DNA of 34,044 nt from Bacteroidota bacterium (lineage in GTDB: Bacteria > Bacteroidota > Bacteroidia > AKYH767-A > 2013-40CM-41-45). The notes below the pieces were generated by a model that had not been told where the DNA came from, made no database searches, and worked only from the letters and a program-made list of their open reading frames with translations. Shown piece after piece: positions 1-34,044 of the stretch. The DNA is taken from the NCBI GenBank assembly GCA_026391975.1, contig JAPLDB010000063.1:1-34044 (forward strand). The letters run 5' to 3'. The translations under genes and the position numbers were made by a program. The number at the start of each line of letters is the position of its first letter. Position 1 is the first letter of the stretch.

Positions 1-345
1 GAAAATGAGATCGCTGAAGAAATATGGAGCGTATACCTGATCAATTTATATGAGCAGAAAATTGAAGGGGTACTTGTGAGCTCTAAAGGATATGGTGTCA
101 GGAATGGGGAAGAGGTGAAAACGTCCACCCTCCGTCATTTTATCGGGAAGGTTGAATCATTGGATTTTGCAAAAATTGAATTAATCATTAAGGATGTGTT
201 CGGTCTTTCCAATGAATACTGGATTAGTTTTTATCTGGGAAAGGAAATTTATGACAAGAAATATATTTTTCTTCTGGAGAGTATTACTGAGAAAAATTTC
301 ACGATGATTCCATTTCTTAATAAACGTGGAGTGATGATACGGTAG
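1..345 (+). CDS. Conserved hypothetical protein, 3' part only
   Basis: Frame 1 is open from the first base of the window to a TAG at 343-345, so at least 114 residues are visible and the true start lies upstream. An in-frame GTG at 76 is probably an internal valine codon, because the reading frame continues without a break before it and the residues there (EEIWSVYLINLYEQ) look like ordinary protein. The visible part is a compact alpha/beta protein with aromatic-rich strands (NEYWISFYLGKEIYDKKYIF) and no signal peptide, membrane segment or metal motif. It resembles small cytoplasmic conserved hypothetical proteins of Bacteroidota, but I cannot attach a function. It is followed by a 320-bp noncoding stretch carrying palindromic repeats. 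Confidence 0.7.
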   Translation, partial: ENEIAEEIWSVYLINLYEQKIEGVLVSSKGYGVRNGEEVKTSTLRHFIGKVESLDFAKIELIIKDVFGLSNEYWISFYLGKEIYDKKYIFLLESITEKNFTMIPFLNKRGVMIR

Positions 346-358
346 CAGGCGAACAGCC

Positions 359-532
359 ATTAACCACGGAGGCGCGGAGAACCACGGAGAAAAATCATAA
401 ATTGTTAAAGATAAATTCCGGTTGATTCCTGTTTTGATAAACACGGAATGATAAGGTAATAGCCGTTAACCAAGGAGGCACGGAGAAGCACTGAGAAAGA
501 CCCCTCTGTGAACCTCCGTGCCTCCGTAGTTA
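359..532. repeat. CACGGAG-family inverted repeat, with an extra left arm
   Basis: Two direct copies of a left arm (359-390 and 467-497, core CACGGAGGCRCGGAGAA or close variants) are followed by one inverted arm at 504-532 (reverse complement TAACTACGGAGGCACGGAGG). The 467-497 and 504-532 arms can fold into a long hairpin with a loop of about 6 nt. Each arm is itself a short direct repeat (CACGGAGGC-ACGGAGAA). It lies behind the first gene and before the exonuclease promoter, and fills most of the 346-597 gap; I see no coding signal there. It may act as a transcription terminator or be a small non-autonomous mobile element. Confidence 0.75.
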
Positions 533-597
533 AATTTTTTATTTCTCGCAGTACAAATGCTGAAATAATAAAATAGATTCATTTAAGGTATAGCGAA

Positions 598-630
598 TTG
601 AAAAACCTGCTTTCGTAACAGCTATCTTTG
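598..630 (+). promoter_or_regulatory. Bacteroidota-type promoter for the exonuclease gene
   Basis: A TATCTTTG box at 623-630 matches the Bacteroidota -7 consensus TAnnTTTG exactly, with a TTG at 598-600, 22 bases upstream, as the -33 element. Transcription would begin at about 634. That rules out the TTG at 628 as a start codon, since it lies inside the promoter, and supports the ATG at 667. Confidence 0.55.
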
Positions 631-666
631 AATTTGAAAAGCCGCCAACAGGCCAATCGAAATTGC

Positions 667-1395
667 ATGCTCGAAAACATCAACATCTCTAACATCCTGT
701 TTCTTGACATTGAAACAGTGCCTCAACATTCAAAGTTTGATGAAGCCCCGAAAGCGATTCAGCATTTGTGGGAGAAGAAGGCGAAGTTCCTCATCAAAGA
801 TGAAACGGAAACGCCGGACACGATTTACCGTCAGGCCGGAATTTATGCAGAGTTCGGGAAAGTGGTTTGTATTTCATGTGGCTATTTTTCCTCAGAGAAT
901 AAATTGCGTATCAAATCATTTGCAGGGGATGATGAAAAACTGGTTTTGTCTGAATTTGCAGAGATGCTAAAGAAGTTTTTCAGCAGGAACGATAAACAGT
1001 TGTGCGCCCATAACGGAAAGGAATTTGATTTTCCTTTTCTTGCCAGGAGAATGGTGATCAATGGTATTCCTCTTCCTGCAGTCCTTGACACACCCGGAAA
1101 AAAGCCATGGGAGGTTAACCATCTTGATACCCTAGAGCTTTGGAAATTCGGAGACTATAAGTCCTATACATCTTTATTATTGCTGGCAACAGTTTTAGGA
1201 ATACCTACTCCGAAAGATGACATAGACGGTAGTATGGTTTGGGATGTCTACTGGAATGAAAATAACCTGCAGCGGATCGTTACTTATTGTCAGAAGGACG
1301 TATTGACTATAGCGCAAATTTTTCTTCGATTTAAAGGAGAAGCATTGCTTTCTGAAAATGATCTGGAAATTGTTGGCAGGGCAATGGTTTCATAG
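667..1395 (+). CDS. Predicted 3'-5' exonuclease, PolB/DnaQ-like fold
   Basis: This is a 242-residue protein of the DEDD exonuclease superfamily, in the group annotated as predicted 3'-5' exonuclease related to the PolB proofreading domain. The ExoI motif is LFLDIET near residues 11-17 (Asp14 and Glu16 bind metal). An ExoII-like motif is AHNGKEFDFPFL in the middle, and an ExoIII-like motif with YCQKDVLT lies near the C-terminus. There is no polymerase domain, so it is a stand-alone nuclease, probably acting in DNA repair or nucleic acid turnover in the cytoplasm. I place the start at ATG 667 rather than the in-frame TTG at 628, because that TTG overlaps a good promoter box. It appears to be transcribed alone. 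Confidence 0.85.
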   Translation: MLENINISNILFLDIETVPQHSKFDEAPKAIQHLWEKKAKFLIKDETETPDTIYRQAGIYAEFGKVVCISCGYFSSENKLRIKSFAGDDEKLVLSEFAEMLKKFFSRNDKQLCAHNGKEFDFPFLARRMVINGIPLPAVLDTPGKKPWEVNHLDTLELWKFGDYKSYTSLLLLATVLGIPTPKDDIDGSMVWDVYWNENNLQRIVTYCQKDVLTIAQIFLRFKGEALLSENDLEIVGRAMVS

Positions 1396-1413
1396 GGGAG
1401 ACAAATGTTTTTG

Positions 1414-1491
1414 TCACGCAAAGGGGGAAAGCTCACAAAGGAGAAACACAAAAAATTCCCAAAACTTTTCAGCCTTTGCCCCTTTGCGTGA
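1414..1491. repeat. CACGCAAAG-family inverted repeat
   Basis: The left arm begins at 1414 (TCACGCAAAGGGGGAAAG) and the right arm lies at 1473-1491 (reverse complement TCACGCAAAGGGGCAAAGG), separated by about 40 bases. The arms contain a tandem CAAAGG-like unit. It sits just behind the exonuclease stop codon and could end its transcript. It is the same family as the element at 23181-23269 and the single arm at 11001-11024. Confidence 0.75.
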
Positions 1492-1586
1492 TAATTATTT
1501 CTTTTATCTCAAGCAGAATCATTGATCATATTTGTAAGTAATCAGGCTTCATATCTCTTTTTCTTTTCTTATCCTTGCCTTGCAAA

Positions 1587-3839
1587 ATGAAACGCAATTT
1601 CTTAGTACTATTTACTTTTTTTATCCCTCTGCTGGTTTTTCCTCAGGCTTATCAACCTTTGCGTATAACTGAAACCATTAAACTGGATGGAAAACTTGAC
1701 GAGCAGTCGTGGCAGCAGGCGCAGGTTGAAAATGATTTTATGCAGGAAGATCCTGCCGCGGGTGCAGCGCCTTCAGAAAAAACAGAAGTAAAGATCATTT
1801 ATGATGATGAATTTCTTTTTCTGGGCCTACGCGCTTTCGACAGTGAACCCCAAAAACTTGTACGCTCGGCACTGGAAAGGGATTTTAAGATCGATCAGGA
1901 TGACGGCGTTGCATTTGTAATAGATATTTACAACGACAAAGGCACAGGACTTGTGTTTATCACCAACACACTGGGTGCACGATGGGATACGGAGATCTCT
2001 GCCGATGGCGGCAATGACAATGCTTCCTTCAATACTTTCTGGGATGTTGCCAGCCATGTTGATTCTCTCGGTTACTCCGTTGAATACAGGATTCCGTTTT
2101 CTTCTTTGCGGTTCGAATCAAAAGAAAAAGTGGTGATGGGATTCAGGATCGTCCGCCTGATCAAAAGAAAAAATGAATTCGTAATATTTCCAAAGGTTGA
2201 TCCATCTATCAATGACCCGTACTTTAAAGTTTCGCTGGCCAGAGAAATGGAATTCCATAACCTGAAGAGCAAGAAACCATTCTACATTACGCCATATGCG
2301 ACAGCCAATTATGTTGAGTCTTCGGTATTGAATGGTGATGGTTCAGCATATGTCACCAACTCCCAGTACATCTCCCGCAAGAATTTTGTAAAGAATGAAT
2401 CGCTGGATAAGGTGATCAGCAATATCGGCATAGACGCCAAATATGGTTTGAGCAAAAATTTTACGCTTGATTTTACGCTCAATACAGATTTCGCCCAGGC
2501 AGAGGTTGATAACCGCATCATCAATCTGAGTAAGTATGAAGTGAATTTGCCGGAGAAGAGAAATTTTTTCCTTGAATCAAAAAACTACCTCGGATATTCG
2601 ACAAGTTCCGGGAATGAATTTTTCATTTCAAGAAAGATCGGAAAAGAGGACGGCGAGATCGTTCCGATCATCTCAGGTGTGCGCGTAACAGGAAAGAGCA
2701 AAGGATGGCAAATGGGATTTCTGGATATGCAAACAAAGGGCGACAGCATTGCAGGAATTGCACAGCATAATTTTTTCGTGTTCCGTACGCGCAAGGACAT
2801 TGATTCCATCGGAAGTTTTGCCGGAGGAATTATTACATCCCGTTTCAATACCAATGGAGATCACCGCTCTGATCAAACAATTGCAGTCGACATTGTGAAA
2901 AAACTCACTCAGAAGCTGATCGTTGTCGGAGCTTATGGAATTACAACTATCGATGGCGCCGCTGAAAACGTTCATAAAAGTTCCGATTACAATTTTGCGA
3001 TCTTCAGAAGCTCGCGCGATGGACTAAGCTATTCATTCACTGCTGACTGGATCGGAAGCAAATTTATTCCTGCCATGGGATTTGTCGAAGAAACAGACCT
3101 GCTCAGTTCCGGTGCCGGCGCAGGTTATGTGTGGCAGGCAAGAAAAGAAAGCAAGGTTGCATACCGGCATCTTAACGTAAATTTTTCTTACCGCTATAAG
3201 CCTGAAGTAAATAAAGATGAATCGGAATTCGGAAACCTGGAGGCCGGCATGAGTTTCAAAAGTGGGGCAGTGATTAACATCATTCCTGTAGAATACAAAA
3301 CGGACCGCCTATTCTCCGACTGGCAAATCGCAGATCACATTATTATTCCGGAGAGAAAATATTCAATGTATTCAGCGCAGGTTTATTTGAACTCTCCACA
3401 AAAAACAAATATCCGCGGAGATTTATCATTGTCCGGATTTGATTTCTATGGAGGGAAAGGGATCTCTGTTTCCCCAAGCTTAACTTACATTTTCAATAAG
3501 CACTTTTCTGCTGAAGCATCTTATGAGCTGAACCGCATACAGTTCCCTGAGAATTTTTCTGACAACGGAAATTCAATTTACCTGTCCAATTTATTTCGCC
3601 TGAATCTCTCTGTCTTTTTTTCTTCGAAACTTTCTGTCAAGTTACTTTCTCAGTATGACAACCTGAGCAATTCCGTTGGAAGCAACCTGCGCTTTCGGTA
3701 CAATCCGCGAGAGGGAACTGACCTTTACATAGTTTATAATTCAGGAATTAATACGGAGCTCAACCGACTTGATCCGCACCTTCCGCTGATAGACAATCAG
3801 GCAGTGGTGGTCAAATTTTCGAAGACGTTTGGGTTGTGA
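1587..3839 (+). CDS. DUF5916 outer-membrane protein with CBM9-like domain
   Basis: The product has 750 residues. A signal peptide covers about residues 1-20 (KRNFLVLFTFFIPLLVFPQA). Next comes a carbohydrate-binding family 9-like beta-sandwich, about 25-210, with the typical opening IKLDGKLDEQSWQQA and the strand FVIDIYNDKGTG. A DUF5916 region follows (LDFTLNTDFAQAEVDN and LPEKRNFFLES, roughly residues 290-335). The C-terminal half alternates aromatic and polar residues and ends in a Phe-rich strand (VVVKFSKTFGL), as expected for a transmembrane beta-barrel. The family is common in Bacteroidota outer membranes and its substrate is unknown. I prefer ATG 1587 over the upstream in-frame TTG at 1575 because the signal peptide then begins M-K-R. 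A weak CATATTTG box lies at 1527-1534. The gene converges on the T9SS gene at 3852. Confidence 0.87.
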   Translation: MKRNFLVLFTFFIPLLVFPQAYQPLRITETIKLDGKLDEQSWQQAQVENDFMQEDPAAGAAPSEKTEVKIIYDDEFLFLGLRAFDSEPQKLVRSALERDFKIDQDDGVAFVIDIYNDKGTGLVFITNTLGARWDTEISADGGNDNASFNTFWDVASHVDSLGYSVEYRIPFSSLRFESKEKVVMGFRIVRLIKRKNEFVIFPKVDPSINDPYFKVSLAREMEFHNLKSKKPFYITPYATANYVESSVLNGDGSAYVTNSQYISRKNFVKNESLDKVISNIGIDAKYGLSKNFTLDFTLNTDFAQAEVDNRIINLSKYEVNLPEKRNFFLESKNYLGYSTSSGNEFFISRKIGKEDGEIVPIISGVRVTGKSKGWQMGFLDMQTKGDSIAGIAQHNFFVFRTRKDIDSIGSFAGGIITSRFNTNGDHRSDQTIAVDIVKKLTQKLIVVGAYGITTIDGAAENVHKSSDYNFAIFRSSRDGLSYSFTADWIGSKFIPAMGFVEETDLLSSGAGAGYVWQARKESKVAYRHLNVNFSYRYKPEVNKDESEFGNLEAGMSFKSGAVINIIPVEYKTDRLFSDWQIADHIIIPERKYSMYSAQVYLNSPQKTNIRGDLSLSGFDFYGGKGISVSPSLTYIFNKHFSAEASYELNRIQFPENFSDNGNSIYLSNLFRLNLSVFFSSKLSVKLLSQYDNLSNSVGSNLRFRYNPREGTDLYIVYNSGINTELNRLDPHLPLIDNQAVVVKFSKTFGL

Positions 3840-3855
3840 TTTAAAAAGGAATCAC
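3836..3855. terminator. Small inverted repeat spanning two convergent stop codons
   Basis: GTGATT (3836-3841) and AATCAC (3850-3855) form a 6-bp stem around an A-rich 8-nt loop. The TGA of the plus-strand DUF5916 gene (3837-3839) lies in one arm and the TGA of the minus-strand T9SS gene (3852-3854) in the other. Only 12 bases separate the genes, so this is the only candidate for a bidirectional terminator. The stem is short. Confidence 0.3.
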
Positions 3856-6800
3856 CACTTTTCAATTCGCGTGACAAATTTTCCGCCGCTGCCTCTGATC
3901 TCCAGGATGTACACAGCCGGCGCCAGAGTGGAAACTGAAAGTTGAATCTCAGGCAATGCCGGTGAATAGGATTCAAAAACGTTTCTTCCGAGCACATCAT
4001 AGAGAATAATTTCCAGGTCTCCATTGTATAGAAAACTTCCTGAAAGTGAAATGGCAAGATCACTGTGCGCTGGATTCGGGAATACTTTTATTGTTCCGAC
4101 TGCGATACCTGCCGCTACTGCCGAGTAAATAAAATTGGTTGTATCTGAATTTACAGAAGAGCATCCATTCAAGTCGGTTTCAATAACGTAATACAATCCA
4201 TTGTGATCAGGCACAAAATAATTTTGAGTTGCTCCCGCAATAATTCCCACGCCGGCTTCATACCACTGGTTTCCTGTTGCTGCACTTGAAAACAAGGTAT
4301 CAAAAGGAGCAACGTCACCGAAGATGACAGGCTGTAGTGGCTGATAATCCACAACCGTAGCTGAGTCGATGCCCTGACAACCGAAACCATCGGTAACAGT
4401 AACAAAGTAAGTTCCTGATGAAACAGTAATGCAGGTAGTTGTATTGCCCGTTGTCCAGAGGTAATTATTAAATCCTGCATTGACACAAACGAGCGTGTCA
4501 TTTCCTGTGCAAACCAAAACGGTTCTGGCGGGGATGATATGTGCATCGGGAACAGGGTGGTTGTTTACTGTCACAGATTGAAAGCCCGTGCATCCGAATG
4601 CATCAGTTACCGTCACACTGTAAACTCCAAGCGAAGCAGCAATGCAATTTACGGTTGATCCATCCGACCATTGGTAGTTTGCAAATCCGGCATCTGCACA
4701 CACCAAAGTATCGCTTCCTGTACAAACCGTAATTGTTCCTGATGGCTGTATGTTTGGTACAGGTGCAGTACGATTGCTGATCGTTACGGTATCAGAGCCC
4801 GTGCATCCGAATGCGTCTGTAACAACAACACTGTAATTTCCTGCAAGAGATGTGATGCAGTTTGTAGTTGTTCCGTTTGACCATACGTAACTTGCAAATC
4901 CTGTAAGAGCACAAATTGTTGTAACACCTCCTGGGCAAACCAAAATTGTTCCTGAAGGTTGTATGTTTGGTACAGGTGCTGTGCGATTGCTGATTGTTAC
5001 GGCATCAGTGCCCGCGCAGCCAAAAGCATCTGTAACGGAAACACTGTAATTTCCTGCCGGAACTGTAATGCAGTTTGTTGTGATTCCATTGGACCATAAG
5101 TAGCTTGCAAATCCTGAAGTTGCGCAAAGCGTTGTATCGGTGCCATTGCAAACAAAAATATTTCCTGAAGGCTGAATGTTGGGAACAGGTGCAATGCGAT
5201 TGCTTATTGTTACGGCATCAGTGCCCGCGCAGCCAAAAGCATCTGTAACGGAGACGCTGTAATTTCCCGCTTGTACTGTAATGCAGTTGGTTGTGATTCC
5301 ATTGGACCATAGATAGCTTGCAAATCCTGCAGTTGCGCAAAGCGTTGTATCGGCGCCATTGCAAACAAAAATATTTCCTGATGGCTGAATGTTGGGAACC
5401 GGCAAGGCATGATTCGTCACTGTATGCACCGTGCTCGTACGGCTGCATCCTTGTGAATTGGTAAGTACCAGAGTGTAGGTACCTGCACCAACGTTAATGC
5501 AGGAGTCGTTGAATGCACCGTTGTTCCAGTTATATGAATAGGGCCCGCTGTTATTACTTGTAAAGGTTGCGCAAAGCGTGACCGTTGAACCTGCACATAC
5601 ATTTGTGCTGCCGGAAATATTTACCAGTGGTGCAACGGGATGCATCTGAATATTAATTGACTCTGTGGACGTACATCCATATGCATCTGTCAAGGTGACT
5701 GTATATGTATTGCTTGCAGTAACGCTGATTGCAGTACTGGTACCACCTGTTGACCAGTTGTATGAACTCACAGGCCGGAAAAGCGAATCGTGAACAGAGA
5801 TCTGAATTGAAGCTCCTTCACAAAAACCATTCGTTGTGTCAAGTACAAAAACCGGATTGTAATTGATCCCACTGTAAACCGTTACACTCTCTGAACCACT
5901 GCAACCAATGCCATCAGTAACAGAAACAGAATATGTACCGGCAGCATTCACTATAATTCCGGAAGAGGTAGCATTTGTAGACCAGAGATACGAACTGAAT
6001 CCTGCATCAGCAGTGAGTGTTGTACTTGTTCCCGGGCAAATGAAAGCAGAATCCTGTGGCTGAATATTCGGAGATGGTGCCGGATGTGTGGTAACTGTAT
6101 GTGATCCCGTTCCCGCAGTGTCGCAACCGAAGCGATTGGTAATGGAAACTGAATACGTTCCTCCCAACGCATATATACAGGAACCCGTAAACGCACCGGC
6201 ATTCCATGAAAATGTATAGGGCCCTGAACCATTGTCGGTGTAAGCAGCGCACAATTGAACAGAATCTCCTGTACAAACTGCAGTGGCCCCTGTGATGTTT
6301 GGTACCGGAGCAATAGGCTGCAATTGAACAGTAATAGAATCAACGGTAGGACAACCGTACTGATCGACGAATGTTGTTACAAATGTTCCGCTCGTGGTTG
6401 GAAAAACAAATGGACCTGTTTCTCCTGTAGCCCAGCTAACTCCCCATACAGACTGAAATGCAGAATCGTAAGCATGAATGGAGTAAGAAGATCCTTCACA
6501 TAAACCATTTGGAGCGGTGATTGCAAAAAGAATGTTGTAAGCGACACCACCGGTAATATTTTTGGATGCTGTTGCAGAACATCCCCTGTAATCATATACG
6601 GTAACAGTATAAGTGCCGGCAGTAGTTACATTGATCGTTCTTGTGTGCGCTCCATTGCTCCACACATATTCATACATATTTGCAGGAGCAGAAAGCGTTA
6701 CGGTCTCTCCCGGGCAAAGTAATGTATCGCCATTGGTGATCTGAATGTTCGCTGTGACATTGCAGGTCCGGCAGGCAGAAGAATCATCAACATACTTTGC

Positions 6801-8498
6801 TATGCAGCCGGCGATTGTATCGGTCGAAACGTATTGGGGTGAGGCCGTTCCGACTGAAAAGGAGTATACATAGGGAAAAGCCTGATAGGAAATAGGAGGA
6901 ATGTTACCATCGAGGCAACCGGTGTTCGCACTGATATTGGTTTTATACAGCACAGGATATTCTACAAATGTGCTGCCGGAGAAATATGTAAATGCGGTTG
7001 CAACATAACCATCGTATGTTTTTGTGGATTTGGAACAATTGTACGCGATGGATTTTTTTGAACTGAGGATGTTGAATGAATTGTCCATCGTTACTATTCG
7101 CAACGAGTCATATACAGGATCCTGCGGCCGCGATACGACTACAACATTGTTCGTTGGAGAGAGAAACATGGTGTAATCCCCTTTCAGTGAATCGATAGAG
7201 TAGGAATCAATGTAGGTTCCGCTGCCATCGAAGCGGGAGATGTAATAGAAATACGTACTTGCTGTGGGCTCATAGAATCTTCCGGGGAAAAGATATTCGC
7301 CTGCAGAGTTCTGCAGTGGTTGTCCGTTCTGTGAACAGAAAGTATTCTGGTAAACACCATTCATCCAAAGAAAATTTCCGTTGACATCCATCTTGGCGGC
7401 TATGTGGTCATAGCTGTCGAACTGAACATGGTTACCGCCTCCGGGTCCCGGAAAGTTATAGCCGTACTGTCCGTTTAGTAAAACGTTTCCGTCCGAAGTT
7501 TTTGCAAACGAGAGAAAATTCATATCCCAGCCGCCGAGGTCGTAACTCTTTTGCGTTACAACATTTCCGTTTTCATCATAGATGACCACTTCCATCGGAT
7601 CTTTATTGATGATCAGTCCGAGGCGCGTATTGCTGAAGGTGAATAAGAATTTATCGCCAAACACACCATCGTATTTTTGCCAGACGATGTTTCCGTTCAG
7701 GTCAATTTTTGTGAGAGAAAATTCTGAATTATCAGAAAGGAAAACATAGCCTGAGTCGAAATATTCAATGTTGATCACATCGTAGAGGTAATCATAGTCG
7801 CGTGTCCATTGCACTTGCCCGTTCTTGTTTGTTTTGATGAGCATCGGCGTGCTGCACTCTCCGCAGTTGTCGTATTGCCCGGCAATAAGGTAACCGCTAT
7901 CGATGGGATTCTGAATGACTTTGTTCAGATTAAAAAGAGCGAGACTGTTATATAGTTTTAAGAAGACAGAATCAGTCGGCATTCCGAGAGATGTGCCGAT
8001 GGTTACAGGTTTACAAATACTTACCGGCGGACAAAAATTCTGATTTGAATTCAGGCAGACAGTATAATTTCCTTTTGTGGTATACAGATGTGAAGGACTG
8101 GTTGTACTGCTTGAAGTTCCATCACCAAACAACCACTGATATGCGTAAGTATTGGTGGAAGTATTCGAAAGATTGACTGTATATCCGAATAAAGTGGGAT
8201 TAAATGAAACGCTTGGTGGCTGCACCTGACGGATGGTAATGCTTGCAGTTCCGTTACAGAATGATCCGTCAACCGTATTCAACGTTATGGTGCCGGGCCC
8301 CGTGGCATAGGTATAGCTTACTGTAGATCCGTTACTCCAGGAATAACTCTGGTAAACATCATTTACATAAAGGTAGGTTGAACTGCCTGTGCATATCGTA
8401 TCTTCTCCATTGATAACGGGATTGCACTGTGAATAGGAAACCTTTCCTCCGCCAATAAAAGTTAAGAGGATAAATACAAATCGTAAAATTTTTTGCAT
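3852..8498 (-). CDS. Giant modular surface protein: PKD, propeller-like region, Ig-like tandem repeats, T9SS CTD
   Basis: The product has 1548 residues. A signal peptide ends near residue 24 (GGGKVSYSQ), followed by an Ig-like module (25-90) and a PKD domain (about 93-168, with YQWLFGDGTSSS). Residues 175-570 contain repeated strands such as MLIKTNKNGQVQW, resembling a beta-propeller-like domain. About ten Ig-like modules follow (roughly 575-1430), each with a conserved Cys pair and a YxWSNG motif. The end (about 1465-1548, with IKVFPNPAHSDL and YDVLGR) is a type A Por-secretion C-terminal sorting domain, so it should pass through the type IX system and be attached at or released from the surface. 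The last five modules are 71 residues each. The likely role is adhesion or matrix; no catalytic motif is seen. A TACTTTCG box lies upstream at 8525-8532. Confidence 0.92.
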   Translation of the reverse strand: MQKILRFVFILLTFIGGGKVSYSQCNPVINGEDTICTGSSTYLYVNDVYQSYSWSNGSTVSYTYATGPGTITLNTVDGSFCNGTASITIRQVQPPSVSFNPTLFGYTVNLSNTSTNTYAYQWLFGDGTSSSTTSPSHLYTTKGNYTVCLNSNQNFCPPVSICKPVTIGTSLGMPTDSVFLKLYNSLALFNLNKVIQNPIDSGYLIAGQYDNCGECSTPMLIKTNKNGQVQWTRDYDYLYDVINIEYFDSGYVFLSDNSEFSLTKIDLNGNIVWQKYDGVFGDKFLFTFSNTRLGLIINKDPMEVVIYDENGNVVTQKSYDLGGWDMNFLSFAKTSDGNVLLNGQYGYNFPGPGGGNHVQFDSYDHIAAKMDVNGNFLWMNGVYQNTFCSQNGQPLQNSAGEYLFPGRFYEPTASTYFYYISRFDGSGTYIDSYSIDSLKGDYTMFLSPTNNVVVVSRPQDPVYDSLRIVTMDNSFNILSSKKSIAYNCSKSTKTYDGYVATAFTYFSGSTFVEYPVLYKTNISANTGCLDGNIPPISYQAFPYVYSFSVGTASPQYVSTDTIAGCIAKYVDDSSACRTCNVTANIQITNGDTLLCPGETVTLSAPANMYEYVWSNGAHTRTINVTTAGTYTVTVYDYRGCSATASKNITGGVAYNILFAITAPNGLCEGSSYSIHAYDSAFQSVWGVSWATGETGPFVFPTTSGTFVTTFVDQYGCPTVDSITVQLQPIAPVPNITGATAVCTGDSVQLCAAYTDNGSGPYTFSWNAGAFTGSCIYALGGTYSVSITNRFGCDTAGTGSHTVTTHPAPSPNIQPQDSAFICPGTSTTLTADAGFSSYLWSTNATSSGIIVNAAGTYSVSVTDGIGCSGSESVTVYSGINYNPVFVLDTTNGFCEGASIQISVHDSLFRPVSSYNWSTGGTSTAISVTASNTYTVTLTDAYGCTSTESINIQMHPVAPLVNISGSTNVCAGSTVTLCATFTSNNSGPYSYNWNNGAFNDSCINVGAGTYTLVLTNSQGCSRTSTVHTVTNHALPVPNIQPSGNIFVCNGADTTLCATAGFASYLWSNGITTNCITVQAGNYSVSVTDAFGCAGTDAVTISNRIAPVPNIQPSGNIFVCNGTDTTLCATSGFASYLWSNGITTNCITVPAGNYSVSVTDAFGCAGTDAVTISNRTAPVPNIQPSGTILVCPGGVTTICALTGFASYVWSNGTTTNCITSLAGNYSVVVTDAFGCTGSDTVTISNRTAPVPNIQPSGTITVCTGSDTLVCADAGFANYQWSDGSTVNCIAASLGVYSVTVTDAFGCTGFQSVTVNNHPVPDAHIIPARTVLVCTGNDTLVCVNAGFNNYLWTTGNTTTCITVSSGTYFVTVTDGFGCQGIDSATVVDYQPLQPVIFGDVAPFDTLFSSAATGNQWYEAGVGIIAGATQNYFVPDHNGLYYVIETDLNGCSSVNSDTTNFIYSAVAAGIAVGTIKVFPNPAHSDLAISLSGSFLYNGDLEIILYDVLGRNVFESYSPALPEIQLSVSTLAPAVYILEIRGSGGKFVTRIEKW
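4371..5435 (-). repeat. Five tandem 213-bp units coding for Ig-like modules
   Basis: Equivalent points in successive modules fall at 4371, 4584, 4797, 5010 and 5223, a constant spacing of 213 bp (71 codons). The 4998-5210 and 5211-5423 units are almost identical over long stretches, including synonymous positions. This points to recent duplication or gene conversion; the outer units are more diverged. Confidence 0.85.
5420..6770 (-). repeat. Duplicated three-module block (about 226 residues each) in the T9SS protein
   Basis: Upstream of the five 71-residue modules the protein carries two copies of an ordered three-module block. First comes a CPGxxxTL...YxWS module, then an NG(L/F)CEG(S/A)S module, then a PY(T/S)(F/Y)(S/N)WNxGAF module. 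The CEG codons lie at about 5815 and 6493, 678 bp apart (226 codons). The order is the same in both copies, so the three modules were duplicated as one unit. The outer limits given are approximate. Confidence 0.7.
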
Positions 8499-8524
8499 GC
8501 TTGTTTTGCCTTGAAAAATAATTA

Positions 8525-8532
8525 CGAAAGTA
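8525..8532 (-). promoter_or_regulatory. Possible -7 box of the T9SS gene
   Basis: On the minus strand TACTTTCG matches seven of the eight positions of TAnnTTTG and lies 27 bases upstream of the ATG at 8498. No clear -33 TTG is visible at the usual spacing. An identical octamer faces the opposite way at 8664-8671, ahead of the DUF3109 gene, so the gap 8499-8702 looks like a divergent promoter region. Confidence 0.35.
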
Positions 8533-8663
8533 CGGAAAAAAGTGGCCCTGAAAAGGTTGGCAGGATGAAATTATTGATGGAATTATCCTTGATTTGACGG
8601 GTTTTGCTTCCTGTAAACAATTGTGAAGATCAGACCATACTTTTCTGCAAATCTTATTTCCTC

Positions 8664-8671
8664 TACTTTCG
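8664..8671 (+). promoter_or_regulatory. Possible -7 box of the DUF3109 gene
   Basis: TACTTTCG matches seven of eight positions of TAnnTTTG and lies 31 bases ahead of the ATG at 8703. It is the same octamer as on the opposite strand at 8525-8532. The -33 element is not obvious. Confidence 0.35.
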
Positions 8672-8702
8672 TTGCCTTGTTATTTTATAGTATTTTTCAG
8701 CC

Positions 8703-9284
8703 ATGCTTGCAATCCAATCCACCCTCGTTTCAGAAGAAATAATTGAAAAACACTTTGTATGCGACCTGAATGCCTGCAAAGGCGCCTGTTGTGTAAAGGG
8801 CGACTATGGCGCTCCTCTGGAAGACGATGAACTGAAACTGCTGGAAAAAAACTATCCCAAAGTAAAACCGTACCTCACTGAAGCCGGCGTGAAAGCAATT
8901 GAGAAGCAGGGAAAATATGTTCTATACGAAGGAAAAGAATGGGTAACGCCATTGATCAGTGGAAAAGAATGTGCTTATACCATTTTTGACAAAGGAATTG
9001 CAAAGTGCGGTATAGAGAAAGCATACTTTGACGGGAAGATTACATTCCGCAAACCGGTTTCCTGTCATCTTTATCCGATCCGCATCAACAAAATGAAAAA
9101 CTCTGTCGAGGCCATCAACTACGACAGGTGGAGCATCTGCAAGCCGGCATGCAAACTGGGCGATTCATTAAAAGTTCCGATATATAAATTTCTCAAAGAT
9201 TCGCTTACGAGAAAATTCGGGGAGGAATGGTATAGGGAGTTGGAAGTTGCTGCGGAAGAGCTACAAAAACAATCAGCGAAATAA
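8703..9284 (+). CDS. DUF3109 family cysteine-rich protein
   Basis: A 193-residue cytoplasmic protein without signal peptide. The N-terminal cluster CDLNACKGACC (about residues 20-30), further cysteines at GKECAY, AKCGIE and VSCHLYP, and C-terminal SICKPAC match the DUF3109 family, which is related to the YkgJ-type CxxxCxxCC zinc or iron-sulfur cluster proteins. It therefore probably binds a metal cluster; the biological function of the family is not established. The length is full for the family. The start at ATG 8703 is supported by the conserved opening and an upstream TACTTTCG box. It is followed by a hairpin-forming repeat at 9301. Confidence 0.88.
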   Translation: MLAIQSTLVSEEIIEKHFVCDLNACKGACCVKGDYGAPLEDDELKLLEKNYPKVKPYLTEAGVKAIEKQGKYVLYEGKEWVTPLISGKECAYTIFDKGIAKCGIEKAYFDGKITFRKPVSCHLYPIRINKMKNSVEAINYDRWSICKPACKLGDSLKVPIYKFLKDSLTRKFGEEWYRELEVAAEELQKQSAK

Positions 9285-9300
9285 ATTGAATACGTAATTA

Positions 9301-9376
9301 GCCACGAATTACACTAATTAACACTAATATATTTCAAGTCAAGAATTGATTTGTGATAATTCGTGAAATTCGTGGC
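9301..9376. repeat. CACGAATTACAC-family inverted repeat
   Basis: The left arm 9301-9324 (GCCACGAATTACACTAATTA...) and the right arm 9353-9376 (reverse complement GCCACGAATTTCACGAATTA...) pair over about 24 positions with a few mismatches around a 28-nt loop. Each arm contains a tandem CACGAATT-like unit. It lies behind the DUF3109 stop codon and is the same family as 19029-19105. Confidence 0.78.
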
Positions 9377-9472
9377 AAAACACATCACAACCCGGTTGCT
9401 GGCTCATTCATTAAAAGTTCAAGGACTAATTAATTAACAAATAAGAATTGATCTTCAATTAAATACTAAGAA

Positions 9473-10462
9473 ATGAAAGTAGCAGTGGCAGGTGCAACCG
9501 GACTGGTAGGCACTAAAATGCTGGAAGTATTGGCGGAGCGGAATTTTCCGGTAACGGAACTGATTCCTGTGGCAACAGAAAAATCTGTTGGAAAGGAAAT
9601 TTCATTCCGCGGAAAAAAATACAAAGTGGTGAGCATGACAACAGCCATTGCCATGAAGCCGCAGATCGCCTTGTTCAGTGCAGGAGGAAATACGTCTCTG
9701 GAGTGGGCGCCGCAGTTTGCTGCTGTGGGCTGCACAGTCATTGACAATTCTTCTGCATGGCGGATGGATGAAACTAAAAAACTAATCGTTCCCGAAATCA
9801 ACGCAAGCGAACTGACGAGAGAAGATAAGATCATCGCCAACCCGAATTGCTCAACGATACAGATGGTAATGGTTTTAAATCCGTTGCACAAAAAGTATAA
9901 GATCAAGCGTGTTGTGGTTTCAACTTACCAATCCGTAACCGGAAGCGGAGCAAAGGCACAGCGCCAGCTCGAAGAAGAAAGTGCCGGTAATTTTTCTGAA
10001 AAATTTTATCCGCACCAGATTTACCGCAACGTTCTTCCGCAGGTAGATGTATTCCTAGACAACGGTTACACCAAAGAAGAAATCAAAATGGTGAATGAAA
10101 CCAGGAAGATCCTTGGTGATGATTCCATCCGCGTAACTGCCACCACCGTCCGCGTTCCAGTAAAAGGTGGTCACAGCGAAAGCGTGAACATCGAATTCGA
10201 AAAAGATTTTGAAATAGCCGACATAAAAAAAATGATGGCCGAAACAAAAGGCGTGGTGCTGGAAGACGATCCATCTCAATTGAAATACCCAATGCCATTA
10301 TTTGCTGAAGGGAAAGACGATGTATTTGTTGGCAGGATCAGAAGAGACGAATCACAACCGAATACGATGAATTGCTGGATTGTATCTGATAATCTCAGAA
10401 AAGGCGCTGCGACCAATGCAGTGCAGATTGCTGAGTATCTTTTGGAGAATAAGTTGATCTGA
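9473..10462 (+). CDS. asd: Aspartate-semialdehyde dehydrogenase
   Basis: 329 residues, full length. The enzyme reduces aspartyl phosphate to aspartate semialdehyde with NADPH, the branch point to lysine/diaminopimelate, threonine and methionine. The N-terminal nucleotide-binding motif is VAGATGLVG (residues 5-13). The active-site cysteine is Cys126 in ANPNCST, the acid/base histidine is His234 in KGGHSES, and the dimerisation segment between them contains the SVTGSGAKAQ motif. The downstream neighbour rnhA is convergent with a 48-bp gap, so asd appears to be monocistronic. No clear promoter is visible in the AT-rich 9400-9472 region. Confidence 0.96.
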   Translation: MKVAVAGATGLVGTKMLEVLAERNFPVTELIPVATEKSVGKEISFRGKKYKVVSMTTAIAMKPQIALFSAGGNTSLEWAPQFAAVGCTVIDNSSAWRMDETKKLIVPEINASELTREDKIIANPNCSTIQMVMVLNPLHKKYKIKRVVVSTYQSVTGSGAKAQRQLEEESAGNFSEKFYPHQIYRNVLPQVDVFLDNGYTKEEIKMVNETRKILGDDSIRVTATTVRVPVKGGHSESVNIEFEKDFEIADIKKMMAETKGVVLEDDPSQLKYPMPLFAEGKDDVFVGRIRRDESQPNTMNCWIVSDNLRKGAATNAVQIAEYLLENKLI

Positions 10463-10481
10463 CCAATCCTGTTATTGGATT
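10463..10481 (+). terminator. Weak hairpin after asd
   Basis: CCAAT (10463-10467) can pair with ATTGG (10474-10478); alternatively AATCC (10465-10469) can pair with GGATT (10477-10481), followed by a T-rich tract. The stems are only 5 bp, but this is the only structure in the 48-bp gap between the convergent asd and rnhA genes. Confidence 0.25.
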
Positions 10482-10510
10482 TCTTGATTCTTAATTCTTG
10501 CCTTTTGCAT

Positions 10511-10972
10511 CTATTCTTCTTCTTCCCCCGGCTTGTACCCCTCGTCAATCAACAAATGACCTCCTAACGCAGCTGCAACTGCCAGTTCATCGCAATGGTT
10601 ATTCTCCTTATTGCTTGCATGTCCGCGCACCCAAACGAATTTCACTTTGTGTCTCCGGTAGGCGCGTAAAAAACGGATCCACAAATCAGGGTTTTTTTTC
10701 TTCGCAAAGTTTTTTTTCTCCCAGCCGAAAACCCATCCTTTCTCTACGGCATACACTACGTATTGTGAGTCGGAGTAAACAGTCACATGCTGCCCTTCTG
10801 TTTTCAATGCTTCCAGCGCAACGATCACGCTGAGGAGTTCCATCCTGTTATTAGTGGTGAGGCGATAACCCTGAGAAATTTCTTTTCTGTGTTTGCCTGA
10901 AATAAGCACGGCGCCAAATCCGCCCGGACCGGGATTGCCGCGGGATGCGCCGTCAGTGTAAATTGTAATCAC
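10511..10972 (-). CDS. rnhA: Ribonuclease HI
   Basis: 153 residues, the usual length of bacterial RNase HI, which cleaves the RNA strand of RNA-DNA hybrids. The four acidic residues are all present: Asp7 in IYTDGASRGNPGPGG, Glu45 in NNRMEL, Asp68 in YSDSQYV and Asp128 in HCDELA, with the active-site His118 in VRGHAS. A basic handle (AYRRHKVKF) and a short acidic tail (GEEEE) are visible. The start is GTG at 10970-10972, immediately followed by the first beta-strand, and no better ATG exists. Confidence 0.95.
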   Translation of the reverse strand: MITIYTDGASRGNPGPGGFGAVLISGKHRKEISQGYRLTTNNRMELLSVIVALEALKTEGQHVTVYSDSQYVVYAVEKGWVFGWEKKNFAKKKNPDLWIRFLRAYRRHKVKFVWVRGHASNKENNHCDELAVAAALGGHLLIDEGYKPGEEEE

Positions 10973-11000
10973 AATTAAATCAAGAATTTTTTAATTCCTC

Positions 11001-11024
11001 CTTTGCGTCTTTGCGCCTTTGCGA
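11001..11024. repeat. Solo arm of the CGCAAAG repeat: three 8-bp tandem units
   Basis: CTTTGCGT-CTTTGCGC-CTTTGCGA, three direct 8-bp units, lies between the HicB-like gene and rnhA. It matches the right arm of the elements at 1414-1491 and 23181-23269 (read on the other strand, TCGCAAAGGCGCAAAG), but I find no facing arm within about 100 bp. It is a degenerate or single-arm copy. Confidence 0.6.
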
Positions 11025-11082
11025 GAATATTTTATACATGGATGAACTATGAGAAAGAAATGATAAAAATGGAAACACAAAA

Positions 11083-11265
11083 TTAAAAAACGAGTTTAAT
11101 TATTTGAGGAGTTGCTCCTTCCTCGAAATGACATAGCACGGCATCCCGTACCATTTTTCTTAATTCAATAAGCGTTTCCGCTTCAGTAAAAATAGATTCA
11201 CCTAAAGCACGGGCTGTAAATCCGCCTTCAACGGCATCTTCAACAAGAAAAATCAGTTCGTTCAT
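11083..11265 (-). CDS. Small HicB-like protein without a HicA partner
   Basis: A 60-residue protein opening NELIFLVEDAVEGGFTARAL, with the later segment ELRKMVRDAVLCHF. This is the partly degraded RNase H-like fold of the HicB antitoxin group. The strand plus helix core is intact, but the protein ends at KLVF, somewhat short of the usual C-terminal tail, and no HicA-type toxin (a small dsRBD-like protein) follows before rnhA. It starts 12 bases behind the kbl stop codon and is probably cotranscribed with kbl. It could be an orphan antitoxin or a domesticated regulator, or the remains of a lost toxin-antitoxin pair. Confidence 0.68.
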   Translation of the reverse strand: MNELIFLVEDAVEGGFTARALGESIFTEAETLIELRKMVRDAVLCHFEEGATPQIIKLVF

Positions 11266-11277
11266 TGCATATTGTTT

Positions 11278-12507
11278 TTACAAAGATACAGGTTTCAAAA
11301 CACCAAGCTCTTTTCCGATTTTCGTAAATGCAGCAATTGCTTTATCGATATGATGCCTTTCATGTGCCGCTGAAAGCTGAACCCTGATGCGTGCATTTCC
11401 TTTTGCTACCACAGGAAAGAAAAATCCTGTTACATAAATTCCTTCGACGAGAAGCTTCGCAGCAAAATCCTGTGCAAGCTTGGCTTCATACAACATGATG
11501 GGAACAATCGGATGCTCACCCGGCTCGTCTGACATTGCTTTACGCGAAGGCGGAGTGATGTCAAATCCTGCAGCAGTAATTTTTTCACGGAAATATTTTG
11601 TGTTCTCCCAGAGTTTGTCGCGTAAGGCTGTTGTTTCGCTCAGCATGTCAATCACAGCAATCGAAGCCCCAACAATCGAAGGAGCCAGTGAATTGGAAAA
11701 TAAATACGGGCGCGAACGCTGGCGTAACATTTCAATAATTTCTTTTTTGCCCGAAGTGAATCCGCCCATTGCACCGCCAAGAGCTTTGCCCAGTGTGCCT
11801 GTAATGATGTCAATGCGTCCCATTACATTCCTGTATTCATGCGTTCCTCTGCCTGTCTTGCCCATAAAGCCGGAAGCATGACATTCATCAATCATTACAA
11901 GTGCTTTGTATTTATCAGCGAGATCGCATATTTTGTCCAGCTGTGCAATCGTACCATCCATGCTGAATACGCCATCAGTCACAATCATCCGGTGACGCAG
12001 GTGTTGTGTTTCCTGCAAAACTTTTTCCAGCTCTTCCATCGTATTGTGTTTGTAACGGAACCGTTGCGCTTTGCATAACCGCACGCCGTCAATGATAGAA
12101 GCATGGTTCAACTCATCGCTGATGATGGCATCATTTTCGTTCAACAGCGGTTCGAAGATGCCGCCATTTGCATCGAAAGCAGCAGCATATAATATGGTGT
12201 CTTCCGTTCCGAGGAACTTCGAAATTTTTTCTTCCAGCGTTTTGTGGATGTCTTGGGTGCCGCAGATAAAACGCACGGAACTCATTCCGAAGCCATGTGA
12301 GTCAATGGCTTTTTTCGCGGCTTCAATTACTTTTGGGTGAGATGACAATCCAAGATAATTATTAGCGCAAAAATTTAATACGGCCTTTCCATTGGCAGTG
12401 ATCTCAGCGCCTTGGGGTGTGCTGATGATGCGTTCCTGCTTGTAAAGTCCTGCAGATTTTATTTCTTCAAGCTCCTTTTGGAGGGCGGGTTTGAGAGTGT
12501 CGTACAT
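11278..12507 (-). CDS. kbl: Glycine C-acetyltransferase (2-amino-3-ketobutyrate CoA ligase)
   Basis: 409 residues of the alpha-oxoamine synthase family of PLP enzymes. It splits 2-amino-3-oxobutyrate with CoA into glycine and acetyl-CoA in threonine degradation, or runs the reverse reaction. Visible motifs are [10 protein letters not shown] (45-54), [15 protein letters not shown] (81-95), [11 protein letters not shown] (131-141), [11 protein letters not shown] (206-216, with the Asp that contacts the PLP ring nitrogen) and GTLGKALGG, where Lys241 forms the Schiff base. The segment CGTQDIHK and the overall length favour KBL over 8-amino-7-oxononanoate or serine palmitoyl synthases. No threonine dehydrogenase gene is nearby. 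A HicB-like gene follows within 12 bp. Confidence 0.93.
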
Positions 12508-12536
12508 AATCGTTTATTAATTATCCCATCGAATAA

Positions 12537-12566
12537 CAAATGGAGTGCGAATATACGAATTGCAAA
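12537..12566 (-). promoter_or_regulatory. Promoter of kbl
   Basis: On the minus strand, TTTG (complement of 12563-12566) is followed after 18 bases by TCCATTTG (complement of 12537-12544). This fits the Bacteroidota pattern TTTG-N17-23-TAnnTTTG with one mismatch. The transcript would start about 25 bases before the ATG at 12507. Confidence 0.45.
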
Positions 12567-12602
12567 AATCTCTTCGGATTCGTAAATTCGTATTCAATTC
12601 GT

Positions 12603-12628
12603 TCCCGATAGCTCCCGACACATCGGGA
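12603..12628. repeat. TCCCGA palindromic repeat
   Basis: TCCCGA (12613-12618) and TCGGGA (12623-12628) form a 6-bp stem with a 4-nt loop, and a second TCCCGAT at 12603-12609 can compete for the same right arm. It lies between dprA and kbl. There is no T-run after it, so it looks like a small dispersed palindrome more than a classical terminator. The adjacent 12570-12600 stretch (TTCGTAAATTCGTATTC) resembles the repeats at 24290-24395. Confidence 0.5.
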
Positions 12629-12668
12629 CGGGATCGTTGAGATCATTAATGTTATAATTTCCTACTGC

Positions 12669-13775
12669 TCACAAAAGCTCAAACATCTTCCCCGGCAGCG
12701 CCTTCAGCATCCCATCAAATTCCAGATTTAACAATGTACTTGAAACCTTGTGCACCGGCAGCCCCGACTGAATCATCAGCGTGTCAATATCAATCTTCCC
12801 TTTTTCCTTCAACAGGTCAATCAGTACTTTCTCTTCCGGATTGAGTTCGCGGAATATGTTCAATTGCTTTGGAGGTTTTGATTTTTCAGGGGTATTCCAG
12901 TTCATCAGCGATGCAATATGTTCTGCATTTTCTGCCAGCGCGGCTTTGTTCAGGCGGATGTATTCATTGCAACCTTGCGAGTAAGTTGAGTTCGCGCGCC
13001 CCGGTACTGCAAAAACTTCACGGTTATATCCGTTGGCAATATCAGCGGTGATCAGTGCGCCGCCTTTCAGCGCAGATTCAACAACGATGACTGCATCAAC
13101 CATCCCGGCTACAATGCGGTTTCTTGATGGAAAATTTTCCCTGTCAGGATTTGTTTTGGAAATAAACTCTGTAAGTACGCCTCCGTTCCTCACCATCTTC
13201 TCAGCCGTGGGCTTGTGTTCGGCAGGATAAATACGGTCGAGCCCATGTGCCAGGACGCCAATTGTTGGAACATTGTTTTTCACACAGGCTTTGTGTGCGA
13301 CAATGTCGATGCCGTATGCAAGTCCGCTTACGATTACCGCATTGTACTTTCCAAGATCTCCAACAAGCTGCTCGGTGATCTCTTTTCCATATGCAGTGGA
13401 ATGGCGCGTACCGACAATGGCCACCATTCTCTCAGCATTCATATCACATTTTCCTTTGAAAAAAAGGAGTGGGGGAGCGTCCTCACAGTTTTTCAGGCGA
13501 ATAGGGTATTCCTGATCTGTGTAAAAAAGTGAAGTGATCTTGTGTTTTCGGATAAAGGCCACTTCTTTTTCTGCCTGATCAAATACAGCATGGTTTGCAA
13601 TGGCTGCAGCGCGCTCCACGCCAATACCGGGGATCCTTTCAAGGTTGGCCTTTTTCTTTTTAAAAATATTTTCAACGCTCCCGCAGTAGCTTACCAGGTT
13701 TTTGGCAAGTACAGGTCCCACGCCGGGAAGTAGCGTTAATGCGATTTGATATTTCAGTCGTTCGTCTTCGTTCAC
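12669..13775 (-). CDS. dprA: DNA processing protein DprA
   Basis: 368 residues. DprA loads RecA onto incoming single-stranded DNA during natural transformation. The N-terminal helix-hairpin-helix pair reads LLPGVGPVLAKNL and IPGIGVERAAAI (about 16-60). The Rossmann-like core contains VAIVGTRHSTAYG, VSGLAYGIDIVAH, FPSRNRIVAGM and GGALITADIANGY. The C-terminal winged helix-like domain (about 305-368) ends in a GMLKALPGKMFELL strand. The start is GTG at 13773-13775; the frame is closed by a stop five codons further upstream without another initiator, so the GTG is the only choice. The gene diverges from the TonB-dependent receptor gene with a 55-bp gap. Confidence 0.95.
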   Translation of the reverse strand: MNEDERLKYQIALTLLPGVGPVLAKNLVSYCGSVENIFKKKKANLERIPGIGVERAAAIANHAVFDQAEKEVAFIRKHKITSLFYTDQEYPIRLKNCEDAPPLLFFKGKCDMNAERMVAIVGTRHSTAYGKEITEQLVGDLGKYNAVIVSGLAYGIDIVAHKACVKNNVPTIGVLAHGLDRIYPAEHKPTAEKMVRNGGVLTEFISKTNPDRENFPSRNRIVAGMVDAVIVVESALKGGALITADIANGYNREVFAVPGRANSTYSQGCNEYIRLNKAALAENAEHIASLMNWNTPEKSKPPKQLNIFRELNPEEKVLIDLLKEKGKIDIDTLMIQSGLPVHKVSSTLLNLEFDGMLKALPGKMFELL

Positions 13776-13830
13776 AAGTGAAATCTTTATTTACTTTGGT
13801 CGCACTAAAATACTGAAATCATTTTCACTG

Positions 13831-16161
13831 ATGAGAAAAATTATTCCGCTTGCAATCCTGTTATTCATTTTTGTAAAGTCTCATGCGCAATTTGCAAACA
13901 TCTCAGGCCGCGTAATCGCAAAGGCTGACCAGTCCTCGCTGCCGGGAGTATCAGTGATCATTGATGATAATTCAGGCGGAACTACGACTGATATAAACGG
14001 AAATTACACCTTGCAGGTGGCAGCCGGAAGTCACACGATCACATACCGCATGATCGGAATGAAAGAACGAAAAGAGAAGGTAACGCTTCAGCAGGATGAA
14101 AATAAAATCCTTATTATAATGTTGGAGGATGACTCAAAAGAACTGGGCGTTGTGGTGGTGAGCGCCAGTAAGTTTGAACAGAAGCTGGAAGAGGTTACTG
14201 TAAGCATGAATGTAATCAGGCCCTCTATTGTTGAAAGTAAAAACATCACGAGTATGGATGATATGCTTGACCAGTCGCCATCAGTCAGTATCATCGATGG
14301 TCAGGCCAATATCCGCGGAGGCAGCGGCTGGAGCTACGGTGCAGGAAGCAGGGTACTTATACTTGTTGATGATCTTCCCCAGCTCACTTCAGATGCAGGC
14401 GATGCGAAATGGAGTTTTCTTCCCGTGGAAAACCTGGAGCAGATAGAAATAATTAAAGGAGCGTCTTCGGTATTGTATGGTTCATCGGCAATGAATGGCG
14501 TGATCAATGTGCGGACAGCATATCCTAAATCGACGCCCCAAACGCGCATCAGTGTTTATTCCGGATTCTACGACACGAATCAGAAAATGACATTGAGCGA
14601 CACGACCTATAACCTGAACCAGAGCGGAAGCATCAGCCAGAAAATTTCAGGAGTCAATTTCCTGCACAGCCGGCAGATTAATAATCTTGACGTTGTTGTA
14701 GGGGGACACATGTTGATTGATGAAGGTTACAGGCAGGGCGAGTACGAAGACAGGGCACGTATTAATTTTAACCTTCGCTATCGCTTTAAAAAAATTGATG
14801 GACTTAGTGTCGGTCTTAATTTCAACACTCAGCTTGCCAATGGTACCACTTTTTTTATCTGGCAGAACGATACAACAGGTGCGTATCTCCCGGCCGGAGG
14901 CACAGGTGAGGGAACTTCGCTTAGCGGTTACATCACACACCGCACGAACGTCGATCCTTATATTACTTATGTGACGAAGGGTGGCAGCACGCATAAAATC
15001 AGAACAAGATTCTTCCGCACCAACAATGAGAACACAACCAACCAGGAATCCATAGCTGATTTTTATTATGGAGAATATCAGTACCAGAAGAGATTTTCCG
15101 ACGTACTTTCATTAAGCGGAGGTATAGTTGCAACCAGCTCTAAGGTGAAAAGTGAACTTTACCGCGATCATTCCGGGAGCAGCTTTGCCGGCTATTTGCA
15201 GGCAGATGCTAAATTTTTTCACAAGTTGATTCTTTCAGCAGGCGGACGCATTGAACAAAACAAACTGGACTCTGCCACCGACAAACTGGTGCCTGTTTTT
15301 CGCGCAGGCATGAACTACAAATTATTCGAGCATACAAATCTCAGGGCTTCATACGGACAAGGCTACCGCTATCCCTCTGTTGCAGAAAAGTACATCAGAA
15401 CGCAGGTGAGCGGACTTGATATTTATCCGAATGATTCATTAGAAAGTGAAAAAGGATTTTCAGCTGAGGTAGGCATCATGCAGGGATTGAGACTTGGCGG
15501 ATGGAAAGGATATCTCGATGTAGCCGCATTTTACACAGAGTATAAAAACATGATTGAGTTTACTTATTCTGTATGGGACAAGGCGCCCATTCCACCCTCT
15601 TATGGCATCGGCTTCAAAGCCCTGAATATCGGCAACACACGGATCAAAGGTTTTGATGTTACCCTTATCGGTGAAGGAAACTTCGGTAAACTACTCGTTT
15701 CGACCTCTGCAGGATATACCTACCTGATCCCCGAAGTAACATATTATGATTCAGCATACATCATTGCACAGTATGCAATTGATAAGACGGCCTACCTTGG
15801 AAGTGATTCCAGCAATTACCTGAAATACCGTTCCAGTCACCTGTTTAAGGGGGATATTGCATTTGGATACGGAAAATTTTCGTTGGGCGTAAGTGCCCGG
15901 TATAACAGTTTCATGAAGAATATTGATAAGCTCTTTGTCAACTATCCATTGGGAGATTTCATTACACCCGGCGTCAGGCATTACAGGAACAGTCGCACGA
16001 AAGGGGACTTAATTTTCGATGCCCGCCTCTCAAGTCAGCTTACAGCCAATGTGAAATTTGCAGTTATCGTCAAAAATGTCTTCAACTACATTTATATGCA
16101 GCGACCAACCGACATGCAGCCACCACGTGTATTTTCAGGGCAGCTCACCATTTCCTTCTGA
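13831..16161 (+). CDS. TonB-dependent outer-membrane receptor with carboxypeptidase-regulatory N-terminus
   Basis: 776 residues. A signal peptide (residues 1-19, ending KSHAQ) is followed by a CarboxypepD_reg-like domain (about 23-105, with ISGRVIAKADQSSLPGVSV), a plug domain (about 115-235, with NIRGGSGWSYGAGSRVLILV and IIKGASSVLYGSSAMNGVIN) and a beta-barrel ending in the outer-membrane strand RVFSGQLTISF. Such receptors import large ligands using the TonB-ExbBD energy system. The single-chain layout, with no SusD neighbour, argues against a glycan PUL and fits a siderophore, cobalamin or metal receptor, but the ligand cannot be read from the sequence. An imperfect TTACTTTG box lies at 13791-13798. 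Confidence 0.93.
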   Translation: MRKIIPLAILLFIFVKSHAQFANISGRVIAKADQSSLPGVSVIIDDNSGGTTTDINGNYTLQVAAGSHTITYRMIGMKERKEKVTLQQDENKILIIMLEDDSKELGVVVVSASKFEQKLEEVTVSMNVIRPSIVESKNITSMDDMLDQSPSVSIIDGQANIRGGSGWSYGAGSRVLILVDDLPQLTSDAGDAKWSFLPVENLEQIEIIKGASSVLYGSSAMNGVINVRTAYPKSTPQTRISVYSGFYDTNQKMTLSDTTYNLNQSGSISQKISGVNFLHSRQINNLDVVVGGHMLIDEGYRQGEYEDRARINFNLRYRFKKIDGLSVGLNFNTQLANGTTFFIWQNDTTGAYLPAGGTGEGTSLSGYITHRTNVDPYITYVTKGGSTHKIRTRFFRTNNENTTNQESIADFYYGEYQYQKRFSDVLSLSGGIVATSSKVKSELYRDHSGSSFAGYLQADAKFFHKLILSAGGRIEQNKLDSATDKLVPVFRAGMNYKLFEHTNLRASYGQGYRYPSVAEKYIRTQVSGLDIYPNDSLESEKGFSAEVGIMQGLRLGGWKGYLDVAAFYTEYKNMIEFTYSVWDKAPIPPSYGIGFKALNIGNTRIKGFDVTLIGEGNFGKLLVSTSAGYTYLIPEVTYYDSAYIIAQYAIDKTAYLGSDSSNYLKYRSSHLFKGDIAFGYGKFSLGVSARYNSFMKNIDKLFVNYPLGDFITPGVRHYRNSRTKGDLIFDARLSSQLTANVKFAVIVKNVFNYIYMQRPTDMQPPRVFSGQLTISF

Positions 16162-16220
16162 AGGGCTGGTGAAGACTGCATTTTGTTGAAAAATAATTCA
16201 TGAACAAAACGATTTACATA

Positions 16221-16228
16221 TATTTTTG
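16221..16228 (+). promoter_or_regulatory. Possible -7 box of kdsB
   Basis: TATTTTTG matches TAnnTTTG fully and lies 23 bases before the ATG at 16252. No TTG is present at the usual -33 spacing, so the promoter is only partly supported. Confidence 0.35.
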
Positions 16229-16251
16229 CTGACCCTGATTTTACAACACGA

Positions 16252-16992
16252 ATGAAGATACTCGGAATCGTTCCTGCACGTTACAACTCAACCCGCTTTC
16301 CGGGTAAACCACTTGCTGATATTAATGGCAAGAGTATGATTCAACGCGTGTTTGAGCAATGCTCCCTTTCTAAAAAACTTTCCAAAGTCCTTATTGCAAC
16401 CGATGATGAGCGCATTGCAAACCATGTTCGGGAGTTTGGGGGTCAGCTGATGATGACTTCGCCGCAGCACCTGAGCGGTACAGACCGGTGTGCAGAAATC
16501 ATTTCGAATGACAAGGAAAATGAATGGGATGCAGTGATCAACATCCAGGGAGATGAACCATATATTCATCCTGACCAGATTGATTTATTGTGCTCTGTTT
16601 TTGATAACAAGAATACATCCATTGCAACGCTGGTTAAAAAAATTACTTCACCGGATGAGTTATTCAACCACAACAATGTAAAAGTGATTTTGAATAAGAG
16701 GGGAGAAGCCATTTATTTCAGCCGTTCACCGATACCTTATAACAGGAACTTTCCAGAGCAGGAATGGTTGAAGTACTCTTCTTACTACAAACACATTGGT
16801 ATTTACGGCTACCGTACGGGAGTGCTGATGGAAATTGCTGCGCTGCCGAAAACCAACCTGGAGATCACAGAATCTCTTGAGCAGTTGCGCTGGATTGAGA
16901 ACGGATATACGATTCATGCCGAGGTAACATCCCTCGAAAGTATTGCCATTGATACGCCGGAAGATTTATTGAAAGTAAAGGCTGGGGTGTAA
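16252..16992 (+). CDS. kdsB: 3-deoxy-manno-octulosonate cytidylyltransferase
   Basis: 246 residues, full length. The enzyme activates Kdo with CTP to CMP-Kdo for lipopolysaccharide core synthesis in the cytoplasm. The N-terminal nucleotide-binding signature is VPARYNSTRFPGKPL (residues 7-21). Other KdsB motifs are LIATDDERIA, HLSGTDRCAE, VINIQGDEPYI (the metal-binding Asp lies in GDEP), YFSRSPIPY and HIGIYGYR, followed by LEITESLEQLRWIENG. It supports a Gram-negative LPS-bearing envelope. The stop codon is two bases from the convergent Uma2-family gene, so no terminator separates them. Confidence 0.96.
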   Translation: MKILGIVPARYNSTRFPGKPLADINGKSMIQRVFEQCSLSKKLSKVLIATDDERIANHVREFGGQLMMTSPQHLSGTDRCAEIISNDKENEWDAVINIQGDEPYIHPDQIDLLCSVFDNKNTSIATLVKKITSPDELFNHNNVKVILNKRGEAIYFSRSPIPYNRNFPEQEWLKYSSYYKHIGIYGYRTGVLMEIAALPKTNLEITESLEQLRWIENGYTIHAEVTSLESIAIDTPEDLLKVKAGV

Positions 16993-16994
16993 TA

Positions 16995-17585
16995 TCACTT
17001 CGCAAAAATTTCCTGCAAATCAATCTTCAGATCCGGAAAAATGAAAGAATGGATTTGCTGTCGTTCCATAAAACGGTTTCCTTCACCAAATTTGTTGTCT
17101 TCAAGAATAAATGCAGTAATCGTTTTTTTCGCCGGCTCAACAACCCAGTATTCTTTCACGAAATTCCTCTGGTAGAGACGAAATTTTGTTGTGAGGTCAT
17201 AAACAGAAGTATAAGGCGACAGGATTTCAATAACCCAGTCCGGAGCACCGGTAGCCCCTTTTTCGTCAAGGTTTTTATCGCTGCAAAAAATGCTGAGGTC
17301 GGGCTGAACAACAATCATATTGCCCGATTCAGAAAGCCTTACATCAAAAGGAGCAGAAAATACCCTCCCGGGTTTTCCTTTCAGGTAAATCCCAATCTCG
17401 CGTATCAGGTTGGTAACAATTGATTGATGATACCTGCCCGGTGCCGGAGTCATATCGCTCGCAACAGAAGGCCCTTCGATCTTCTCGTAAGCAACACCAT
17501 CAATTATCTCCCAGCGCCTTCCGTCATCCCAGGTAAGATAATCAGCATAGGTATATCCCTTTCCTCCTTCTACAGGCTGTGCCAT
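16995..17585 (-). CDS. Uma2 family (DUF820) putative endonuclease
   Basis: 196 residues. The fold is PD-(D/E)XK nuclease-like with the putative active site Asp96 (VVQPDLSIFC), Glu120 (DWVIEILSP) and Lys134 (LTTKFRLYQR), plus the conserved opening RRWEIIDGVAY with Glu26 and the tail VKEYWVVEP. Uma2 proteins are abundant in cyanobacteria and some Bacteroidota, where they occur in many copies; their biological function is largely unknown and some may be mobile or selfish. It begins 36 bp after the photolyase stop on the same strand and could be cotranscribed with it. All motif residues are present, so it is not degraded. Confidence 0.88.
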   Translation of the reverse strand: MAQPVEGGKGYTYADYLTWDDGRRWEIIDGVAYEKIEGPSVASDMTPAPGRYHQSIVTNLIREIGIYLKGKPGRVFSAPFDVRLSESGNMIVVQPDLSIFCSDKNLDEKGATGAPDWVIEILSPYTSVYDLTTKFRLYQRNFVKEYWVVEPAKKTITAFILEDNKFGEGNRFMERQQIHSFIFPDLKIDLQEIFAK

Positions 17586-17621
17586 TGAATAAATTTTATT
17601 TACAAAAATAGTGACAATGCT

Positions 17622-18935
17622 CTATCGTTCCAAACCATTTTTATAGAATGCAATGCATCGTTTCCTTGCAATCTCATAATCCACCATGGGTTTTGGATAT
17701 GATTTCTCCTGAAATTCCGGAACCCACTTTCTTATGTAAATAAAATCAGGATCGAATTTTTTGGTCTGTGCCTCCATATTAAAAATGCGGAAGTAAGGCG
17801 CAGCATCACAGCCTGTTCCTGCGCTCCATTGCCAGTTCCCATTGTTGCTGGCAAGTTCATAGTCAAGCAATTTTTGCGCGAAGTATGCTTCACCCAATCG
17901 CCAGTCAATGAGCAAATATTTTGTGAGGAAGCAGGCCACAATCATACGCACACGGTTGTGCATGAAACCTGTTGCGTTCAATTCGCGCATACCGGCATCT
18001 ACGATTGGAAAGCCTGTTTCTCCTTTACACCATTTTTCAAAACCTGCTTCATCATCGTTCCATTTCAGACGATCGTATTCCTTTTTAAAAGCATGATCAG
18101 CAACGTGCGGAAAATGCCATAGCACCTGCATAAAAAACTCCCTCCAGATCAACTCATTCACCCACGTGTCACTTTTGTTCCAGGCTTTTCGTACAAGTTC
18201 GCGGATACTTACTGTTCCAAAACGAAGGTGAATGCCAAGGTGTGATGTTCCTGCAACGCCGGGAAAATTTCTTGATTCAGCGTAATGTTTGACAAGCGTA
18301 AGATCAAGATCATTGGCGGGAAAATCAAAATTCGATTCTTTAAATCCGATTTCAGGGATACTTAATAATGATTGTTTTTTTACATTTTTGAAATTGGAAT
18401 AATGTTTTTCTGTTGGATATGATTTCAGATCAGCACTTTTTTCATTTCCGACTTTCGCTCTCCACTTTTTCATGTAAGGTGTAAAAACGGTATAAGGCAA
18501 TCCGTCATCTTTTGTTACCTCATCTTTTTCAAAAATGACCTGGTCCTTGAAAGTATGGAAGGCGCAATTAGTTTCTTTTAACAGGGCTCGAACTTTTTCA
18601 TCACGGGACCTTGCATATGGCTCATAATCGTGATTTGCGAATACATTGCTGATGTGAAATTCTTCAATTAGATTTTTCCATATAGCTATTGGATCGCCCA
18701 TCCTGACTATCAATGCAGATCCATGCTTTTCTAATTCTTTATTTAATCGATGAAGTTGTTTGTGAATAAAAAGGATTCGCTTATCACTTTTATCTTCAAG
18801 ATGATCTAAGATAGAAGTATCAAAAATAAAGAAGCACAAAACAGGATTTCCGCTTTGCAAAGCATGCAGCAGACCGGCATTGTCATGTAAACGCAAATCC
18901 CTGCGAAACCAGAAGGCTGAAGTTTCTTCCTGCAT
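17622..18935 (-). CDS. phr: Deoxyribodipyrimidine photolyase, class I CPD type
   Basis: 437 residues. It repairs cyclobutane pyrimidine dimers using blue light and FADH. The N-terminal antenna-binding Rossmann domain begins AFWFRRDLRLHDNAGL. The C-terminal FAD domain contains FPGVAGTSHLGIHLRFGTVS, NELIWREFF (Glu266, at the position of the lesion-contacting Glu of E. coli photolyase), TGFPIVDAGMRELNATG and GNWQWSAGTGCDAAPYFRIF. The electron-transfer tryptophan triad is conserved: Trp292, Trp345 and Trp368 each sit exactly 14 positions before E. coli Trp306, Trp359 and Trp382. This supports an active photolyase rather than a signalling cryptochrome, and a light-exposed habitat. Confidence 0.93.
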   Translation of the reverse strand: MQEETSAFWFRRDLRLHDNAGLLHALQSGNPVLCFFIFDTSILDHLEDKSDKRILFIHKQLHRLNKELEKHGSALIVRMGDPIAIWKNLIEEFHISNVFANHDYEPYARSRDEKVRALLKETNCAFHTFKDQVIFEKDEVTKDDGLPYTVFTPYMKKWRAKVGNEKSADLKSYPTEKHYSNFKNVKKQSLLSIPEIGFKESNFDFPANDLDLTLVKHYAESRNFPGVAGTSHLGIHLRFGTVSIRELVRKAWNKSDTWVNELIWREFFMQVLWHFPHVADHAFKKEYDRLKWNDDEAGFEKWCKGETGFPIVDAGMRELNATGFMHNRVRMIVACFLTKYLLIDWRLGEAYFAQKLLDYELASNNGNWQWSAGTGCDAAPYFRIFNMEAQTKKFDPDFIYIRKWVPEFQEKSYPKPMVDYEIARKRCIAFYKNGLER

Positions 18936-18991
18936 TTTAAATGTAATACAGAAACGCAGGACGAATGGAATTGTTTTTAATCAAAAGAATC

Positions 18992-19138
18992 CCTCGCCTC
19001 AGGCGAGGTGGGGTTGAATAAAATTGCAGCCACGAATTACACGAATTTACACAAACAAATTTGCAATGTATACCCTAATTGGTGATAATTAGTGTAATTC
19101 GTGGCAAGATACCTCGTCTCGCCTTAGGCGAGGCGGGG
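18992..19138. repeat. Composite repeat: GCCTnAGGC palindromes flanking a CACGAATT hairpin
   Basis: A near-perfect palindrome (18992-19008, CCTCGCCTCAGGCGAGG, then TGGGGTT) and a second copy (19118-19132, CTCGCCTTAGGCGAG, then GCGGGGTT) are in the same orientation. Between them is a 24-nt-arm inverted repeat (19029-19052 with 19082-19105, GCCACGAATTACACGAATTT). The inner element is the same family as 9301-9376. It fills most of the gap between photolyase and the DUF5723 gene; no coding signal is seen there. Confidence 0.75.
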
Positions 19139-19161
19139 TTATTCATTTATGTACGAAAGCC

Positions 19162-20604
19162 TTAGCTATTCATCGGGCACCCACCTTTGTTGCTGTTCTT
19201 TTTCCGAAGCATGCACGAATTGAATTTAAAGCCAAAGAAAATATCCATACTCCTTACATCTGACCCTACAAATGAAAGTAAACGGTCTGTACCCAACACA
19301 AAAAACAAATATCGCACAGCTACTCCCATATAAACATGTTCATACTCATACATGTTTGCAGAGATGGATGCTTCAAATTTCCTTGTTTCATATCGAGGGA
19401 CCAATGCAATCGAGTTGGCACGGAATACTTCTCTATCGGAGAGCGGCAAACGCTGTACAACACTGAGATTTGCATACCAGCGCGGCTTGATACAATAATC
19501 AAACTGGAGACTGGCGGCAGCAGGCATGAAGATCCCGAAATGATCGGATGCAAGTGAACTGCCTGAATGTGCACTGAGTTGTGTATCGACATCTTCAATG
19601 CCGTTAAATTTTGCCGTGTCTATATAGTTCCATTGAAATGTACCGTCATTAACCTGAAAGCGGGATGCACCACGGTTAAAGTAGACATAACCGAGATCAA
19701 TCAGAGAAACGCCGACTTTATACTGGTACCGTTTTCTTCTGTCAGCATCTTTCCCGCATTCATATGCGCCGGGATTGCGTTTGTGAATTTACACAGCGCC
19801 AATGTCTGCACTGCCGCCAAATCCCCTGATGCTGAGAAGTCCGCCATTATTTCCAACCATTGCATGACCATAATCAAGATTGACATGATTCATATAAAGC
19901 GAATTGCTGTCAGGGATTGTGTATTCACCCACATCGGCGTGAAGGAACATTCCGTCAAATGCAACAATGCCGTTAATGGTAGCGCCCCAGGCAATCCAAT
20001 GCGGATCTCTGTCAGTATAAACTTTTGCATAAGTAAATCCGATGTCTGCAAGCATCATCCCCGCAGCATTTAACTGCATATCTCTGAATACTGCATTGTG
20101 TAATTGTGCATCATCAAATTTGGTATAGAATGCTCTTGCAATGGGTGTTGGAACGCTGTTCGCTGAGATGACTGCACGAATGGCTGTATGCACAGCCCAT
20201 GCTTTTGTATTTTTATTTTTGATATAGGATGGTCCAAGCAACAAGCCGCTTGCATAAGCGTGTTTACTATTAGAAGTTTTGTATTCAACGAATGTAGTGC
20301 TGTTCGTCTGCGTTCCGCTTTCTGATGTAGTAGTTTTAGTATTGACGTCAGATAGCTTTGGCAAGTAGAGGTAATTGTTGTCGTAAAAAACATCGCCTGC
20401 CAGTATATTCACTTCGTATTCATAAGGCACACCGACAATGGCGGCAGGATTCAGATGCAATCCCATAACGCCGGCATAATTGCTATTGGCATATCCCCAT
20501 AATTCCTGTGCGTTGGAAAGAATCAAAAAACTGCAACAAATCATCAGTGAAAAAAATCCAGTTTTGTAAAGGAAGCGGAAATGTTTACTGTTAATGATGC
20601 ACAT
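19162..20604 (-). pseudogene. DUF5723 family protein interrupted by one in-frame stop codon
   Basis: The first 271 residues (20604 to 19792) have a signal peptide ending near SNAQ and the family opening ELWGYANSNYAGVMGLHLNPAA. A TAA at 19789-19791 stops translation directly after GGSADIGAV. The same frame then runs on without further stops for 208 codons to TAA at 19162-19164. That part is plainly the rest of the protein: YQYKVGVSLIDLGYVYF, then RYANL-like barrel strands, then GVAVRYLFFVLGTDRL and MDIFFGFKFNSC. The total of 480 codons is the normal size for these outer-membrane beta-barrel-like proteins of unknown function. The break may be a recent nonsense mutation, a 3-nt deletion merging two codons, or a sequencing error. 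Confidence 0.8.
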
Positions 20605-20684
20605 GAGAAGATAACGATTAAATCGGACTCAATATTTGAAACGAATGTTGTAGAAACCCGGTTTCATGGAATTCCTGCGAATTA

Positions 20685-21164
20685 TCAAAGAAGAAGTGAT
20701 TGTTGCCCGCTTTCAAGATCGAGTAGCCATTGCTTCCTCCACAGCCCGCCTGCGTATCCCACCAGCTCACCATTTGAGCCAATCACACGGTGACAGGGAA
20801 TGATAATGCCAATTGGATTCTTCCCGTTTGCTGATGCTGCAGCACGAATTTTTTTCTCATCCCCAAGCTGATGCGCCACATGTAAATATGAAACGGTCTT
20901 CCCATAGGGAATATTGAGAAGCTCATCCCATACATGTCTTTGAAAAGTAGTTCCGTTTGGCTGCAACTGTAATTCAAATTTTTTTCTTTTTCCGGAAAAA
21001 TATTCATTGAGTTGTTTCACGCATTGCTTAAGTGAAGCAGGTACTTTCGAAAGACCCATACGTTGCTCATCTATGAATGTAACTGAAAAAATCACAGCAT
21101 GTGAGCCGGTAATTTCCAGTGTACCGATTGGTGTTTCCAAATATGCTTTGTGAATCTGGTTCAT
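20685..21164 (-). CDS. ogt: Methylated-DNA--protein-cysteine S-methyltransferase
   Basis: 159 residues. It removes O6-alkyl groups from guanine by transfer to its own cysteine. The alkyl-acceptor Cys124 lies in the signature IIPCHRVIG; upstream are the DNA-recognition segment TFQRHVWDELLNIPYG and the helix RAAASANGKNPIG, downstream YAGGLWRKQWLL. The length suits an Ogt-type protein with no AdaA domain. It begins 8 bp behind the PaiB-like gene on the same strand and belongs to the SDR-GNAT-PaiB-MGMT run, so it is probably read from the same transcript. Confidence 0.95.
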   Translation of the reverse strand: MNQIHKAYLETPIGTLEITGSHAVIFSVTFIDEQRMGLSKVPASLKQCVKQLNEYFSGKRKKFELQLQPNGTTFQRHVWDELLNIPYGKTVSYLHVAHQLGDEKKIRAAASANGKNPIGIIIPCHRVIGSNGELVGYAGGLWRKQWLLDLESGQQSLLL

Positions 21165-21172
21165 GAGCTAAT

Positions 21173-21790
21173 TCAATCATGTCCGTGTTTCCGCATTTCT
21201 TCCGCAACTGCTTTTGAATTCGCATCGTCACTTTTCTCAAGCTCGTTGACGATGTTAGTATGATCCTCCTCATTCCTGTTCTGTGATAATTTGAAACTGG
21301 ATTGTATCGTTTCAATCGACAGTGTAAATCCTGTTACTCCGGTAACATTTTCTCTTATGGTCTTCGGACTTATATTTTCAAAATATTTAGGCTTCGCAGA
21401 TTTTTGCTCAAAATGATTGGTTAGTTGTATCAGGTGTTCATACAGCTCAATTTCTGTCATGACCTTGATTTTTCCATAAACATGCACTGCAATATAATTC
21501 CATGTGGAAACATTGTCGTGACTGTACCAGGAGGAAGAAATATAAGAATGCGGGCCCTGAAATATAGCCATGGCTGTATTCGAATTGTAAAACAGGTTTC
21601 CCTGTTCGTTCTCTTTGGAGATATGCCCGATCAAAATATGTTCCCCGTTTTCTTCATGCAACATCATTGGTATATGCGTTGCCACTGGTTTATCACCGTC
21701 ACTGATTATAAGAATACCAAAAGGATTTTTATGAACAACCTCAAGGAGCTCTTTTCTGTTGCTGTTTTTATATCTGTCGGGAGTATACAT
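21173..21790 (-). CDS. FMN-binding PaiB-like protein
   Basis: 205 residues of the FMN-binding negative transcriptional regulator family (Bacillus PaiB type), a split-barrel flavin fold. The opening MYTPDRYKNSNRKELLEVV, the core NPFGILIISD...PVATHIPMML, HILIGHISKENEQ, AIFQGPHSYISSSWY and STWNYIAVHVYG are typical. The C-terminus (VTGFTLSIETIQSSFKLSQN) is also a family hallmark. I chose ATG 21790 rather than the in-frame TTG at 21814, because family members begin at M-Y-x-P. The gene lies in a run of closely spaced genes. The family is classed as regulatory, but the protein has no obvious DNA-binding domain and could be a small flavin oxidoreductase. Confidence 0.9.
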   Translation of the reverse strand: MYTPDRYKNSNRKELLEVVHKNPFGILIISDGDKPVATHIPMMLHEENGEHILIGHISKENEQGNLFYNSNTAMAIFQGPHSYISSSWYSHDNVSTWNYIAVHVYGKIKVMTEIELYEHLIQLTNHFEQKSAKPKYFENISPKTIRENVTGVTGFTLSIETIQSSFKLSQNRNEEDHTNIVNELEKSDDANSKAVAEEMRKHGHD

Positions 21791-21832
21791 GGCTGACGGC
21801 TTACTGAAAACCAAAAGTACGGAAGAAAATGA

Positions 21833-22348
21833 CTAAACTTTCGAAGGATTAAAACCTTCATAAATCCATGCATCCGTATTGTACACATGTTGAACTCGTG
21901 TATATTTCAATCCGATTTTTTCAAGCACCCTCTGAGAGGCTATATTGTCAAAACGGGTGGCCCCCACAATTTTATCTAAACCGATTTTTTCAAATCCATG
22001 CTTTAATAGTTCCTTCGACATTTCAGTTGCATAACCTTTACCCCAGTGCTTTTTCAAAAGGCGGTAACCGATTTCAATGTCATCAGTGTCGTCAAGATTT
22101 TTCAATACAAACCAGCCTGCAAAATCACCGGTATTCTTTTCATGACAAATCCACAGTCCCAATCCCTGTTCATATTTGTTTGTCTTGAAAATTCTATTCA
22201 GTGTGCTCTCTGTTTCTTGAATTGTTGTTTCCGGTGGACGGATAAATTTCATCACCTCAGGATCTGAGTGAAGTTCGAAAAGCAACGGCAAATCTTCTTT
22301 GGAAATTTCCCGAAGATAAAGCCGCTCTGACTCAAGAAAATTTTTCAT
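21833..22348 (-). CDS. GNAT family N-acetyltransferase, RimJ/RimL-like
   Basis: 171 residues. The fold is Gcn5-related, with the opening LESERLYLREISKEDLPLL, strand DDIEIGYRLLKKHWGKGYATEM (the acetyl-CoA pyrophosphate loop WGKGYA), and the end helix and strand NIASQRVLEKIGLKYTRV. This pattern is that of the RimJ/RimL group, which acetylates N-terminal amines or small molecules; the actual substrate is unknown. It starts 3 bp after the SDR stop codon and ends 42 bp before PaiB, which suggests cotranscription. Confidence 0.9.
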   Translation of the reverse strand: MKNFLESERLYLREISKEDLPLLFELHSDPEVMKFIRPPETTIQETESTLNRIFKTNKYEQGLGLWICHEKNTGDFAGWFVLKNLDDTDDIEIGYRLLKKHWGKGYATEMSKELLKHGFEKIGLDKIVGATRFDNIASQRVLEKIGLKYTRVQHVYNTDAWIYEGFNPSKV

Positions 22349-22351
22349 TTA

Positions 22352-23137
22352 TTAGAGTGATCCGGTACGTCCCCCGTCAACAGGAACATTAATTCCCGTG
22401 ATATAAGAAGCAGCAGGTGATGCCAGGAAAGCCACGACAGCAGCGATCTCTGAAGGGTCAGCAAACCGCCCCATCGGAATTTCATGCAGCATTTCTTTTT
22501 GCATTGCTTCAATGCTTTCACCCGTTTTTTCAGATTTATTCTGGATGATGGACTGAAGCCTTATGGTGTTTGTTGCTCCCGGCAGTACATTGTTTACTGT
22601 TATGCCAAAGGATGCAACTTCATTTGCAAGCGTCTTGCTCCAGTTGGCAACAGCAGCACGAATGGTATTAGAAACACCCAGATTTTTCAATGGCACTTTC
22701 ACAGAAGTGGAAATGATGTTGATGATGCGTCCGTACTTTTCTTTTTTCATCCCGTCAACTACTGCCTGCATCAGGATGTGATTGCAGATAAGGTGATTAT
22801 TAAAAGTGATCCTGAATTCTTCTATGTCAGCATTTACAATCGGCCCGCTGTTTGGTCCTCCGGTATTATTGACAAGTATATGGACGGTGTTGCTCTTCGC
22901 AAATGCACCGGCTTTCTCTTTGATTTCATTGGGATGTTGAAAGTCTGCAACGATAAACTGGTGCTTTTGACCTTCTGAAACATCCAGATCCTTTATTGCT
23001 TCGGCTAATTTATTTTCATCTCTGGCCATGAGAACACATGTAGCCCCCAGTTTTGCAAGCTCAATGGCAGATGCTTTTCCAATTCCCTGTGTGCTTCCGC
23101 AGACCAGAGCGGTTTTTCCTTTTAATGAAAGATTCAT
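22352..23137 (-). CDS. Atypical SDR family oxidoreductase, kynurenine-cluster neighbour
   Basis: 261 residues from ATG 23137. The frame stays open to 23293, but that extension reads through a dispersed repeat, and the family begins at NLSLKGKTALVCG. The NAD(P) motif is GSTQGIG (14-20) and the structural motif is NNTGG (90-94). The canonical YxxxK is replaced: the aligned segment GVSNTIRAAVANWSK has Ser156 and Arg160, with Ser145 as the remaining catalytic serine candidate. The C-terminal end VPVDGGRTGSL is typical of SDRs. It is divergent from the 3-hydroxyanthranilate dioxygenase gene, so it may act in that pathway. It heads the SDR-GNAT-PaiB-MGMT run. Confidence 0.9.
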   Translation of the reverse strand: MNLSLKGKTALVCGSTQGIGKASAIELAKLGATCVLMARDENKLAEAIKDLDVSEGQKHQFIVADFQHPNEIKEKAGAFAKSNTVHILVNNTGGPNSGPIVNADIEEFRITFNNHLICNHILMQAVVDGMKKEKYGRIINIISTSVKVPLKNLGVSNTIRAAVANWSKTLANEVASFGITVNNVLPGATNTIRLQSIIQNKSEKTGESIEAMQKEMLHEIPMGRFADPSEIAAVVAFLASPAASYITGINVPVDGGRTGSL

Positions 23138-23141
23138 GCGC

Positions 23142-23149
23142 GAAAGATA
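23142..23149 (-). promoter_or_regulatory. Possible -7 box directly ahead of the SDR start
   Basis: On the minus strand TATCTTTC (seven of eight to TAnnTTTG) ends four bases before the ATG at 23137. With the usual spacing the transcript would begin within a base or two of the A of ATG, which would make the mRNA nearly leaderless. No good -33 TTG is seen at the expected distance. Confidence 0.3.
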
Positions 23150-23180
23150 GTGCGAAAGTCCAATGATCGCGAAGAATATT

Positions 23181-23269
23181 TCACGCAAAGCCGCAGAGGC
23201 CGCTAAGAAAATCCCATTGAAGTAATTATTTCCCTGAATCTCTTTGCGATCTTTGCGGCTTTGCGTGAT
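23181..23269. repeat. CACGCAAAG-family inverted repeat
   Basis: The left arm begins at 23181 (TCACGCAAAGCCGCAGAGG) and the right arm ends at 23269 (reverse complement TCACGCAAAGCCGCAAAG), separated by about 35-40 bases. The arms are tandem GCAAAGCC-type repeats. It lies between the divergent SDR and dioxygenase genes, so here it is in a promoter region rather than behind a gene. Confidence 0.78.
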
Positions 23270-23366
23270 ACTTTTTTTAATCTCGGCGTGCATTTAACTT
23301 ATTAAAAGTATTTTTCTTTGTAACTTGCTTTCCTTTTTAAATTCATCTTAAATAAATTCCAAACCC

Positions 23367-23894
23367 ATGGCCATTCAACGCGCTTTCAATTTCAAACAAT
23401 GGATCAATGATAACCGTCACCTGCTTAAACCTCCTGTAGGAAACCAGCAGGTGTATAAAGGCAATGATGACTTTATTGTCATGGTTGTAGGCGGACCCAA
23501 CTCCCGGAAGGATTACCATTACAACGAGGGCGAAGAGTTTTATTATCAGGTGGAAGGCAACATCACACTCAAGATCATTGAAGATGGAAAGCCCGTTGAC
23601 ATTCCCATCAATGAAGGAGATATTTTCCTGTTGCCTCCGAAAACCCCGCACTCACCGCAGCGTCCGGCCGGCACAGTAGGAATGGTGGTTGAATTGTACC
23701 GCCACGAAAAAGAAATGGATGGATGCTTTTGGTTCTGTGAAAAATGCGGCAATGAATTGCATAAGGAATATTTCCCGCTTACCAATATCGTAACAGAACT
23801 TCCCAGGATCTTCGATAAGTTTTATTCCAACCTCGAACAGCGCACGTGTAAGAATTGCGGAACGGTGATGGAACCACCGCCGAAACTGGTGTAG
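23367..23894 (+). CDS. nbaC: 3-hydroxyanthranilate 3,4-dioxygenase
   Basis: 175 residues, the prokaryotic length. The enzyme opens the ring of 3-hydroxyanthranilate to 2-amino-3-carboxymuconate semialdehyde in tryptophan degradation. The cupin iron ligands His51 and Glu57 (DYHYNEGEEFYY) and His95 (PPKTPHSPQRP) are present, together with Arg47 and Arg99, which bind the substrate in the Ralstonia enzyme, and a glutamate at 109 at the expected site. The C-terminus carries the rubredoxin-like pair of CxxC motifs (Cys124/Cys127 and Cys161/Cys164) found in bacterial forms. The downstream gene for the next enzyme lies behind a 506-bp repeat-rich gap. Confidence 0.95.
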   Translation: MAIQRAFNFKQWINDNRHLLKPPVGNQQVYKGNDDFIVMVVGGPNSRKDYHYNEGEEFYYQVEGNITLKIIEDGKPVDIPINEGDIFLLPPKTPHSPQRPAGTVGMVVELYRHEKEMDGCFWFCEKCGNELHKEYFPLTNIVTELPRIFDKFYSNLEQRTCKNCGTVMEPPPKLV

Positions 23895-23898
23895 CAGC

Positions 23899-23998
23899 CG
23901 GCCCCCTAACCCCCGAAGGGGGAATAACAGCGGCCCCCTGGCCCCCAAAGGGGGAATAACAGCGGCCCCCTGGCCCCCAAAGGGGGAATAACAGCCGA
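23899..23998. repeat. Three 32-bp tandem repeats with internal C5-A3-G5 hairpins
   Basis: Units start at 23899, 23931 and 23963, exactly 32 bp apart. The second and third units are identical (CGGCCCCCTGGCCCCCAAAG, then GGGGAATAACAG); the first differs at a few positions (CCTAACCCCCGAAGG). Each unit holds a CCCCC-AAA-GGGGG hairpin. It directly follows the dioxygenase stop codon. Confidence 0.85.
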
Positions 23999-24055
23999 AT
24001 AGCCCTCGTAGCTAAGTACTTGAGACAGGAAAAGCGAAGCACCATTATTTGTAGT

Positions 24056-24125
24056 CATTGCGACCGCGAGGAACGAAGCGGGAAACCCCACCAAGTAGTC
24101 ATTGCGAGGAACGAAGCAATCCCCC
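24056..24125. repeat. GTCATTGCGAGGAACGAAGC dispersed repeat, two direct copies
   Basis: GTCATTGCGACCGCGAGGAA followed by CGAAGCGGG begins at about 24054, and a second copy, GTCATTGCGAGGAACGAAGC followed by AATCCC, begins at about 24098. The same core sequence occurs as a scattered intergenic repeat in many environmental bacterial genomes. No open reading frame of coding quality overlaps it. Confidence 0.6.
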
Positions 24126-24284
24126 AAAGGAGAGTACTTCGCAGTTTTAGATTGTAAACCCTGCTCCAACACAAACCTCTTCACCAGCCTTTCATGCTCT
24201 GTCACAAAGAGTATTTTCGGATTACCCAGTTGTACACAAGCTGTTAATTGTCTATTGTTTACTGCCTGTTTTCTCCTGTTGTCT

Positions 24285-24398
24285 TTCTATCCGTACTTCG
24301 TAGATTCGCATCCAATTCGTACTTCATAGTTTCGTACTTCGTAGATTCCTATTCTATTCGTCCTTCGTAAATTCGTATCGTATTCGTATTTCGTACCC
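24285..24398. repeat. ATTCGTACTTCGTA short-period repeat tract before the amidohydrolase
   Basis: This tract is built from variants of TTCGTACTTCGTAGATTC (for example TCCGTACTTCGTAGATTCG, TTCGTACTTCATAG, TTTCGTACTTCGTAGATTC, TTCGTCCTTCGTAAATTCG, TTCGTATTTCGTA), with a rough period of 25-35 bp. It runs to the base before the ATG at 24401, so the promoter and leader of the amidohydrolase must lie inside it. A related short piece is at 12570-12600. Confidence 0.6.
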
Positions 24399-24400
24399 CC

Positions 24401-25411
24401 ATGTTTAAAATCGACATCCACAACCACATCATCCCCGAGCACATGCCCGACTGGGTAAAGAAGTTCGGCTATGACGGCTTCATTCACCTCGACCACCATA
24501 AAAATTGCGGTGCGCGCATGATGGTGGGAACAAAATTTTTCCGTGAAGTTGAAAGCAATTGCTGGGACCCAACTGTGCGTATGAAGGAATGTGATCACGC
24601 CGGTGTCCACGTGCAGGTGCTGAGTACAATTCCTGTGATGTTCTCTTATTGGGCCAAGCCAAAGGATTGTCTTGAAGTTTCCATGTTTCTCAACGACCAC
24701 ATTGCAGAAGTTGTCAGCCGGTATCCGAAACGTTTTGTCGGACTTGGTACAATTCCCATGCAGGATCCTGAGCTGGCAGTGGGCGAACTGGAACGCTGCA
24801 TGAAGATCGGATTGAAGGGTGTACAGATAGGATCACATGTAGTAGACGACTGGAATTTGGGGTCACCTGCTTTGTTGCCTGTGTTCGAGGCGGCATCAAG
24901 GTTAAATGCATCTGTATTTGTTCATCCCTGGGACATGGCCGGACAGGAACGCATGCAACGGTATTGGTTACCGTGGCTGTTGGGAATGCCTACTGAAACA
25001 GCCTTAGCAATTTGTTCGATGATTTTTGGAGGCGTATTTGAAAAGCTTCCGAAACTTCGTGTCGCATTTGCACATGGCGGAGGAACATTTCCTTCTCTCA
25101 TCGGAAGAATAGAACATGGCTTCGCAAGCCGTCCCGACCTCGTTGCCATTCACAACAATGAAAACCCGCGGTCATACGTAGGCAAATTTTTTATTGACTC
25201 GCTCGTTCATGAACCCAACGTGTTGGATTACCTTGTAAAATTCATGGGCGCGAACAGAATTGCATTGGGAAGTGATTATCCGTTTCCGCTTGGTGAACAG
25301 GTTCCGGGATCATTAATTGAAAGCATGCCTTATGATGACAAGACAAAAGAACTTCTGCTCAGTGGATCTGCACTGGAATGGCTGAATATGGAAAAGAAAT
25401 TTTTTCAATGA
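24401..25411 (+). CDS. nbaD: Amidohydrolase, 2-amino-3-carboxymuconate-6-semialdehyde decarboxylase type
   Basis: 336 residues of the ACMSD group of the amidohydrolase superfamily. It would decarboxylate the product of the upstream dioxygenase to 2-aminomuconate semialdehyde, away from quinolinate and NAD synthesis. The metal ligands are visible: His7 and His9 in IDIHNHI, His175 in VFVHPWD, His225 in VAFAHGGG and Asp292 in IALGSDYPFP. Arg48 in KFFREVE is at the expected substrate-binding position. The segment DPTVRMKECDHAGVHVQVLS is typical of ACMSD. The start codon overlaps no good ribosome site. The stop overlaps the next start (ATGA at 25408-25411). Confidence 0.93.
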   Translation: MFKIDIHNHIIPEHMPDWVKKFGYDGFIHLDHHKNCGARMMVGTKFFREVESNCWDPTVRMKECDHAGVHVQVLSTIPVMFSYWAKPKDCLEVSMFLNDHIAEVVSRYPKRFVGLGTIPMQDPELAVGELERCMKIGLKGVQIGSHVVDDWNLGSPALLPVFEAASRLNASVFVHPWDMAGQERMQRYWLPWLLGMPTETALAICSMIFGGVFEKLPKLRVAFAHGGGTFPSLIGRIEHGFASRPDLVAIHNNENPRSYVGKFFIDSLVHEPNVLDYLVKFMGANRIALGSDYPFPLGEQVPGSLIESMPYDDKTKELLLSGSALEWLNMEKKFFQ

Positions 25412-26145
25412 AGTGTAAATCAATTCTGCTCTTAGCCACTCTTTTCTTTTGGGAGATAGGTTTTTCACAAACTCAGAAGCCCTTTGCCGCAGTAGAGCTT
25501 TTTACCAGCGAAGGATGCAGCACCTGTCCCCCGGCTGAAAAATTATTATCCGATATTCACGCGGACGCTGAAAAAAATCATAAAAATATTTTCTTCCTTG
25601 AATACCACGTGGACTACTGGAACCGCCTGGGGTGGAAGGATCCATACAGCAGTTTCCAGTATACCCTGCGTCAGAAAAATTACACCAGCGTGTTGAATGA
25701 GGAAAGTCTCTATACGCCGATGATGATTGTAAACGGGAAAGAATCTTTTACGGGATCAGATGAAGTAAAAGCAAAGTCTGCAATCGCATCGGCACTCTCA
25801 GAAACAGAAAGTCTTCAGCTAAAAGTAAAAATAGATTCCACCGAAAGAGATACGGTTTTCGTGACCTACCAGTCTTCGAAAGCAGATAAAAATTTCTTTC
25901 TCCGTTTTGCCATAACAGAAGATCAACTTGTTTCGAAAATCGGCAAGGGGGAAAATTCAGGCAGGACCTTAACGCATGATCACGTCGTAAGGGTTTTCTT
26001 TTCAGGGGAAGTGAGTGATGGAAGAGCACAACTAAAAATTCCGCTGAAAAAATTTGTGCCGAATGAAAACTGTGAGCTTATCGCTTTTATTCAGCACAAG
26101 CAGACCATGAAAATACTTGCTGCTGCCAGTGAAACTTTTAACTAG
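25408..26145 (+). CDS. DUF1223 secreted thioredoxin-like protein
   Basis: 245 residues. A signal peptide (residues 1-20, SILLLATLFFWEIGFSQ) precedes a thioredoxin-fold domain with the redox pair Cys37-x-x-Cys40 in FTSEGCSTCPPAEKLL. Family motifs EYHVDYWNRLGWKDPYSS and YTPMMIVNG follow, and a C-terminal beta-rich domain ends the protein. The function of DUF1223 is not established; the CxxC and export suggest thiol redox work in the periplasm. I chose ATG 25408, which gives the signal peptide an M-K start and overlaps the amidohydrolase stop by four bases, over the in-frame ATG 25378 inside the upstream gene. Translational coupling to the tryptophan gene is likely. It converges on the YceI gene. 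Confidence 0.9.
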   Translation: MKCKSILLLATLFFWEIGFSQTQKPFAAVELFTSEGCSTCPPAEKLLSDIHADAEKNHKNIFFLEYHVDYWNRLGWKDPYSSFQYTLRQKNYTSVLNEESLYTPMMIVNGKESFTGSDEVKAKSAIASALSETESLQLKVKIDSTERDTVFVTYQSSKADKNFFLRFAITEDQLVSKIGKGENSGRTLTHDHVVRVFFSGEVSDGRAQLKIPLKKFVPNENCELIAFIQHKQTMKILAAASETFN

Positions 26146-26693
26146 CTCTTGACATAAGGCGCCAGGGTTGCGTCCACATGTATTTCAATGTCTTCAGCAA
26201 TAGTTTGAACGTACAATGCCGGAACCTCAATGTTGAAATCGGCAATATGGATTTTAAAAACAGATTTCAGGATGATCTGTGATCCGCTAACGGTAACTGT
26301 TCCTGTGGCAGTAATTTTCTTTGATACGCCATGCATCATCATCATGCCTGTAACGGTAGCTTTGTAACATCCGTCTTTTGAAAAATCGATCTTCTCATCA
26401 ATTTTTCCTGCAAAGGTGGAGAATGGAAATTTTTCAGATTCCATGTAATTTTCATTGAAGTGCTCCTGCATCAGGGCGGAACTGAAATTGAATGATGTGA
26501 TGGGAACCTTGAACAAAACTTCCTGTGTCGCAACATTCATAACCGGCTTACAGGCATGGTTATGCGCCTCAATATTTTCAATGACAGAGGCCGAAAAGAA
26601 ACTGATATCAGCCTCTTTTGCCATATACACCTGTGCATTTCCGGCTAAGAATGTGGCAATGATGATTGCCGGGATCAACAAATATTTTTTCAT
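26142..26693 (-). CDS. YceI family periplasmic protein
   Basis: 183 residues, with a signal peptide (KKYLLIPAIIIATFLAGNAQ). The lipocalin-like beta-barrel of YceI shows in ISFFSASVIENIEAHN, FSSALMQEHFNENYMESEKF, KDGCYKATVTGMMMMHGVSK and the end VQTIAEDIEIHVDATL. YceI proteins bind polyisoprenoids such as quinone-like lipids and occur near cytochromes. I use ATG 26693 rather than the in-frame 26729, since only the former starts a signal peptide. It is the last gene of the cytochrome-like cluster, 10 bp behind DUF5777. Its stop (CTA on the plus strand, 26142-26144) shares bases with the TAG of the convergent DUF1223 gene at 26143-26145. Confidence 0.93.
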   Translation of the reverse strand: MKKYLLIPAIIIATFLAGNAQVYMAKEADISFFSASVIENIEAHNHACKPVMNVATQEVLFKVPITSFNFSSALMQEHFNENYMESEKFPFSTFAGKIDEKIDFSKDGCYKATVTGMMMMHGVSKKITATGTVTVSGSQIILKSVFKIHIADFNIEVPALYVQTIAEDIEIHVDATLAPYVKS

Positions 26694-26703
26694 AATGATT
26701 AAT

Positions 26704-27588
26704 TTATAATGTGAATACCCTGGATACATTAAATCCTAAACGTATCCCGGCATTATTCCATTTGGTATCAGTATGTGCGAGGAACTGGTTTTCCACCAGT
26801 CCGAATGAATTGATGAAGTGAACCTGAAAAACGTGTCCTCCGGTTTCAATCTCCCACCCAATTCCCATACTGTCGTAATACTTTGCTTTTGAATATTCAT
26901 TGATGCGGTAAGCATATTCAAAAGTAATGGCCATGCGTTTTGTGAATTTAAGTCGTGTTACACATGCCACGCCGTAAGCATCATTTTTATCAGTGATAAG
27001 TTCAACAAGGTTGTAGTGGACAAACCACGGTGCTATCTGGAATGAAAATGCAGGTGAAAATTTTCTTCCGATCATGATTTCATATGCATAAGACCAACGG
27101 TTGGTTTCGGGTTTATATTTATCATAACCCTGAGCTGCTGTATTGTTGTCTTTTAAACCGGTGCGGTAAGCACTTGCAAAGAGGGTAATACTTAGCGGTG
27201 ATCCACCATGGGTTGATTGGCGTAGTAGGCGATACTTCAGAAATCCATCAACCATTTTTTCCACCGAAGTACGACCGATTCCAAACATAAATCTTCCGTC
27301 AGGACTGTACTCCAGGCCAAGCCGGATGTCGACCGGTCCGTCAATCCCCCATGCATTGATAGATCTGCTGTTAAGTGGTCCAAACCGGTGGGAGATTCGG
27401 AAATCAAGCGTGTTCTTGCCAACGGTTTCAAGGGTATGCTGGTCAATAAGACGCGTGGTCTTAAATGTTGCAACAGTAAATTCTTTGACTGGTGCCTGAG
27501 CAGAGTCAAGAAGGTTCCATAAATCCTGCGCATGAAGTGACCTGCATGCCAACAGCATTAATATGAAAAATACAGTTTTCAGTTTCAT
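26704..27588 (-). CDS. DUF5777 family outer-membrane beta-barrel protein
   Basis: 294 residues from ATG 27588 (the in-frame 27654 start would put a hydrophilic stretch ahead of the signal peptide). The signal peptide ends near SLHAQ. The mature part has alternating strands such as TLDFRISHRFGPL, FMFGIGRTSVEKMVDGFLKY and FQIAPWFVHYNLV, ending in the phenylalanine-rich strand IRLGFNVSRVFTL. It matches DUF5777, a Bacteroidota outer-membrane family of unknown role that is often encoded next to cytochrome c-like lipoproteins and YceI, as here. It is placed between cyt-like genes (11 bp upstream) and yceI (10 bp downstream). Confidence 0.9.
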   Translation of the reverse strand: MKLKTVFFILMLLACRSLHAQDLWNLLDSAQAPVKEFTVATFKTTRLIDQHTLETVGKNTLDFRISHRFGPLNSRSINAWGIDGPVDIRLGLEYSPDGRFMFGIGRTSVEKMVDGFLKYRLLRQSTHGGSPLSITLFASAYRTGLKDNNTAAQGYDKYKPETNRWSYAYEIMIGRKFSPAFSFQIAPWFVHYNLVELITDKNDAYGVACVTRLKFTKRMAITFEYAYRINEYSKAKYYDSMGIGWEIETGGHVFQVHFINSFGLVENQFLAHTDTKWNNAGIRLGFNVSRVFTL

Positions 27589-27599
27589 GTGTGTTTTTC

Positions 27600-27983
27600 T
27601 CAATTGTTTATATAGCCGTGATTGATCCACGATTCTATTTTTTGGATAGAGCAATCGTCCAACTTGCCGCCTCCTTTTGGCATTGCCCTTGCACTCGGGT
27701 CATGGATGATGCTTTTCAGGAAAATATCGTTTGGCGATATCTGAGCAGTTACGCCTGCATAAGTTTCCAGACCCATACCACTGTCAGAGTTGTCAGTATT
27801 GTGACAGGCATTATCGCTGATCCCACAGCCGGAAGTCAGAATAGGTATTATATCATTTGCGTAAGAAATTGTTACACTGGTCGTATCGCATGCCGTTCCT
27901 ATATTTGGATGAATTTCTTCCTGGTTGTCATAGTAACACCCCGTAAAAACTCCAATCGCCGCAAGGAAAAAATATTTTCTCAT
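27600..27983 (-). CDS. Cytochrome c-like lipoprotein with CX6CH motif
   Basis: 127 residues. A lipoprotein signal ends at Cys16 (GVFTGC). A cytochrome c-like domain follows: the candidate heme-binding stretch is Cys53...Cys60-His61 (TSGCGISDNACHN), with six rather than two residues between the cysteines, and a possible axial Met101 in ARAMPKGGGKL. The end helix IESWINHGYINN is typical of the small c-type cytochrome group. Two extra cysteines (32 and 111) could form a disulfide. It is 8 bp after the second cytochrome-like lipoprotein gene and 11 bp before DUF5777. Whether heme is attached is uncertain, given the expanded spacing. Confidence 0.83.
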   Translation of the reverse strand: MRKYFFLAAIGVFTGCYYDNQEEIHPNIGTACDTTSVTISYANDIIPILTSGCGISDNACHNTDNSDSGMGLETYAGVTAQISPNDIFLKSIIHDPSARAMPKGGGKLDDCSIQKIESWINHGYINN

Positions 27984-27991
27984 GGTGTATA

Positions 27992-28354
27992 TTAATTGTT
28001 GAGCGCCCCCTGTTCAATCCAAACGTAAATCTGCTGAATCTGTTTGCTGGTAAGTGAAGGTGATGATGCGGGAGGCATGATGGCTTCTCCTCCTCCTTTA
28101 AGTGAATTGTATAATTTGCTGCCATGGGCATTGTATGATTTTACAGAACCATTGGCGATTACATTATCATATCCAATGAGCGAAAATTGCTCGTTTCCAT
28201 CGTGGCATCCACTCATGGTGCAATTCCCTGAAAGTATCGACTGAATCTCTGTACTGAAATGCACTTCCGGGACATTTGTTAGATCCGGTTCATGCCGGCA
28301 TGAAAGCAGCATCGAAATTGTGGCCAAGCAGAGAGCGAATATTAATCTGGTCAT
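27992..28354 (-). CDS. Cytochrome c-like lipoprotein with CX4CH motif
   Basis: 120 residues. The lipobox is SMLLSC with Cys19 as the lipidation site. The body is a cytochrome c-like domain: VHFSTEIQSILSGNC, then Cys45-x4-Cys50-His51 in NCTMSGCHDG, then GGEAIMPP with Met93 as a possible axial ligand, and the closing helix SKQIQQIYVWIEQGALNN. It is a paralogue-like sister of the downstream protein (same order of elements, same final NN). The cluster runs on with 8-11 bp gaps. A choice-of-anchor V gene precedes it by 32 bp. Confidence 0.85.
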   Translation of the reverse strand: MTRLIFALCLATISMLLSCRHEPDLTNVPEVHFSTEIQSILSGNCTMSGCHDGNEQFSLIGYDNVIANGSVKSYNAHGSKLYNSLKGGGEAIMPPASSPSLTSKQIQQIYVWIEQGALNN

Positions 28355-28366
28355 AAATGAACATGG

Positions 28367-28389
28367 TAAATAAGCCGGAAACTTATTTA
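28367..28389 (-). terminator. Small AT-rich hairpin between the anchor-V gene and the cytochrome-like genes
   Basis: TAAATAAG (28367-28374) and CTTATTTA (28382-28389) form an 8-bp perfect stem with a 7-nt loop. It overlaps the stop codon of the upstream gene. No T-run follows on the minus strand, so it may reduce rather than stop read-through into the four downstream genes. Confidence 0.35.
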
Positions 28390-29214
28390 TTGAATTACTA
28401 TTTTCTTAGAAAATTTATGATCCCCGTTTTCTGCAGAAAGATAATAGATGCCTTTTGCATATGATGAAACGTTCAATTGATATTCACGGTTACCGGAAAC
28501 AGTTAATTCCTGTACTTGTTTTCCTGAAAGATCGAAGACCTTATACATTACAGGATTCGATACTGAATGGTCTGATGCAATGTTCAATACATCAATGGCA
28601 GGATTCGGGTACACTGAAAATAATTGTTGTTCTCCCAGCTCTGCTGTTGAAGCTCCTGTCATAGGTGTAATCAATTGAGAAGCATTATAGACATAGTCCA
28701 GATTCTCATTGCCATTGTTATTTGCAGCTACCCCGCAGTAATACATTGTAACATTTCCAATGTTTGTTGAAGGGGCCGTCCAATGGAATGTGAAAGACAT
28801 TGAATTGGCATTGGCGCCACCATTCAGGGTATGTACTATATTATTCCGGACAACACTACTTACTGTTTTTGTTTTGATCTGAGTATGATAGTCTGCAGAA
28901 GTCAGCGTTCCGGCATTGCTATTCGATGTTGTCAATGCCTCAAGACCAATTCCAAACAAGCTGTTACCGGTTCTGCTTACAGTTGCAGTTACATTATAGG
29001 TATATCCGGGTTCATATTGCCAGTTCACCATATCGGATGTCAGAACAACAGAACCGCCACCTGAATTGAGCGCATAAGAACTGTGACAATTGTTGCATTT
29101 ATTTTCACCGGGAGAGCCGGTGTATCCGGCTTTACCGTTATCGCTCAGCATTTCGCTGGTGAAAACAATAAAAACAGATGAGAGCAGGAGCAGGAAAATG
29201 AATTTTGATGACAT
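28387..29214 (-). CDS. Choice-of-anchor V protein with CxxCH and T9SS type A CTD
   Basis: 275 residues. A signal peptide (FIFLLLLSSVFIVFTS) is followed by the anchor-V (Reeler-like) domain opening GYTGSPGENKCNNCHSSYA, containing Cys40-x-x-Cys43-His44, a canonical heme c attachment motif. Beta-sandwich strands follow (YNVTATVSRTGNSLFGIGLEAL, MSFTFHWTAPSTNIGNVTMYYCG). The end (QLFSVYPNPAIDVLNIASD, VFDLSGKQVQEL, YAKGIYYLS) is a type A T9SS sorting domain. It should therefore reach the surface with a possible heme or metal. It leads the minus-strand cluster by 32 bp and may be its first gene. A weak CACCTTTG box lies on the minus strand at 29263-29270. Confidence 0.9.
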   Translation of the reverse strand: MSSKFIFLLLLSSVFIVFTSEMLSDNGKAGYTGSPGENKCNNCHSSYALNSGGGSVVLTSDMVNWQYEPGYTYNVTATVSRTGNSLFGIGLEALTTSNSNAGTLTSADYHTQIKTKTVSSVVRNNIVHTLNGGANANSMSFTFHWTAPSTNIGNVTMYYCGVAANNNGNENLDYVYNASQLITPMTGASTAELGEQQLFSVYPNPAIDVLNIASDHSVSNPVMYKVFDLSGKQVQELTVSGNREYQLNVSSYAKGIYYLSAENGDHKFSKKIVIQ

Positions 29215-29500
29215 TGTAGTGAATTTTTTAGTGAATTGAATGTGTGAACCTTGATTTTTTTACAAAGGTGAAAACATATATTGGGGAAAACCTGAATATT
29301 TAATGGCAATGACGAAAGTCATCTGGCATATTCATTTCTCATACCAATTTCATCCTGCATCTCAAAGTACTTTAGTGGCGTGTCTTTTAGGGCTGAAGGC
29401 ATGGGAGATAAAGTGCGGAGAATTAGTTGTGAATGATTTTATATCTTCACACAATAATATCTCTCTATTACTATTTATAATTTAATAATACGACAGAGCA

Positions 29501-30178
29501 ATGAAAATTCTTGTAGTAGAAGACGAAAAAGATTTATTGAATGCCATGGTGGACTATCTTCACCAAAGTGGTATGACCTGTGAAAAAGCTTCAACACTTG
29601 AAGAAGCACTGGAGCGCATAGACCTCTATGACTACGATGGAATCATCCTCGACATCGGCTTGCCTGATGGCAGCGGATTACGGGTGATCGAGGAAATGAA
29701 AAAGAAAAACCACCAGACAGGTATATTGATTGTATCCGCAAAAAATTCTCTCGACGACAGGCTTTCAGGTTTGAACATCGGTGCAGATGATTATATCATC
29801 AAACCATTTCACATGCCGGAGCTTGTTGCAAGGATCAAGTCTGTTTTTCGCAGAAGATCATTCCAGGGTAAAAAGGAATTGGTGATGAATGAGTTGCGGG
29901 TCATTCCTGATGAGATGATGTTTTTTGTGAATGACAAACAGGTGCCACTTACAAAGACCGAACATGATCTGCTGATGTTCCTGCTCAGCAATTCCAATAA
30001 AGTACTTACCAAAGAGTCAATCGCAGAGCATTTGTGGGGCGACCATGCCGACATGGCTGATTCATTTGATTTTATTTATAGTCACATCAAAAACCTCCGC
30101 AAAAAGATCATTGATCATGGCGGGCGCGATTACGTCAAATCCGTTTACGGAGTCGGATACAAATTTCATAGTGAATGA
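29501..30178 (+). CDS. OmpR family response regulator
   Basis: 225 residues. The receiver domain (1-115) has the phosphoacceptor Asp51 in GIILDIGLPDGSG, the acid pocket EDE (7-9), and the conserved Lys101 in YIIKPFHMPEL. The winged-helix DNA-binding domain (about 125-222) has LTKTEHDLLMFLLSNSNKVLTKESI, HIKNLRKKI and the end wing YVKSVYGVGYKF. It is a transcriptional regulator. The kinase start overlaps its stop codon (ATGA at 30175-30178), so the two are translated together. The targets are unknown; the genes on both sides code for Cys/His anchor-V surface proteins. Confidence 0.96.
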   Translation: MKILVVEDEKDLLNAMVDYLHQSGMTCEKASTLEEALERIDLYDYDGIILDIGLPDGSGLRVIEEMKKKNHQTGILIVSAKNSLDDRLSGLNIGADDYIIKPFHMPELVARIKSVFRRRSFQGKKELVMNELRVIPDEMMFFVNDKQVPLTKTEHDLLMFLLSNSNKVLTKESIAEHLWGDHADMADSFDFIYSHIKNLRKKIIDHGGRDYVKSVYGVGYKFHSE

Positions 30179-31458
30179 AGTTACTGAATGTAACCAACCG
30201 CTATTACATCATCATCGCTGTTGCATTGATGCTGATTGGTTGCGGCTTTCTCACCTACAGGCTGTTTTATCTTTTTGATAAAGAGATCACCGATCACATG
30301 CTTTATGAAAAGCAGATCATTGATCAGCAGTTGTATGAAGAGAAACAGCTTCAGCATATGAATTTTAAATTCGGTGACCACATCGAAGTTCAGCCTATAG
30401 AAAAGTTTACTTCATTCCGCATTCACATGCGGGACACAGAAATGTATGATGCATTTGAAAAGGGTGTCGTGGCATTCCGAATACTTTCCTATGAGCAGCA
30501 AATAGACAGCTCAGGCTATCGTATTAAAATAAGAAGAAGGCTTACTGAAAATAAGGACGTCATGTATGGCGTTCTCGTTGCCGTTGCGCTGATCAGTTTA
30601 AATATGATCATTTCTTTTTATTTTCTCAACAGATGGTTCTCCATAAAAATATGGGCGCCTTTCTATGCTGCTTTGAAGCTGTTGAAGAATTTTGATTTGC
30701 GTAAGGAAGGTAAGCCACAGTTCAGAACCAGCGCTATCGAAGAGTTCAATAGAATGAATGAAGAATTGCGGAAACTCACGGATAAGGTTTACAATGATTA
30801 CCGCAACCTCAAGGAGTTCACTGAGAACATGTCTCATGAGACCCAGACTCCACTTGCCATCATTCACTCACGGCTGGATGTGCTTATGCAATCAGAAAAT
30901 TTAACCGAGCAACAACAGGAGCAGATTCGCACTACGCTCGATGCCGTGAACAGGTTGTCAAAAATGAACAAGGGCCTCACGCTGATTGCCAAGATTGACA
31001 ACAATCAGTTTGCTGATGAACATAGCGTAGTATTGAGTGAAGTCATCGAAAAGCACCTTTCACAACTTGATATTTTTATTGAAGGAAAAGGAATCCGTGT
31101 GATCAAGAGCCTCAATCCAAGAATGCGGGTGCGTTTGAATCCCCAACTTGTGGATATACTCCTGACCAATCTGCTCAGCAATGCCATCAAATACAATGAA
31201 GAAAATGGTGTGCTGAAGATCAGTATGGATGATCATGGATTTGCGATTTCAAATTCCGGTAGTACGCCGAGCCTGTCTTCGGAACAAATCTTCGAACGAT
31301 TCAGGCGCGGAGAAGATAAAATTGACTCAACAGGATTGGGAATGGCCATTGTAAAAAAGATCTGCGATCACTCCTCTTGCCAGATCGCACATAGTTATGC
31401 AGATAAGATGCACCTCTTTACCGTCAGGATCAATCCTGCCAAGGTGTCTTTCGTCTAA
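30175..31458 (+). CDS. Sensor histidine kinase
   Basis: 427 residues. Two transmembrane segments (about 10-34, IIIAVALMLIGCGFLTYRLF, and 132-155, VLVAVALISLNMIISFYFL) enclose a roughly 95-residue periplasmic sensor domain with no recognisable ligand motif. After a linker comes the dimerisation helix with the phosphoacceptor His221 in ENMSHETQTPLAIIHSRLD. The ATP-binding domain has the N box LLTNLLSNAIKYNEE, a weak G1 (AISNSGS instead of DxGxG), the F box IFERFRRG, and the G2 box TGLGMAIVKKIC. It partners the overlapping response regulator. Confidence 0.95.
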   Translation: MKLLNVTNRYYIIIAVALMLIGCGFLTYRLFYLFDKEITDHMLYEKQIIDQQLYEEKQLQHMNFKFGDHIEVQPIEKFTSFRIHMRDTEMYDAFEKGVVAFRILSYEQQIDSSGYRIKIRRRLTENKDVMYGVLVAVALISLNMIISFYFLNRWFSIKIWAPFYAALKLLKNFDLRKEGKPQFRTSAIEEFNRMNEELRKLTDKVYNDYRNLKEFTENMSHETQTPLAIIHSRLDVLMQSENLTEQQQEQIRTTLDAVNRLSKMNKGLTLIAKIDNNQFADEHSVVLSEVIEKHLSQLDIFIEGKGIRVIKSLNPRMRVRLNPQLVDILLTNLLSNAIKYNEENGVLKISMDDHGFAISNSGSTPSLSSEQIFERFRRGEDKIDSTGLGMAIVKKICDHSSCQIAHSYADKMHLFTVRINPAKVSFV

Positions 31459-31724
31459 GTCGACTGTTGTTTTTTCTATCTGACTTTTTATTTTTACCTG
31501 CATTCATTCTTCATTTTTATATGCAGCACAATCTTCGTGAAAGCAGAATTGGAATTAATTCTGTTTCTATTGATTGAATGAATTTATTATTTATTCCAGA
31601 ATTCAAACAAGGTTGCAATGCTTTCTTTGTAGCATGCATAGCTTGAAGTCCTTGACTGACGTGCGATTCAGGCGCTGCATAAAAACTAACTTAATTATCA
31701 ATTCAACATTCAATTCTGATTGCC

Positions 31725-34044
31725 ATGAAAAAAAGTACTTTGATTTTCACCCTCTTCACCACAATTGTATTTGCTATTTTATATAGCGCAATGAACAATG
31801 AGGTAAACTCTAAGCCCGACGGTTCTCCATCTGCAAGAACCGGTTCTCCGGGTGATGGTGCAACCTGTCAAAGTTCTTCTTGTCATGCCGGGCCTACTCC
31901 TGCAACCATGGCGGGCTGGATCACTTCCAATATTCCGGGAGCTGGATATACATCCGGTACCACCTATACAATTACGGCCACGATCACAAGACCGGGGCAT
32001 ACAAGATGGGGCTTTGAAATTTCTCCACAGAATGCTTCAGGAGCGTTACTGGGAACATTGATCGCTACGAATACAACACAAACCAAACTCATCACTTCAG
32101 GGAAATATATTACCCATACTTCAGCCGGAAATTCGGGCAGCAATCCAAAGTCCTGGACGTTTAACTGGACCGCTCCTGCAGCAGGTACAGGGAATGTAAC
32201 ATTCTATGGAGCCTTTCTTGCTGCTGATAATGATGGAAGTGAGAGCGGCGATACAACTTTTGTTTCAACCCTATTGGTCAGCGAACTTTCTTGTGCTACA
32301 CCTGCTCAGCCGGCTGCGATTACTGGAAACACAACTGTTTGCCCGGGTGCATCACAAACATATTCCATCAGCCCCGTATCCGGAGCAACAAGTTATACCT
32401 GGACATTGCCGGGAGGATGGAGCGGATCATCAACCACAACTTCTATCAACACAACTGCCGGAGCATCTTCGGGAACTCTTTCAGTAGTTGCTGTAAATGC
32501 TTGTGGCAGCAGTACGGCCCGCACACTGGCAGTTACTGTTGACGGACTTGCAGTATCTGCAGCATCAACCAATGTAAGCTGCAATGGTGCGAATAATGGA
32601 ACTGCAACAACAACGCCTTCTTCAGGGGTTACGCCTTATACTTATTCATGGTCGCCTGCCGGAGGAACTTCATCAACAGCATCGAACCTTGCTCCCGGAA
32701 CATATACAGTAACTGTGACCGATGGAGCAGGCTGTACAAAAACAGCATCCACCACTATTGCACAACCATCATCTTTATCTCTAACAACTACTTCAAACGC
32801 AGCAGCCTGCGGAAATTCAAATGGCTCAGCAACAGTAAGTGTGATCGGAGGTACATCGGGGTATACCTATTCATGGAATACAACTCCCGTTCAGACAACT
32901 GCTTCTGCTACGAATATTCCTTCCGGAAATTATACCGTAACGGTAACTGATGCACATAGCTGTACGGCAACGGCCAGTGTTTCAGTTACTGGAACTGCAG
33001 GTCCTGCAACTTCAATTTCAAATCAGGTCAATGTAAGTTGCAATGGAGCGGCTACTGGATCTGCCACTGTAACTGTGAATGGCGGTACAGCTCCCTTTGG
33101 TTATGCATGGTCACCGTCAGGCGGAAGTGCTGCAAATGCCACTGGGCTTTCGGCCGGCACCTATACTGTAACAGTGACTGATGCAAACGGATGTGTGACT
33201 TCCTCAAATTGTACCATAACAGAACCATCAGCAATTTCATTGTCTTCATCTTCAACAGATGCAACCTGCGGAAATGCAAATGGATCAACGTCTGTGAATG
33301 CAACCGGTGGAACTTCGGGATATTCCTATTCATGGAATTCAGTACCCGTGCAAACAACAGCAACAGCCACAGGTTTGGTCGCCGGAAATTATACAGTGAC
33401 AGTGACTGATGCCAACGGTTGTACAGCAACAGCAAACTCGACTGTGACTGATGTTGCCGGTCCTGTTGCCACAGCATCAGTAACTGCTGATGTAAATTGT
33501 TTCGGAGGAAGTGACGGAAGCGCCCAAGCAGGAAATAGCGGTGGCACATTGCCTTTTACTTATACCTGGTCGCCTTCAGGCGGAACTGCTGCCAATGCAA
33601 ATAATCTCACTGCAGGAAATTATTCAGTAACGATAACCGATGCCAACGGATGTACAAGCGTTGCAAGTTGCATTGTCATCGAGCCGTTAGAGATCATTCT
33701 TACAACTTCAACAACAAATGCAGGTTGTGGTTTATCAAATGGATCCGCAAGCGTAGTTGCATCAGGTGGAACGGGTGTATTTACATATTCCTGGAATACT
33801 GTTCCTGTGCAAACTACAGCTATAGCCACCGGTGTTCCTGCAGGCGCCTATGTTGTTACAGTGACTGATGGCAATGGATGTTCTGTTACCTCAGGTGCGA
33901 GCGTAAGCAATGCTTCGGGCCCATCTGTTACACTTGCTTCATCTGTTGATGTAACATGCTATGGAGGATCAAATGGAGAAGCAACAGTGAATGTTACCGG
34001 AGGAACAGCGCCTTATACTTATTTATGGTCACCTTCCGGAGGCA
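31725..34044 (+). CDS. Giant SprB-repeat surface protein with choice-of-anchor V head, C-terminus beyond the window
   Basis: The frame from ATG 31725 stays open to the end of the window, 773 codons, so the protein is truncated only by the window edge. A signal sequence (KKSTLIFTLFTTIVFAILYS) precedes an anchor-V (Reeler-like) domain with ARTGSPGDGATC and Cys48-x4-Cys53-His54 (SSSCHAG), closing near YGAFLAADNDGSE. One PKD/Ig-like module (CPGASQTYSISPVSGATSYT) follows, then SprB-like repeats from about residue 275, alternating types with SWSP(A/S)GG and SWNxxPVQTT. The total size and a T9SS sorting domain at the end are predicted but not visible. It probably forms a surface adhesin or filament. 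Confidence 0.9.
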   Translation, partial: MKKSTLIFTLFTTIVFAILYSAMNNEVNSKPDGSPSARTGSPGDGATCQSSSCHAGPTPATMAGWITSNIPGAGYTSGTTYTITATITRPGHTRWGFEISPQNASGALLGTLIATNTTQTKLITSGKYITHTSAGNSGSNPKSWTFNWTAPAAGTGNVTFYGAFLAADNDGSESGDTTFVSTLLVSELSCATPAQPAAITGNTTVCPGASQTYSISPVSGATSYTWTLPGGWSGSSTTTSINTTAGASSGTLSVVAVNACGSSTARTLAVTVDGLAVSAASTNVSCNGANNGTATTTPSSGVTPYTYSWSPAGGTSSTASNLAPGTYTVTVTDGAGCTKTASTTIAQPSSLSLTTTSNAAACGNSNGSATVSVIGGTSGYTYSWNTTPVQTTASATNIPSGNYTVTVTDAHSCTATASVSVTGTAGPATSISNQVNVSCNGAATGSATVTVNGGTAPFGYAWSPSGGSAANATGLSAGTYTVTVTDANGCVTSSNCTITEPSAISLSSSSTDATCGNANGSTSVNATGGTSGYSYSWNSVPVQTTATATGLVAGNYTVTVTDANGCTATANSTVTDVAGPVATASVTADVNCFGGSDGSAQAGNSGGTLPFTYTWSPSGGTAANANNLTAGNYSVTITDANGCTSVASCIVIEPLEIILTTSTTNAGCGLSNGSASVVASGGTGVFTYSWNTVPVQTTAIATGVPAGAYVVTVTDGNGCSVTSGASVSNASGPSVTLASSVDVTCYGGSNGEATVNVTGGTAPYTYLWSPSGG
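32571..34044 (+). repeat. 459-bp two-module repeat array in the SprB-like gene
   Basis: The same codon position of the type A module falls at 32571, 33030, 33489 and 33948, a constant 459 bp (153 codons). Each period holds one A module (VxCxGxxxGxA, WSPxGG) and one B module (CGxxNGSA, SWNxxPVQTT). Three full periods are visible and a fourth begins before the window ends. Confidence 0.9.

Follow-up and report, generated by a model that had tools for sequence, protein, structure and literature searches.

The window (the whole 34,044-nucleotide stretch of DNA that was analysed) carries on its minus strand a run of genes encoding, in order, a choice-of-anchor V protein, a lipoprotein with a CX4CH motif, a lipoprotein with a CX6CH motif, a DUF5777 beta-barrel protein and a YceI-like protein (Table 1). 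A response regulator and a sensor kinase gene, named from their translated sequences, diverge from the run and are likely its regulators. A gene pair of similar size and start lies beside the run in the window and in six of eight other syntenic loci (L060, L062–L065 and L067); it is missing in L066, and L061 stops at a contig end.

Table 1 Features of the window around the cytochrome–DUF5777 run.
Feature	Coordinates	Strand	Remarks
DUF1223/Omp28-like protein	25378..26145	(+)	CSTC thioredoxin-like motif; convergent with the run
YceI-like protein	26142..26729	(-)	Last gene of the run; 57.6 bits, cut-off 23.7
DUF5777 beta-barrel protein	26704..27588	(-)	277 bits; directly downstream of the cytochrome genes
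CX6CH lipoprotein, probable cytochrome	27600..27983	(-)	127 aa; lipobox Cys16, Cys53-GISDNA-Cys60-His61, Met101-Pro102, Trp119; Cys32 and Cys111 a probable disulfide
CX6CH heme-attachment motif CGISDNACH (Cys53-Gly-Ile-Ser-Asp-Asn-Ala-Cys60-His61)	27801..27827	(-)	Sequence and alignment
CX4CH lipoprotein, probable cytochrome	27992..28354	(-)	120 aa; lipobox Cys19, Cys45-TMSG-Cys50-His51, Met93-Pro94, Trp112
CX4CH heme-attachment motif CTMSGCH (Cys45-Thr-Met-Ser-Gly-Cys50-His51)	28202..28222	(-)	Sequence and alignment
Choice-of-anchor V protein	28387..29214	(-)	First gene of the run; CNNCH (CX2CH) and type IX secretion tail
Response regulator and sensor kinase genes	29501..31458	(+)	Divergent, beside the run
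Start of a large protein	31725..34043	(+)	TGSPGDGATCQSSSCH; another expanded motif (CX4CH)

Further observations concern the surroundings of the run. The large protein at 31725–34043 opens as choice-of-anchor V proteins do. Copies of the choice-of-anchor V gene of the run are CX2CH in the window, L060, L062, L063 and L065, whereas that of G007 (L064, 6077–6925, minus strand) has CWTGCH, a CX3CH motif. A gene that starts similarly to the DUF1223/Omp28-like gene occupies the same place in at least L062 and L067; the protein encoded in the window might reduce apocytochrome thiols where CcmH is lacking.

The initial annotation had described expanded heme-type motifs in the two neighbouring lipoproteins, with four and six residues between the cysteines (X4 and X6 below), a downstream Met in each (Met93 and Met101) and a shared closing helix. 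All of this was confirmed, and in both proteins a Pro comes directly after the Met, ahead of a Trp-containing C-terminal helix. The lipoprotein-type cysteines, C19 in the CX4CH protein and C16 in the CX6CH protein, were assigned by eye. When both genes were aligned with X2, X4, X5 and X6 relatives from further loci (21 rows), the lipobox Cys, both heme-type Cys, the His, Met-Pro and Trp were invariant, and the variable part was the distance from one heme-type Cys to the other. Cys, Cys, His, Met-Pro and Trp are likewise kept in 28/28 rows of a CX4-type alignment and in 32/32 rows of an alignment of the CX6 type and its relatives, although invariance of Cys and His is partly built into these alignments because their rows were chosen for carrying C-Xn-CH. 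A profile search made without demanding the motif, which is less biased even though its profile was built from motif-bearing rows, recovered the motif in 153 of 155 distinct domain matches, and the two matches without it belong to one decayed locus. Judged from these comparisons, conservation of the motif in both window proteins is beyond chance.

Resemblance to known cytochrome families is weak at the level of single proteins. Neither window protein reaches any Pfam or NCBIfam cut-off: Cytochrome_CBB3 (PF13442) scores 18 bits with the CX4 protein and 13.1 bits with the CX6 protein against a gathering cut-off of 27, PSCyt1 (PF07635) scores 13.4 bits with the CX6 protein against a cut-off of 22 and has no match listed for the CX4 protein, and NCBIfam LIC11213_lipo (NF047812) gives a weak match, under its curated cut-off for both proteins. 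Cytochrome_CBB3 matches at E ≤0.05 were obtained for 24 of the 28 members of the CX4 alignment and for 16/32 of the CX6-type alignment. Sequence searches of the PDB with single proteins gave nothing useful (one returned no match, the other histones at E 0.45–0.72). With profiles, the CX4 type found FoxE (5e-6), hydrazine synthase alpha (2e-4) and c6 cytochromes (from 0.009), and the CX6 type found c6 cytochromes (0.0012) and hydrazine synthase alpha (0.0024). Where the profile alignments reach the motif, with hydrazine synthase alpha and c6, the gap sits within C-Xn-CH and spans two residues for the CX4-type profile and three for the other; the best-aligned stretch of FoxE begins downstream of the motif.

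AlphaFold models were obtained with pLDDT 85.2 for the CX4 protein (28 sequences) and 79.7 for the CX6 protein (32 sequences). In mature numbering, helices 15–26 and 85–96 flank C27-C32-H33 and M75 in the CX4 model, and helices 26–35 and 95–106 flank C38-C45-H46 and M86 in the CX6 model. Both models thus have the helix before CXnCH, the distal Met and the closing C-terminal helix of class I cytochromes c; the two-residue spacing of CxxCH is replaced by X4 and X6 in the window, and X2 occurs at the same gene position elsewhere. Foldseek alone gave no match with E <0.1 (best E 0.24) and listed P450s and a barnase-type entry at E >8. VIA-align aligned 13 chains to the CX4 model and 185 to the CX6 model, of which 7 and 3 had Z ≥2, and the rows listed at that level (5 and 3 entries) are c-type cytochrome chains without exception: FoxE (Z 8.1 and 7.0), hydrazine synthase alpha (6.6), PccH (6.2) and cytochrome cz (3.4) for the CX4 model, and FoxE (6.3), hydrazine synthase (5.2) and a c555 construct (2.2) for the CX6 model, with Z values (up to 8.1) that are middling by the tool's own note. 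By profile and fold together, the closest solved proteins are FoxE, the cytochrome domain of hydrazine synthase alpha, PccH and cytochrome c6.

The CX6 protein also has a second pair of cysteines, C32 and C111. In 136 of 150 domains either both cysteines of this type occur or neither does; among the 14 discordant domains are cases of a lipobox Cys counted upstream, offsets due to tandem domains or insertions, a tail cut short, a decayed copy and a contig edge. From this co-occurrence C32 and C111 likely form a disulfide and are a better candidate for one than the Cys pair of the motif. The pair is missing from the CX4 window protein, to which the disulfide argument does not extend.

The cytochrome–DUF5777 run was found again in eight of ten relatives of the same genome family (G002 and G004–G010). 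Wherever the CX4CH gene is present at this locus, in the window and in seven relatives, it is X4; G009 is without it there. The gene that follows is X6 in the window, G002, G006, G007 and G008, X5 in G004, G009 and G010, and X2 in G005. Across 151 distinct related domains the spacing is X2 in 59, X3 in 2, X4 in 65, X5 in 12, X6 in 9, X7 in 1 and X9 in 3, and the distal Met before Trp is kept in 149. Gly, Ser, Ala, Thr and Asn make up 80% of the 414 residues in the long intervals, versus 54% of 118 in CX2CH.

From a wider scan with the DUF5777 alignment, the best 80 of 516 loci from named genomes were taken; 71 of these carry a cytochrome domain upstream, on the same strand and at most 3 kb away. 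Among the nine without one, L121, L128, L129 and L137 begin near a contig end and L138 has the domain downstream. The nearest gene upstream of DUF5777 in the 71 loci is X2 in 34, X3 in 2, X4 in 14, X5 in 12, X6 in 5, X7 in 1 and X9 in 3. On the best DUF5777 tree (89 rows, 29/86 inner branches strongly supported), the spacing of the nearest cytochrome, where labelled, changes at least 21 times, with 10 changes between X2 and longer spacing. Within the 32-row clade around the window (30 labelled; 10/29 inner branches strongly supported) there are 10 changes, 4 of them between X2 and longer, and the gene adjoining DUF5777 ranges over X2, X4, X5, X6 and X9 across the 30 labelled loci. One gene further upstream, 20 of 21 cases are X4. 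The suggestion in the initial annotation that the pair records a stepwise widening of the motif was therefore rejected, because the two genes are separate lineages, one almost always X4 and the other, adjacent to DUF5777, labile. In light of these counts, the CX4CH and CX6CH proteins are not oddities of one genome, and spacing in their family extends from 2 to 9 residues.

A second locus in the same genome (contig C193) encodes a protein in which a CX4CH and a CX2CH domain stand in tandem, followed by a CX2CH lipoprotein. For its counterparts in L068 and L070, FixG-like genes are found a few genes away (FixH was checked in L068 only). FixG and FixH are part of the cbb3 oxidase accessory set. 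A plasmid search returned two homologues, in Persicobacter and Emticicia. Decay was observed in two further places: L091 (G006, contig C1) has a second, decayed CX4/CX6/DUF5777 run at about 4300–5850 with DUF5777 split over three frames, and a CX4CH copy at L123 3110–3484 (plus strand) is without the distal Met, reading KLKPAPP versus MP in its relatives, and lies beside an intact copy.

The genome is 98% complete, and its ccm cluster has frames the size of CcmC, CcmE and CcmF, in that order. Cytochrom_C_asm matches only two of its frames, one CcmF-sized (811 aa) and one CcmC-sized; no ResB match, and no second CcmF or CcsBA homologue, was found in it. A CcmF-type protein is thus present, and CcmH was detected in 0/16 genomes, this one included, while positive controls worked. 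The CPSKY motif occurs in the CcmE of this genome and in 15/15 CcmE found across the 16 genomes. The available part of PMC3601427 indicates that about one-third of bacteria with Cys-type CcmE retain CcmH; CcmH absence is usual but not universal in System I*. From its gene content, the maturation system of this genome appears to be System I*-like, with a single CcmF, a Cys-type (CPSKY) CcmE and apparently without CcmH, and the same machine presumably also serves the CX2CH proteins of the genome. In a phylum sample of 198 genomes, CcmE was found in 134 and CcmH in 6 at E ≤0.001, 1 of them above its cut-off. CPSKY was present in 29/30 CcmE loci read, the remaining one being missed by the pattern. 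Four weak CcmH matches in Bacteroidota (L191–L194) are zinc-ribbon-led proteins with two Cys-rich segments.

We consider it rather likely that the window proteins are monoheme class I lipoprotein cytochromes c whose motif spacing is labile, and that they are matured by a System I* tolerant of such variation. Both would be membrane-anchored, with C50-H51 and C60-H61 holding heme in the usual way and the conserved Met (M93, M101) as its sixth ligand. The first Cys (C45, C53) would reach the other vinyl group over a flexible bulge of four or six residues instead of two. The one CcmF of the genome, acting alongside a Cys-type CcmE and with CcmH apparently missing, would read the C-H pair and a nearby Cys rather than a rigid CxxCH, and on this proposal the length of the bulge would be free to drift (2 to 9) because recognition does not depend on it. 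With the DUF5777 barrel, the YceI protein and the secreted CxxCH protein as partners, the two proteins probably take part in electron relay at the outer membrane.

The initial annotation had offered two explanations, a specialised maturation route or proteins that kept the fold but bind something else. The latter would mean that heme was lost from the long-motif proteins, the Cys pair serving as a structural disulfide or a metal site. The departure of the motif from CxxCH is in its favour, as is the lack of any other Cys pair in the mature part of the CX4 window protein. We nevertheless find heme loss quite improbable: Cys-Cys-His-Met-Trp is retained in CX2CH relatives at the same gene position, the DUF5777-adjacent gene being X2 in some loci and longer in others; the distal Met is about as strict in long-motif members (90/92) as in CX2CH members (59/59); and C32/C111 offers the CX6 type a better disulfide. 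As to a specialised route, no second lyase was found in the genome, and its machinery is unusual only in having no CcmH match and a Cys-type CcmE. A dedicated, unrecognised lyase or adaptor for long motifs, like the machines for CX15CH and CXXCK, which need dedicated enzymes according to the portions available of PMC10663686 and PMC7096707, could be a non-homologous adaptor or a gene missing from the draft. Against it stand the one CcmF-sized and one CcmC-sized frame, the lack of ResB here and its detection only in G004 among 12 genomes searched, and the statement in the available text of PMC7096707 that maturation is flexible where more than two residues separate the Cys, and we regard it as decidedly unlikely.

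A different possibility is that heme is attached but, in long-motif members, bonded only by the Cys of the C-H pair, the first Cys being free or reversibly bonded and its distance irrelevant. Such single-thioether attachment would explain how a genome with one CcmF-type protein copes with X2 to X9. If the first Cys were dispensable, however, it would be expected to drift, and it is hardly ever gone, the full motif being present in all matches outside the decayed locus; members without it may have been under-counted by a profile made from motif-bearing rows. We consider this unlikely and prefer the reading in which both Cys of a spacing-tolerant motif would bond heme.

Beyond the window, we think it possible, if on balance somewhat doubtful, that the CcmF of CcmH-less System I* is a spacing-agnostic synthase, accepting Cys-His and any Cys 2–9 residues upstream, and that in Bacteroidota it freed the motif of orthologous cytochromes to change length repeatedly, a change almost absent in sampled CcsBA genomes. 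The comparison was made between 19 System I*-type genomes (CcmE match, no CcmH match), hand-picked among those with an A3 match and with CPSKY read in three (G039, G109 and G208), and 14 CcsBA-type Bacteroidota genomes with an A3 match, no CcmE match and one or two Cytochrom_C_asm frames of 1053–1114 aa, this frame length suggesting a fused CcsBA. One profile served both groups, and 93 of 94 rows were read (G180:C13:37346-37612 was left out). Long motifs were found in 29/59 domains of System I*-type and 1/34 of CcsBA-type genomes (Fisher 1.5e-6), or in 16/19 versus 1/14 genomes (Fisher 1.3e-5). Many CcsBA-type rows are large multidomain proteins, so the contrast was redone on frames <200 aa, with 14/25 versus 1/18 (p 0.00085). 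These values must be interpreted with caution because lineage confounds the contrast (11/14 CcsBA-type genomes are one family) and domains within a genome are non-independent. The tree, with few columns and many open forks, yields only three supported independent pairs and no significant result. Three of the 19 System I*-type genomes have no long motif, and G104 is a counter-example, having a CX4CH domain with a CcsBA-type frame only. By these counts, the association of long motifs with System I* is a lead, not proof.

In the open-licence PMC literature we found no mention of CX5CH, CX6CH or CX7CH (CX9CH gave one chance match in an unrelated paper), none of DUF5777, and no noncanonical-motif or specificity study that counts Bacteroidetes. 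In the part available, one survey counted cytochromes by CX2-4CH. Counting by CxxCH, or by CX2-4CH as in that survey, would miss probable Bacteroidota cytochromes. The family is large, its spacing drifts from one corresponding gene to another, and the genome holds one CcmF-type protein; natural substrates a few residues apart could therefore serve to test how CcmF recognises its motif.

Expanded motifs ending in CH are known from other systems. Tetraheme cytochrome c3, a multiheme protein of a different fold whose usual source is Desulfovibrio, shares CX4CH with the window family, in which X2 to X9 occur in one monoheme family. Heme attachment at CX4CH in tetraheme cytochrome c3, which has two such sites, is described in the accessible part of PMC10454114, and that of PMC3601427 assigns System I* to Desulfovibrio. 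MccA/SirA-type sulfite reductases (CX15CH) resemble the window proteins in an expanded motif ending in CH; in the sources as available they combine very long spacing with a dedicated lyase, and these sources treat CX15CH and CXXCK as very rare and dependent on dedicated enzymes (PMC10663686, PMC7096707), whereas no such lyase was found here and the spacing is shorter and variable. With System I* this genome shares a CPSKY CcmE, a CcmF-type protein and the lack of a CcmH match. The lineages listed for System I* in the available part of PMC3601427 are archaea, delta-proteobacteria, Chloroflexi and Firmicutes, without Bacteroidota, whereas here a System I*-like gene content appears in most sampled Bacteroidota (CcmE in 134/198).
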